Below, in pieces: positions 1-64,000 of a stretch of 64,000 nt of DNA. Under the pieces are notes generated by a model that searched no databases, was not told the DNA's origin, and was given only the letters and a program-made list of their open reading frames with translations. Origin of the DNA: Rubeoparvulum massiliense (GTDB lineage Bacteria; Bacillota; Bacilli; Rubeoparvulales; Rubeoparvulaceae); assembly GCF_001049895.1 (NCBI RefSeq), contig NZ_CVPE01000005.1, positions 372,001-436,000 of the forward strand, read 5' to 3'. Position numbers and translations under genes: made by a program. Each line of letters begins with the position of its first letter. Within the stretch, counting starts at the first letter, position 1.

Positions 1-1679
1 CCTCGCACCGGACGAATCACCGTTGCTGTGTAGAACTCATCCACATAGTACTTATTGAATAGGAGCTGATGGAGCGGTCGAAGCCCTTCTGCAACCCCCA
101 CTCGCTGGTGATGACGGCCATAGAAGAACCAGGCCAAGCCAATCCCAGCCAACGAGATGACCACGGCTACCACTTGAATCCAGATGGGACCACTAATATG
201 GGCAGGATATAACGTCCCATTGGCAGTGAGCCAATCACCGAGGTAGCTCGTGAACGGTTGGGCATTGAAGAACCCTGCTACCAAACTGAGTGCCGCTAAG
301 ACGATCATGGGGAAGGTCATGGAACCCGGTGACTCCTCTGCTGCTAAGCCGGAGCGATTTTCCCCAGTAAAAGCAACGAAAAAGAGACGGAACATATAAA
401 AGGCTGTTAAGAATGCCGTAATCATCGCTACCCAGAGTAGGACGGTACGTCCATCAGCATAGAGTGCCATGAGAATCTCATCTTTCGACCAAAAACCAGC
501 AAAGGGTACGATCCCAGCGAGGGCTAAGGCGCCGATAAGGAAAGCCCAGCTCGTCACCTTCATCCGCTTCCAGATGCCACCCATTCGGAAAATATCCTGG
601 GTTTGTAAACCATGAATCACACTTCCTGCAGCGAGGAAGAGCAATGCCTTGAAGAACGCATGGGTAAATAAGTGGAAGACACTTGCTACATACCCCATGG
701 CTCCTAATGCTAGCATCATATAGCCGAGCTGACTGATGGTAGAGTAGGCAAGAATCCGTTTAATATCCCGCTGTACAAGCGCGATGGTTGCTGCGAAGAT
801 GGCGGTAAATCCACCTACATAGGCCACCACATCCAGTGCCAACGGTGAAAGTAAGAAGAGATCAAAGGTACGGGCTACCAGATAAACACCTGCAGCCACC
901 ATGGTCGCCGCGTGAATCAGCGCAGAAACTGGTGTAGGACCTTCCATGGCATCTGGCAACCAGGTATGAAGGGGGAATTGTCCCGATTTTCCCATGGCTG
1001 CGATAAAGATCAAGATAGCAATCAAACTAATCTGCCATGATTCCATGGGATGTTCTGCAATTACACCACGGGCTGCATTGGTAATCTGTTCAAAATCGAA
1101 GCTGCCCGTCCACCAGAAGATGAGACCGAGGGCGATAAAGAGTCCCATATCCCCGATCCTTGTTACGATAAAGGCTTTCTTCGCCGCTGCCTTCGCCTCA
1201 GGCTTATAGAAATAGAAGCCAATGAGCAGGAAGGAGCCTACCCCTACTAGCTCCCAGAAAATATAGAGCTGCAATAGATTGGGAGATAGTACAAGTCCTA
1301 GCATGGCAAAGGTAAAGAGGGCGAGATACGAATAGAAAACGGAAAACCGTTCATCTCCTTGCATATATCCCTTGGAGTAGATATGTACCAAAAAACTAAC
1401 CAAGGAGACCACAAGGGCCATTAAACTGTTGAGTGCTGTTACTTCAAAACCCATGGTAATGGTGGTACTCCCAATGGCCAACCATTCCACTGTATATTGG
1501 TAATTCCCTGCTCCTCCCGAAAAATGTTCCCAAAAGACAAAGAGGGAAATGGTCAAAGCTGCCATCGTCGCCAGGATGCCGATATATGCGGCAAACTCTT
1601 TCAGCTGTCTGCCAAAGGCGACTAAGATGATGAAGGCGATGAAGGGGATGAGCGGGATCAGCCATGAATTCTCAATCAT
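1..1679 (-). CDS. nuoL: NADH-quinone oxidoreductase subunit L, 3' end cut by window
   Basis: Antiporter-like membrane subunit of complex I, thought to drive proton pumping at the distal end of the membrane arm. The frame is open from an ATG at 1679 to the window edge (559 codons; the C-terminus is missing). The translation is almost entirely hydrophobic. It carries the family block around HTWLPDAMEGPTPVSALIHA, which holds conserved charged and histidine residues of Mrp/NuoL proteins. It lies 29 bases downstream of nuoK, the usual place for nuoL. nuoM and nuoN would be expected beyond the left edge. Identification is certain at family level. Confidence 0.96.
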   Translation of the reverse strand, partial: MIENSWLIPLIPFIAFIILVAFGRQLKEFAAYIGILATMAALTISLFVFWEHFSGGAGNYQYTVEWLAIGSTTITMGFEVTALNSLMALVVSLVSFLVHIYSKGYMQGDERFSVFYSYLALFTFAMLGLVLSPNLLQLYIFWELVGVGSFLLIGFYFYKPEAKAAAKKAFIVTRIGDMGLFIALGLIFWWTGSFDFEQITNAARGVIAEHPMESWQISLIAILIFIAAMGKSGQFPLHTWLPDAMEGPTPVSALIHAATMVAAGVYLVARTFDLFLLSPLALDVVAYVGGFTAIFAATIALVQRDIKRILAYSTISQLGYMMLALGAMGYVASVFHLFTHAFFKALLFLAAGSVIHGLQTQDIFRMGGIWKRMKVTSWAFLIGALALAGIVPFAGFWSKDEILMALYADGRTVLLWVAMITAFLTAFYMFRLFFVAFTGENRSGLAAEESPGSMTFPMIVLAALSLVAGFFNAQPFTSYLGDWLTANGTLYPAHISGPIWIQVVAVVISLAGIGLAWFFYGRHHQRVGVAEGLRPLHQLLFNKYYVDEFYTATVIRPVR

Positions 1680-1708
1680 ATGATCACCATTCCTTTTCTC
1701 TTTACTCC

Positions 1709-2020
1709 CTAGTGTTTAAGCAAGTTGTATTGATCCACATCCACCGTCGCCTTATTCCGATAGAGGGCAATCAAAATGGCTAAACCTACGGCAGCCTCTG
1801 CTGCTGCAACGGAAATTGTGAATAAGGAGAAGATCTGTCCTGAAAGATTGGCAAAGAGACCATACTTGGCAAAAGCGACGAGATTAATATTGGTCGCATT
1901 TAGCATCAACTCGATGGAGAGTAAGACGATGACTGCATTCCGCTTCGTCAGCGCTCCATATAACCCGAGACAAAAGAGAAATAGAGCAATGATTAAGTAT
2001 GAAGATGCCGAAAGACTCAT
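1709..2020 (-). CDS. nuoK: NADH-quinone oxidoreductase subunit K
   Basis: Small membrane subunit of complex I (103 residues, three predicted helices) related to MrpC. Two membrane glutamates needed for proton translocation in this family are visible, at about residues 37 (SIELML) and 75 (AAEAAVG). The ATG overlaps the nuoJ stop codon by one base (TAATG), so the two are probably translationally coupled. The length is typical of the family. Confidence 0.97.
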
Positions 2021-2535
2021 TACTTCTCATCCTCCTTTTCCCGTTTTGATAGGATGATGGCACCCACCATAGCCACCAGCAGGAGAACAGAGAGTAGCTC
2101 AAAGGGAATGACATAATTGGTAAAGAGCTGTTTCCCGATGGCCTTGGTATTATCTTCTCCTGAATAATGTACTGGAGCATTAGGCCAATCCACTTGGAAG
2201 ATGGCAGATAACATCAATGCACCGAATGCTACAACCAGTAGAAAAATGAAGAACTTCCAGCCTCGATGCGATTGCTGCGCATCCTCGGCATCATGCTTCG
2301 TTAGCATGATGCCGAAGAGCATGACGATGGTGATGGCTCCTGTGTAGAGGAGGATTTGCACCACTCCGATAAATTCTGCTTCTAAGACAAAATAAAGACC
2401 GGCAATGCTTAAAAACGTGAAGGTCATGGCAATTACCATGTGTACCACCTTGGTAAAGGTGACCATGAGGGTGGCACCTGTAATCGCCATCAATGCTAGG
2501 ATAATAAAGGCGATGAATTCTCCACTGATGCTCAT
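2020..2535 (-). CDS. nuoJ: NADH-quinone oxidoreductase subunit J
   Basis: Membrane subunit of complex I, 171 residues with about five hydrophobic helices. The third helix region contains the glycine/tyrosine-rich stretch of the family ([12 protein letters not shown]). The start ATG overlaps the nuoI stop (ATGA) and the stop overlaps nuoK, so it sits in the middle of a tightly coupled operon. The C-terminus is a charged tail (KREKEDEK). Its position between nuoI and nuoK supports the call. Confidence 0.96.
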
Positions 2536-2954
2536 GGTTTATTGCCCTCCCGTATATTCTGATCATTCTCATGCAACCATGTACGGTCTTTGAAAAGCTC
2601 ATCGCGACTGTAGGTGGCCAATTCAAAATTATTGGTCATCACGATGGCTTCTGTGGGGCAAACTTCTGTGCAAAGATCGCAGAGAATGCATATTTCAAAG
2701 TTGATATCATAGGTATCGATGATTTTTCCTTTTCCATCAGGATTCTTCTTCCCTGTTAGCTGAATACAATTGGTGGGACATACATTGGCACACTGATTGC
2801 AGACAATACACTTCTCAGGGTAGAAATGCTGAATGCCACGAAACCGATCAGGCATGACATACTCTTCATCGGGGTAGAAATGGGTTACTTTCTTTTTCCC
2901 CATGGACTTTAGGGTGTATGCTAACCCTTTTGGTAAGCCTAACATCGAGGACAC
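2532..2954 (-). CDS. nuoI: NADH-quinone oxidoreductase subunit I (2x[4Fe-4S])
   Basis: Peripheral-arm subunit that passes electrons towards the quinone site. Two complete ferredoxin motifs are visible: Cys49/52/55/59 (CIVCNQCANVCP) and Cys89/92/95/99 (CILCDLCTEVCP). At 140 residues it is a short form like those in Bacillus, without a long N-terminal extension. In this organism the upstream electron donor is unclear because the NADH module genes nuoEFG are absent from the operon. Confidence 0.97.
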   Translation of the reverse strand: MSSMLGLPKGLAYTLKSMGKKKVTHFYPDEEYVMPDRFRGIQHFYPEKCIVCNQCANVCPTNCIQLTGKKNPDGKGKIIDTYDINFEICILCDLCTEVCPTEAIVMTNNFELATYSRDELFKDRTWLHENDQNIREGNKP

Positions 2955-2979
2955 CCCTTTCTTTTTATTGATATTCGCC

Positions 2980-3978
2980 TTACATCCAAGTAATCCAAGC
3001 TGCGGTTAAAAAGATATTGAGCAGCGATAGGGGCATGAGCACCTTCCAAGCAAAGGGCATCAATTCATTCACCCGCACACGAGGGAAGGTGGCACGAAGC
3101 CAGAACAGGAAGAAGACGAAGAATAGCATCTTTAATACGAACCAGAGCCAGCCTGGGATAAAATCTAAACCAAAGAGCGGGAGCCAGCCTCCAAAGAAGA
3201 GGGTGGTCAATAACGCGCCCATGGAGAAAGTATACACATACTCTCCTAACATGAACATGGCAAAACGGAAGCCTGAATACTCTGTATGAAAGCCTGCAAC
3301 CAACTCGGACTCCGCCTCGGGTAAGTCAAAAGGCGTTCTACTTAATTCAGCGAGAGCTGCAATCAAGAAGATGACGAAGCCGAGGAACTGGGGAATCACA
3401 AACCAAACACCCATCTCCGCTTGCTTATTGACGATCTCCACGAGATTAAGACTCCCCGTTACCATTACAACCCCTACAATGGAGAGAGCCAGGGGAATCT
3501 CATAACTGATCATCTGACCTGCTGCGCGGAGACCTCCCATGAGTGAGTATTTATTATTGGAAGCCCAGCCTCCTGCCATCGCCCCAATAATGGAGATACT
3601 CGAAAGGGCAATATAGTAAACGACCCCGATGTTCAGGTAGGCGAACTGAATGTTCTCACTGAATGGAATAATGACAAGAACAGCGAAGGATGGCATAAAG
3701 GCGAGGACTGGCGCTAGTAGATAAAGGCCACGGTCTGCATAGGTAGGCCGCACATCCTCTTTAATTAAGAGTTTCAAAACGTCGGCTATAGTCTGGAATA
3801 AACCGAGGGGTCCTACACGATTAGGACCCGTCCGTAATTGCATCCAGCCGATGACCTTCCGTTCGAAGTAGATGGCATAGGTAACATACCCCAGGATAAT
3901 CATTAAGAGTGCCACCGCCGATAAGAACATGAAAAACCAAGTACTCCAGCTCAGGGGATTGTAAAGCCAATCGAGCAT
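2980..3978 (-). CDS. nuoH: NADH-quinone oxidoreductase subunit H
   Basis: Membrane subunit forming the quinone-binding chamber at the junction of the peripheral and membrane arms. It has 332 residues and about eight hydrophobic helices. The conserved family blocks ERKVIGWMQLRTGPNRVGP and the acidic loop ELSRTPFDLPEAESELVAG are clear. The start overlaps the nuoD stop by one base (TAATG). nuoH follows nuoD directly, so nuoE, nuoF and nuoG are not in their E. coli position. Confidence 0.98.
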   Translation of the reverse strand: MLDWLYNPLSWSTWFFMFLSAVALLMIILGYVTYAIYFERKVIGWMQLRTGPNRVGPLGLFQTIADVLKLLIKEDVRPTYADRGLYLLAPVLAFMPSFAVLVIIPFSENIQFAYLNIGVVYYIALSSISIIGAMAGGWASNNKYSLMGGLRAAGQMISYEIPLALSIVGVVMVTGSLNLVEIVNKQAEMGVWFVIPQFLGFVIFLIAALAELSRTPFDLPEAESELVAGFHTEYSGFRFAMFMLGEYVYTFSMGALLTTLFFGGWLPLFGLDFIPGWLWFVLKMLFFVFFLFWLRATFPRVRVNELMPFAWKVLMPLSLLNIFLTAAWITWM

Positions 3979-5093
3979 TAACCATCCACCTCCCCAAGGA
4001 CAATATCGATGGAGCCAAGGGTTGCCACTAAGTCACCCATATGGCTCCCTTTTAATAGTTCTGGTAGAATCTGTAGGTTCGCAAAGGAAGGTCGCCGGAA
4101 TTTAAGCCGATAGGGCGTGGTTTTACCCTCACTCTTGATGTAGCAACCAATCTCCCCTTTTGGCGATTCGATCCGGACATAGGTCTCACCTTTAGGTGGC
4201 TTGATAATCTTCGGTACCTTCGCCATGACAGGACCTTCTGCAGGAATCTGCTCCACAGCCTGCTCAATGATCTTGAGCGATTCTTCGATCTCGGCAAGAC
4301 GAACCAGATAGCGCGCCCATGCATCCCCCGTTGTCTCTGTAGGAACATCAAAATCAAAGCGATCATAGATGGAATAAGGCTCATCCTTCCGTAGATCAAA
4401 TGGGATGCCTGTGCAGCGCAGCATCGGACCACTAAGTCCATACTGCATGGCCAGGGCTTGATCATACTTCCCGATGCCCTTTGTGCGATTCATCACAATC
4501 TCGTTGCCCGTAACGAGCTGATGGAAGCCCTTCAGCTCTTTCCGCATAAAGGGGACAAAATCAGCCACCTTCTGTAGCCAGCCTTCTGGTGCATCCCACT
4601 TTACACCACCAACACGCATATAATTATAGGTCATTCGTGCACCTGTTAGCTCATTGAATAATACGAGAATCTCTTCCCGTGAACGGAAGGCATAAAGGAA
4701 TGGACCGGTAGCCCCCAAGTCTAGCAGGAAGGTGCCCCACCAGACTAAGTGGGATGCAACCCGATTCAACTCCATGGCGATCACCCGAAGGTATTCCGCC
4801 CGTTCGGGGATCTCAATACCCATCATGGTCTCCACAGCATGAACCAGCACATAGTTATTGGTCATGGCAGAGAGATAATCCATCCGGTCTGTATAAGGAA
4901 TAATCTGTGTATAGGTAAGATCCTCTGCCAGCTTCTCGGTACCACGATGGAGGTAGCCAATCACTGGCTTTGAATCGATAATGGATTCACCATCAATCTT
5001 GAGAACCACCCGTAAAACCCCGTGTGTACTGGGATGTTGAGGTCCTACATTGATGAGCATCTCCTCAGTTCGAAGTCCTGTACTAAAACTCAT
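3978..5093 (-). CDS. nuoD: NADH-quinone oxidoreductase subunit D
   Basis: The 49-kDa subunit that forms the quinone site with NuoB and descends from the large subunit of [NiFe] hydrogenases. The family start MLINVGPQHPSTHGVLR and later blocks such as GYLHRGTEKLAE are clear. The length of 371 residues fits Bacillus-type NuoD. NuoC and NuoD are separate genes here (gap 3 bases), not fused as in E. coli. Confidence 0.98.
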   Translation of the reverse strand: MSFSTGLRTEEMLINVGPQHPSTHGVLRVVLKIDGESIIDSKPVIGYLHRGTEKLAEDLTYTQIIPYTDRMDYLSAMTNNYVLVHAVETMMGIEIPERAEYLRVIAMELNRVASHLVWWGTFLLDLGATGPFLYAFRSREEILVLFNELTGARMTYNYMRVGGVKWDAPEGWLQKVADFVPFMRKELKGFHQLVTGNEIVMNRTKGIGKYDQALAMQYGLSGPMLRCTGIPFDLRKDEPYSIYDRFDFDVPTETTGDAWARYLVRLAEIEESLKIIEQAVEQIPAEGPVMAKVPKIIKPPKGETYVRIESPKGEIGCYIKSEGKTTPYRLKFRRPSFANLQILPELLKGSHMGDLVATLGSIDIVLGEVDG

Positions 5094-5096
5094 CCC

Positions 5097-5732
5097 TCAC
5101 ACCTCCTCATCATACTGAACATAATCTTTACGGAGTGGATGGCCGACCCAATCTGGTGGTAGCATGATGCGTTCCAGGTTGGGGTGATTGGTGAACTCAA
5201 TCCCCATTAAGTCATACACTTCTCGTTCGTACCAGTTAGCGCCCTTCCAGATGTCTGTAAGTGAGGCGACTACTGGCGCTTCCCGATCGAGGCGAGTCTT
5301 AATTGCGATGCCTCGCTTCTTCGCGAAGGAGTAGAGTGTACAATAGACTTCCATCTCCATCTGTAAATCGATACTATGCAGCTCTGAAAAGTATTCAAAA
5401 GAAAGGTCTGGATGCTGATGTAAAATTTCAGCCACCTCATGCCAAGCATCCCGTTTCACCACCAGTGTAGGGATATCCTTGGATCGTTCATTGATGTAAC
5501 TCTCCTCAATCACTTCTTCGTCGAGCAAGGAAGTGATAATTGTCACATACTCGTCCAACCAAGGCTGATGAGGGGATGGAGCCGCTATTTCACTTGCTTC
5601 TGCCTCTTTCCCTGCGTCTGCAAGCGCTTTCTCTTTTTCCACTAGAATTTTCTTTTCTTCTGCTTTCTCTACTGGTGCTTTTTCTACTGTTGCCTTCTCA
5701 GCCTCTGTTTTATCTAATTTCTCCTCGCTCAT
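5097..5732 (-). CDS. nuoC: NADH-quinone oxidoreductase subunit C with charged N-terminal extension
   Basis: The 30-kDa subunit of the peripheral arm. The C-terminal two thirds are canonical (blocks such as [15 protein letters not shown] and [11 protein letters not shown]). The first 65 residues or so are a low-complexity Lys/Glu/Ala segment with repeated VEKA-like units, likely disordered and of unknown role. I recall similar extensions in NuoC of Bacillus cereus relatives. The ATG overlaps the nuoB stop (ATGA). Confidence 0.95.
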
Positions 5733-6256
5733 TCTGCAATCACCCGCTTTCCATCCCGCGCTTCACGACGAATCTTCTCCTGCAATTTATTCAGTCCGTA
5801 AATGAGCGCCACTGGACTGGGTGGACAGCCTGGAATATAGACATCCACTGGAACGATCTGGTCCACACCCTTAACTACCGAGTAGGAGCGGACATAGGGT
5901 CCCCCTGCTGTTGCGCATGAGCCCATGGCGATAACCCATTTCGGCTCGGGCATCTGGTCATAGAGCCGACGTAGTACTGGTGCCATCTTCTTCGTTACCG
6001 TACCTGCTACGATCATGAGATCAGCTTGGCGTGGGGTCGCACGGAAGATTACGCCAAAGCGGTCAGCATCATAATGAGCACCACTGGTTGCCATCATCTC
6101 AATGGCACAGCACGCTAAGCCGAAGCCTAATGGCCAGATGGAATTGCTCCGTGCCCAGCCCTTAATCTGTTCAAAGCTGGTCATTAAGACATTCCGTTGA
6201 ATCTGTTCTGCCACGTCAGGTGTTACATCCTCGAGATTCCACGCTTTTAAATCCAT
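5729..6256 (-). CDS. nuoB: NADH-quinone oxidoreductase subunit B (cluster N2)
   Basis: Peripheral subunit holding the terminal cluster N2. The ligands are visible: the adjacent Cys49-Cys50 in GLACCAIEM, the Cys in GSCATAGG and the Cys in PGCPPSP. I chose the ATG at 6256 ([10 protein letters not shown]). A Shine-Dalgarno AAGGTG lies six bases upstream, and the codon overlaps the nuoA stop. An in-frame ATG at 6277 would add seven residues lying inside nuoA and has no such site. Confidence 0.95.
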
Positions 6257-6618
6257 TCTAACACCTTCTTTTTCCATGCATAAAGCAAGCCGATTAATAA
6301 GGTCACAATAAAAATGCCCATCTCAATCATGGCAAAGGCTCCTAATTCTCGGAAAGCCACCGCCCATGGATAGAGAAAGACAGCTTCGACGTCAAAAATG
6401 ACAAAGAGTAATGCGAAAATATAATACCGAACACTAAACCGTACCCAGCTTTGGCCATAGGGATCGATCCCACTCTCGTAGGTTAACCCCTTTTCTCGCG
6501 TAGGCTGGTGAGGACGTAATAAGTTCCCGATACCTACTGCCACGATAGGCAAGCCAATACCGATGATGAGGAACGTCGCTAAGATAATGTAGCTATTGGT
6601 ATACAGAATCTCTTCCAT
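6247..6618 (-). CDS. nuoA: NADH-quinone oxidoreductase subunit A
   Basis: First gene of the complex I operon: 123 residues with three predicted membrane helices. The acidic loop block [20 protein letters not shown] between helices 1 and 2 is diagnostic. A strong ribosome site AGGAGG precedes the ATG, and a good vegetative promoter lies about 75 bases upstream. The gene order nuoABCDHIJKL matches the 11-subunit form known in several Bacillus species, which lacks the NADH dehydrogenase module. Confidence 0.97.
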
Positions 6619-6690
6619 CCTGCTTCCCTCCTAACTCCATGTTGTCCCACATTTTTACTTCATAGTTTGTTCAAATTTTAACCCAATGTC

Positions 6691-6719
6691 ATTATAACAA
6701 AACTGCTCAAGTGTGTCTA
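6691..6719 (-). promoter_or_regulatory. Sigma-A promoter for the nuo operon
   Basis: On the minus strand a -35 hexamer TAGACA (6714-6719, five of six consensus bases) and a perfect -10 TATAAT (6691-6696) are separated by 17 bases. It sits between the atp terminator and nuoA, so the nuo genes have their own start despite adjoining the atp operon. Confidence 0.8.
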
Positions 6720-6749
6720 ACATGAGAAGCACTTGAACTGCTTTTCTGA

Positions 6750-6793
6750 TCAAAAAAAAAGAAAAAGCGAAGGAGTGGATTCCTTCGCTTTTT
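6750..6793 (-). terminator. Intrinsic terminator of the atp operon
   Basis: A 13-base-pair perfect stem (arms 6762-6774 and 6781-6793, loop of six) just downstream of atpC. It is followed on the minus strand by a T-rich run. It separates the atp transcript from the nuo promoter. Confidence 0.9.
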
Positions 6794-6855
6794 CTTCTCA
6801 CTTTTAAACTTGTAGATTGCATCAACATGCGTCTCTAAAGTGCAGCATTTCCGCT

Positions 6856-7278
<423 letters not shown>

Positions 7279-7288
7279 CTACGGTGGG

Positions 7289-8713
<1,425 letters not shown>

Positions 8714-8728
8714 TCACTCTGTGATTCC

Positions 8729-9637
<909 letters not shown>

Positions 9638-9644
9638 TTATCGA

Positions 9645-11159
<1,515 letters not shown>

Positions 11160-11169
11160 TCACCCCTAT

Positions 11170-11712
11170 CTACATGCTTTGCGCCAATAATCCATTTTGA
11201 AAACGCTGTAGTTGCAGGCGTAAGCTTCCATCATATACTCGATCGCCTACACGGACAACCAGCCCGCCTACGATCTCTGGCTTCACTTCGTTGCGAACAC
11301 GGAGCTTTTTGCCAATGGCTTGGCTAAAAGTCTCAGCCACTTTCGTCAGCTCGGCCTCTGGTAACGCTTGGGTAGAATAGACCACAGCCTCTTCTACACC
11401 GCGGGCTTCGTTAGCCAGTTTGGTATAAACATGGACAATATCCGTTAATGTTGCCAATCGCCCACTATCGATCAACAGAAAAAGAAAATTTTCTGTCTCT
11501 TGGGACAGAATGGAGGCGAATACTTCCTTCACAATCTTTTTCTTCTCATCACGACCAATTTTCGGATGAAATAGGAGCGTGAATAGTTGCGGTTGATCCT
11601 GGAGCGCTTGAAGAATGGTTTGTAGTTCTTCTTCAGTACGATCCAGCGTCTTCCGCTCGATAGTCACTTCGAAGAGGGCCTTGGCATAACGACGTGCCAC
11701 TGGGCTACTCAT
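11170..11712 (-). CDS. atpH: ATP synthase F1 delta subunit
   Basis: Stator subunit on top of F1, 180 residues. It has the family N-terminus VARRYAKALFEV and the C-terminal block VKPEIVGGLVVRVGDRVYDGSLRLQL. The ATG overlaps the atpF stop by four bases (ATGA), suggesting coupled translation. Confidence 0.97.
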   Translation of the reverse strand: MSSPVARRYAKALFEVTIERKTLDRTEEELQTILQALQDQPQLFTLLFHPKIGRDEKKKIVKEVFASILSQETENFLFLLIDSGRLATLTDIVHVYTKLANEARGVEEAVVYSTQALPEAELTKVAETFSQAIGKKLRVRNEVKPEIVGGLVVRVGDRVYDGSLRLQLQRFQNGLLAQSM

Positions 11713-12200
11713 CGCTCTTCCCCTACCTCTTTCAAGTATTGGTCAATCAATTTTGCCTGCGCCTTTTCATCCAATTGTTGTTCAATAATCTTGGATGCAA
11801 GTAATACAGACAATGTTCCTACTTGGTCACGAAGGGCAGCCATAGCTTCCACTTTCTCTTGTTGGATCTCCTTCACTGCGTCTTCCTTCAGTGATTGGGC
11901 TTCAGTCTTCGCACGAGCAAGAATATCATCTGCTTCTTTTTGACTAATTGCACGAGCTTGATCAAGAATTTTTTTGGCATCATTACGAGCCTGTGTCAAT
12001 TCTTCTTTTTGTTCGGCTAAATATTTGGCAGCCTCATCGCGATTCTTCTCAGCAGTTGCCAATTGGTTCTCAATCCGGTCTTGCCGGCGTTGCATCATAC
12101 CGAGCAATGGCTTATAGGCAAGGCGATGCAGGATAAATAAAAGGAGCGCAAATACAACTAATGTATAGAGAATTGTCCCCCATTGAACCGAAATCCCCAC
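11709..12200 (-). CDS. atpF: ATP synthase Fo b subunit
   Basis: Peripheral stalk subunit, 163 residues. It has one N-terminal membrane helix (about residues 8-28) followed by a long charged, heptad-like helix (about 35-150) rich in Ala, Glu, Lys and Gln. This is the classic b-subunit layout. An intercistronic hairpin sits between it and atpE. Confidence 0.97.
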   Translation of the reverse strand: MGISVQWGTILYTLVVFALLLFILHRLAYKPLLGMMQRRQDRIENQLATAEKNRDEAAKYLAEQKEELTQARNDAKKILDQARAISQKEADDILARAKTEAQSLKEDAVKEIQQEKVEAMAALRDQVGTLSVLLASKIIEQQLDEKAQAKLIDQYLKEVGEER

Positions 12201-12277
12201 GACGATTCACTCCCTTCACAGCACAGAATAAACATGAAAAGGTTTACTTTTCCATATTATGAGCGTTGACATAAGGA

Positions 12278-12308
12278 ATGGCGAAGGCTCGAGATGGAGC
12301 CCCGCCAT
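12278..12308 (-). other. Intercistronic hairpin between atpE and atpF
   Basis: Nested inverted repeats: outer arms ATGGCG (12278-12283) and CGCCAT (12303-12308), inner arms GGCTC (12286-12290) and GAGCC (12297-12301). No T-run follows, so it is probably not a terminator. It could be an RNA-processing or stabilising hairpin at the 3' end of the highly expressed atpE message. Confidence 0.55.
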
Positions 12309-12332
12309 AAGCATCGGCTTAGTTCAAGCCAA

Positions 12333-12569
<237 letters not shown>

Positions 12570-12707
12570 TCACACTTGTTTTGTAATGATTTATAAGGAT
12601 TCCCTTCCGAATCGGAAGAAATTTTGTAACGTTTTTCACGTGGTACATCAAAATTTAAAACAACCAAACCTTCCTCTACATGAGGAGCTCTTACACTACG
12701 CTTGCGC

Positions 12708-13502
<795 letters not shown>

Positions 13503-13558
13503 TTACACCCTCCCTCAAGTAGATTGCCAATAAGGAAGAATGGAAGATTGTTTGTAGT

Positions 13559-13939
13559 TTATTGTAAATGGAATAATCCATCCACTACCATGATGATATG
13601 GGTTAGTAATAAGCCTATGACGAATGCAATTAAATCAAATGTTTCTGGAAAACGTACAACCAGCATCACACCAAGCGCAATGGTAGCGAAGCGAATCAGC
13701 ATCCCACTAGTACGGAGACGCTTCGAGCCACTAAGTATAGTCTCAGTGATCTGAATGGTTCTACGAGCGGTCAGGATCATATTGTATGTGCTTACAATTG
13801 TGCCAAGCATAAAGCCTGCCACATAGATCCGCCATGATGCGATCAGGAAAAAAGGTAAGGCAAGAATCAAAAAAAAGAGGGAAATACGAAGAATACGCGC
13901 TGTTAGGCGCTGCAAATCATTTCTTGTCTGTTCTTGCAT
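13559..13939 (-). CDS. atpI: ATP synthase protein I (AtpI)
   Basis: Small membrane protein, 126 residues, with two helical hairpins and little sequence conservation. AtpI assists c-ring assembly, and in an alkaliphilic Bacillus AtpI and AtpZ were linked to Mg2+ uptake. The call rests on position (between atpZ and atpB) plus size and hydropathy. It overlaps atpZ by 23 bases. Confidence 0.88.
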   Translation of the reverse strand: MQEQTRNDLQRLTARILRISLFFLILALPFFLIASWRIYVAGFMLGTIVSTYNMILTARRTIQITETILSGSKRLRTSGMLIRFATIALGVMLVVRFPETFDLIAFVIGLLLTHIIMVVDGLFHLQ

Positions 13940-14147
13940 ATCGCTTCACCAACTGCATCACACTCATAATCCCTAGGCCCATCCCCAGAAAGAGCCCAAT
14001 AATTAAAAAAAGAGGAGTGGTTCCCCATTGTTTGTCCAGCCAGCGGCCACCGAAAAGTCCTAACAATGTTCCTCCCACTAGATCGGAGGTAATTGCCCCT
14101 ACCAGAAACATCGTTTTGAACGGTGAATCAGGTCGCTGCTCAGGCAT
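13917..14147 (-). CDS. atpZ: AtpZ/AtpI-family small membrane protein
   Basis: First gene of the atp operon, 76 residues with two membrane helices. The family pattern includes GLFGGRWLDKQWGT and GLFLGMGLGIMSVMQ. I chose the ATG at 14147 (MPEQRPDSPF), which has AAGGAG eight bases upstream. A longer in-frame start at 14261 would run through the promoter and has no ribosome site. Confidence 0.85.
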   Translation of the reverse strand: MPEQRPDSPFKTMFLVGAITSDLVGGTLLGLFGGRWLDKQWGTTPLFLIIGLFLGMGLGIMSVMQLVKRYARTDKK

Positions 14148-14232
14148 CTGGATGACTCCTTTTTTCTCTTCTGTTTGGCTAGGATATTTCAAAAAAGCCA
14201 TATATTCAACGAGTAAATGCACATCCTTCGAT

Positions 14233-14261
14233 ATCGTACAACAGGGCAAATATTTTGTCAA
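14233..14261 (-). promoter_or_regulatory. Sigma-A promoter of the atp operon
   Basis: Minus-strand -35 TTGACA (14256-14261, perfect) and -10 TACGAT (14233-14238), separated by exactly 17 bases. It is located about 85 bases upstream of atpZ. It is the only good promoter seen before the ten atp genes. Confidence 0.8.
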
Positions 14262-14302
14262 TGACGAATTGGCAACCGATCTGCTCTAGTTAAAATGAAA
14301 AT

Positions 14303-14335
14303 GGACCAGTAGTGCCAACGATGGGCTACTGATCC
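14303..14335 (-). terminator. Hairpin downstream of the thiolase gene, likely terminator
   Basis: Arms 14303-14312 and 14326-14335 pair fully as minus-strand RNA with one U-G wobble, followed by a T-rich stretch. A second inverted repeat (GGTTCAG...CTGAACC, about 14380-14412) lies closer to the stop codon but has no T-run. Together they fill the gap between the atp promoter and the thiolase gene. Confidence 0.6.
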
Positions 14336-14421
14336 TATAATTTCCTTTAACCTTGATTTTTATGCGATCAAGTAGACATGGTTCAGGTGGAGTTTGATAC
14401 CCCAGCTGAACCTTCGTCCCC

Positions 14422-15612
14422 TTAGCTTCTTTCCCGTTCTACAACAGCAGCGATACCTTGACCCCCACCAATACAGAGCGTCGCTAGACCATATCGAGAA
14501 TCACGACGAGCCATTTCATGGAGAAGTGTCACAAAAATTCTTGCTCCACTGGCACCAATGGGGTGACCAAGGGCAATGGCTCCACCGTTCACATTCACAA
14601 TCTCCGGATCCAATTGGAGATCGCGGATCACGGCCAGTGCCTGTGCAGCAAAGGCTTCATTCGCCTCCACGAGATCGATTTGGTCCATTTGAATTCCCGC
14701 TCGTTCAAGGGCTAACTTGCTTGCAGGAATGGGGCCAAGTCCCATCAATGCTGGATCTACCCCTGCTCGACCAAAGCCCCGAATCACCGCCAGCGGCGTT
14801 AAACCACGCTTCCTTGCCTCTTCTCTGCTCATTAATAAGAGCGCTGCTGCCCCATCATTAATACCCGAGGCATTCCCTGCAGTTACTGTACCATCCTTCT
14901 GAAAGACCGATGGTAGCTGCATTAGCTTCGCTAAGGTCGTGTCATTACGAGGAGACTCATCAATTTGCAGATGGATAGGATCCCCCTTCCGTTGTGGAAT
15001 GGTGAGAGGGAGAATCTCAGCTTGAAAGCGTCCATTTTTCTGAGCCGTTGCCGCTTTCTGTTGGCTTGCTAAGGCGAATTGGTCCTGTTCCTCCCGAGAT
15101 AACCCATAGCGTGCCGCAATATTCTCTGCTGTCACACCCATATGGTACTGATTAATGGCACAATGGAGTCCATCCTGAAGCATCGAATCCTGAACCTGTT
15201 GGTCACCCATACGATACCCATGCCGTGCCCCTGGCAAAAGATAGGGGGCATTGCTCATACTCTCCATGCCACCGGCCACCACGATCTCCGCTTCGCCGCA
15301 AGCAATGGCCTGCCAACCGAGGTGAACTGCCTTGAGTCCAGAACCACAGAGTTTATTCACAGCATAGGAAGGAACAGAGGTAGGGAGCCCCGCCTGTAGC
15401 GCAGCTTGTCGCGCTGGACCCTGCCCTACCCCTGCTTGTAATACATGCCCTAGAATTACTTCATCTACGTGCTCTCCAGCTACACTTGCGTCATGGAGAA
15501 CTGCTTCGATCACCTTGGCACCTAACTGAGGTGCTGTCAATGATGCTAGTTGACCAGCGAATCGTCCAATGGGTGTACGCTTCGCACTCACAATCACCAC
15601 ATCACGTAACAT
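14422..15612 (-). CDS. Acetyl-CoA acetyltransferase (thiolase)
   Basis: Thiolase II family enzyme, 396 residues, interconverting two acetyl-CoA and acetoacetyl-CoA, or cleaving longer 3-ketoacyl-CoA. The nucleophile Cys89 ([10 protein letters not shown]), the His in the block [14 protein letters not shown] and the C-terminal Cys in CIGGGQG are present. It has its own gap, ribosome site AAGGAG and downstream hairpin, so it may be a single-gene unit. It is inserted between atp and mnaA/upp relative to B. subtilis. A second thiolase lies at 54.8 kb. Confidence 0.94.
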
Positions 15613-15700
15613 CGTTCCTCACTCCTTCACCGTTCTAGAGGCTTCTCGTGAAGGATAACGTAATGGGGTTACAAATGAGATACAGAGCGTAAGCTCTCGA

Positions 15701-18700
15701 CTATTTGAGTCGTATGAATACTTGGTAGAGCAGACGTGCTGCTTCTCCACGTGTAGCCTCTTTCTTCGGCTGTAAGGTCTCCTTGATGTGGGAAAGATAT
15801 CCACCTTGGTAGACCTCTTTCACCGCAGGTAGGGCCCAGGTTGCGATCTTCCCTTGATCCGAGAAGGATAGCTTCACCTGATCAACGTCTGTGTTCTGTA
15901 ATAGATTCTTCTGCTGCAGGGCTCGTTGCAAGAAGAGAATCATCTCCTCTGTGGTCACTTGCTTATTCGGGAGGAATTGACCAGTCTCATAGCCTTTGGC
16001 AATTCCATGCTGCACGGCATAGCGCACAGCAGGGGTCGCCCAGGTGGGAATCTCATCGCTGAATTGAAGCAAAGGATCCTCTCCAGTGTTCTGATCATTT
16101 AGTTCCCAGTTTAGAAGGCGTCCCAGCAGTGTTAGCCATTGCGCACGTGTCAATGAGGCGTCTGGCGCAAATTGCTCCTTGCTTACACCTTGGATATAGC
16201 CATGAATCGCTAGCTGATAAGCTGCATTCTTCGCTGGATTACCCTTTAGATCCGTGAAGTAGACAGGATGATCCTGATAGTAGGGCATATAGAGTCCTGG
16301 CTTGCTAATGGTAAATTGGAAAGCCCCTTCTTTGCCAGCTACTTTTGCATAATCCCCTGCAACCACTGCCCAGCTACCATCCGTCTTACGCTCCAGTAAG
16401 CCTACACCTTTACCACTGACCCATTTATTGGGCTGCAACTGAATGGTAATGGCTTGGGGTAGGTTCTCTTCCTTCCCATCTACATAGAAGCCATAATCTG
16501 CTGTGACGTAGCCTGGAACTGAGGTCATGGCTGCAGATTGTGGTGTAATGGTCAATGGTGCATTCAGCTTACCATCTCGGATCACTGATGCTATTAGTTC
16601 TTCCCCTAATGCGAGATGCGCTGCCTTACCATCCCAGCCAGCAGGTAGGGTAATGGGAACTACATCCTCTAACAGCGTATAAGGGTGGAAGAGACTCACT
16701 TCATCCAAATAGATGGTGCCCTTGAGGCTTTGTCCTGTTATTTTCGGGTCATATACGAGATAGAGACTCTCTAAAGCAACGGGGTAGGAAATCTCCCCAG
16801 GTAACCAGCCTACCACCTTCTGCCACCCATTCCAGTCTATCGAATTACTCAGATCTACATAATGGACCTTGCCGCTGGCATCACGGACACTGGCCCGTAA
16901 CCAAAGCTGACTCTCGTCCCCCTTCACCCAGACACCAAGGCCTAACGGCTGCCCTGGCATGGTAACAGGCTTATCTCCCAGCATTCCATAGGCAATGCTT
17001 ACATCTGCTGGGTTGGCTTGCGTAAAATCATAGCTCAATACAGTCCCTTGACGGGTACGGAATAGCTCAGTATGCTCCTTCGTTGTTGTAAATGCACCTG
17101 TTACATGGTAACCTTCCCCAGTGGAATAGGCTTTAAAATGAGGACTACGTAGGTTATCCATGGTTAGCCATGGTAGCTCTGCAGAGCCTACATGGACAGG
17201 AACTGCAGCTTGGAAGCCATCGATGGAGGCGATCAAGCGGCCTTTTCCACTAGCACTTCCAGCATAGAAAATGGATTGGTTCTCCTCCACCTTCACCGTA
17301 CCAATATTCCCTTCTACACGCCAATTTACCTGCTGGGGAGTCGCCTTGAGGATCCGACCATTCTTTAAGACGATTTCCACATGAAGGGGAAGACTCCCTT
17401 GTTCTACTACATAGATTGGATCTGGTTGAATCTGTAGACGAGCAATATCCTTCCCACCTAGTACTGTAATCTGTTTTTTCCCTTCGATACCATTGATCTG
17501 TGCTGAGATGGTCATGGTTCCACTCTGTTTCGGTGTGAAACGATTGCCATCCCACGTTCCTTCACCTTGAGAATGGGACCAGGTAATCTCTTCATTGCTG
17601 GCTGTATATGGATGATAATGCTCATCATAGCCCTTGATTTGGAAGGCGGCTTGCTCCCCAATGAAGACTGCTTCAGGACCCATCACTTTGAAGCCTGCGA
17701 GGGCGCCCTTAGGAGCAGTATTAAAAATCCCGAGGGCCGTTGGTACTGCCCGTAAACCACCGTATTTTGTATTATTGATCAAGGTCGCTTGGGTCTCTGC
17801 TAAGCGCTGAGCTGCTAACGTGGTAGAGCCTCCACCATCAAAATTTACTGCCTGATAGCTTCCAAGATCAAACATGAGCTGAGCGAGCTCTTCCATGGTG
17901 AGACCTCGACTGTATTTGCTTCCCTCTACTGTAACGAGGAGAAGGCGCTTGCCATCCTGACTGACTCCTACCGCGGTACGAGGCTGCTTACCATCCACAC
18001 GCGGCAAGATCTTACTCACCACTTGACCATCCTTCACGAGCTGAGCATGGCCACCTACTGCTTGCTGAAGCTGACTTAAATCATAGGGAGTTACCGCATA
18101 ATCTACATGAATTTCATCTCCCATATGTACATGAGTGAGAAGAAACTGTGCTGCAACGCCTTGCCCCCATAGGACAAAACCATTGGATGGAATCATGGCT
18201 CCTTCTTGATTTTGTCGGATATCGATCACATAGCCATCTTCAACCACCACTTCCACTACCTGGCTGTGATACTCTTTGGTAATGCCTAAGCTTTTTTTAC
18301 CAAAATCGGGTGTATACATGTTGAGTTGATTCACGTGGCTTGTCCCTTGGGTGGGATAATACTCTTCCTTATTCACACCACGGAGGGAGAAGGTAGCTCC
18401 ATCCTGTGCTGTGACATGTCCTTGAAAGCCGAATTGGCTAATGATCGCTTGACGATCCGTGGTGATACCTAAGCTAGCCCACCCGCTTAGAAAGCCCATG
18501 GAGCTGACAAGCTCGCTATCACGGACAACCATCCCAAAGGGAAGTCCCTTTTGATCCATGCGGAAAAAGTCAGCATTGACTGCAGCAATGGCTCCCTCTT
18601 CCCGTGCCATCTGAACCACATTCTGTTTCTGTGTTAGCTGATGATCCGTTCCGTAGAGCGGTTTTACTTCCACATAGGGGTTATTCAAATCAACGGTGGT

Positions 18701-18928
18701 GACATAAACCAATGTCTTATTGTTATTCTCTGCTGGCCAAACCTTCTCATAGGCCGTTAACACGGTTCCTTCACCAATCGTTTCTTGCCATCTTACCTGC
18801 AAATCCTTAAATGAAGATGGTGCACTGGTTTGCGCCCAAAGCATCAGTGGACTCTGCAGGATCAGCATACTGATGCTAAGTAGCATAGCCACATAGCGTG
18901 CACCCTTGGTTAGCGCTTGTCGCTTCAT
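15701..18928 (-). CDS. Exported phosphodiester glycosidase-domain protein with three SLH domains
   Basis: A 1075-residue exported protein. The signal peptide covers about residues 1-32 (KRQALTKGAR charged part, hydrophobic core, then LWAQT). A phosphodiester glycosidase (NAGPA-type) domain spans roughly residues 80-400 with the motifs AVNADFFR and NFDGGGSTT. A bacterial-Ig-like region covers about 405-490. Beta-rich, carbohydrate-binding-like regions follow to about 780. Three S-layer-homology domains (about 890-1075) anchor it to cell-wall polymer. The family removes sugars from phosphodiester-linked glycans, but the substrate here is unknown. It is followed at 15613-15700 only by a short gap with a weak hairpin. 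Confidence 0.9.
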   Translation of the reverse strand: MKRQALTKGARYVAMLLSISMLILQSPLMLWAQTSAPSSFKDLQVRWQETIGEGTVLTAYEKVWPAENNNKTLVYVTTVDLNNPYVEVKPLYGTDHQLTQKQNVVQMAREEGAIAAVNADFFRMDQKGLPFGMVVRDSELVSSMGFLSGWASLGITTDRQAIISQFGFQGHVTAQDGATFSLRGVNKEEYYPTQGTSHVNQLNMYTPDFGKKSLGITKEYHSQVVEVVVEDGYVIDIRQNQEGAMIPSNGFVLWGQGVAAQFLLTHVHMGDEIHVDYAVTPYDLSQLQQAVGGHAQLVKDGQVVSKILPRVDGKQPRTAVGVSQDGKRLLLVTVEGSKYSRGLTMEELAQLMFDLGSYQAVNFDGGGSTTLAAQRLAETQATLINNTKYGGLRAVPTALGIFNTAPKGALAGFKVMGPEAVFIGEQAAFQIKGYDEHYHPYTASNEEITWSHSQGEGTWDGNRFTPKQSGTMTISAQINGIEGKKQITVLGGKDIARLQIQPDPIYVVEQGSLPLHVEIVLKNGRILKATPQQVNWRVEGNIGTVKVEENQSIFYAGSASGKGRLIASIDGFQAAVPVHVGSAELPWLTMDNLRSPHFKAYSTGEGYHVTGAFTTTKEHTELFRTRQGTVLSYDFTQANPADVSIAYGMLGDKPVTMPGQPLGLGVWVKGDESQLWLRASVRDASGKVHYVDLSNSIDWNGWQKVVGWLPGEISYPVALESLYLVYDPKITGQSLKGTIYLDEVSLFHPYTLLEDVVPITLPAGWDGKAAHLALGEELIASVIRDGKLNAPLTITPQSAAMTSVPGYVTADYGFYVDGKEENLPQAITIQLQPNKWVSGKGVGLLERKTDGSWAVVAGDYAKVAGKEGAFQFTISKPGLYMPYYQDHPVYFTDLKGNPAKNAAYQLAIHGYIQGVSKEQFAPDASLTRAQWLTLLGRLLNWELNDQNTGEDPLLQFSDEIPTWATPAVRYAVQHGIAKGYETGQFLPNKQVTTEEMILFLQRALQQKNLLQNTDVDQVKLSFSDQGKIATWALPAVKEVYQGGYLSHIKETLQPKKEATRGEAARLLYQVFIRLK

Positions 18929-19024
18929 CGTTGCGTTCCTCTCCCTTACTAGCCTATCTCTCTATCATTGATTCATTTTTATAGACGTAGGGGAGCTTTA
19001 TTTGTTTCGATAGAGATGCGATGA

Positions 19025-19065
19025 AAGAAAAAAGATGTCGAGGTTGGGATAACCTTGACATCTTT
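19025..19065 (-). terminator. Intrinsic terminator downstream of mnaA
   Basis: A 15-base-pair stem (arms 19031-19045 and 19051-19065, one mismatch on the minus strand) with a five-base loop, followed on the minus strand by a run of six T. It ends the upp-mnaA unit before the SLH-protein gene. Confidence 0.85.
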
Positions 19066-19090
19066 CCATTTTGTTTTCATGCGTTTCATA

Positions 19091-20236
19091 TTAATAAGTA
19101 AAAGGCTCTGGCGGTTGGGAACGCCGGCCAAAGTAATGAAGAATGGCTTCCACAATACGTTGGGAGGCTTGCCCATCTCCATACGGATTCGCGGCTTGCG
19201 CCATGGCTTCATAGGCCTTGGGATCATGGAGGAGGCGTTCAGCCTCTGCAACGATCCGCTCTGATTCCGTTCCTATCAGCTTCAATGTACCTGCTTCTAC
19301 CCCCTCAGGACGCTCGGTGGTGTTGCGAAGAACCAGTACTGGAACACCTAAAGATGGAGCCTCTTCCTGAAGACCACCGGAATCTGTCAATATGAGCGTG
19401 GCACGGGCCTGCAGATTATGGAAGGTTAATACATCCATGGGTTCAACAAGATGTACCCGCTCCACATCCGCTAACATCTCCAGAGCCACCTCGCGAACAT
19501 TGGGATTGAGGTGGAGGGGATAGAGAACATGAAGATCAGGGTTCTGTTGTATCAATTGGCGAACCGCTTCAAAGATATTGCGCATCGGTTGACCAAAGTT
19601 CTCTCGGCGATGGGCCGTCAATAGGAGCAAGCGACCATTTCCTACCTCATGCAGGATGGGATGGTCAAAATCCTTGGTAACCGTTGTCTTCAGGGCATCG
19701 ATGACGGTATTACCCGTCACATAAATCTGTGCTGGTGCTTTGCCTTCTTGGAGAAGATTCGCCGCTGCTTCCTTGGTAGGAGCAAAGTGCAAATCCGCAA
19801 TTACTCCTGTAAGCTGACGATTCATCTCCTCAGGAAATGGGGAGTACTTATTATGTGCCCGTAAGCCTGCCTCCACATGACCCACTGGCACCTTATGATA
19901 GAAGGCAGCTAATGCAGCCACGAAGCTGGTGGTCGTATCACCATGAACTAAGACCAGATCTGGTTGCTCATCAATCAGCACCTTCTCTAACGCATTCAAA
20001 GCATTCACAGTAATTTCAGCCAAGCTTTGGCGTGGTTGCATGATATCACAGTCAACGTCCGGTTTGATCTGAAAGGAATCAAGCATCTGGTCAAGCATCT
20101 CACGCTGCTGTGCAGTAACACAGACTCTCGATTCGATCTCCTCTGGATACTGAGCCAGATGGGCGATCAACGGTGCCATCTTAATGGTATCCGGACGCGT
20201 ACCAAAGATGGAGAGCACCTTAATTGGAGCTTTCAC
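19091..20236 (-). CDS. mnaA: UDP-N-acetylglucosamine 2-epimerase
   Basis: Makes UDP-ManNAc from UDP-GlcNAc for wall teichoic acid linkage units or other surface glycans. It is a cytoplasmic GT-B fold enzyme of 381 residues. The family blocks GTRPDTIKMAPLI, VHGDTTT, GHVEAGLRAHNKYSPFPEEMNR and TDSGGLQEEAPSLGVPVLVLR are visible. I chose the GTG at 20236, which has AAGGGAG eight bases upstream. Another GTG at 20254 overlaps the upp stop. upp-mnaA-atp order is known in other Bacillus species. It is adjacent to an SLH-anchored surface protein. Confidence 0.95.
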   Translation of the reverse strand: MKAPIKVLSIFGTRPDTIKMAPLIAHLAQYPEEIESRVCVTAQQREMLDQMLDSFQIKPDVDCDIMQPRQSLAEITVNALNALEKVLIDEQPDLVLVHGDTTTSFVAALAAFYHKVPVGHVEAGLRAHNKYSPFPEEMNRQLTGVIADLHFAPTKEAAANLLQEGKAPAQIYVTGNTVIDALKTTVTKDFDHPILHEVGNGRLLLLTAHRRENFGQPMRNIFEAVRQLIQQNPDLHVLYPLHLNPNVREVALEMLADVERVHLVEPMDVLTFHNLQARATLILTDSGGLQEEAPSLGVPVLVLRNTTERPEGVEAGTLKLIGTESERIVAEAERLLHDPKAYEAMAQAANPYGDGQASQRIVEAILHYFGRRSQPPEPFTY

Positions 20237-20250
20237 AATGTTCTCTCCCT

Positions 20251-20930
<680 letters not shown>

Positions 20931-20982
20931 AAACTGTCTCTCTCCCTGCTAGAAAGTTTCCAGATTTATTATCAAGTCTTTG

Positions 20983-22233
20983 TTATCCGATTTGATGATG
21001 GGGATAAAGTGGGAAGCGAGCGCAGAGAGCTGCTACCTGCTCAGATGCTGCTTGCAATTTTGCTTCATCATTCGGATTTTTCAAGACCTTATTCATGATA
21101 TCGGCAATTTCAACCATTTCTGCTTCCTTCAAGCCACGGGTGGTTAGTGCTGGTGTACCGATCCGAATTCCGCTGGTGATGAATGGACTTTCTGGATCAA
21201 AGGGGATGGTGTTTTTATTGCAGGTAATCCCGATCTCATCCATCAATTTCTCAGCATCTTTCCCTGTAATGTGGTGGTTACGTAAATCCATGAGGATCAG
21301 ATGATTATCCGTTCCACCAGAAACCAGCGTGAACCCACGGGCCACTAATGCCTCAGCCAAGGCTTTCCCGTTTTTCACAACCTGTGTACTGTATTCCTTA
21401 AAGGCAGGCTGTAAGGCTTCACCAAAAGCAATGGCCTTCGCTGCGATAATGTGCATGAGCGGACCACCTTGAATACCTGGGAAGATGGCTTTATCGATGG
21501 CTTTCGCATATTCTGCCTTACAAAGAATGAGTCCACCACGAGGTCCCCGTAATGTTTTATGTGTCGTAGAGGTAACAAAGTCGGCATAAGGAACAGGACT
21601 TGGATGTAATCCCGTTGCAACCAAGCCAGCGATATGTGCCATATCTACCATTAAATAGGCTCCAACCTCATCAGCAATCGCACGCATCTTCGGGAAATCA
21701 ATGATCCGTGGATATGCGCTGGCCCCAGCTACGATCAGCTTGGGATGATGTTCCAAGGCCTTCTGACGCACGTCCTCATAGTCGATTCGTTCTGTTTCAT
21801 GATCAACACCGTAATCCACGAAGTGATAGAGCATCCCAGAGAAATTCACAGGACTACCATGGGTAAGGTGACCGCCATGGCTAAGATTCATTCCTAACAC
21901 AGTATCGCCAGGCTTCAGCACAGCATGATAGACTGCCATATTGGCTTGTGCACCACTATGAGGCTGCACATTCGCATGCTCTGCACCAAATAATGCTTTG
22001 GCCCGATCCCGTGCAATATTCTCTACAATGTCTACATATTCACAGCCACCATAGTAACGACGTGCTGGATAACCTTCTGCATACTTATTGGTTAATACAC
22101 TCCCCATTGCTTCTAGAACGGCATCGCTCACAAAATTCTCCGATGCAATCATCTCTAGTTTATTCCGTTGTCTTTGTAGTTCAAGGCTCATTGCCTCTGC
22201 AACTTCTGGGTCTTGCTTAACGACATGTTCCAT
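20983..22233 (-). CDS. glyA: Serine hydroxymethyltransferase
   Basis: PLP enzyme interconverting serine and glycine with tetrahydrofolate, the main source of one-carbon units. It has 416 residues with the PLP-lysine block [15 protein letters not shown] and the N-terminal block [17 protein letters not shown]. The start overlaps the end of ywlG by 17 bases, and GAGGGGG precedes the ATG. No room for a riboswitch exists upstream. Confidence 0.98.
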
Positions 22234-22819
22234 GATGGTCCCCCTCTATTTTTTTGTTTGCCTCTTCTCTCGTATAGACTGCTCGTGTGCCACCGATTAG
22301 CTTCGGCCTTGTTTTTGCCATGGTTACGTGTGCAGCACCGATCTCCTTCACATTGATTCGTACTGGCACAGCCACTCTTCGTAAATGCATGCCGATCAAG
22401 GTGTCACCAATATCCATCCCTGCATCAGCGAGAATCGTCTCCACCAGTACAGGATCCTCCATCTGACGGTATGCAGCTGCTGCCATGGAGCCGCCCGCTC
22501 CTGGAATAGGGATCGCTGAAACCAGTTCGAGATTATGTTCTATTGCTACATGACGCTCTACCACCAGCGCTCGGTTCAAATGCTCACAGCACTGAAAAGC
22601 AAGGTCAAAGCCCTTCTCTTGCTGAAGTTTCTGAAGCTCTTGGTAAATCACCTGGGCCACTTCATTGCTCCAACCGCTCCCAATCCGGTTGCCCATCACT
22701 TCACTGGTACTGCAGCCTACCACAAATACTTGTCCCTTCGTTAAGGGAGCCTGTTGCATAAATTCCGTCACTGCTTGGTTCACACTGGTGGCTATCTGGT
22801 TGAAAAACACCTCGTCCAT
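22217..22819 (-). CDS. ywlG: YwlG/UPF0340 (TIGR01440) family protein
   Basis: A 200-residue protein of a conserved family with no firmly known function, usually next to glyA and rpiB in Bacillales. Visible family features are [16 protein letters not shown], a [13 protein letters not shown] block and [12 protein letters not shown]. There is no signal peptide or membrane segment. It overlaps glyA and lies 16 bases after rpiB, so it belongs to the same unit. Confidence 0.9.
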
Positions 22820-22835
22820 GCTGTGTCGCCTCCAT

Positions 22836-23282
22836 CTATCCCTGCTCTGTTTCCAACTGTGTGATCTTATCTAGACGACGCTGATGGCGTCCTCCTTCAA
22901 ACTCAGTGCCTAGCCAAATATCCACAATCTTTAAGGCTAAGCCTGAACCAATAACACGTGCACCCATGGCAAGCATATTACTGTCATTGTGTTGGCGTGT
23001 TGCTTCTGCTGTAAAGCAATCATGTACAAGTGCACAGCGGATCCCCTTCACCTTGTTGGCAGTAATGGACATGCCAATTCCAGTTCCGCAAACAAGAATC
23101 CCTCGTTCCGCCTCGCCTCGTGCTACCATTTCAGCAGCTGGGTGGGCATAGTCAGGATAATCAACAGAGAGCGTGCCATCTGTCCCCACATCCACCACTT
23201 CGTAGCCTTGTTTCAGCAGATGCTGCTTAATCTCTTCTTTTAGTTGAAAGCCTCCATGGTCTGCTCCTACGACAATTTTCAA
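22836..23282 (-). CDS. rpiB: Ribose-5-phosphate isomerase B
   Basis: RpiB/LacAB-family isomerase of the pentose phosphate pathway, 148 residues from a TTG start ([15 protein letters not shown]). GGGGG lies seven bases upstream of that TTG. An ATG at 23303 would overlap this site and add seven residues. The catalytic Cys sits in the block [13 protein letters not shown] and a conserved His in [14 protein letters not shown]. The length equals B. subtilis YwlF. Confidence 0.94.
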
Positions 23283-23348
23283 CGCGAATCCCCCTTTCTT
23301 CATATCAATCTACGCCATTTCTAATGGTTTGACCATAGGGATGGATAC

Positions 23349-24710
23349 TTATTCTACATATCCGATCTGAAATTTATTAATGTGAGAACGTAAACGTTCT
23401 GTCTGTTGCTGCATCGCCTGCGTAGCAGCGGCAATCTGTTGAATTAATGCAGATTGCTCCTCTGTGGTGGCAGTCATCTCTTCGGTTTGCGCAGAAGTCT
23501 CTTCAGCAACCTGGGCCACCTCGTGAGTAGCCTCCTTCGCATGACTTAGAGCCACCATCTGCTGCGTCACCATTTCTGCCACACCGGAGACAGATTCTAC
23601 AACAAGGTGAATGGAGTGAGAGATCTCCTGGATCGCTTGATTGGTGCTCTCACCACGTTCCGCTTCAACCTGGGCTGCTTTTACCTGTTGCGTGATTTGG
23701 GTAACTGCATTCTTCACCTGCTGTTGAATCTCTTGGATCAACTGATTGATCTGAGCAACTGCTTGAACACTCTGATCAGCCAATTTTCGAACCTCTTCTG
23801 CCACCACGGTGAAGCCTCGGCCATGCTCGCCAGCACGGGCTGCTTCAATGGAAGCATTAAGCGCAAGAAGGTTGGTCTGCTCAGCAATATCCCCTACCAC
23901 CATGGAGATATCACCGATCTGAATCGCATGCTGCTCTAATTGATTGACGACACCAAGGGATGTTTGGTTGGAGGTGGCTAACTGTTGAATCCCTGTAACC
24001 AGTTGCCCGATCACCAGAGAACTACGCTCTAATGATTCCACCATCTCTGTTGATAATTGCACAGAGGTGTTCACCTGCTGATGCATCTCTTCACCCTGTT
24101 GAGTGATGTTATAAATGGTACTAGACATGGAAGCAAGTGTTTCTGCTTGCGATTCAGCTCCGAGGGCAATTTGCTCTGTGCTACCACTCATCTCCTCTGC
24201 TGCCTTGGCTGCTTCTGTCGTGGCAATGGTTAGCTCATCCACCTGTTGATTGGTTTGCTGAAAGGTATCATTAATATCCTTGACCATAGTACGTAAGCTG
24301 TTTAGCATGGTTTGAAACGAGCTGGTCAATGCCTGCATTTCATCCTGTGTTGATGGAACAACCACCTCAACAGAGAGATCGCCTAGAGCTGCTGTATGGG
24401 TATTCTCCTCCAAGTCCAATAAAGGCTTGGTGATGACCCGCGCCACTACCCACCCTAATAGTCCTGACCAAAAAAGGGCAGAAGTGACTGTAAAGATTAT
24501 TAGGGCTACTTCACCGCCTAGTAGCTGATGAAGCCAATCATCAATAACATACAGACAAATCATTGTGGCTGAGTAGGTACAGAGGGAGAGAAAAATGATC
24601 CCTCCTACTATTTTTTTTACCATACTGCGTTTATACTGCTTCCTTCGCAGATCGGGCTTCAAGCTCTGCCAGATCTGCTCAAATTGATTACCTATACCTA
24701 ATCGTTTCAT
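23349..24710 (-). CDS. Methyl-accepting chemotaxis protein lacking an extracellular sensor domain
   Basis: 453 residues. Two membrane helices (about 34-56 and 68-91) are separated by only about 11 residues, so there is no outside ligand domain. A HAMP segment (about 90-145) and a full coiled-coil signalling domain follow, with the hairpin block [21 protein letters not shown]. It may sense a membrane or cytoplasmic signal. Its ATG overlaps the ywlE stop (ATGA) and a Shine-Dalgarno GGGGAG lies upstream. This gene is an insertion between ywlE and rpiB relative to B. subtilis. Confidence 0.92.
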
Positions 24711-25201
24711 TCTATCTTACTCTCCCCATTCTCATTGGTTAAATTCTCCTTAAAGTCAGCAACCAGTTTATCGATACATGCTTCCATCTGTTGTGTCACT
24801 TGAAGGTAGAGATTAAGATCACCGCCAAAGGGATCGATGATGTCTAAGGCGTTCATTTCCACCTCGTCCTTCAAGGCATATTCCAGTAATGTATAGGTCT
24901 TCTGTTGTGCAAAAGGATACTGGGAGCTTATGACCATCTTATGGTTGGCTGTCATGGTGAGAATGAGGTCAGCCCAGATTACTAACTCTTCTGTAAGTAC
25001 TTGTGACTGATGATTGATCTCCAGATTACGACGCTCCAGTATAATGGACGAATTCACCGAGAGAGGTAAACCATTCATCGTAGCAATGCCTGCTGACTTC
25101 ACCTGGATGTTTAAGCTTGCTTGGCGAGCTTTTTCCCGTAAAAGAATCTCAGCTGTAGGACTTCGGCACGTGTTTCCTGTACAGATAAATAAGACATTCA
25201 C
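24707..25201 (-). CDS. ywlE: Protein-arginine-phosphatase YwlE
   Basis: Low-molecular-weight phosphatase that removes phosphate from arginine residues placed by McsB. From the GTG at 25201 (TAGGAGG nine bases upstream) the P-loop reads CTGNTCRSP. It has Cys7, Thr11 and Arg13, the same numbering as B. subtilis YwlE; Thr11 is what favours phospho-arginine. The general acid Asp lies in DIIDPFGGD. It has 164 residues. In-frame extensions upstream to 25249 lack a ribosome site. It is coupled to the downstream chemoreceptor. Confidence 0.92.
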
Positions 25202-25281
25202 ATTATTCAGCCTCCTAATCCATCTCAAAACGACGTTGGCACGCTCCAATTACCTAGTACTTTTCTTGGTGTATTTCTATT

Positions 25282-25290
25282 ATTGTACCA
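25282..25290 (-). promoter_or_regulatory. Candidate extended -10 promoter for ywlE and downstream genes
   Basis: Minus-strand TGG-TACAAT (25282-25290) has the extended -10 form with a weak -35. It lies between mntP and ywlE and could start the ywlE-MCP-rpiB-ywlG-glyA transcript. Confidence 0.45.
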
Positions 25291-25317
25291 ATATTTTCGT
25301 AATTCAACAGTAGTTTT

Positions 25318-25884
25318 TCATCCGAAAAGGACACGGAGGCCAAAGAAAAACAGGATGAGCCCACCAAAAATATCACCATAGCCACCCATCAGATGACCTA
25401 GCCTCCTCCCCATCCAAAGACCTATCGCCGTGAAAACCATGGCAGTTCCCCCAAATGCGAAGATGGTAAAGAGAAGATGGTGACTAAAAAGGCCAAAGGA
25501 AATGCCTGCCGATAGGGCATCGATGCTTACGCTTAAGGAGAATAGAATAATTCCTGTTCCACGGATAGAGACCCAGGCATTCTCATCATCTGATAAAAGG
25601 GCATGCCAGATCATCTGAATCCCTAAATAGAGTAGCAGCCCTCCTCCGATCCATTGGGCCACCTCTCCCATAAGTAAACTGAGAAACTTCCCGATCACAA
25701 TCCCTGTCAATGGCATGCTCACATGAAAAAAACCGATTATCAGGCTGATATATAAAATCATCCGCAGTCGCATGGGACGCATTCCCATGCCAATTGCGAT
25801 GGAAAAGGCATCTAAGGCTAGAGCCATAGCGACGAGCTCAATGCTAATCCATTCGCTCCATACTACCTGAAGGTTCGAAAACAT
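25318..25884 (-). CDS. mntP: Manganese efflux pump MntP family (YwlD)
   Basis: Six-helix membrane protein of 188 residues that exports Mn2+ in E. coli and Bacillus relatives. The two repeats carry the membrane acidic motifs ALDAFSIAIGMG and SIDALSAGISFG. I chose the ATG at 25884 (MFSNLQ), with the G-rich Shine-Dalgarno six bases upstream. A TTG at 25890 sits directly on that site. The ribosome site is enclosed in a strong hairpin (separate entry). No yybP-ykoY riboswitch is possible in the 70-base gap. Confidence 0.92.
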   Translation of the reverse strand: MFSNLQVVWSEWISIELVAMALALDAFSIAIGMGMRPMRLRMILYISLIIGFFHVSMPLTGIVIGKFLSLLMGEVAQWIGGGLLLYLGIQMIWHALLSDDENAWVSIRGTGIILFSLSVSIDALSAGISFGLFSHHLLFTIFAFGGTAMVFTAIGLWMGRRLGHLMGGYGDIFGGLILFFFGLRVLFG

Positions 25885-25887
25885 AAA

Positions 25888-25933
25888 CAACCCCCTCCCC
25901 CTTGTCTAACTTTATGCAGGGGGAAGAGGGTTG
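25888..25933 (-). promoter_or_regulatory. Strong hairpin covering the mntP ribosome-binding site
   Basis: As minus-strand RNA the arms 25918-25933 and 25888-25903 pair over 16 bases with two U-G wobbles and a 14-base loop. The 3' arm is the G-rich Shine-Dalgarno of mntP, and the next bases are TTTATGTTTTC with the mntP start codon. It may end the ywlC transcript, hide the mntP ribosome site, or both. Confidence 0.7.
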
Positions 25934-25956
25934 ATAACCGTACTCTTCCGGTTCAA

Positions 25957-27036
25957 TTATTGATTCTTATGTTGATAATAGCGACCACCAGCCGCTTTAT
26001 GAAGCCGATTCATAATGGCTAGTCCGATGCCTTGGCGGGGGAAGGTTCTACTGAGAATAATATCGACGGAGACAGCGTCAAACTGGCGGAGTCCGTGGAA
26101 TAATTGGTGAGCCACTTCCTCAAGATGATTACGGCTACCACAGCGAACTAAGCAGGTTACAGGAAGATCAGCCAATAAGCTACTCTCTTCATCCACGGTT
26201 AATACACCAACTCGTTTGCCTGTATTCACCTGCTCCATAATGGCAGCTCGCATCTTCTCGACGGCCTCATCCCCTTTACCTTCAATGAGATAAAGAGGAG
26301 CATGTGGTGCATAATGTCGATACTTCATCCCTGGTGCGCGAGCAGGCTGACTTTGATCCTGCAAGCCTGGATCCAGTCGTACCTCGCCGATCATCGCCTG
26401 TAATTCTTCTTGGCTAACACCACCTGGTCGCAGAATAACAGGTGGATCGAGGGTAACATCAAGAACGGTAGATTCCACACCGACGCCTGTCTCTCCTCCA
26501 TCGAGAATCAAGGGTATACGACCTTGGAGATCCTCCCAAACATGCTGAGCGGTGGTGGGACTTGGTCGACCAGAGCGATTGGCGCTGGGAGCAGCAATGG
26601 GAGTATTGGCTGCTTCAATTAATGCACGGGCAATGGGATGATCGGGCATCCTGACACCTACTGTCTCTAAACCTGCTGTCACTTCAGGAGCAAGGCCTGC
26701 TTTGGCTGGTAGGATAAAGGTAATTGGTCCGGGCCAAAACGCCTCCATCAGTTTCCTTGCTTTATCAGGCACGGCGTAAGCCACATCTTGCAATTGATCC
26801 AACTGAGCGATGTGGACAATGAGTGGATTATCAGAGGGACGTCCTTTGGCAGCGTAGATCTTCCTCACTGCTTCGCTATGCGTCGCATCTGCACCTAGGC
26901 CATAGACGGTTTCTGTAGGAAATGCCACCACCTCGCCCTCTTGAATCCAACGAGCTGCTTCTTGGAGATGTGCATAAATATCAACATTATCCACAGACTT
27001 ATCCACAATGTATATTTTCGTATCAAATTGTGCCAT
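25957..27036 (-). CDS. ywlC: Threonylcarbamoyl-AMP synthase (Sua5/YwlC)
   Basis: Makes threonylcarbamoyl-AMP from threonine, bicarbonate and ATP for the t6A37 modification of tRNA. It has 359 residues. The YrdC-like domain (about 20-220) has the blocks AFPTETVYGLGADA, KIYAAKGRPSDNPLIVHI and APSANRSGRPSPT. A C-terminal Sua5 domain follows after a linker with APGMKYRHYAPHAP. The first codons contain three exact DnaA boxes. Gene order ywlC-mntP-ywlE is as in B. subtilis. Confidence 0.96.
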   Translation of the reverse strand: MAQFDTKIYIVDKSVDNVDIYAHLQEAARWIQEGEVVAFPTETVYGLGADATHSEAVRKIYAAKGRPSDNPLIVHIAQLDQLQDVAYAVPDKARKLMEAFWPGPITFILPAKAGLAPEVTAGLETVGVRMPDHPIARALIEAANTPIAAPSANRSGRPSPTTAQHVWEDLQGRIPLILDGGETGVGVESTVLDVTLDPPVILRPGGVSQEELQAMIGEVRLDPGLQDQSQPARAPGMKYRHYAPHAPLYLIEGKGDEAVEKMRAAIMEQVNTGKRVGVLTVDEESSLLADLPVTCLVRCGSRNHLEEVAHQLFHGLRQFDAVSVDIILSRTFPRQGIGLAIMNRLHKAAGGRYYQHKNQ

Positions 27037-27141
27037 AGCGTGAATACTCCTTTAATTATCGAAGTTTCTACTCCATTTCATAGAACAATAGACCTGTGCG
27101 ATGATTTTTTATGTGGATAACTACAGGATGATTGTGAATAA
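26969..27141. promoter_or_regulatory. Cluster of five exact DnaA boxes at the ywlC start
   Basis: Exact matches to TTATNCACA occur at 26987-26995 and 26999-27007 on the plus strand. Matches in the opposite orientation lie at 26969-26977 (TGTGCATAA), 27112-27120 (TGTGGATAA) and 27133-27141 (TGTGAATAA). Chance expectation is about one per 33 kb on both strands together. From memory, ywlC is one of the DnaA-box clusters bound by DnaA in B. subtilis outside oriC. Confidence 0.88.
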
Positions 27142-27147
27142 GTACCC

Positions 27148-27756
27148 TCAGGCAAACAAGCCTTGGATAAACTGAAAGAGCTTGATCAGCCAATCGATAA
27201 GAAAGAAACGGATCACCACGCCTTCCTGCTCAACTGCACCTTCTGCTACCTCAGTCCCTGGCGTTGTCTCCGCAGTGGTCACATCCACAAAGCAGAGGGG
27301 TGGAAACAACACACACCACCAATTCTCCCCTTTTCCTTCACCGATGGTAATCCTTACCGCTTCATACTCTCCTGCAGGGTAGTATTGATTTCCATATACC
27401 TTATCAGGAAAGGGCACCTCTGCTAGCTCTACAGAGAAAGCATAATCATAGCCCTGAGCATGAATTGTTTCTCTCACTACCTGTTCGATCTCTGCAAGAT
27501 GAAGATCCACATAGTCACGAGCTGATTCTACACCTGTCCATTCTAAATCCCAAGTAGTAACAAGGGCAATCACTTGATCACGAACCTGCCGCTTTAATAA
27601 TTGATCGAAGGGATGGTCACTATTGGCGAGAATACGCATCCGTATGGCTTCGTCTGGGATCTCTGTACCCCATAGAATCGCAGCCTCTGTCCGTTGATAC
27701 TCCCATTGTGAAACCAATACGAATAAAAGGCCAATGATCAAACCCCAGCGTTTCAT
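27148..27756 (-). CDS. spoIIR: Stage II sporulation protein R
   Basis: Forespore-made secreted signal that triggers SpoIIGA to process pro-sigma-E in the mother cell. It has 202 residues with an N-terminal signal segment (about 1-25, KRWGLIIGLLFVLV). The family block IRMRILANSDHPFDQLLKRQVRD is followed by QYYPAGEYEAVRITIGEGKGENWWCVLFPPLC. A hydrophobic C-terminal stretch is also present. A sigma-F-type promoter lies upstream. Its location beside ywlC and prmC agrees with Bacillus. Confidence 0.96.
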   Translation of the reverse strand: MKRWGLIIGLLFVLVSQWEYQRTEAAILWGTEIPDEAIRMRILANSDHPFDQLLKRQVRDQVIALVTTWDLEWTGVESARDYVDLHLAEIEQVVRETIHAQGYDYAFSVELAEVPFPDKVYGNQYYPAGEYEAVRITIGEGKGENWWCVLFPPLCFVDVTTAETTPGTEVAEGAVEQEGVVIRFFLIDWLIKLFQFIQGLFA

Positions 27757-27804
27757 CTTCTCCTACCCCTTCTCTATGAATCTCATTATTTACTCACTAG
27801 GTAT

Positions 27805-27833
27805 AGTATGGGCGATTTAAGAGATTCTTATAC
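27805..27833 (-). promoter_or_regulatory. Candidate sigma-F (or sigma-G) promoter of spoIIR
   Basis: Minus-strand GTATA (27829-27833), 15 bases, then GCCCATACT (27805-27813). This agrees with the forespore consensus GYATA-N15-GGNNANANT at all but the second G. It lies about 50 bases upstream of spoIIR, a known sigma-F target. Confidence 0.6.
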
Positions 27834-27872
27834 TCGGAGATTGCTAGAGTTGAAGGAGCATATTCGATTCAG

Positions 27873-27881
27873 TTATGCACA
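27873..27881 (+). promoter_or_regulatory. Isolated DnaA box between spoIIR and prmC
   Basis: An exact TTATGCACA, about 730 bases from the main cluster. TGTTGATAA (one mismatch) lies just downstream near 27888. It may be an outlying member of the cluster or chance. Confidence 0.4.
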
Positions 27882-27897
27882 TCCCTTGTTGATAAAC

Positions 27898-28758
27898 TTA
27901 AGAATAGAAGGCAATGACATGGCGTAAAATCCCTTGAAAGTCTTCAATCATTGCTGTCTGCTTCGCACCATGAGCATGAAAAAGTGCCTCCACTGCTTCG
28001 CCTTGGCCAGCTCCCACTTCCATGGCGACCCAGCCTTCTGGCTGTAATACCTCTGGTAAGAAGGGAGCTGTTTGCTCATAAAAAACTAAACCGGTCTCAC
28101 CACCATCTAGCGCCAAGCGTGGTTCATATTCTCTTACCTTCTTAGCCAAGGTGGCAATCTCGGCAGAAGCAATATAGGGTGGATTGGATAGTAGCATGCC
28201 CACCTTGATGCCTGCTGTTTGGAGCGGCATGATCCCATCCCCCTCCAGCCAGGTAATTCGTGATTCAACTCCGAGCTTGGTAGCATTGCGCTGAGCATAT
28301 TGTAAGGCACGAGGAGAGAGATCTACAGCAATCACTTGAACTTCAGGGAGATGATAGGCCAGTGTAACTGCAATAGCCCCACTACCTGTACCAATGTCGG
28401 CAATGGTGGAGACAGGGTGTTGATAGTAGCGCTTCAATGCAGCATCTACCAAAAGCTCCGTCTCTGGTCGGGGAATTAAACATCCTTCTCCTACATCAAA
28501 GGAGAGGCCGTAGAAATCCACATGGCCGATAATGTATTGAATCGGCTCCCCAGCAATACGACGCTGTAGCCAGCTCTCAAGCTGTTGCTCCAATGGAACT
28601 GCAAACGGATCGAGCCAATGGGTAAACAGAGTAGCCCGATCCCAGCCATGTAGCTCCCTGACGAGGATCTCAGCCTCCAACGCTGCTTCGTCTACTCCAT
28701 GCTGTTGTAAAAAAAGAGAAGCCCGGCGTTGGGCCTCTTGTATGGTGAATGACATCAT
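27898..28758 (-). CDS. prmC: Release factor glutamine methyltransferase
   Basis: N5-glutamine methyltransferase that modifies the GGQ motif of release factors, including PrfA encoded just upstream in the operon. It has 286 residues. It shows the SAM-binding block IADIGTGSGAIAVTLA and the catalytic motif NPPY (LLSNPPYIAS). I chose the ATG at 28758, with AAGGAG six bases upstream; the next ATG at 28755 is nearly as good. A longer GTG start at 28776 would overlap the ribosome site. Confidence 0.96.
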   Translation of the reverse strand: MMSFTIQEAQRRASLFLQQHGVDEAALEAEILVRELHGWDRATLFTHWLDPFAVPLEQQLESWLQRRIAGEPIQYIIGHVDFYGLSFDVGEGCLIPRPETELLVDAALKRYYQHPVSTIADIGTGSGAIAVTLAYHLPEVQVIAVDLSPRALQYAQRNATKLGVESRITWLEGDGIMPLQTAGIKVGMLLSNPPYIASAEIATLAKKVREYEPRLALDGGETGLVFYEQTAPFLPEVLQPEGWVAMEVGAGQGEAVEALFHAHGAKQTAMIEDFQGILRHVIAFYS

Positions 28759-28782
28759 CTTTCTCTCCTTAGGCACTCTTGA

Positions 28783-29850
28783 TTATGCGTGCGCCTTCAT
28801 CCGTTCTGTTTGGTCATGTAGAATTAAGGCATCAATAATTTCATCCAATTCGCCATTGAGTACCATTTCAAGCTTATGCAGGGTTAATCCAATCCGATGA
28901 TCGGTCACACGGCTCTGTGGATAATTGTACGTCCGGATCCGCTCACTGCGATCCCCTGTTCCAACAGCGGATTTCCTCACCTGATCATACTCTGCTTGCG
29001 CTTCTTGCTGATACTTATCATATAGACGCGCACGCAAAACCCGCATTGCCTTCTCCTTATTTTTGATCTGGGATTTTTCATCCTGACAGGAGACGACGAT
29101 CCCAGTAGGAATGTGGGTAAGACGAACGGCAGATTGGGTGGTGTTTACACTCTGTCCACCTGGTCCACTGGAGCAGAATAGATCGATGCGGACATCGTTC
29201 TCATTAATCTCCACTTCTACTTCTTCCGCTTCTGGAAGAACAGCAACTGTTGCAGTGGAGGTGTGAATACGTCCTCCTGACTCAGTAGAAGGAATCCGTT
29301 GCACACGATGGGCACCACTCTCATATTTCAAGCGGCTATAGGCTCCTTTGCCCATCACCGAAAAAATCACTTCTTTGAAGCCACCTAGTTCAGTATAGTT
29401 GGCTTCCATGATCTCTGTCTTGTAACCATGGAGCTCGGCATACCGCGTGTACATCCGATACAGTGCTCCTGCAAATAATGCTGCTTCATCTCCACCTGCA
29501 GCACCACGGATCTCCACAATGACGTTCTTATCGTCGTTGGGGTCTTTGGGAAGGAGAAGAATCTTCAATTTCTCTTGAAGTTTTTCTGCTTGCTCAGATA
29601 ATTCATCAATTTCCATTTTCACCATTTCCCGCATCTCGGCATCCAGTTTTTCACCGAGTAGGGATTTAGCATCCTGCAGTTGTTGGGCAACATCCTTATA
29701 TTGACGATATACCTGAACAGTTTCATCAAGATCAGACTGTTCTTTGGAGTAGGTGCGCAACTTCTGGGGATCCGAAACAATATTGGGATCACAAAGGAGT
29801 TGATTTAACTCCTCAAAACGTTGCTCCACTTGCTCTAAACGTTCTAACAT
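28783..29850 (-). CDS. prfA: Peptide chain release factor 1
   Basis: Recognises UAA and UAG and releases the peptide. It has 355 residues from the ATG at 29850 ([15 protein letters not shown]), matching the B. subtilis N-terminus. Two upstream in-frame starts (29859 GTG, 29853 ATG) are closer to GAGGTG. The GGQ motif is in [21 protein letters not shown] -35/-10 pair lies just upstream, so prfA-prmC forms its own unit. Confidence 0.97.
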
Positions 29851-29890
29851 CATTTTCACCTCATTCTAATGAAGGCTGCATAACATTTTA

Positions 29891-29920
29891 ATTATAGTGG
29901 AAGATATACTTATGTAGCAA
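29891..29920 (-). promoter_or_regulatory. Sigma-A-type promoter for prfA
   Basis: Minus-strand TTGCTA (29915-29920), an 18-base spacer and a perfect TATAAT (29891-29896), about 40 bases before the prfA start. Confidence 0.55.
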
Positions 29921-29927
29921 GAGATTG

Positions 29928-29965
29928 TAAAAGAACCAATGGTTCACGAAACGGAACCATTGGTT
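29928..29965 (-). terminator. Terminator downstream of the spore lipoprotein gene
   Basis: A perfect 12-base-pair stem (arms 29934-29945 and 29954-29965, eight-base loop) followed on the minus strand by CTTTTAC. It separates the lipoprotein gene from the prfA promoter. Confidence 0.75.
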
Positions 29966-29996
29966 ATAAGCTCATGATTTATCTTATAAATCCATT

Positions 29997-30710
29997 TTAT
30001 CGATTCATGTTACTGATACCATTTGTGTTGCTTCGCGTATCTACATTGGTACCAGGGGCATTGTAGCGAGGGGCGTTGATCATGTTCCCAATTCGATTTC
30101 CTACACGCTCTGGTGTGTTGATGATTCGATTAAACATGCCCTTGTCTGACATGATTTGATAACGAACATTGGGATCATGCCTTTTTACAACACGACGAAC
30201 CTCATTCTCAATTCGTTTCGCCTGATTATTGTTAATCTGACCTTGGATGTCTACATTAATATATGCCGTATTGCCACGAAGGTAAACCTGAGCATCATCT
30301 ACCCCACGAACACGACTCGCTAAACGGGCAAGATGTTCAGCCTTCCGATTTTGGGCATTGAGATTATCCATCATCCCCGTTGTACCTACTCGGCCATTAC
30401 GCCCTACATTGTTACCATCGTACGAGGTATTATTATACGGCGGTGCTATGTTGGGATTCTGGGTGAGATTGGGGGGGCTACCTACTGGGGTACGATAGTG
30501 TAGCTGATCTCGTGTTGGATTAGCTGGATAAGTAACCCTACCATATGGTGTCATGGGTGTTGTGTTGCCTGCATATCGATTCCCATCATAGGTGACTTGA
30601 TTAGGCCGATTCTGATAATTATCCACTGCACCCTGGTTCGTGCTACAACCTGCAACAATCGCCATGGTTAATGCCATCAATACAAGCAATGAACCTTTGA
30701 TTCTTTTCAA
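29997..30710 (-). CDS. YhcN/YlaJ-family sporulation lipoprotein
   Basis: 237 residues from a TTG at 30710, which has a perfect AAGGAGGTGG eight bases upstream. The start gives a lipoprotein signal peptide (LKRIKGSLLVLMALTMAIVAGC) with the lipobox ending in Cys. The middle is Asn/Pro/Gly/Tyr-rich. The C-terminal half has the YhcN/YlaJ pattern (AEHLARLASRVRGVDDAQVYLRG, then NTAYINVDIQG). The family is associated with spore membranes and germination. A longer open frame extends to 30872 inside tdk but has no start signal. Confidence 0.88.
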   Translation of the reverse strand: MKRIKGSLLVLMALTMAIVAGCSTNQGAVDNYQNRPNQVTYDGNRYAGNTTPMTPYGRVTYPANPTRDQLHYRTPVGSPPNLTQNPNIAPPYNNTSYDGNNVGRNGRVGTTGMMDNLNAQNRKAEHLARLASRVRGVDDAQVYLRGNTAYINVDIQGQINNNQAKRIENEVRRVVKRHDPNVRYQIMSDKGMFNRIINTPERVGNRIGNMINAPRYNAPGTNVDTRSNTNGISNMNR

Positions 30711-30762
30711 TAAAACCACCTCCTTAGGCCTTATGATATCCTGCAGAGGTGATTTTATTTTC

Positions 30763-31353
30763 TTAAGCTTTATCCTTTCCCGGCACTTGATGGCAATGAC
30801 GGCAACGAGCTTCATAAGTTTCTGATGCTCCCACCATAATAACCGGGTCGTTATAATTGGCTGGCTCACCATTGATCAAGCGCTGTGGTCTTGTTCCAGG
30901 ATTGCCGCAGACCACACAGATGGCTTGAAGCTTGGTTACATATTCTGCACGTGCCATAATTTCCGGCGTTGGACCAAATGGTTCCCCACGGAAGTCTAAA
31001 TCAAGTCCTGCAACAATGACCCGTTTTCCCTCATTGGCCAGTTGTTCAATAACTTGGATGATCTCTTTCTCAAAGAATTGAACTTCATCAATACCAACCA
31101 CATCGATTTCGGGTCCAACCTGCTTGAGGATCTCCTGTGCTGATGTGACTGGGATCGCTTCTACTGTAAAACCATTGTGGGATACGACTGAGGTTTCACT
31201 GTAACGATTATCCAACTGTGGCTTGAAAACCACTGCTCGCTGTTTTCCGTACTTGGCACGGCGAATACGGCGGATCAGTTCTTCGCTTTTCCCTGAAAAC
31301 ATACAGCCCGCAATACACTCAACCCAACCTTCACGTTTCATAAAATGAATCAT
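30763..31353 (-). CDS. tdk: Thymidine kinase (type II)
   Basis: Phosphorylates thymidine for salvage; 196 residues. It has the P-loop [11 protein letters not shown], the DEVQFF block and a structural zinc site with CVVCG and CRHCH pairs. I chose the ATG at 31353, with GGAG six bases upstream. In-frame extension to 31434 lacks a ribosome site. It is located between rpmE and prfA as in B. subtilis. Confidence 0.96.
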
Positions 31354-31435
31354 TGCGCTCTCCACTCTATTCCCTCTTATTATATGTATGATGGTATCAG
31401 AACTGCTTGTCCAATTAAATGAAATTGATCTCAAT

Positions 31436-31469
31436 ATAGAAACAACAGGGGGAATTTCCTCCTGTTGTT
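31436..31469 (-). terminator. Terminator downstream of rpmE
   Basis: Inverted arms 31441-31453 and 31457-31469 around a three-base loop. There is one mismatch as minus-strand RNA, which becomes a wobble on the plus strand. TTTCTATATT follows on the minus strand. It separates rpmE from tdk. Confidence 0.65.
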
Positions 31470-31509
31470 AAGCTGAGATCTGCCAACGAGAAGATCGTCA
31501 GCACTCATA

Positions 31510-31710
31510 TTATTCCAGATTATATTTTTTCTTAAAGCGATCAACGCGTCCGCCAGCATCAACAAATTTTTGCTTACCAGTATAGAAAGGATGGCATGCG
31601 GAACAAATTTCCACGCGTAAATCCTCTTTTACTGAACCAGTTTCAAATGTGTTTCCACAGGCACAAGTAACTGTAGCTTTTTTATAATTTGGATGAATAC
31701 CTTGCTTCAT
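31510..31710 (-). CDS. rpmE: 50S ribosomal protein L31 (zinc-binding type)
   Basis: 66-residue ribosomal protein of the Zn-containing type A. Four cysteines at 16, 18, 37 and 40 (CACG and CSACH) form the metal site. GAGGTGAGG precedes the ATG. It lies between rho/M23 and tdk as in Bacillus. The Zn-free paralogue ytiA/rpmE2 is not in this window. Confidence 0.98.
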
Positions 31711-31781
31711 CGAACCTCACCTCACTTTGCCCTGAATCGAGACGAAACAGAGTTTTTACACATGAGGGAATTATAGCATGT

Positions 31782-32918
31782 TCATTCCTGACTCGCAAGA
31801 TCAACGTTGGGAGAAGGCAAAAAAAGGATTGGGTTGAGGGGTTGATGCTGGTAACGGATCTCAAAATGGAGATGAACGCCTGTACTATCCCCTGTCTTTC
31901 CCATTTTTCCTAGCTCTTCACCCACGTCCACCCAAGCTCCCTGTTGAACTTGAATGGCACTTAAGTGGGCATAATAGGTAACCCAGTTCTCGTCATGTTG
32001 AAGGATGACTGTATTCCCATACCCAGCATGCCATCCTGCGGAGATCACTGTGCCACCTGCTGCTGCCTTAATGGCAGTCTGCGCCTTCGATTCATTCCAT
32101 AGATCAATACCATAATGCATGCGACCATTACGCATGCCATAAAAGCTTGTGATCTGACCTGTTACAGGCCATTGAAGAGAAGGAGCCAACTTCTTTAACT
32201 CGTCCATACTGACGACCTGACGCTCTCCATTACGATGGATCGTAATGGAATTGGGTAGCACTTGATAGGAGCGCTTGGTTTGCCAGTGTTTCACCGGAGG
32301 AGGCGCAGGAAGATATAATTTTTGCCCGGGCTGAAGCTGTAATTGAAGACTGATTAATTCAGGATTAAGCTGTAATACATCTTCAATATCAAAGCCTTTT
32401 TCCTCCAATATTTGTGTCAATGTCTCCGTTCCTTCTACCTCATAAACTTGAACACGCCTGGGAATATATAGCCATTCACCCACTGATAATCCAACAGAGG
32501 CGGGCAGATCATTGGCCTGCAATAAATCGTTTAAGGTAATGGAATAACGCTTGGCAAGACGATACAGTGAATCTCCTTGGTTCACTTGATAATAGAAGTA
32601 AATGACATCTTCTGTGACAACAGGCTCCTCTTTAGTCACCGTTGAGGCAATACGTACACTTCTTTTTTTATCAAACCTAGGATCCTCCAGCTCATCTTCA
32701 TCGCCACTTTCCTTTTTTCCTGCTTGGTTTCCTTCATCCTGTTGGAGCAATTCGTCACGTACCTGATGAAGGGGATTCTGAATTTGCAGTACTGGTAAGG
32801 ATGATGTTCCATGCATGGGTTGCCCTTCACCGACGAAAACAAGCTGGCTGCTTGGTTGTGGGACAACCAGAGTGGGCAAGACGGCGGAAGAGAGGAGCAT
32901 AGCACGAAAACCGTTCAT
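31782..32918 (-). CDS. LysM and M23-family peptidoglycan hydrolase
   Basis: 378-residue exported protein. It has an N-terminal hydrophobic segment (about 5-25) and an acidic, low-complexity linker (about 60-90). One clear LysM domain (about 110-155, QVNQGDSLYRLAKRYS) and a second weaker one (about 158-205) follow. A C-terminal LytM/M23 metallopeptidase has the zinc motifs HYGIDLW and HLHFEIR. It probably cuts peptidoglycan cross-links during growth or sporulation. AGGAGGTG lies eight bases before the ATG. It sits between rho and rpmE, where B. subtilis has no such gene. Confidence 0.92.
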   Translation of the reverse strand: MNGFRAMLLSSAVLPTLVVPQPSSQLVFVGEGQPMHGTSSLPVLQIQNPLHQVRDELLQQDEGNQAGKKESGDEDELEDPRFDKKRSVRIASTVTKEEPVVTEDVIYFYYQVNQGDSLYRLAKRYSITLNDLLQANDLPASVGLSVGEWLYIPRRVQVYEVEGTETLTQILEEKGFDIEDVLQLNPELISLQLQLQPGQKLYLPAPPPVKHWQTKRSYQVLPNSITIHRNGERQVVSMDELKKLAPSLQWPVTGQITSFYGMRNGRMHYGIDLWNESKAQTAIKAAAGGTVISAGWHAGYGNTVILQHDENWVTYYAHLSAIQVQQGAWVDVGEELGKMGKTGDSTGVHLHFEIRYQHQPLNPILFLPSPNVDLASQE

Positions 32919-32967
32919 CTTACAAACACCTCCTGCATGGGTAGGGTTTTATAAGATATGCCAAATC

Positions 32968-32996
32968 TAAAAAAAATATGCCGTAAAAACGGCATA
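32968..32996 (-). terminator. Intrinsic terminator of rho
   Basis: Stem TATGCCGT/ACGGCATA (32977-32984 with 32989-32996, four-base loop) followed on the minus strand by eight consecutive T. It lies immediately after the rho stop. Confidence 0.92.
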
Positions 32997-33008
32997 GAGA
33001 TTCATTAA

Positions 33009-34385
33009 TTAGGAAGCACTAAAAAAATTCTTCAGCAAATTAGCTTCTGCCTGCTTCCCAGTGGGAATATTATCCAAAAAATCTTGATTGGTCTTCGTCA
33101 TTTTTAATTTACGAATAAAGGCATCCACAAATTCAGGTGATTCATTCATGGCGCGGCGTAGAACCCACAGCTTCTCCAATTCATCCTTATTGAGGAGAAG
33201 CTCCTCTTTCCGCGTACTGGATCGGCGGATATCGATGGCTGGGAAAATCCGCCGCTCTGCTAATTGACGAGAAAGATGTAACTCCATATTCCCTGTGCCT
33301 TTAAACTCTTCATAAATCACATCATCCATACGAGATCCCGTTTCAACAAGGGCTGTCGCTAAAATCGTAAGACTGCCACCTTCTTCGACATTGCGAGCAG
33401 CACCGAAGAAGCGCTTCGGACGATGGAAGGATGCAGGGTCAATCCCTCCAGATAATGTACGACCACTTGGCGGTACCACCAGGTTATAGGCACGGGCTAG
33501 TCGTGTAATACTATCCATGAGGATGATCACATCTTGATTGTGCTCCACTAAGCGTTTGGCTCGTTCCAATACCAGCTCTGCCACTTTAATGTGGTTCTCT
33601 GGTCCTTCATCAAAAGTAGAGCTAATCACTTCACCTGCCTCAATGGAACGTTGCATATCTGTTACTTCCTCTGGTCGCTCATCGATTAAGAGGACAAAAA
33701 GCTTCGCCTGCGGATGATTCTCCACAATGCTGTTCGCCACTTCCTTGAGCAACATCGTCTTCCCAGCTTTTGGTGGCGCAACAATTAAGCCCCGCTGCCC
33801 AAATCCAATCGGTGCAATTAAATCAATCACACGTGCAGAGAGATGTTCTGGTGATGTCTCAAGGACGATTTTTCGTTGAGGATAAAGGGGAGTAAGAGCT
33901 GGAAAATGAAGACGCTCTGATGATTTTTCTGGTGCCATGCCATTGACCGCTTCTACATAGAGAAGACTTAGGTAACGCTCATTCTCTTTTGGCGGCCGTA
34001 CCTTCCCCGATACGCGGTCACCAATTCGAAGATCGAAACGGCGAATTTGTGATTGTGATATGTAAATATCATCATCACTTTGGGTGTAATTAACCGGTCG
34101 TAAAAATCCTCGACCATCTGGTAAAATATCCAGTACACCCTCCATAAACATATGTCCTTCTCGTTCTGCCTGTGCTTTTAAAATGGCAAAGATCAGTTCT
34201 TTCTTCTTCAAAGAGCTATAATAAGGAATTTGAAACTCTTTCGCTAGCTTGTATAAATCCTTTAAATTTTTGTCTTCCAAATTACTTAATTCAACCATCC
34301 GTTTTGTTTCATTCGACTTTGTTTCATTCGACGTTCTCACTGAATTCTGAGAAGACGATCCTGCTTGTTCAATCGTTCGTTCCAT
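33009..34385 (-). CDS. rho: Transcription termination factor Rho
   Basis: Hexameric RNA helicase, 458 residues. It has an N-terminal Rho_N helix bundle (about 35-75), an RNA-binding cold-shock-like domain (block [12 protein letters not shown]) and a P-loop in [13 protein letters not shown]. The first 30 residues include a tandem [10 protein letters not shown] produced by a 15-base direct repeat. This lies outside the conserved part, which begins near [11 protein letters not shown]. The start at 34385 has only a weak, distant GGTG; a later ATG at 34298 lacks any site. A C/U-rich leader lies upstream. Confidence 0.96.
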
Positions 34386-34429
34386 TCCGATGATTGTTCA
34401 CCACACTTTTCATTTAATAGCCAATATAA

Positions 34430-34503
34430 AAAGGGAAAATAGAAAGTTGAAGAAATAGATGAATTTAACGGGGGGAAGGCATACCTAATCATCATCCATT
34501 ATA
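34430..34503 (-). promoter_or_regulatory. rho promoter -10 and C/U-rich leader
   Basis: A perfect -10 TATAAT (minus strand, 34498-34503, weak -35) is followed by a roughly 50-base transcript segment (34430-34479) almost free of G. This segment begins CCTTCCCCCC and is rich in C and U. Such a segment is what Rho loads on, fitting the autoregulation reported for B. subtilis rho. Confidence 0.45.
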
Positions 34504-34535
34504 GCTGATTGAAGTTGATTTTATTCCAGATCATG

Positions 34536-34579
34536 TCCAAAAAAGAACAGCGAACGAGGTAACTGTACCTGCTCGCTGT
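34536..34579 (-). terminator. Terminator of glpX
   Basis: Stem with outer arms ACAGCGA (34547-34553) and TCGCTGT (34573-34579), extended by about six more pairs with one bulge. TTCTTTTTT follows on the minus strand. Confidence 0.82.
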
Positions 34580-34600
34580 CTATTCTATCATTATTTTACG

Positions 34601-35566
34601 TTATTCGACAACCAGATTTGGCTTCTTATCCAAGCGGTGCTTGCCTTCTACGAAGCGAACAGTGCCTGATTTGGCACGAATAACAAGGGATTGGGTGAAA
34701 GCGGATTGACCCTGGAAGCGTACACCCTTTAGCAATTCGCCATCGGTGACACCCGTTGCAGCAAAGATGCAGTCATCACCCTTCACCATATCTTCAATGG
34801 TGAGGACCTTATTAATATCTTCGATGCCCATACGCTTACAGCGTGCTAATTGCTCTTCATTTTCTGGCATTAAGCGAGCCTGCATTTCGCCACCTAATCC
34901 CTTAAGGGCGACAGCAGCAATCACACCCTCTGGTGCGCCACCAATCCCGAAGAGAATATCAACACCCGTGTCATCAAAGGCTGTATTCAACGCAGCAGCC
35001 ACATCCCCATCGGTGATTAAGCGGATCCGTGCACCTACTTCACGAATCTCCTTAATAATCTCCTCATGACGCGGACGGTCTAAGACAATGGCAGTAACCT
35101 CACTTACATCTTTACCAAGGGCTTTGGCTACACTTTGTAGGTTTTCTGTAACAGAACGATTGATATCGATGGCTCCAACTGCTTTTGGTCCTACTGCGAT
35201 TTTATCCATATACATATCTGGTGCGTGAAGCAGATTGCCACGGTCTGCTACTGCTACAACAGCGATGGCCCCCCATGTTCCCTTTGCCACAATATTCGTA
35301 CCTTCTAAGGGATCAACTGCTACATCCACGAAGGGAGCTTCACCGTTCCCTAAACGTTCTCCGATATAGAGCATGGGCGCTTCGTCCATCTCACCTTCGC
35401 CAATAACGACCACACCATCCATATGGATCGTGTCAAAAACAGTACGCATGGCGGTAGTCGCCGCATCATCCGCTTCATTCTTCAAACCTCTACCCATCCA
35501 ACGGGCCGACTGTAATGCTGCAGCTTCAGTCACACGTACCAATTCCATCGATAAACTGCGTTCCAC
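34601..35566 (-). CDS. glpX: Fructose-1,6-bisphosphatase class II (GlpX)
   Basis: Gluconeogenic phosphatase, 321 residues. Metal and phosphate motifs include [25 protein letters not shown] and [11 protein letters not shown]. The start is a GTG at 35566 with AAGGGG about ten bases upstream. Gene order rho-glpX-murA is as in B. subtilis (ywjI). It pairs functionally with the nearby fba. Confidence 0.96.
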
Positions 35567-35602
35567 TTTTGTTCATCCCCTTATTAGTTTACGGTTCTAT
35601 CT

Positions 35603-36859
35603 TTATTCTATTACTTCACGCCATACATCTGCACCTAATTCTTGCAACATTCCTTCAATATTTTCATAACCCCGATCAATATGCTCTACACCCATGATCT
35701 GAGTCACACCATGGCTCATTAATCCCGCCACAACCAAGCATGCACCGGCTCGCAGGTCCGTAGCTGTTACTTTTGCTGATTGGAGGGGGACGCTACCCTC
35801 AATGATGGCAGAACGCCCTTCTACCTTAATATTAGCACCCATTAAACGTAACTCATCAATATGCTTAAAGCGGGAACCATAAATAATATCCGTTACCATG
35901 CTCGTCCCTTCAGCCTTTAAAAGCAGGGCTGTCATCGGCTGTTGTAGATCAGTAGGAAAACCTGGATAGACCTGTGTTTTTACATCAATGGGCTGATAGC
36001 TATCCTTGCCGACAACACGGATCTGTTCCCCATTCTCTTCTACAACGGCCCCCATCTCACGTAATTTTGCAATCAGTGAGTCCACATGAGCAGGGATCAC
36101 TTGATCGAGAATAATCTCACCACCACTAGCTGCTGCTGCAATCATTAATGTACCTGTCACAATGCGATCGGGAATGATGGAATGAACACAGCCATGTAGC
36201 TCCTCCACGCCCTCGATCCGAATCACATCGGTACCAACACCTTTTATTCGTGCACCCATGGCATTGAGTAAGGTGGCCACATCGATAATCTCTGGTTCTT
36301 TGGCAGCATTTTCGATGATGGTCTGCCCCTTCGCTAGGGTTGCAGCCAGCATAATATTGATGGTGGCACCAACACTGGCAATATCCAAATAAATACGGGC
36401 ACCACGTAATTCATCCGCAACAAGATGCACTGCTCCATGCTCTACATGAACTTTAGCACCAAGTGCTTCAAAACCTTTCATATGAAGATCGATAGGTCGA
36501 GGGCCCAAATCACAGCCACCTGGTAAGCCGACAACACATCGTTTGAAACGGCCTAACAGGGCACCCATGAGATAATAGGATGCACGCATCTTTTTCACAT
36601 TCCCATTGGGAATCTCGTGTAATGTAAGCTGACTGGTATCAACATGAAGGGTAGAACCTTCAAATGAGACTGTTGCACCTAATTCCTCCATGATATCCGT
36701 CCAACGCAACACATCACTGATGCGAGGTAAATTCTCGATGACACAAGGTGCACTGGCTAAGATGGTGGCAGGAATGAGGGCAACAGCACTGTTTTTTGCT
36801 CCACTCACTCGCATGGTTCCACGCAGTGGGCGTCCCCCACGAATCTTTAAACATTCCAT
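35603..36859 (-). CDS. murA: UDP-N-acetylglucosamine 1-carboxyvinyltransferase (MurA, MurZ-type by position)
   Basis: First committed step of peptidoglycan synthesis, PEP plus UDP-GlcNAc. It has 418 residues with the fosfomycin-target Cys in [15 protein letters not shown] and the N-terminal [22 protein letters not shown]. By synteny it corresponds to B. subtilis murAB (murZ), so a second murA probably exists elsewhere. It has AGGAG nine bases upstream and its own candidate promoter. Confidence 0.96.
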
Positions 36860-36894
36860 TCCCGTCTTGCTCCTCTCAAATAACCCTGTTGACT

Positions 36895-36903
36895 ATTGTA
36901 CCA
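36895..36903 (-). promoter_or_regulatory. Candidate extended -10 promoter of murA
   Basis: Minus-strand TGG-TACAAT (36895-36903), with no convincing -35, about 35 bases before the murA ATG in the gap behind the chemoreceptor gene. Confidence 0.45.
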
Positions 36904-36956
36904 CTTGTATATGGAGCCTGCCATATGGAGATAAAGGAATGTTCTCACTAATTTTA

Positions 36957-38645
36957 TCAATCGATCCGGAAGTGATGTATGATCTCTTCTGTCTCTTTAA
37001 TTAGATGATTCAAGGCAGTTGTTGATTGGGCGATCTCCTCCATTACTGCTAGCTGTTCCTGTACAAAGCTGGTTACCTCCTCCATATGAAGGGAGGATTC
37101 TACAGATTGCCTCGCTGTCTCTGCAATGGTATACTTCACATCTGTTGTTACGTCTGCAACGCCACTAATCGTACTAGCAATCTCTTCAATTTGCTGTACT
37201 ATATTTTGAATTCCTGCATAGATGCTCATTAATACATCCGTAGCCTGGTGAAGAATCCTCTCTCCTTGCATGACCTCCGAAAGACCACGATTCATACCCA
37301 CACTAGCCGCTTGCATATCCTCCTGCGTAACAGTGATAAGCTGACTGATCTCTTCTGTTGCACGTTGTGTTCCTTCAGCTAATGTTCGCACTTCCTGAGC
37401 CACCACTGCAAAACCACGACCATGCTCCCCTGCCCTTGCAGCCTCAATAGTTGCATTCAAGGCAAGTAAATTGGTTTGTGAGGAAATTTGGCTGATCACA
37501 TTTACAATCTCGCCGATCTGTGCTGCTCGTTCTTCTAAATGACTCACGTATTGGGAAGAATCTTGCATCGTAGAACCTGCACGGGTCATCTGCTTCATGG
37601 CATGGTCGATCTCTTCCTGCCCTTGTACAGTAGAAGTATGAAGAGTCCGTGCCATCACTACGATCGCTTTGGTTGAACTAACCGCGGCATGTAGATCTCG
37701 TTCTACCCCTTCCATGCCACTTAGACTTTCTTGACTATAATTCTCCGCTTGCCTTGCATTGTGTGCCACCTCTTCAACACGTTCGACAATCTGCTGTGCT
37801 GCATTGCGCACTTGCTGAGTGGTGGAAGTCACCTCTTGTGAAAAGGCAAAAACCTCTTCGATCTGTTCTTGCATATGCTTCACAAGCTTTCTAAGTTTCT
37901 CTTTCATATCCTGGAATGATCTTGCCAAATCACCAATCTCATCACGGTTACCTTCTACCAGTTTGACATCAGTCAGGTTTCCAGTAGCCATCTCCTGCGT
38001 CGCTTTTTTCAATTGGCGAATCGGACGCGAGAGATGGTTGGCCATTAGAATGGAAAGGCTAATTGCAACCATGGTGATTAGAGTGGAAATAATCGCAATG
38101 AAGGTACGAGCATTCAACACCATTTGTCTGGTTTTTTCTAACTGCTTATCCACTTGCTCCATCTGAATTTCCCTCAGTTGATCTACTTCTTTCTGAAAGT
38201 CTGTGTCTATCCTCGCGCCTTCTGAACGAAGTAGCGTTAAGTAATTTTGATTGGCCTTCTTGGCAATTAAGGCATCAGAAATTACTTCACGGTATGCTGT
38301 GTATATCACATTTAGATTTTGAAGACCTTCCGCTTCCTGAGAAGAGCTAGTTACACCTAAATATTGCTTCTCTAATTCTTGATACTGCTGATGAAGTGGT
38401 TCTAAATTCTCATATAACTGCTCATCTCCTAAGACAATATAGGCAAAAACAGAGAGACGCTGTGTGTTCACATTCTTTGCTAGCGCCTCAATGATCCGTT
38501 GTTTTTCTACCTGTTCATGGAATAAACGATCATAGCTCTGATCGATCTCTTCTAATTTCCAATAATTATAAAGGGCAGAGCCACCCATGAGAATTAGGAT
38601 GGCGAAGAAGCTGACGAGCATCTTATTCCTAACGCTGTTTATCAT
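36957..38645 (-). CDS. Methyl-accepting chemotaxis protein (four-helix-bundle sensor)
   Basis: 562-residue chemoreceptor. Its first membrane helix is at about 9-27, followed by an extracellular helical sensor (about 28-182) and a second membrane helix at about 183-204. HAMP (about 205-258) and a cytoplasmic signalling domain with [21 protein letters not shown] follow. The ligand is unknown. It is the second of two neighbouring receptors inserted between murA and fsa. The other has the same layout but clearly different sequence, so this is an old duplication at most. Confidence 0.94.
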
Positions 38646-38752
38646 GTTCTATCCTCCCCCTTTTCTCTTAGTACTTTCAGCCTAAAATACTTCGAGTGGA
38701 GGATGGTTAATTTTTCTTAAAGCTTCCATCAAGAAATGGTAAAGTGCATACA

Positions 38753-38780
38753 AAAAGACCCTAGAAATAATCTAGGGCCC
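38753..38780 (-). terminator. Terminator of the upstream chemoreceptor gene
   Basis: Arms 38758-38766 and 38772-38780 (nine pairs, one wobble, five-base loop), then TTTTTG on the minus strand. The two receptor genes are therefore probably separate transcripts. Confidence 0.85.
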
Positions 38781-38793
38781 CATCTTAATCAAG

Positions 38794-40476
38794 TTAGATT
38801 TGAAAGTAGGATGCTTCTTTCTCTAATCGTACTGCCATTTTGCTTAGATTGCTCGTTGCTCTTTCCAATTCCTCCATGGAGGCGAGCTGTTCTTCCGTGG
38901 CAGCGGCTACCTGTTGCACTTGACCAGAAGCGGACTTTGCATTGGAAGCCATCTCATTCACAGAAGCTGTAACCTCTTCCGCTGCTGCTGAAACCTCCTC
39001 GGTTGCTGCGGAGATCTCTTCAATCTGCTGAACCATCTGATTAATGGAGGTAAAAATCGTGGCAAAGGATTGCTCTGCCTTTTCAATAATTGCTGCGCCA
39101 CGATCTACATTAACAACCCCTGATTCCATACCATGAATGGCTTCTGCTGTATCCTGTTGCATCGTTTGAATCAACTTGGCAATCTCCTCCGCTGATTGCT
39201 TCGATTGTTCTGCTAGTTTTCGTACTTCGTCTGCTACCACCGCGAAGCCACGACCATTCTCCCCAGCACGTGCTGCTTCAATGGCTGCATTCAAGGCAAG
39301 CAAATTGGTTTGTGCTGTAATCTCTTGGATCACCTTGACGATCTGTCCGATCTCTTGGGAGCGATCACCTAAACGAGTGACCAGTTCCGAAGTATGATGT
39401 GTATCGATACTGATCTGTCGAACCTGTTCAACAGCTTGTGACAGGTCACTTCTTCCTGCTGTTGCTTCCTGACTAACCCTCCCAGCAAATTCAGAAACAC
39501 CGGTAGTTGCTTCAGCAATCTTTTGCGTACCCTGTGCTGCTTCCTCCATTCCACGTGCTGTCTCTTCACCAATTTGAGCGATCTGCTGTGAGGCTTCTGC
39601 AACAGTTTGCATCGCCTCTGCAATATGATTGGTAGCCTTTGCCGCTTGTTCGGAGCTCATGTCTAAATTATTGGATGCATTCATCAGCTCTTGGGAGCTA
39701 TGAGCGGTTTCATTAATCACTGTATGTAGCTTCTTTCTCATCTGCATAAAAGAGTTGGTCAAATCACCAATCTCATCGGTTCGTTTGCTTGCAACAAGAT
39801 CACCTGTTAAATCACCATCTGCCATCTGCTTAACTGATTGATTCAACCAGTGTAATGGCGTAGTTAAGTTACGTCCTAGCCAGAAGGAGACTAATCCGCC
39901 AATGATGAGCGCTAATCCACTAATGATAGGAATTAGCCTTTTCGTACTCTCCGCACTGGCTGCTACCTCCTGATTATAGGCAACAATCTGTTCATTTTGA
40001 ACGCTCTTTAATTCGGCAAAGATAGCCGTCCATTCGGTTCCATACTTTCCAACCTCCAGCAGTGGTTGGTCAATGGAAGCTCCAGATTTATATAACTGAA
40101 ATGCCTCTTCTGCTCCCTGCATGTATTTCTCACCAAGCTCATTAAGCTGATTATATAATTCTACTCCCTGAGTACTTGTGCTTGCTTCTTTTAAGATATC
40201 CATCAGTCTTGCATATTCCTGTTTGATGGAATCATACACTTGTAGTTCTGCTTCATCCCCAGTAAGTAAGTAGTAATACACCTCTAAACGCAATGTCGTC
40301 GCCTCATGATCAAGATCATCAAGCAGTGAGGCCATCTCCATTTGAGCTTCAACCAATTCTGTGTAATCATCGTTCGTTTGACTTAGTCCTACATATTCAA
40401 TTACAGATAGCGCTGCCATCAACAGTAGCATGGTTGCGGTCAATATGATCAGCTTTCTACCTACTGTCCATTTCAT
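38794..40476 (-). CDS. Methyl-accepting chemotaxis protein (four-helix-bundle sensor)
   Basis: 560-residue chemoreceptor. It has a membrane helix at about 8-26, a helical extracellular domain to about 178, a second membrane helix at about 180-200, then HAMP and a signalling domain. The signalling block is [21 protein letters not shown]. The C-terminal region has Ala/Glu-rich adaptation helices ([15 protein letters not shown]). A terminator follows it directly and a candidate promoter precedes it. The ligand is unknown. Confidence 0.94.
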
Positions 40477-40518
40477 ATAAACATCCTCTCCTAGGCCTAA
40501 AGAATCGCTTGTGGCAAC

Positions 40519-40527
40519 AGTATACCA
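40519..40527 (-). promoter_or_regulatory. Candidate extended -10 promoter of the chemoreceptor gene
   Basis: Minus-strand TGG-TATACT (40519-40527), about 45 bases before the start codon. A -35-like TTGGCG is too close to be standard. Confidence 0.4.
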
Positions 40528-40610
40528 CTACTGAAGAACGCCAATTTTGTCCATTTTGTAGGTAGAATAGCTTTTATGATAGGTTAGTTCACCCATCTTT
40601 TAGACCACGT

Positions 40611-40643
40611 AAAAATACCTTGAACGCGTCGTCCAAGGTATTT
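40611..40643 (-). terminator. Terminator of fsa
   Basis: Perfect ten-base-pair stem (40613-40622 with 40634-40643) and, on the minus strand, a run of five T. It ends the fba-fsa transcript before the chemoreceptor genes. Confidence 0.85.
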
Positions 40644-40673
40644 CTCAGATCTCCTATGGCTATATCATCTTCC

Positions 40674-41321
40674 TCATTTAGAACGGGCCTTTTGCCAGTC
40701 CGCTAAAAAGCGTTCAATCCCTGCATCAGTAAGGGGATGATGGAGCATCTGTTGCAGTACCTTATAAGGTACAGTAGCAATATGGGCTCCCGCTTGTGCT
40801 GCAGCAGTTACATGCTGTGGATGACGGATGCTTGCAGCAATCACCTCGGTGTTAATCTGGTGTAGGTCAAAAATTTGGACGATCTCCTCGATAAGAAGAA
40901 TCCCATTATGTCCGATATCATCTAAACGTCCTACGAATGGTGAAACATACGTAGCACCTGCTCGCGCTGCGAGCAACGCTTGATTGGCGGAGAAGACCAA
41001 GGTCACATTGGTGGCAATTCCCTGTTGGGAGAAGCGTTTCACTGCTTTTAATCCTTCTGCAGTCATCGGTACCTTGATCACCACGTTTGGATGAATGGCA
41101 GCCAGAACCTCGCCCTCTTTGATCATCCCCTCAGCATCTAAGCTGATTACTTCTGCACTAATAGGGCCATCTACGATGGAGGTAATCTCCTTGATCACCT
41201 CATGAAAGTCTCGTCCCTCTTTCGCCACAAGGGAAGGGTTGGTTGTTACACCAGCTAGAATCCCCCAATCATTGGCTTGGCGGATCTCATCGGTATTGGC
41301 TGTATCAATAAAAAATTTCAT
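40674..41321 (-). CDS. fsa: Transaldolase / fructose-6-phosphate aldolase family
   Basis: 215-residue small transaldolase-like enzyme with the N-terminal block [16 protein letters not shown]. The Schiff-base lysine is in VVIKVPMT, and [11 protein letters not shown] follows. By synteny it equals B. subtilis ywjH (tal). Whether it acts as transaldolase or as fructose-6-phosphate aldolase cannot be read from the sequence. It lies 25 bases downstream of fba. Confidence 0.94.
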
Positions 41322-41346
41322 GCGATTTCCTCCAAATCATTCCACC

Positions 41347-42201
41347 TTATGCTTTACCCACACTACCAAACAGTTTCATCTTCTGCATCACAACTTCTTT
41401 TACAGCGTCGCGAGCAGGTCCAAGATATTTTCGAGCATCATACTCTGCTGGTTTGGCAGCTAGCGTTTCACGTACCGCTTTGGTAAAGGCAAGACGATTC
41501 TCTGTATCTACATTGATTTTACCTACGCCTGTTTGGATAGCTTTACGGATGGATTCATCAGGTACACCAGAACCACCATGGAGAACGACGGGAACATCAA
41601 TGTTCGCTGCAACCTCTTGGATCACATCGAAATGAATGTGAGGTTCGCCTTTATACATGCCATGGGCTGTTCCTACTGCTAATGCCAGCATATCCACTTG
41701 TGTTTCCTGCCAGAACTGAATGGCCTGCTTAGGATTAGCGAGCATTGCATCCTTTTCATCCACGGAGAGGTCATCTTCAACCCCTGCAATGGAGCCTAGC
41801 TCACCTTCCACGGATACGCCTGCAGCATGAGCTGCTTCCACCACTTGCTTGGTTAAGCGAATATTCTCTTCAAAGGGATGGTGAGAACCATCAAACATCA
41901 CAGATGAGAAGCCTGCACGGATACATTTCATCACAATGTCAAAGCTACTGCCATGATCCAAATGGAGGGCCATAGGCACCTTAACCTGACGTGAGGCCAC
42001 TTCAGACATGGCCACAACAAAATCGATACCCATGTAGCGAATAGCACCTTCACTTACGCCAAAGATGAGGGGCGAATTCAACTCTTCTGCTGCTGCGATA
42101 ATACCTTGAATAAATTCCATGTTATTAATGTTGAATTGACCAACTGCAAATTTTTCTGCTTTTGCTTTTTGTGAAAATGCTGTCAATGGCACCAATGCCA
42201 T
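41347..42201 (-). CDS. fba: Fructose-bisphosphate aldolase class II
   Basis: Zn-dependent glycolytic aldolase, 284 residues. Zinc and substrate residues lie in ALHLDHG, DGSHHPFEENI, GTAHGMYKG and VLHGGSGVPDE. I chose the ATG at 42201, with AGGAGG eight bases upstream. The in-frame ATG at 42207 is only two bases from that site. In B. subtilis spo0F directly precedes fbaA; here kal and kce lie between. Confidence 0.97.
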   Translation of the reverse strand: MALVPLTAFSQKAKAEKFAVGQFNINNMEFIQGIIAAAEELNSPLIFGVSEGAIRYMGIDFVVAMSEVASRQVKVPMALHLDHGSSFDIVMKCIRAGFSSVMFDGSHHPFEENIRLTKQVVEAAHAAGVSVEGELGSIAGVEDDLSVDEKDAMLANPKQAIQFWQETQVDMLALAVGTAHGMYKGEPHIHFDVIQEVAANIDVPVVLHGGSGVPDESIRKAIQTGVGKINVDTENRLAFTKAVRETLAAKPAEYDARKYLGPARDAVKEVVMQKMKLFGSVGKA

Positions 42202-42231
42202 TTCCATCGCCTCCTAGTCTTCCTTCTTCAT

Positions 42232-43053
42232 TTATGATGGTGAAACAATACCTAACATTTTCCTCGCTTCTGCAGGAGTGGCTATAGGTCGCCCTAGTTC
42301 TTCGGCGATCCGTACAATACGAGCAACCAATTGAGCATTACTCTCAGCCAGTTCTCCTCGACGATAATAAATATTATCTTCAAAGCCAACACGAACATGC
42401 CCACCCAATAGGATAGCATGGGTGGCCATCGGTAGTTCATACCGACCGATTCCTGCTACACTCCAGGTAGCTCCCGGTGGCAACTGATCTATCATATGTA
42501 TCAAGAGTGGAAGCTGTGCTGGCATCCCGCCTGGAACACCCATGACGAAATCGAAGTGAAGATGTCCCGTGACCAATCCGGCATCCACAAGACGTAGGGC
42601 ATTTGCTATCATACCCACTTCGAAGATTTCAAATTCAGGGCGAATGCCGAGCTCCTTCATCCTCCTGGCAAACTGCTCCATCATAATGGGGTCATTGAAG
42701 AATACACCATCTCCAAAGTTGACGCTCCCTGCTGAGAGCGTTCCCATCTCCGGAACAGGTTCTAGAGACTGTAGCCGTTCTTCTGCCGACATCCCTACTG
42801 CACCACCAGTGGATACCTGTATTATTATATCACAGCGCTGTCGGATTTGGTTGATAATCTCTTGATAACGCTTGGCATCTTGTGTAGGTCGACCATCGTC
42901 AAATCGCGCATGAATATGCACGATGGAAGCCCCTGCTTCATAGGCCTTCAGCACCTCATCTGCAATCTCTTCCGGTGTATAAGGAATACGTGGTTGAGCT
43001 TCCTTCATTACTTCCGCTCCAACAACAGCGGCTGTAATAATTAGCTTCTCCAT
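42232..43053 (-). CDS. kce: 3-keto-5-aminohexanoate cleavage enzyme (BKACE family)
   Basis: Zn enzyme of lysine fermentation that condenses 3-keto-5-aminohexanoate with acetyl-CoA to give 3-aminobutyryl-CoA and acetoacetate. From the ATG at 43053 the protein has 273 residues. Glu14, His46 and His48 (VHIHAR) fall at the same numbers as in characterised Kce, and RVGFEDNIYY holds the later glutamate. GGGGG lies seven bases upstream. The alternative ATG at 43059 overlaps the kal stop. It directly follows kal, the next pathway step, which argues for Kce over other BKACE specificities. Confidence 0.92.
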   Translation of the reverse strand: MEKLIITAAVVGAEVMKEAQPRIPYTPEEIADEVLKAYEAGASIVHIHARFDDGRPTQDAKRYQEIINQIRQRCDIIIQVSTGGAVGMSAEERLQSLEPVPEMGTLSAGSVNFGDGVFFNDPIMMEQFARRMKELGIRPEFEIFEVGMIANALRLVDAGLVTGHLHFDFVMGVPGGMPAQLPLLIHMIDQLPPGATWSVAGIGRYELPMATHAILLGGHVRVGFEDNIYYRRGELAESNAQLVARIVRIAEELGRPIATPAEARKMLGIVSPS

Positions 43054-43055
43054 CC

Positions 43056-43460
43056 TCATTCCCCCTTCGATTTGCGCTGTAATTCTTTAGGAACAACGCA
43101 GACACCGGTTGCTGAGCAAACGAGGATGGGCTCCGCTAAAACTTCCGCAGCGCTTGGATGATCATGGATTCCTGATGATTGGATCACTTTATAGGCACGA
43201 AACTTGATTTTACGTGAGGTGTTCCCTACATCTATTAATTCACCATGGGCTTCGATAAAATCACCAGCATGTACTGGTGCATGAAACTGTACTGCTTCAT
43301 AGGTTAGGAAGAGGCCTTCATCGCCATCATGACGAATTAAAATCTCTGTTGCCACATCACCAAATAGGCCTAATACTCTAGCTCCATCGACTAAATTCCC
43401 TGCGTAATGAGCATCGTGTGCGCTCATGCGAACCCGGATCATCGCTTCAACCATTCTCAT
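43056..43460 (-). CDS. kal: 3-aminobutyryl-CoA ammonia-lyase
   Basis: Hot-dog-fold enzyme removing ammonia from L-3-aminobutyryl-CoA to form crotonyl-CoA in lysine fermentation. It has 134 residues. The Kal-specific block [24 protein letters not shown] is clear, followed by [18 protein letters not shown]. It sits two bases before kce. Several ATGs (43466, 43460, 43454) compete for the purine-rich leader; I chose 43460. It lies 38 bases after spo0F with no terminator between. Confidence 0.9.
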
Positions 43461-43498
43461 CTCCATCCTTCCAGTAAATTATCCATCTATTCTTATCA

Positions 43499-43873
43499 TT
43501 ATGCTGTTGTGGTCATTGATAGCCAACTATTTACACTATTCCGTAACTCTTCAATGTCAAATGGCTTGATAAAGTGACCGATAATGCCTAATTCGACTGC
43601 CTTATCAATCATATTTAGCTCACCATAGGCCGTCATCATCACGACCTTTTGATCAGGCTGTACCTCTCTAATTCTTTGTAATATCTCCAATCCATCCATG
43701 CCAGGAATCTTCATATCTAATAACACCAAATCTGGAACCTGTTGTGCGATGATTTGTAATGCCTCTACGCCATTGGCAGCGGAGAGTGTCGTATAGCCTT
43801 CTGTGTTAAATAGCTCTGAAAGTAGTGCCCGAATACCAAATTGATCATCCACAATTAAAATTGTTTGGTCCAC
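43499..43873 (-). CDS. spo0F: Sporulation phosphorelay response regulator Spo0F
   Basis: Single-domain receiver that passes phosphate from sporulation kinases to Spo0B. It has 124 residues from a GTG at 43873, with AGGAGG eight bases upstream; a TTG at 43876 is possible. The acidic pair is in ILIVDDQFGIR, the phospho-Asp in VLLDMKIPGMDG, with Thr in MMTAYGEL and Lys in FIKPFD. There is no output domain. The B. subtilis neighbourhood (pyrG, fba) is kept. Promoter elements for sigma-H and Spo0A are seen upstream. Confidence 0.95.
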   Translation of the reverse strand: MDQTILIVDDQFGIRALLSELFNTEGYTTLSAANGVEALQIIAQQVPDLVLLDMKIPGMDGLEILQRIREVQPDQKVVMMTAYGELNMIDKAVELGIIGHFIKPFDIEELRNSVNSWLSMTTTA

Positions 43874-43986
43874 CAATCCATCCTCCTTTCACAGATGACT
43901 CTTACTTTGTTCTAGCATTTACCATTATTACAAACAGTTGTTATTCTTTTTTACAATTTATAGAAGTACATAGGCGATATAGTATT

Positions 43987-44015
43987 AAATTCGAGATCAT
44001 CTAATTTTTTCCTGC
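43987..44015 (-). promoter_or_regulatory. Candidate sigma-H promoter of spo0F
   Basis: Minus-strand GCAGGAAAA (44007-44015) matches the sigma-H -35 (RNAGGAWWW). After 11 bases comes CTCGAATTT (43987-43995), matching the -10 (RNNGAATWW) except its first base. B. subtilis spo0F is known to be sigma-H dependent. Confidence 0.65.
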
Positions 44016-44018
44016 ACA

Positions 44019-44025
44019 TGTCGAT
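44019..44025 (+). promoter_or_regulatory. Candidate Spo0A box upstream of spo0F
   Basis: TGTCGAT matches the 0A box TGTCGAA in six of seven positions and lies just upstream of the sigma-H -35. In B. subtilis, Spo0A~P activates spo0F from such sites. Confidence 0.5.
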
Positions 44026-44044
44026 GAAGCTTCTTCATAAATAG

Positions 44045-44093
44045 TCAAAAAGTATGAAACAAATGGGAGGAAAAAATGCTTTCCTCCCATTTG
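44045..44093 (-). terminator. Terminator of pyrG
   Basis: Perfect 14-base-pair stem (44060-44073 with 44080-44093, six-base loop), then TTTCATACTTTTTG on the minus strand, just downstream of the pyrG stop. Confidence 0.88.
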
Positions 44094-44119
44094 ATGTCTG
44101 TTTTTTAGTTATATTCGTC

Positions 44120-45736
<1,617 letters not shown>

Positions 45737-45824
45737 TCACTTTCTAGCTCCTGTTGTTACTCTTGTTCTTATTCATCTAGCGTTCCCATCTGCCTATGAT
45801 TTCAATGTCATCCAACACATCATC

Positions 45825-45875
45825 AAAAAATAAAAAGACAAAAGTCCCCCAAAAGGTGGGGGCACCTTTGTCTTT
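45825..45875 (-). promoter_or_regulatory. pyrG: pyrG leader attenuator (CTP-sensing terminator)
   Basis: A long stem (outer arms from 45834 and to 45875, about 17 pairs with one bulge) is followed on the minus strand by TTTTTATTTTTT. Its 5' arm contains GCCCCCACC, a pyrimidine run that extra G residues at the 5' end of the transcript could pair with, breaking the terminator. It lies about 55-96 bases after the predicted start site. Confidence 0.8.
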
Positions 45876-45923
45876 AAATGGTTTTCCGTACAGCGGTTCA
45901 AAAATTACTAAACCGTTTTTTGT

Positions 45924-45965
45924 GAGCCCATGTAGTATTCTAAACAAGAGAGGTTCGATCGTCAA
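45924..45965 (-). promoter_or_regulatory. pyrG: pyrG promoter with GGGC initiation site
   Basis: Minus-strand -35 TTGACG (45960-45965), 17 bases, -10 TAGAAT (45937-45942), then seven bases to GGGCTC (start at 45929). The start GGGC is the signature of CTP-controlled reiterative G addition known from the B. subtilis pyrG leader. Confidence 0.82.
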
Positions 45966-45988
45966 GGTGTTTTTTTCGAATAGGGCTT

Positions 45989-46564
45989 TTAGTCTTCCTC
46001 TTCTTCCTCTTCCTCTTCCTCTTCTTCATCAAGAACCTCATCTTCATCAACATCAAGGAGTTCCTCATCATCTTCGAATTCGAGGTCATCCTCTGCTAGC
46101 ATTTCTTCATCCTCATCTTCCGCAATTAGATCTTCATCTTCTTCTTCTTCTTCGTCCAAGTCTTCCTCTTCTTCCTCGTCTTCATCGGTAGCCTTATCGC
46201 CATCGTCAAAGTCTTCAGAATCGAAGTCTTCATCCTCATATTCATCAAACTCTTCATCATCAAAGGAGACACCTGTATTGGCAGCATCCACTAGTGCATC
46301 AACAGGATACCAAGAACGGAGGCCCCAAGCATTATCACCTATACATGCAAAGCGGGCATCAATATTCATCTCTGTATAGACGCGGGCTAGCTGTTGATTT
46401 ATTTCCTCCTGCGAAACCTGTTTAAGCTCCATCACCTTGCCAATTAAATCTTGATAATAGATGGGTTCCTTGCTTTCTGACAAGATCAAATGTGCTAGAT
46501 CAATCATAGCCATCTCACTAATTGTCTCTTCACTTAATTCTGCAATCTTGCTCACTCTGTTCAT
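45989..46564 (-). CDS. rpoE: RNA polymerase delta subunit
   Basis: Gram-positive-specific subunit that speeds RNA polymerase recycling and displaces RNA. It has 191 residues: an N-terminal folded HARE-HTH-like domain (about 1-95) and a roughly 90-residue tail of nearly pure Asp and Glu ending in an 11-Glu run. The tail appears longer than in B. subtilis (173 residues in total there). The coding DNA is a CTT/CTC-like low-complexity tract. It has its own sigma-A promoter. Its order with pyrG is as in B. subtilis. Confidence 0.96.
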   Translation of the reverse strand: MNRVSKIAELSEETISEMAMIDLAHLILSESKEPIYYQDLIGKVMELKQVSQEEINQQLARVYTEMNIDARFACIGDNAWGLRSWYPVDALVDAANTGVSFDDEEFDEYEDEDFDSEDFDDGDKATDEDEEEEEDLDEEEEEDEDLIAEDEDEEMLAEDDLEFEDDEELLDVDEDEVLDEEEEEEEEEEED

Positions 46565-46590
46565 CCTTCCTCCGCATGTAAGTAACCATT

Positions 46591-46618
46591 ATTTTATCCA
46601 AAATATTTCCTTTGTCAA
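46591..46618 (-). promoter_or_regulatory. Sigma-A promoter of rpoE
   Basis: Minus-strand TTGACA (46613-46618, perfect), 16-base spacer, TAAAAT (46591-46596), about 30 bases before the rpoE start in the gap after icmF. Confidence 0.75.
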
Positions 46619-46639
46619 ACCTTATTTCTTCTCCCTATC

Positions 46640-49600
46640 TTACATATTTCTACGATATTGTCCACCCACTTCATATAAAGAAGCTGTAATCTGCCCAAGA
46701 CTAGCCACTTTCACAGTTTCCATCAGCTGAGAAAAGATATTTTCCCCTCGTAAAGCGACTGCTTTTAATTCAACCAGGGCAACTCTTGCTTCCTGCTGAT
46801 GAAGCTCCTGAAATTGGCGAAGATTAGTAATCTGCTGAACCTTTTCTTCTTTACTTGCACGGGCAAGAGGGATGGGTTTCTCTTCATTCTCCGTAACGGT
46901 AGGAAGGAAGGTGTTCACACCGATGATGGGTAGCTCACCATTATGCTTCTTGATCTCATAGAGCATGGATTCATCTTGGATTTTACTACGCTGATATTGC
47001 CGCTCCATAGCCCCTAATACACCACCACGGGCGCTTAAGCGTGTAAACTCCAGGAGAACCGCCTCCTCCACCAGTTGGGTTAAATCTTCAATAATAAATG
47101 AGCCTTGGAGAGGGTTCTCATTATTAGCCAAGCCTAATTCCCGTTGAATGATCAATTGAATAGCCATGGCTCGACGTACCGATTCCTCTGTTGGCGTGGT
47201 GATGGCTTCATCATAGGCATTCGTATGCAGAGAGTTACAATGATCATAGATGGCTAGCAATGCTTGTAACGTGGTTCGTATATCATTAAATTGCATCTCC
47301 TGAGCATGGAGGCTACGCCCTGAGGTTTGGATATGATACTTTAGTTTTTGGCTTCGTTCATTGGCTTGGTACTTATACTTCATGACAATGGCCCAAATTC
47401 GTCTTGCCACGCGGCCAATCACGGAGTATTCCGGATCTAGTCCATTGGAGAAGAAGAAGGAAAGGTTAGGAGCAAAATCATCGATTTTCATACCTCGACT
47501 CAGATAATACTCCACGTAGGTAAAGCCATTGGCAAGGGTAAACGCCAACTGCGTAATGGGATTGGCTCCTGCTTCAGCAATATGATAGCCACTGATACTG
47601 ACTGAATAATAGTTCCGCATCTGATGCTGAATAAAGTATTCCTGAATATCCCCCATCAGCTTCAGAGCAAAGGGTGTAGAGAAGATACAGGTATTCTGCC
47701 CCTGATCCTCCTTGAGAATGTCCGCTTGCACTGTCCCTCTTACACGTTGAAGTGTCTCCGCCTTAATCCGAGCATATTCCTCTTGGTTCACCTTACGACC
47801 TACTTCATTCTCGAAGCGTTCAACTTGCTGATCGATGGCGGTATTGAGAAACATGGCGAGAATGATAGGGGCTGGACCGTTGATGGTCATGGAGACGGAG
47901 GTGGATGGATGACATAGATCAAATCCAGCATAAAGCTTCTTCATATCATCCAAAGTACAGATGCTTACACCACTCTCACCAATCTTACCGTAGATGTCTG
48001 GCCGTTCATCCGGATCTTCGCCATAGAGTGTAACGCTATCAAAGGCAGTGCTTAAGCGCTTCGCCTTGTGCTGTGCAGAGAGAAAGTGAAAACGGCGATT
48101 GGTCCGCTCCGGTGTCCCTTCTCCTGCAAATTGCCGTGTGGGTTCTTCCTCTTGACGCTTCAAGGGAAAGACACCTGCTGTATAGGGAAATGCCCCTGGT
48201 ACATTCTCTCGTAGCAACCAGCGTAGCCGTTCTCCCCATTCCTCATACCGGGGAAGACTGATTTTTGGAATCTGTAGACCTGCCAATGAGGTTGTATAGA
48301 GAGGAACTTGAATCTCCTTATCGCGAACTTGAAAAGCCATGGTAGGTTGATGATAACGATATTGGAGATCATCCCAACTCTCCAGCTGCTGACGCCATTC
48401 AGGTAATAGTTGGGCTGATAGATCTTGCTTCATGGCCACGAGGTGCTCTTGAGTGCTCGCTTTCTCTGAATTTGCTTCTTGCTCCAACACTTTTAATACG
48501 CCATCTACCTGATAGAGTTGACGAGCAATGGCCACTTGTTCCTCTACCTGTCCATGATACTGCTTTACTGTGGTGGCAATCTCCTGCAAATAGTTTTCCC
48601 GTTCAGGTGGAATGATGGTGTTAACAGCTGGATGTTCCATATTCGCAGGCGCTTCTTCCTCCACCATCGGTGTTGACCAAGTGAATCCCTCATGCTGTTT
48701 GAGCTTCTCAGCCAAGGCAGCAAAAAGATGATTCACTCCTTGATCATTGAATTGGCTGGCCATAGTAGCGAAGACGGGTAACTCTTCCCACGTTAAATGG
48801 AACCAGTTGCGATTTCGTTGCACCTGTTTTCGTACATCGCGTAAGGCATCCTCTGCTCCCTTACGATCAAATTTATTGATGGCAATTATATCTGCAACAT
48901 CGAGCATTTCTATTTTTTCTAACTGGGAGGGTGCCCCATATTCTGCTGTCATCACATAGAGTGTAACATCACTGTACTCAACGATACGACTATCCCCCTG
49001 CCCGATCCCACTGGTCTCTAGAATAATTAGATCATAGCCTGCCCATTTACAAAGCTGAATCGCTTCCTGTAAGGCGTGACTTAATTCATGACCTGAATCA
49101 CGAGTGGCCATGCTACGCATATAGATGTGCGAATGGTGAATGGAATTCATTCGGATACGATCACCGAGGAGAGCCCCCCCTGAGCGCCGCTTGCTCGGAT
49201 CAACAGAGATGACAGCGATCTGTTTTTCATGATCGGCATGAAGGAAGCGCCGTACAAGCTCATCGGTAAGGGAGCTCTTCCCTGCTCCTCCTGTTCCGGT
49301 AATACCAAGGACAGGCACTTGCTCCCCTTGCGAGATTACCGCTGGTGGTAGAACTGCCTTCACCTGTTTCATCCAGCCTGCTTCCTCATGCTTTAGCTCT
49401 GCATAGGTGATCAATTGACCTAGCTCACGTCTTGTGGTGATCCCTTCCTTGCAATGAACCAAGAGATCATCTAACACGGTGACTGTTGGAAAATCCGTCT
49501 GCTCTAACATGTAATTGATCATACCTTGTAAGCCTAATGCAGCACCATCCTCAGGGGAAAAGATCTTACAGATTCCGTACGCTTCTAATTGACGGATCTC

Positions 49601-49921
49601 CTCTGGGATGATCACACCGCCACCGCCACCAAAAATCTTAATATGACCTACTCCATGCTGCTGAAGCAAGTCATGCAAGTATTGAAAAAACTCTACATGA
49701 CCACCCTGATAGGAGCTCACAGCAATCCCTTGGACATCTTCTGCGATGGCTGCTTCTACAATTTCCTCTACAGAACGGTTATGACCCAGGTGAATCACTT
49801 CAGCCCCAGAGTCCTGAAGGATTCGCCGCATGATATTGATGGATGCATCATGACCATCAAAGAGTGCTGAAGCGGTTACGAAACGAATTGTATGTCTGGG
49901 CTGATAGGGTTGAACTTGCAC
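46640..49921 (-). CDS. icmF: Fused isobutyryl-CoA mutase (IcmF)
   Basis: Adenosylcobalamin enzyme interconverting isobutyryl-CoA and n-butyryl-CoA, with its own G-protein chaperone built in. It has 1093 residues: a B12-binding domain (1-145, His24 in DGHDAS, the family variant of DxHxxG) and a MeaB-like GTPase (about 200-420, P-loop GTGGAGKS at 209-216, NKFD). The mutase barrel follows (about 560-1060). The mutase has Phe in AGVFPLKR and Gln in PITQLAF, the residues typical of isobutyryl- rather than methylmalonyl-CoA. The start is a GTG at 49921 with GGAGGTGG upstream. It lies one base after tetR. Confidence 0.95.
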
Positions 49922-49922
49922 A

Positions 49923-50552
49923 CTAATCCACCTCCTGCACCAAAATAGATCGGATTAAAAAATGAGTCTGTTCTTGAATATAGCTTTCAAGGCTATATTG
50001 CTTCCGGAGCGCCCAGCGGCGAAACGCCCACATCTGCCCCAGCACCACAATATTATGAGCCATCAGTGGAATCGTCTCTGCTGTAATGGGTAATGACCCT
50101 TCCATTGCAACCCGTTGTATGAATGTTTCAAATATTTTTGTGATACAGAGCTCTTTGGCTAAGACATAGCGAAGCATTTCCTTGGGGAGTGCCTTGGATT
50201 CCTGGTAGATGAGTAAAACCTGATCGGACATTTGGTCCATCATGGTAATAAATTGACGGATGGCCTGCTCAAGCCCCGCTTTCCCAGCAGGAATATCGGA
50301 GATAATCGCCTGCAGCTGCTCCTCCACATCGGCATGAATATGCTCACAGACAAGGTATAATACATCCTCCTTCGTCTCGATATATTCATAGAGTGTTCCG
50401 ATGCTGAACCCTGCTGCTCGTGCAATCTCCCTTGTTGTGGTTCCGTGATATCCCTTCACGATCATCAATTGGACAGCTGCCTCGATTAACTGCTCTCTCC
50501 GCTTCTTAATCAATTGCCAATCTTTTACCATGGAAGGGATCTCTTTTTTCAT
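49923..50552 (-). CDS. TetR-family regulator of the acyl-CoA operon
   Basis: 209 residues. The N-terminal TetR helix-turn-helix (about 18-65) reads [34 protein letters not shown]. The C-terminal ligand domain is helical and probably binds an acyl-CoA. It overlaps meaB by four bases and is followed at once by icmF, so it is cotranscribed with its likely targets. The FadR-type operator before the first gene of the operon is its natural candidate site, but it is not clearly a FadR orthologue by sequence. Confidence 0.9.
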
Positions 50553-51547
50553 TTTGATTCCCCCCTTGCTGGCTTCTCTACCTGCTCTTCTCGCCTTGTT
50601 TGCTCTAGATTGGGTGCGATTCTTGTGGCAATCAGCTGTTGCGCCAGCTGATATGGATCACCTTCGCCCTGCTCAATTCTCTTCACATATTCATCGATCG
50701 TTGGTTCTAACGCCTGATTCAGGTACTTGATGAGTTCCTGCTCCACCCGTTGCATGAAGTGGGCACGAATCCGAGTCACTTCACGGCTTGCTAGCTCACC
50801 ACTGGCCTGAAGATAATGGTGATGCTCTTCCAATGCCTGAAATAAGGGACCGATCCCCTCCCCGCTAGCTGCGCTCAGCTTGATGATGGGCGGTGACCAT
50901 GGCGTAGGTAGGCTTGCAGAATGTAGCATTGCCTCTAATTCATGCACCAGCTGATCAGCCCCAGGGAGATCTATTTTATTCACCACATAGAGGTGGGCGA
51001 TCTCCATAATACCTGCCTTATATGCTTGGATTAGATCACCTCCGCCTGGTGTTAACAAAAGCAAAATACTATCCACCACATGCATCACATCCCACTCGCC
51101 TTGCCCAACACCTACCGTCTCCAGAATCACCCAATCATATTGAGCCGCTGCTAGAACCTGAATCACCTCATAGGTCGCTACCGATAGACCTCCACGATGA
51201 CCACGAGAGCCTACACTACGAATGAAGACATTGGTATCTAGGGCATGCTTCTGCATCCGGATACGGTCTCCTAATAATGCCCCTTTACTAAATGGGCTGG
51301 AGGGATCCACTGCGAGAACAGCTACCTTTTTCTCATGCTGACGAAGATAGGTAATCATCTGATCGATTAAGGTGCTCTTACCAGCACCAGGTGTTCCTGT
51401 CACACCAATGACACGACAACGGTGCTTCATGCCATAGAGCCCCTGCATCAGTATAGTCCCTTCTTCTGTACCATTCTCAATGAGAGAGATGGCCCGAGCA
51501 ATGGCACGAGGATGGCCACGACGAATTGCTTCCAATAAATCCTCCAT
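50549..51547 (-). CDS. meaB: MeaB/ArgK-family GTPase chaperone
   Basis: 332-residue G-protein that guards adenosylcobalamin loading of an acyl-CoA mutase. It has the P-loop GTPGAGKS at 51-58, the [19 protein letters not shown] block and the NKID motif. IcmF already carries a fused copy of this domain, so a stand-alone MeaB suggests a partner elsewhere, for example methylmalonyl-CoA mutase. It lies four bases after the acyl-CoA dehydrogenase gene. Confidence 0.95.
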   Translation of the reverse strand: MEDLLEAIRRGHPRAIARAISLIENGTEEGTILMQGLYGMKHRCRVIGVTGTPGAGKSTLIDQMITYLRQHEKKVAVLAVDPSSPFSKGALLGDRIRMQKHALDTNVFIRSVGSRGHRGGLSVATYEVIQVLAAAQYDWVILETVGVGQGEWDVMHVVDSILLLLTPGGGDLIQAYKAGIMEIAHLYVVNKIDLPGADQLVHELEAMLHSASLPTPWSPPIIKLSAASGEGIGPLFQALEEHHHYLQASGELASREVTRIRAHFMQRVEQELIKYLNQALEPTIDEYVKRIEQGEGDPYQLAQQLIATRIAPNLEQTRREEQVEKPARGESK

Positions 51548-51551
51548 GGTT

Positions 51552-52694
51552 CTACTCCTTTAATAAATATTTGGCAATTACCATCCGCTGAATCTCGTTG
51601 GTTCCTTCATAAATTTGTGTGATTTTCGCATCACGCATGAATCGCTCTACCGGATACTCCTTGGTATAGCCATAGCCACCGAAGATTTGAACTGCATTGG
51701 TAGTCACCTCCATGGCCATATCCCCTGCAAACAGCTTCGACATGGCCGAGGCCTTACCATAAGGTAGCCCTTTGTCTTCAAGCCAAGCTGCTTGATACGT
51801 AAGGAGACGAGCTGCCTCTACCTTCGTTGCCATATCGGCCAGCATAAATTGGATGGCCTGTTGATCTGCGATGGCCTTGCCAAATTGCTTTCGTTCTTTC
51901 GCATAGGCTAATGCTTGCTCCAAGGCTCCTTGACCAATTCCTACAGCTTGAGCTGCGATGCCATTTCTTCCGCCATCAAGCGTCATCATGGCGATTCGGA
52001 AGCCTTCTCCTTCTTCACCTAGTCGTTGCTCCACAGGCACAAGACAATCCTCGAAGATAATTTCGTACGTCGTGGAGGAGCGAATTCCCAACTTCCGCTC
52101 CTTTTTACCCATTCGAAATCCGGGTGTTCCACTCTCAACAATAAACGCCGTAATCCCTTTATGACCTGCTGCTGGATCGGTGTGGGCAAAAACCACATAG
52201 AGATCAGCTACTCCTGCATTGGTGATGAAAATCTTCGACCCATTCAACCGATAATGCTCACCCTGACGAATGGCTGTAGTCCGCATACTGGCTGCATCTG
52301 AGCCTGACCCTGATTCCGTCAGTCCATAGGCACCAATCTTCTTCCCTTCTGCGAGAGGGCGGAGAAATCGTTGCTTCTGCTCCTCGCTGCCAAAGCGAAA
52401 GATCGGCCAGCTTGCTAGGGAAAGGTGGGCAGAGAGCGTAACTCCAACCGATGCATCTACACGGGAGAGCTCTTCAACAGCGATCACATAGCTTAAAAAG
52501 TCTGCACCTGCTCCACCATACTCCTCTGGCCAAGGGATCCCTGTAAGACCCAGCTCAGCCATCTGTTGAAAAATCTCATGGCTGAAGCTTTCATCCTCGT
52601 CACGCTGCGCTGCAGTAGGCGCTACCTCATTCTCTGCAAACTCTCGTACCATCCGACGCATCATCTCATGTTCTGTTGATAAAGAAAAATCCAT
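51552..52694 (-). CDS. Acyl-CoA dehydrogenase (second in operon)
   Basis: FAD enzyme of 380 residues that makes 2,3-enoyl-CoA and passes electrons to ETF. The blocks [22 protein letters not shown]-like IRSSTTYEI and the C-terminal catalytic Glu in [10 protein letters not shown] fit short-chain or branched-chain enzymes. It is about half identical by eye to the neighbouring dehydrogenase. Chain-length preference cannot be told. Confidence 0.94.
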
Positions 52695-52742
52695 GCCCTT
52701 CTTCTCCTCGCTTTCTATTAATAAGAACTGGTTTTTTTACCC

Positions 52743-53885
52743 TTAATCAATGATTAGCTGCTTGGCAATCACCTGGCGCTGAATCTGATTGGTTCCTTCA
52801 TAGATTTGCGTTACCTTCGAGTCACGAAAGAAGCGCTCAACGGGATATTCCTTACTAAAGCCATAACCACCGAAGATTTGGACTGCTTCTGTGGTAACCG
52901 CCATGGCTGTATCACTGGCATACGCCTTGGCCATGGAGGAAGCCATAATATCTGGACGCCCCGCTTGTTGGAGCTGAGCCGCCCTGTAGGTGAGTAATGA
53001 GGCTGCTTCAATGCGGGTAGCCATCTCTGCTAGTTTCCACTGAATCGCTTGCAAACGGCTGATAGAATGGCCAAACTGCTGACGTTCTTTGGCATATTCA
53101 CGCGCTGCTTGATATGCCGCTTTCGCAATTCCTAATGATTGGGCAGCAATCCCAATTCTCCCTACATTCAGATTGGCCATGGCAACCTTAAAGCCTTCTC
53201 CCTCTTCACCAAGGCGATTTTCCAGCGGTACCTTTACTCCTTCAAAGATGAGGGATGTGGTACTAGAACCGTGAAGCCCTAATTTTTTCTCCTGTTTTCC
53301 AATCATAAAACCTGGCCATTCCTTTTCAACAATGAACGCCGAAATCCCATGGTGTTTGCGTTCTGGATTGGTCATGGCAAAAACAATATAGGTATCTGCC
53401 TCTCCACCATTGGTGATAAAAACCTTACTCCCATTCAGTTCATAGTGGTCGCCCTTTCGCATCGCTGCCGTGCCAATTCGTGCAGCATCTGAACCTGCTT
53501 GGGGTTCAGTAAGGGCAAAGGCTCCAAGATACTCACCACTGGTCAGCTTGGGGAGATAATGCTGCTTCTGTTCATCATTCCCGAAATAAAGAATGGGATT
53601 GGTCCCTACGGAGGTATGAACAGCTAGGATGACACCCACCGTTGCACTGACGAAGGAGATCTCTTCGATGGCAAGGATATAGCTTATAAAATCTGCTCCT
53701 ACACCGCCCCACTCTTCAGGGATGGGGATTCCCATTAATCCTTGCTCAGCCATTTTACTGAGAAGTGGGCGAGGAAACCAATCCTCGTCTTCCATTTTCG
53801 CTATTAATGGTTGAATCTCTTTATGGGCAAACTGGCGAATCATGGATCGCATCATTGCTTGTTCCTGGCTCCAATTCAACTCCAT
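52743..53885 (-). CDS. Acyl-CoA dehydrogenase (first in operon)
   Basis: 380-residue acyl-CoA dehydrogenase with FALTEPQAGSDAARIGTAA and the catalytic glutamate in IYEGTNQIQR. It is paralogous to the next gene, with the same length and layout. The pair may split butyryl-CoA and isobutyryl-CoA or other chain lengths, which would suit the icmF context. It lies 34 bases after hbd. Confidence 0.94.
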   Translation of the reverse strand: MELNWSQEQAMMRSMIRQFAHKEIQPLIAKMEDEDWFPRPLLSKMAEQGLMGIPIPEEWGGVGADFISYILAIEEISFVSATVGVILAVHTSVGTNPILYFGNDEQKQHYLPKLTSGEYLGAFALTEPQAGSDAARIGTAAMRKGDHYELNGSKVFITNGGEADTYIVFAMTNPERKHHGISAFIVEKEWPGFMIGKQEKKLGLHGSSTTSLIFEGVKVPLENRLGEEGEGFKVAMANLNVGRIGIAAQSLGIAKAAYQAAREYAKERQQFGHSISRLQAIQWKLAEMATRIEAASLLTYRAAQLQQAGRPDIMASSMAKAYASDTAMAVTTEAVQIFGGYGFSKEYPVERFFRDSKVTQIYEGTNQIQRQVIAKQLIID

Positions 53886-53919
53886 CCTGTATCACCACCA
53901 TTCATCCATCTGCTTCACT

Positions 53920-54792
53920 TCAGTTCTCATCTTGATATACATAAAATCCTCTGCCTGTTTTGCGACCAAGCCAGCCTGCAGCCACATAATTACGAAGGAG
54001 AGGGCAAGGGCGATACTTACTGTCACCAAAGCCTTCATGAAGGATCTCCATGATATAAAGGCAGGTGTCTAGCCCGATGAAGTCAGCCAATTGTAACGGA
54101 CCCATGGGATGATTCATCCCTAGCTTCATGATGGTATCCACAGCCTCCACCGTGCTAACCCCTTCATAGACTGCATAAATGGCTTCATTAATCATGGGCA
54201 TCAGGATACGATTGGAGATAAATCCGGGGTAATCATTGACCTCCACAGCTACCTTCCCCATTCGCTCCGCCATCTGTAAGACGGTGGTCACCGTAGCATC
54301 CACTGTTGCTAAACCGCGAATCACTTCCACAAGTCGCATGACAGGTACAGGGTTCATAAAGTGCATTCCTACCACTTGTTCTGGCCGTCCTGTGACCGCA
54401 GCAAGCTGGGTAATGGGCAAGGATGATGTATTACTCGCCAAGATGGCATGAGCAGGAAGCAGTTGATCCAACTGCTGAAAGAGCGCTTGCTTTACATCAA
54501 GTCGTTCTACTACTGCTTCAATCACCATATCAACATTGACGCCTTCTGCTAGCTCATTGATGACCTGAAGCTGTTGAAGGGTTTGATCTTTCTCTACCTC
54601 CGTCATTTTCCCTTTGACCACATTACGGTTTAGCCGTTCTACAATTCCAGTTGCTCCACGCTCTAATGCTGCAGGAATCTGATCATATAGATAGACTTGA
54701 AAACCTGCCTGGGCAGCCACTTGAGCAATTCCGCTTCCCATCTGACCTGCTCCAACCACCAAAATACGTTCTACCTTCATCTCCATTATCAT
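53920..54792 (-). CDS. hbd: 3-hydroxybutyryl-CoA dehydrogenase
   Basis: NAD(P)-dependent oxidation of 3-hydroxyacyl-CoA to acetoacetyl-CoA-type products. It has 290 residues with the Rossmann motif [16 protein letters not shown] and the blocks [10 protein letters not shown] and [11 protein letters not shown]. The start at 54792 has AAGGAG five bases upstream. No enoyl-CoA hydratase gene is in the operon, so crotonase must come from elsewhere. Confidence 0.95.
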
Positions 54793-54846
54793 CCCATCTC
54801 CTTCATCAGATTGATCGTTTCAATGGATTCGCATACAGACTAGGTA

Positions 54847-56031
54847 TTAATCAGCTGGTACCTCTACTAAAATAGCATCCCCTTGGGCTGCACCGCTGCA
54901 GATGGCAGCGATCCCATAACCACCACCGCGCCGCCGCAGCTCGTAGATCAATGTCATGAGGATTCGTGTTCCGCTGGCGCCGATGGGATGACCAAAAGCG
55001 ATTGCTCCTCCATTCACATTGACCCGTTCCGGATCCCAATCAATGATCCGTTGCGTTGTTAAGACAACAGAAGCAAAGGCCTCATTCACCTCAAAGAGAT
55101 GGATCTGGGCCAATTCCATTCCGGTCTGTGCTAGTAGCTTCTGAATGGCAAGACCTGGCGTCATTGCTAGATTCGCAGCCTCCGTACCCACTTGGGCATG
55201 ACCATGAATGATGGCTAGTGGTGTATGGTCTGTTTCTTTAGCAAATTGCTCCTCCATCAGGAGCATAGCACCTGCCCCATCATTTACACCTGGTGCATTT
55301 CCAGCTGTTACCGTACCCTCTCGCAAAAAGAGCGGTTGTAGTGCTGACAATTTCTCGATGGAGGTATCCTCACGTGGTCCTTCATCTTGTCCTACCAACA
55401 TGACAGCCCCTTTTTTCTGGGATACCTTTACTTCAACTAGCTCATCTGCTAATCTACCTGCTTTCATGGCTGCAATGGCTCGTTGGTGCGAGCGCAATGC
55501 CCATTCATCCTGCTCCTCGCGACTGATCTCCATCCTTTCAGCCGCTTGGCTACCATAGATGGCCATATGGACATCCTGAAATGGACAGGTGAGTCCATCA
55601 TGTACCATCAAATCGATGAATTGGCTATTGCCCATGCGTTCCCCCCAACGCATCCCCTTGCTCGCATAGGGGGCCTGACTCATACTTTCCATTCCTCCAG
55701 CCAGAATAATCTTTGCATCACCGGAACGAATGATCTGATCAGCCATGGTCACACTCCGCAATCCTGATGCACATACTTTATTCACCGTATCCGCTGGGAC
55801 TTCCCAAGGGACCCCTGCATGGCGAGCAGCCTGTCGCGCAGGGATCTGTCCCGCTCCACCTTGGAGTACCATGCCCATTAATACCTGATCAAGATGCATA
55901 GGATCCCATTGGGCACGATGCAAGGCCTCCTCCATGACGATCCCACCCAGTTGGACGGCACTTAAGCTACTTAATTGACCACCTAGCTTCCCAAATGGTG
56001 TACGAGCAGCACTTACAATCACACTTTTCAT
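54847..56031 (-). CDS. Acetyl-CoA acetyltransferase / 3-ketoacyl-CoA thiolase
   Basis: 394-residue thiolase with Cys87 ([11 protein letters not shown]), the histidine block [14 protein letters not shown] and the C-terminal CSGAAQG. I chose the ATG at 56031 ([14 protein letters not shown]), which has GGGAG upstream and the canonical N-terminus. The open frame reaches 56109 but those residues are not thiolase-like. It is the second gene of the acyl-CoA operon. Confidence 0.94.
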
Positions 56032-56112
56032 CCATTCCAGCTCCCTTTTGGATTCTTTCTTTTGATCTTTTTCAAATCTGAACGAACGCTCAATCACTTG
56101 ACATGCCATAAG

Positions 56113-56142
56113 TTCCCTGCCACCTCGTCTTGGGGCAGGGAA
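56113..56142 (-). other. Intercistronic hairpin between the fadF-like gene and thiolase
   Basis: Nine-base-pair stem (56113-56121 with 56134-56142) in the 138-base gap. No T-run follows, so it may be an RNA stability or attenuation element rather than a full terminator. Confidence 0.45.
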
Positions 56143-56169
56143 GCTTCAAACATCACTTTCTGCTGGACT

Positions 56170-58281
56170 CTAACTTTCTGCGGAGCCTAAGATGGATTTC
56201 GCTAAAATCTCTACCACATCCAACGTTTGAATCTGCTCCTCCACCTCCTGCTGCTTCGTCCCATCACTGAGCATCGTGAGACAGTAGGGACAGGCACTAC
56301 CAATCATCGTTGGTGAGACGGCTAAAGCCTGCTGTGTTCGTGCTACATTGACTCGTGTGCCCTCTCGTTCCTCCTGCCACATCATGCCACCGCCTGCTCC
56401 ACAGCACATGGCATTCTCGCGATTCCGTTCCATCTCCACCAGCTCGACACCAGGAATTGCCCGGAGAATTGCGCGGGGTGCTTCATATTCATCATTGTAG
56501 CGCCCCAGATAGCAGGAATCATGGTAGACAATCCGCTCTTTAACAGGGTGAATCGGCTTCAGCTTCTTCTTTGCCAGCAAATCGGCCAAGATTTGCGTAT
56601 GGTGATAAATTTCCACACCTTCAAGGCCAAAATCAGGGTACTCATTCTTAAACAGATTATAAGCGTGAGGGTCAATGGTGATGATTTTCTTTACATCATA
56701 TTGCTGAAAGAGCTGAATATTCTCCTCTGCTAGCTGCTGGAAGAGGAATTCATTACCTAAACGACGTGCAGTATCCCCAGAATTCTTCTCTTCATTACCC
56801 AAAATGGCATAGCTCACACCTGCCTTGTTCAGAAGGCGGACCAGGGTCTGGGCTATTTTTTTGCTACGAAGATCATAGGAACCCATGGAGCCTACAAAAA
56901 AGAGATATTCAAATTCCTTCACATCATGAACAGTTGGAACAGGGATACCTGCCAGTTCTCCTGTCCAAGCGCTCCGTTCCTTCTTGCTGAGACCCCATGG
57001 GTTCCCCTGTCGTTCAATATTCTGAAGGGCTCGTGATGCCTCTGAGCTCATACTACCTTCACTCATTACAAGGTAACGTCTTAAGTCGATGATCTTATCC
57101 ACATGCTCATTCATCACGGGGCACTGATCCTCACAGTTCCGGCATGTGGTACATGCCCAGATCTCCTCTTCTGTGATCACACCACCGATCAAATTAGGGA
57201 GCGCTATCTCTTCACCACTTGCAGCACTCTCTTCAAGCTGCTCTGTTCCCTGTGTGGATATGCTTGCAAAATGGGCTAATTGGTTCCCTCTGGTATTCTG
57301 AAGGGCAAAGGCTGGCATCCACGGGGTACGCCCTGTGAGGGTAGCCCCGGTTTCCGTCAAATGATTGCGCATTTTGATGATCAAATGCATAGGTGAAAGG
57401 GTTTTGCCCGTATTACTGGCTGGGCATACATTGGTACAGCGTCCACATTCCACACAGGCATAGAGATCCAAGAGCTGCTTCTGATCAAAGTCCTGAATCT
57501 GCCGATTACCAAAGTATTCTGCCTCCTCATCCTCAAAACTCAATGACCGCAGCTTACTCTGATTTCTTCGTTTCAGTAATACATTGATCGGGGCCGCTAA
57601 TAAATGCATATGCTTCGATTGTGGAATATAAACAAGTAAACCAAGGAGTGTAAGTAAGTGTAACCACCAAACAACGTAGAACAGTAGACCTGCCCAGTCT
57701 GGAGAAAGAAATGCAAAGAGGGAGGCGAGTGCAGAAGCCACCGGTTGATACAGTGTGGTTCCTTCTTGGAGCCACAGTTGTTCAAGGGCTGCAGAGAGCA
57801 AGACGGTAACCATTAAGACAAAGATGAGAACGACGATGATTCCCGCCTTCCACCCACGTTGTAGGCGAGGTAGCTTCTCGATATAGCGGCGATAGAAAGC
57901 ATAGCTAATAGCTAGAATTACTAGAAGCGTGACAACCTCTTGCATCAATGTGAAGCTAGGATAGAAAGAACCAAAGGGAAGATGGACCCCTTTACTCAAT
58001 CCCTTAACAATTAGATCGATTGCACCAAACTGTACAAGAATAAAACCATAAAAAAGTAGAATATGCATTATGCCACTTTTACGATCTTTTAGTAGCTTCC
58101 GCTGACCAAAGACATAGATCAGCAGGTTATGCCAGCGTTCTCTCCACGTTGTCGCTTCCTCAGGCCGTTTACCAAGACGGATAAATTGATAACGAGAGTA
58201 GACCACATGAAGAAAAAGTGTAATTGCATAGCCTGATACTATTAACACCGCAAGCCCATTGATCCATTGCCACAACATCAT
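56170..58281 (-). CDS. fadF: FadF-like membrane iron-sulfur oxidoreductase
   Basis: 703-residue protein that probably carries electrons from acyl-CoA dehydrogenase/ETF to the quinone pool. The N-terminal half has about five membrane helices resembling a NarI-like domain. Two [4Fe-4S] motifs follow: Cys276/279/282/286 (CVECGRCTNVCP) and Cys377/380/383/387 (CTTCRNCEDQCP). A CCG-type C-terminal domain has CCGAGGG at 626-632 and CPYC at 664-667. The first CCG-like half has Ser465 and Asn500 and lacks paired cysteines. B. subtilis fadF also lies by acdA and rpoE. Confidence 0.9.
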   Translation of the reverse strand: MMLWQWINGLAVLIVSGYAITLFLHVVYSRYQFIRLGKRPEEATTWRERWHNLLIYVFGQRKLLKDRKSGIMHILLFYGFILVQFGAIDLIVKGLSKGVHLPFGSFYPSFTLMQEVVTLLVILAISYAFYRRYIEKLPRLQRGWKAGIIVVLIFVLMVTVLLSAALEQLWLQEGTTLYQPVASALASLFAFLSPDWAGLLFYVVWWLHLLTLLGLLVYIPQSKHMHLLAAPINVLLKRRNQSKLRSLSFEDEEAEYFGNRQIQDFDQKQLLDLYACVECGRCTNVCPASNTGKTLSPMHLIIKMRNHLTETGATLTGRTPWMPAFALQNTRGNQLAHFASISTQGTEQLEESAASGEEIALPNLIGGVITEEEIWACTTCRNCEDQCPVMNEHVDKIIDLRRYLVMSEGSMSSEASRALQNIERQGNPWGLSKKERSAWTGELAGIPVPTVHDVKEFEYLFFVGSMGSYDLRSKKIAQTLVRLLNKAGVSYAILGNEEKNSGDTARRLGNEFLFQQLAEENIQLFQQYDVKKIITIDPHAYNLFKNEYPDFGLEGVEIYHHTQILADLLAKKKLKPIHPVKERIVYHDSCYLGRYNDEYEAPRAILRAIPGVELVEMERNRENAMCCGAGGGMMWQEEREGTRVNVARTQQALAVSPTMIGSACPYCLTMLSDGTKQQEVEEQIQTLDVVEILAKSILGSAES

Positions 58282-58351
58282 ACTCCCCCTTCTTTTATAT
58301 TTTTTCTACGCCTTACTTCCATATCTACTTGCCATAATCATATTTTTCATT

Positions 58352-58360
58352 ATTGTAACA
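58352..58360 (-). promoter_or_regulatory. Extended -10 promoter of the acyl-CoA operon
   Basis: Minus-strand TGT-TACAAT (58352-58360), weak -35 (ATGAAT) 17 bases upstream. The FadR-type palindrome fills the spacer and -35, so a bound repressor would block it. Confidence 0.6.
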
Positions 58361-58365
58361 TGTAT

Positions 58366-58383
58366 TGAATGACCATTCATTCA
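58366..58383. promoter_or_regulatory. FadR-type operator
   Basis: TGAATGA, four bases, TCATTCA: a perfect 7+7 inverted repeat. It agrees with the B. subtilis FadR consensus TGAATGAMTANTCATTCA at all but one centre base. It lies just upstream of the -10 of the fadF-like operon. Confidence 0.82.
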
Positions 58384-58465
58384 TTGTTTAAGAATTAAAA
58401 CATTAAATCTTGCTAATTTTCTATTTTATTCAACCTTATCATATGCATGTCTGTCATATTTTGTT

Positions 58466-58471
58466 TATAAT
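58466..58471 (+). promoter_or_regulatory. -10 element for the HTH-TPR regulator gene
   Basis: Perfect TATAAT 47 bases before the chosen start codon, with no good -35. It lies in the divergent gap with the fadF-like operon. Confidence 0.5.
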
Positions 58472-58518
58472 GAGAGAAATAGAAATCTTGTACGGAATTA
58501 ATGAGGGGGGAAAATTAT

Positions 58519-59799
58519 ATGCATCATATCGGTTATCGCCTGCAAGTACTACGGAAGCTACGGAAGCTTACACAACGCCAATTGGCTGAAGGTATCTCTT
58601 CTACAGGCAAGGTAAGCCGTTACGAGAACGATCAAGAGCCTGTTCCTGCCAATTTGATTCCCATGTTTGCAAAACGCTTAGGGGTAAGTATCGATGAACT
58701 TACCGGAGCGTGTGAAACACAGCAGATCTTAGAAATCTCTAGGCGTTCTGATTCTACCTACCGACTGATCCATGAAAAGGAGTATGAAGAGGCGTGGGCG
58801 GAGATCCAACGAATTAAAGGGTTGCTTGCATCCATACTCAATGAAGAAGCACATATTGATGTGATCAATTTGGAAGCTATCTACTATGCACGATGGAAAG
58901 AGAATACAGCAGCCTATGAAGTGCTAAAAGGATTAAGTGCTTACCGATTCTCACAATATACGTCTCTCTTCTTCCGAATTCAGATCACCCTTGGAATTCT
59001 CCAATACAATCAGGGGAAATATTTAGAAGCATTAGACCACTTTATGCTAGCCATGGAAAGGAATACGAAGGATGGTTCCATCCATGAAGCGATTCTTTAC
59101 TATTATCTAGCGCTTACCCATACTAGAATTTCGATGAATGCTCAAGGCACCTATTATGCGAAGATGGCTGCGCACCTCTTTCGTCAACAAGAAGCAATCT
59201 TTAACCTAAAAGAAACGGCACTCTTACGAGCGATCATCTACAGTGATGAAAAACGGTGGGAGGAGTCCTATGAGCAATCTAATATTGTCTTACAATATCC
59301 CATTAACTCTACTCGAGAAAAGCTACAACATGCTAAAGCATTGCACAATATTGGAATTTATTTTCGAGAGAAAGGTGAATGGGAAAAGTCACTGGAACAC
59401 TTGAAAAGTTCGCTCCAATTGAAAAAGGAATTGGGCAACCCATCAGAGATTGCATTCACCATGTTAATTATCTGTCAGGTCTACCTAGCTAGTCATGACC
59501 ACGATAGTTTTTTAACTTATATTACTGATTTTGAGAATCAATTTGCTAGTCAGCTACTCCCCATACATCAGGCCTTAATGTACCAGATGAAGGGAGAATA
59601 TTACGTTGCCATCGAAAGTTTTCATAAGATGCAGCGAGAATATCTATTTGCTATTGAAAAATATCTCTCTGCAGGCGCTGAGAATTACGCTGCAAGGCTC
59701 TACTTTCTTCTTGCAGAGCATTTCAACTCTCCAGAGTATTATGCTAAAGCTGCTCGTATCTATAATACTTATTTTACAACCAACCTCTATCGGGAATGA
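58519..59799 (+). CDS. RRNPP-type HTH-TPR transcription regulator (candidate pheromone receptor)
   Basis: 426 residues from the ATG at 58519, with GAGGGGGG eight bases upstream; the ATG at 58501 overlaps that site. An N-terminal XRE-type HTH (about 1-60) contains LTQRQLAEGISSTGKVSRYEN. The rest is helical with TPR-like pairs, for example the blocks YNQGKYLEALDHFMLAME (about 175-192) and YFREKGEWEKSLEHLKSS. Size and layout match NprR/PlcR-type peptide-sensing regulators (NprR about 423 residues). The next gene on the same strand encodes a small secreted repeat peptide, the usual receptor-pheromone arrangement. It is one of only two genes I call on the plus strand. The exact subfamily is not recognised. 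Confidence 0.88.
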   Translation: MHHIGYRLQVLRKLRKLTQRQLAEGISSTGKVSRYENDQEPVPANLIPMFAKRLGVSIDELTGACETQQILEISRRSDSTYRLIHEKEYEEAWAEIQRIKGLLASILNEEAHIDVINLEAIYYARWKENTAAYEVLKGLSAYRFSQYTSLFFRIQITLGILQYNQGKYLEALDHFMLAMERNTKDGSIHEAILYYYLALTHTRISMNAQGTYYAKMAAHLFRQQEAIFNLKETALLRAIIYSDEKRWEESYEQSNIVLQYPINSTREKLQHAKALHNIGIYFREKGEWEKSLEHLKSSLQLKKELGNPSEIAFTMLIICQVYLASHDHDSFLTYITDFENQFASQLLPIHQALMYQMKGEYYVAIESFHKMQREYLFAIEKYLSAGAENYAARLYFLLAEHFNSPEYYAKAARIYNTYFTTNLYRE

Positions 59800-59848
59800 A
59801 AAACTCCCTCTGTTTTAAGTCTACTAAAAATTTTTACTATAAAATGTT

Positions 59849-59885
59849 AAAATATTATGGATATATTTTCTATTTAAGTTATAAT
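59849..59885 (+). promoter_or_regulatory. Promoter and candidate operator of the pheromone gene
   Basis: Perfect -10 TATAAT at 59880-59885, with no consensus -35. An inverted repeat AAAATAT-N7-ATATTTT (59849-59869) covers the -35 position, as expected for a site bound by an activator. The region is very AT-rich, so the repeat could be partly chance. Confidence 0.5.
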
Positions 59886-59914
59886 AAGTTTAGTATATTT
59901 TAGGAGGTGATTCT

Positions 59915-60118
59915 ATGAAACGGTTTGCTTCTTTCTTACTTGCAGCCACGTTCACTTTCGCAGTGCTTCCAGCAGGACTCTCACACGACTTCCCTGACAC
60001 AGTCGTTCCAACAGGACTTTCCCATGATTTCCCTGATGCTGTCGCCCCAACAGGACTCTCACATGACTTCCCTGACTTTGTTGCTCCAACAGGACTTTCC
60101 CATGACTTCCCTGATTAA
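59915..60118 (+). CDS. Secreted multi-copy peptide precursor, candidate quorum-sensing pheromone
   Basis: 67 residues with a perfect AGGAGGTGA seven bases before the ATG. Residues 1-20 form a Sec signal peptide (MKRF, hydrophobic core, VLPA). Residues 16-67 are exactly four 13-residue units of the form xVxPTGLSHDFPD; the first has LPA for xPT and overlaps the signal-peptide end. The octapeptide GLSHDFPD is identical in all four copies (21-28, 34-41, 47-54, 60-67), and the last copy ends the protein. It starts 115 bases after the HTH-TPR gene. I infer export, proteolysis to short peptides and re-import to the receptor. I do not recognise this peptide among known pheromones. Confidence 0.88.
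   Translation: MKRFASFLLAATFTFAVLPAGLSHDFPDTVVPTGLSHDFPDAVAPTGLSHDFPDFVAPTGLSHDFPD
59960..60115 (+). repeat. Four tandem 39-bp repeats inside the pheromone gene
   Basis: Period 39 bases, four copies (59960-59998, 59999-60037, 60038-60076, 60077-60115). In the octapeptide part, copies 1 and 3 differ by one base, and copies 2 and 4 differ by one base. Copies 1 and 2 differ by five, all synonymous. This fits duplication of a two-unit block. Confidence 0.92.
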
Positions 60119-60231
60119 GCCGATTGATGCGATACCTCCATTGCTGAATCTGACTTAATGCTAGGAGTGTCATCGTAGACCTATAGTAATAAGGGATTCT
60201 CCGAAGAGCAAGTAAGAATAATACATTATTC

Positions 60232-60281
60232 AAAAGGGCTGCCCATCGGTCCGTTTGTTTACCGATGGGACAGCCCTTTTT
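60232..60281. terminator. Bidirectional terminator after the pheromone gene
   Basis: About 19 base pairs (60232-60250 with 60261-60280, one bulged A), flanked by A-run and T-run. It therefore works for the plus-strand pheromone gene and the convergent minus-strand gene, whose stop codon overlaps its end. The 110 bases between the pheromone stop and this stem hold nothing recognisable. Confidence 0.88.
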
Positions 60282-60675
60282 ACACTTCTTTAGCATAAGG
60301 TGATGCCATAAAACGGAATAATCCATAGCCAAAAAATATGGCAGTCAAAGCTGAAAGTACCGTATATAGTGAAAAATAGGTAAAGGGGTATAGCTGGAAG
60401 ATTGCATATCCCCAAAGAGCATACGGCGCCCATTGCTTCTCTGGCGTTACTAATAGTAGAAAAAATCCGAGATAGAAGCCAAAATAGGCAAGTTGGCTTA
60501 ATGTACTCAACCAACCCCAGTGAATTGCCAAAGAAGCCCCCAGGATGAGATTGATAAAGCGGATCCCTAAGGAGATGAAGGTGAGATAAAGTGCAATGGG
60601 GAAAAGAAAATGAAGAATAGAAAAGGATGAAAGCCAAGTTTTAAACGCTCGAAGCAGATCGGCAAATTGTTGCAT
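60280..60675 (-). CDS. Uncharacterised small membrane protein
   Basis: 131 residues from the ATG at 60675, with GAGGTG eight bases upstream. Three to four hydrophobic helices cover most of the length, rich in Phe, Leu and Tyr. There are no catalytic motifs. It ends in a short charged tail (SPYAKEV). I do not recognise the family. It lies after the zinc-ribbon gene on the same strand (88-base gap), so the two may be cotranscribed. Confidence 0.75.
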   Translation of the reverse strand: MQQFADLLRAFKTWLSSFSILHFLFPIALYLTFISLGIRFINLILGASLAIHWGWLSTLSQLAYFGFYLGFFLLLVTPEKQWAPYALWGYAIFQLYPFTYFSLYTVLSALTAIFFGYGLFRFMASPYAKEV

Positions 60676-60763
60676 GTCAATCACCTCACTTTGTTTCATT
60701 CTTTTCTATGTTATTCTCGATGCCTTGAATATTTTCCTTCTTATGTACTTTTTCTACATATTT

Positions 60764-61360
60764 TTACAACGCATGGCCACAATGGCCACAGAATTTTGCT
60801 CCAGCTTTGATCGGTTGATTACATGCAGGACAGACAATTGGCTGAGGCTCTATGATCTCTACCTCGGGCATTTCCTCCGCTTTCATATCTTCTGTTATCA
60901 TCTCCTCCGCTTCTTTGATCTCTACTCCTTCTTTGATTTCTCCTTCTTCTTCAGGGATGGGCTCTTGTTCCACTACTTCTGCATCTACAGATGGCTCAAT
61001 AGGCTTTGGTAATTCAGGAAACTGGTGTCCACAAGCTGGGCAGAAGCGTGTCTCTATTGGTACCACTTGTCCACAGATACATTTCTTTTCGCCATTAAGT
61101 GCACGAATCTCTACTTCTAATTCTGCAATCTCTTGATCGATCCGTAGTATATCTGCGCAAGAAGCCAGAATCTCTTCATCAATGGCTAGTTGCTGTTCTT
61201 CATATTGCTTATAGAGGTGCTGACCCATCTTTTGATATAAGGTATTAATGTCTTGCTGCTTGCTACTAACCTGTTGTCGTAGCTTGTTCACTTCCATCAT
61301 GGTTTTTGCCTTTGCGCCTGCGTCTGACATTCCTTGTTTCAGCTTATTGAAGAAACTCAT
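60764..61360 (-). CDS. Double zinc-ribbon protein of unknown function
   Basis: 198 residues. A coiled-coil-like N-terminal half (about 1-90, LKQGMSDAGAKAKTMMEVNKL onwards) leads to a first zinc ribbon (about 93-112, CIC...CPACG). An acidic Glu/Ile/Pro linker (about 115-172) follows, then a C-terminal ribbon (CPACNQPIKAGAKFCGHCG). The N-terminus resembles zinc-ribbon proteins often annotated as such in Bacillota. No function can be assigned. There is no signal peptide. Confidence 0.8.
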   Translation of the reverse strand: MSFFNKLKQGMSDAGAKAKTMMEVNKLRQQVSSKQQDINTLYQKMGQHLYKQYEEQQLAIDEEILASCADILRIDQEIAELEVEIRALNGEKKCICGQVVPIETRFCPACGHQFPELPKPIEPSVDAEVVEQEPIPEEEGEIKEGVEIKEAEEMITEDMKAEEMPEVEIIEPQPIVCPACNQPIKAGAKFCGHCGHAL

Positions 61361-61452
61361 TCTCCTGATCCTCCTTCAATTTGACATATTACATTAATAA
61401 TCCTATTCACCAAAAACGACAAAAATCCTACTCCTTTCAGCAAGCTGAGATC

Positions 61453-61493
61453 AAAAAGAGAACAGTAAGGCTTGAAATCTTCCCACTGTTCTC
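61453..61493 (-). terminator. Terminator of map
   Basis: Nine-base-pair stem GAGAACAGT/ACTGTTCTC (61458-61466 with 61485-61493), then TTTTTG on the minus strand, just after the map stop. Confidence 0.8.
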
Positions 61494-61515
61494 CCATTCA
61501 GAAAAGTCCAATTGA

Positions 61516-62274
61516 TTAATCTACCATATCTTGGTCCGTAAGAATTACGGGACCATCTGCAGTAATTGCAATGGTATGCTCATATTGTGCAGATAAGGAG
61601 CGATCCACAGTCCGTGCTGTCCATCCATCGGGATCAATTTTGGACTGCCATGCCCCAATATTTAGCATCGGTTCAATGGTGATTACCATGCCTTCTTTGA
61701 GACGAACGCCATGCCCTGGTCGCCCAAAATGAGGAACCTGCGGATCCTCATGCATCTGTTGACCAATCCCATGTCCGCAGAACTCTCGCACCACGCTTAA
61801 ACCCTTTCCTTCTGCAAAAGTTTGAATGGCATGGCCGATATCACCGATGCGATTTCCTACGACTGCTTGTTCAATCCCGATGTAGAGAGATTCCTTCGTC
61901 ACATCTAGTAAATTTTGAGCCTCTTCAGAGATATTACCAACTGCATAGGACCATGCAGAATCGGCTAGCCAGCCATCTAGATTGACCACCATGTCCACGG
62001 TAACAATATCCCCTTCCTTCAAGACCTGACTTCCAGGGAATCCATGACAGATCACTTCATTCACGGATGTACACGTCGCATAGGGATAACCATGATAGCC
62101 TTTTTGCTCTGGTGTGGCACCATGCTCTAAGATAAACTTCTCAGCAAATTCATCGATCTCTCGTGTCGTAATACCAGGTCGGATTAACTTGGCTAAGGCT
62201 TTATGCGTCTTGACTAGAATCTTGCCTGCTTCCCGCATCTTTTCAATTTCTTCTGCTGTTTTTATAATAATCAT
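61516..62274 (-). CDS. map: Methionine aminopeptidase
   Basis: Removes the initiator Met from new proteins; 252 residues from the ATG at 62274, with GAGGTG six bases upstream. The dimetal ligands lie in VTVDMVV, LADSAWSY, CGHGIGQQMHEDP, ITIEPML and QYEHTIAIT. It is outside the ribosomal operon and is probably one of two map genes, as in B. subtilis. The 97 bases upstream to kamE show no clear terminator. Confidence 0.96.
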   Translation of the reverse strand: MIIIKTAEEIEKMREAGKILVKTHKALAKLIRPGITTREIDEFAEKFILEHGATPEQKGYHGYPYATCTSVNEVICHGFPGSQVLKEGDIVTVDMVVNLDGWLADSAWSYAVGNISEEAQNLLDVTKESLYIGIEQAVVGNRIGDIGHAIQTFAEGKGLSVVREFCGHGIGQQMHEDPQVPHFGRPGHGVRLKEGMVITIEPMLNIGAWQSKIDPDGWTARTVDRSLSAQYEHTIAITADGPVILTDQDMVD

Positions 62275-62380
62275 GCTTTGCACCTCATATATTTTGAATT
62301 CGTCTTTTACCCATATCCCTATTCTAATCTATTTCATCAGAAATGTGCTAATGCATGACCAAACTTCTTTTTGGGAAGTG

Positions 62381-63130
62381 TTATTCTCCGCGCTGGATTA
62401 ACTGGTCTAGGATAAAGGATGCTACATCAGGGGCAGTGTGGCCAGGTCCAAACCCGGCATCGAAGCCCAATTCTAACGCCATTTCATGATTGATGCGTGG
62501 TCCCCCACAGATAACGATAAAGCGTTGACGTAGCTGGTCAGCCTCAAGGAGCTCGATTAAATTGGTCAGATTTTTAATATGCACCCCTTTTTGCGTCACT
62601 ACCTGGGAGACAAGGATGGCATCAGCATTCAGCTCCACCGCTCGTGCCATCAGCCTTTCATTGGGTACCTGACTGCCTAAATTATACGCTTCCACCTCAG
62701 GATATCGTTCCAAGCCATAATCGCCATGATAACCTTTCATATTCATAATGGCATCGATCCCTACTGTATGGGCATCTGTGCCAGTGCATGCACCCACTAC
62801 TACCATCTTTCGCCCTAATTGATGGCGAATGGCATGATTGATCTCTTCAAAGCTCCTCTGTTTGCTTTGGATTTTAGGCACTTCAATTTTCGTCATATCA
62901 ACACTAGCCTGTGATTTCCCATAAAGGATAAAGAAGGAGTAACCCTCACCTAAATCCACGCTATGATAGATTTGTGGTTCCTCTAGTCCCATTGCAGCAC
63001 AGAGCTGCTTAGCTGCCTCCTTCGCTTCTTCATTATGAGGAATAGGTAATGTAAACGACAATTGTACAATCCCATCTCCTAAGGTATCCCCATAGGGACG
63101 AATTCTCTTCCAATCTACCTGTTGAATCAT
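62381..63130 (-). CDS. kamE: Lysine 5,6-aminomutase beta subunit
   Basis: Cobalamin and PLP subunit of D-lysine / beta-lysine 5,6-aminomutase. It has 249 residues. B12 motif DxHxxG at 119-124 (DAHTVG); the PLP-lysine block follows at 132 (MKGYHGDYGLERYPE). I chose the ATG at 63130, with GGGAGGTG seven bases upstream, overlapping the kamD stop (ATGA). The open frame reaches 63193 inside kamD. Confidence 0.95.
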   Translation of the reverse strand: MIQQVDWKRIRPYGDTLGDGIVQLSFTLPIPHNEEAKEAAKQLCAAMGLEEPQIYHSVDLGEGYSFFILYGKSQASVDMTKIEVPKIQSKQRSFEEINHAIRHQLGRKMVVVGACTGTDAHTVGIDAIMNMKGYHGDYGLERYPEVEAYNLGSQVPNERLMARAVELNADAILVSQVVTQKGVHIKNLTNLIELLEADQLRQRFIVICGGPRINHEMALELGFDAGFGPGHTAPDVASFILDQLIQRGE

Positions 63131-64000
63131 GCTATCACCTCCCTTGGGCCTAATCCCAAGCGCTCCCGCAATAGCTCCTCGAAGGGGTTCCAATAGGTAG
63201 AATCTTTGAGCAACACACCAGATAGTCCCCTTCCACCATCTAATGGCCGTTTCACATCCGCAAAAAGTCCTGCACTGATGGCACTTAATAGCCCCGTCTC
63301 CTCAACCTCCTTAAGCATTTGAGCTGCTTTTGCTAGTACCTGCTGTGCTCGCCCTTCAATCTGCCCACCAGGGCGGAAGAGAATCTCCTCACCAAGATGG
63401 CGCATGTTGTTCATGATATAGCGAGCATTCTCTAGTGCCAAATAACGATCGTGCATATGAGGGGTGTGCATGGCTTCCGTCATCATCCCTAGTAATTGAA
63501 TACCCTGCTGTGTCATGATCCCCACCATATTAAAGAGCGCATCCTGAAGATGGCCTTTAAAAATATTGCCTGTCATATGCTTGGTAGGAGGCATATATTT
63601 TAAAGGTGCCTCAGGAAAAATTTCCCGGGACATCTGTGCTTGTGCTAGCTCCCACAAAAAGCCATCCTCTAAATCTGGATTCATCTCAAAGGCATGACCT
63701 AATCCCATCTGCTGTGGGGGTAATCCAGATAACAACGCCAGTTGCTCATTGACGAGCTGGGATGCTAAGACGGTATGTGCTGCTTCTACAGCATCTGCCG
63801 TAGTAAGGTAATTATCCTCTCCGGTGTTGATAATAATGCCTGCATAGCTGTTAATCATCCGTGAAAAATACTGATCAACAAGGGTTCGCTGCATATTAAT
63901 ATCACGGAAGAGGATCCCGTACAGCGCATCGTTGAGCATCATATCTAGACGTTCAAGTGCACCCATGGCAGCGATTTCTGGCATACATAGCCCTGAACAA
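63127..64000 (-). CDS. kamD: Lysine 5,6-aminomutase alpha subunit, 5' end cut by window
   Basis: The frame is open to the right edge; the 291 codons seen are the C-terminal part (the full protein is about 510-520 residues). The blocks PEIAAMGALERLDMMLNDALYG, INMQRTLVDQYFSR and GIIINTGEDNYLTTADA are characteristic. An ATG at 63984 is internal, since the frame continues upstream. It works with KamE on beta-lysine to give 3,5-diaminohexanoate, feeding Kdd and then Kce and Kal. Confidence 0.93.
   Translation of the reverse strand, partial: CSGLCMPEIAAMGALERLDMMLNDALYGILFRDINMQRTLVDQYFSRMINSYAGIIINTGEDNYLTTADAVEAAHTVLASQLVNEQLALLSGLPPQQMGLGHAFEMNPDLEDGFLWELAQAQMSREIFPEAPLKYMPPTKHMTGNIFKGHLQDALFNMVGIMTQQGIQLLGMMTEAMHTPHMHDRYLALENARYIMNNMRHLGEEILFRPGGQIEGRAQQVLAKAAQMLKEVEETGLLSAISAGLFADVKRPLDGGRGLSGVLLKDSTYWNPFEELLRERLGLGPREVIA

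Follow-up and report, generated by a model that had tools for sequence, protein, structure and literature searches.

A candidate RRNPP(A)-type quorum-sensing pair with a four-copy pheromone precursor in Rubeoparvulum massiliense

We found in the window (the whole 64,000-nucleotide stretch of DNA that was analyzed) a receptor-precursor pair that is real and previously undescribed, and that is very probably a quorum-sensing pair of the RRNPP(A) type with an NprR-like build. The RRNPP assignment, which had been proposed in the first-pass annotation, is well supported by the domains and fold of the receptor, a conserved asparagine, the gene order, and the anatomy of the precursor. A 426-residue helix-turn-helix (HTH)-TPR regulator (58519 to 59799, plus strand) is followed on the same strand by a 67-residue precursor (59915 to 60118, plus strand), and the coordinates, lengths, strand, and sequence were all as the annotation had given them.

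Locus and receptor

The receptor gene starts with an ATG at 58519 behind a G-rich ribosome-binding site (gaggggggaaaattatATG) and encodes an XRE-type HTH (approximately residues 4 to 61) followed by TPR repeats with an NprR-like fold. Its stop codon lies 115 bases from the precursor gene, which has the ribosome-binding site AGGAGGTGA and an ATG at 59915 preceded by AGGAGGTGATTCT. The precursor gene may have its own promoter, TGGATA-16-TATAAT (59858 to 59885, plus strand), which agrees with the consensus at 10 of 12 positions and is the top promoter match of the region, the count of such sites being near chance. Upstream of it, the imperfect palindrome TACTAAAAATTTTTACTA (59822 to 59839, assigned to neither strand) is a possible operator, of chance origin perhaps, given its AT richness. 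As an operator common to the receptor promoter, the palindrome was rejected, since no second site was found in the window. An inverted repeat followed by a T run (60232 to 60280, plus strand) is likely to be a terminator, and Rfam returned no match. The neighboring genes (Fe-S/CCG, thiolase, zinc-ribbon, M24 peptidase, and aminomutase genes) are metabolic and lie on the opposite strand, and none of them is a peptide modification or export gene. A reading frame at 62381 to 63193 of the window, situated in the minus-strand gene run adjoining the pair, matches the B12-binding and dimerization domains of D-ornithine aminomutase (OAM).

RRNPP(A) receptors have been delimited as proteins of 250 to 500 amino acids with TPR repeats and, except in Rap, an HTH (PMC10075063). 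The 426-residue receptor exceeded the Pfam cut-offs for both HTH_3 (at the N terminus) and TPR_12, and the further hallmarks of the family, an appropriate receptor fold and an adjacent precursor, were found in the top Foldseek ranks of NprR and Rap structures and in the 67-residue product encoded 115 bases downstream, with its basic start and hydrophobic stretch. Among proteins in the PDB, the top relatives by phmmer were the NprR entries 5dbk and 4gpk (1.7e-13). When a profile built from seven relatives was used, NprR was the best natural protein (1e-50), followed by RapF, RapI, RapJ, RapH, Rap3T, and Rap105; designed consensus-TPR proteins also scored in this search, repeat by repeat only. 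Likewise, NprR ranked first and Rap proteins next when Foldseek was applied to an AlphaFold model of the receptor (pLDDT of 82, built on a seven-sequence alignment), with TM-scores of 0.5 to 0.7, which are moderate, as expected given the flexibility of TPR superhelices and the thinness of the alignment.

It has been reported that a strictly conserved TPR asparagine of RNPP proteins binds the peptide backbone (PMC3601957). In our alignments, Asn-277 of the receptor (in LHNIG; codon at 59347 to 59349, plus strand) was aligned with the NprR TPR asparagine (in SNMG) and was invariant among the receptor and its relatives. We infer from this equivalence that Asn-277 is the peptide-anchoring asparagine.

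The pair resembles the NprR-NprX system of the Bacillus cereus group, and the NprR subfamily at large, in its receptor of the HTH plus nine-TPR type, in a precursor encoded on the same strand directly after the receptor, with predicted Sec export, and in the large precursors with repeats known from the subfamily (PMC9765709). However, the identity between the window receptor and NprR is only about 20% across the TPR domain, and GLSHDFPD is unrelated to NprX. With NprR as its nearest PDB match, the receptor may belong to the NprR subfamily. In a tree that held no named NprR sequence, the receptor branch was long (2.1 changes per column) and its placement uncertain; the nearest branch was that of the L158 receptor, the join linking two long branches, and no recognizable precursor was found beside the latter gene. 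This missing precursor, the low identity of the receptor to its relatives, and the long intergenic gap at the locus count against the RRNPP(A) reading.

Precursor and repeated octapeptide

The precursor reads MKRFASFLLAATFTFAVLPA-GLSHDFPD-TVVPT-GLSHDFPD-AVAPT-GLSHDFPD-FVAPT-GLSHDFPD. Its first part, MKRFASFLLAATFTFAVLPA (59915 to 59974, plus strand), is a predicted Sec-type signal peptide with KR, a hydrophobic stretch, and LPA before the first copy; both the signal peptide and a cut after A20 were judged by eye from the sequence. The four octapeptides (59975 to 59998, 60014 to 60037, 60053 to 60076, and 60092 to 60115, all on the plus strand) begin at residues 21, 34, 47, and 60, the last of them forming the C terminus. 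They are exact copies with a 13-residue (39-nucleotide) period and no insertions or deletions, just as had been read from the sequence at the outset. When the precursor was shuffled 20,000 times, words in four copies never exceeded 3 residues, compared with 8 observed, and a chance origin of the repeat is thus excluded. A degenerate SHDFPD pattern occurred in the whole 2.84-Mb genome at these four sites only.

Five columns vary among the four 24-nucleotide cores, all of them synonymous third positions. Summed over pairs of copies, the core differences amounted to 18 synonymous and 0 nonsynonymous, whereas the three spacers, compared in the same way, gave 3 synonymous and 10 nonsynonymous differences, which fell on all codon positions. 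Of the single-base changes possible within the core, approximately 22% would leave the protein unchanged, or a third if only transitions are considered, so that five synonymous columns out of five are unlikely to have arisen by chance, the columns being not fully independent since the repeat units were probably duplicated in pairs. Because the core differences are all synonymous and the spacer differences mostly nonsynonymous, selection appears to hold GLSHDFPD; most likely, the octapeptide has been kept as a protein sequence while the spacers were free to vary. Such a pattern would fit a precursor whose spacers are excised and whose product is the octapeptide or the larger part of it.

Besides, the five residues before the first copy, AVLPA, resemble the spacers TVVPT, AVAPT, and FVAPT, and the first copy therefore stands directly after a plausible signal peptidase site. 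This likeness is no more than suggestive of a duplicated unit that took in the end of the signal peptide. It is conceivable, if rather doubtful, that AVLPA-GLSHDFPD gave rise to xVxPT-GLSHDFPD, that in a 28-residue ancestor signal peptidase sufficed to free the pheromone, and that the added copies each carry a cleavage-site-like sequence of their own. If true, a unit copied with the signal-peptide end would explain the N-terminal release of the internal GLSHDFPD copies.

Relatives and their repeated precursors

The genome was the sole representative of its genus, family, and order among the genomes searched. Relatives of the receptor in 400 genomes of the class were only about 20% identical, and no close relative was obtained in a single-protein scan of 85,000 genomes. 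Furthermore, tblastn of plasmids and phages yielded no receptor relative, and matches in viral contigs were confined to the HTH domain. A DNA pattern of the octapeptide, which did not cover AGY serine codons, had 26 matches in 257 Gb of genomes and 1 in viral contigs; all were single, with no repeated GLSHDFPD among them, and those truly reading GLSHDFPD lay mostly within ordinary reading frames. No publication was found in a literature search for SHDFPD.

We then searched 301 related genomes with a profile for receptors of this kind, which 105 of them encoded, and read 90 receptor loci, the window's own included. A gene was regarded as precursor-like if it had a ribosome-binding site, a basic start, and a hydrophobic stretch and lay no more than 300 bases downstream of the receptor gene, a rough rule by which some precursors are missed and a few false ones may be admitted. 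Such genes were present at 52 of the 90 loci (i.e., 51 of the 89 related loci), and 14 of the 52 precursors, including that of the window, had internal repeats. The 13 other repeat precursors carried from 2 to 9 or more copies of peptides unrelated to GLSHDFPD. They included SEPDHPKIV in three copies in three genomes (L080 to L082), EVAVQARVPEPW in four, seven, and nine copies (L097, L098, and L101, respectively), HPHPW in eight, HPNPW in five, and DHGSVRS in four, among others. When the presence of repeats was mapped onto a tree of these 90 receptors, seven changes were required, so repeated precursors arose or were lost several times. Multi-copy precursors in the surveyed Bacilli, such as those with SEPDHPKIV and EVAVQARVPEPW, share with the window the gene layout, the Sec signal, and multiple identical copies, whether spaced or not, but their peptides are unrelated, they belong to other branches of the receptor tree, and they lie closer to the receptor gene; in most relatives the intergenic gap was about -16 to +28, shorter than the 115 bases here. 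It had been anticipated that repeats not conserved in relatives would speak against the pair. The exact peptide was indeed conserved nowhere searched, but the relatives carry different repeats of their own, and because such pheromones also diverge fast, the missing conservation does not refute the pair.

The minus-strand gene at L101 (1 to 2678) encodes nine EVAVQARVPEPW copies beside an NprR-like receptor, exceeding the six (PMC9765709) and eight (PMC11343458) copies reported previously. L110 seems to carry at least nine HPQPW copies, in a sequence that holds masked bases. The multi-copy precursors of L100, L110, L111, L097, L098, L101, and L139 have in common an [HV]PxPW core in which one residue varies, and the variants HPHPW, HPQPW, HPNPW, and VPEPW seem to form a family of pheromones whose specificities are diverging. 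In L104, the match of the receptor-like protein starts beyond the HTH portion of the profile, and the four DHGSVRS copies of its precursor are arranged as two tandem pairs.

According to published work, repeated precursors are common among the NprR, Rap, AimR, and PlcR systems (PMC9765709 and PMC11343458). All 17 atypically large NprR precursors examined were repeated, with up to six identical copies, and the repeated copies were proposed to raise the pheromone-to-receptor ratio (PMC9765709); up to eight copies have been reported elsewhere (PMC11343458). The Bacillus phage systems Rap105-Phr105 and Rap3T-Phr3T also have a repeated pheromone in the precursor, with identical copies in Phr105, and the internal peptides of both duplicated precursors were produced and active (PMC11343458). 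In contrast to the window pair, Rap proteins lack a DNA-binding HTH, and the two phage precursors have only two copies of another peptide.

Alternative explanations, proposed mechanism, and implications

Instead of selection, gene conversion or a recent expansion could in principle account for the identity of the four copies; copies 2 and 4 differ little in bases, and so do copies 1 and 3, as alternate-unit duplication would give. Duplication leaves unexplained, however, why the changes are only synonymous in the core and fall on all codon positions in the spacers, and we regard this explanation as very unlikely. Somewhat less improbable, but still unlikely, is that the terminal or first copy is the sole working pheromone and the rest are remnants of a recent tandem duplication. 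Most known precursors use the C-terminal peptide only, and a 39-nucleotide tandem duplication is an easy mutation; against this, the four copies have diverged synonymously with zero residue changes while the spacers changed, and internal peptides are produced from Phr3T and Phr105 in active form (PMC11343458).

The least probable of the alternatives, and highly unlikely in our judgment, is that the secreted peptide has another job (as an antimicrobial or a signal to a surface receptor) and that the HTH-TPR regulator controls only its expression. Repeated precursors are known in other peptide classes too, which counts for such a role, as do the putative precursor promoter and the long intergenic gap. 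Nevertheless, the GLSHDFPD core is short and acidic, neither cationic nor amphipathic, the receptor-then-precursor layout recurs at 51 of 89 related loci, the predicted peptide-anchoring asparagine is kept in the receptor, and the neighbors include no modification or export gene.

For an RRNPP(A)-type pair, secretion, cut sites, import, binding, switch direction, and target genes are inferred, and the course considered most likely is as follows. The 67-residue precursor would exit by the Sec route, and signal peptidase would take off its first 20 residues. Cleavage of the xVxPT spacers by extracellular proteases might then free as many as four molecules of GLSHDFPD or of a trimmed form ending in FPD, which an Opp-type transporter would reimport. 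Inside the cell, the peptide may bind in the receptor's TPR groove and alter the oligomeric state and DNA binding of the receptor, and the repetition would raise the signal per precursor. The genome encodes 13 SBP_bac_5 (OppA-type) proteins and several subtilisin-like (S8) proteases, so that parts for maturation and reimport exist; Spo0A is present as well, and the organism is likely a spore former. A peptidase S8 gene at G000:C6:870984-871535 is apparently broken into pieces by stop codons.

The pair had been proposed as new, which holds for the pheromone and the receptor sequence and not for the multi-copy architecture, already published and seen beside 13 other related receptors. What is new is the GLSHDFPD pheromone, which occurs in no other repeat precursor of the 85,000 genomes searched, and a receptor that, judged by its identity of about 20%, is very divergent and comes from an order with a single genome searched; the multi-copy architecture is already known and common in relatives. 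The locus contributes a pheromone whose predicted sequence is clear, together with a divergent receptor from a lineage represented by one searched genome. With identical copies that have diverged silently in their codons, it is well suited as a natural case in which to ask whether the signal dose is set by copy number, and with several origins near NprR-like receptors, how and why repeated precursors persist is a question that reaches beyond one locus.
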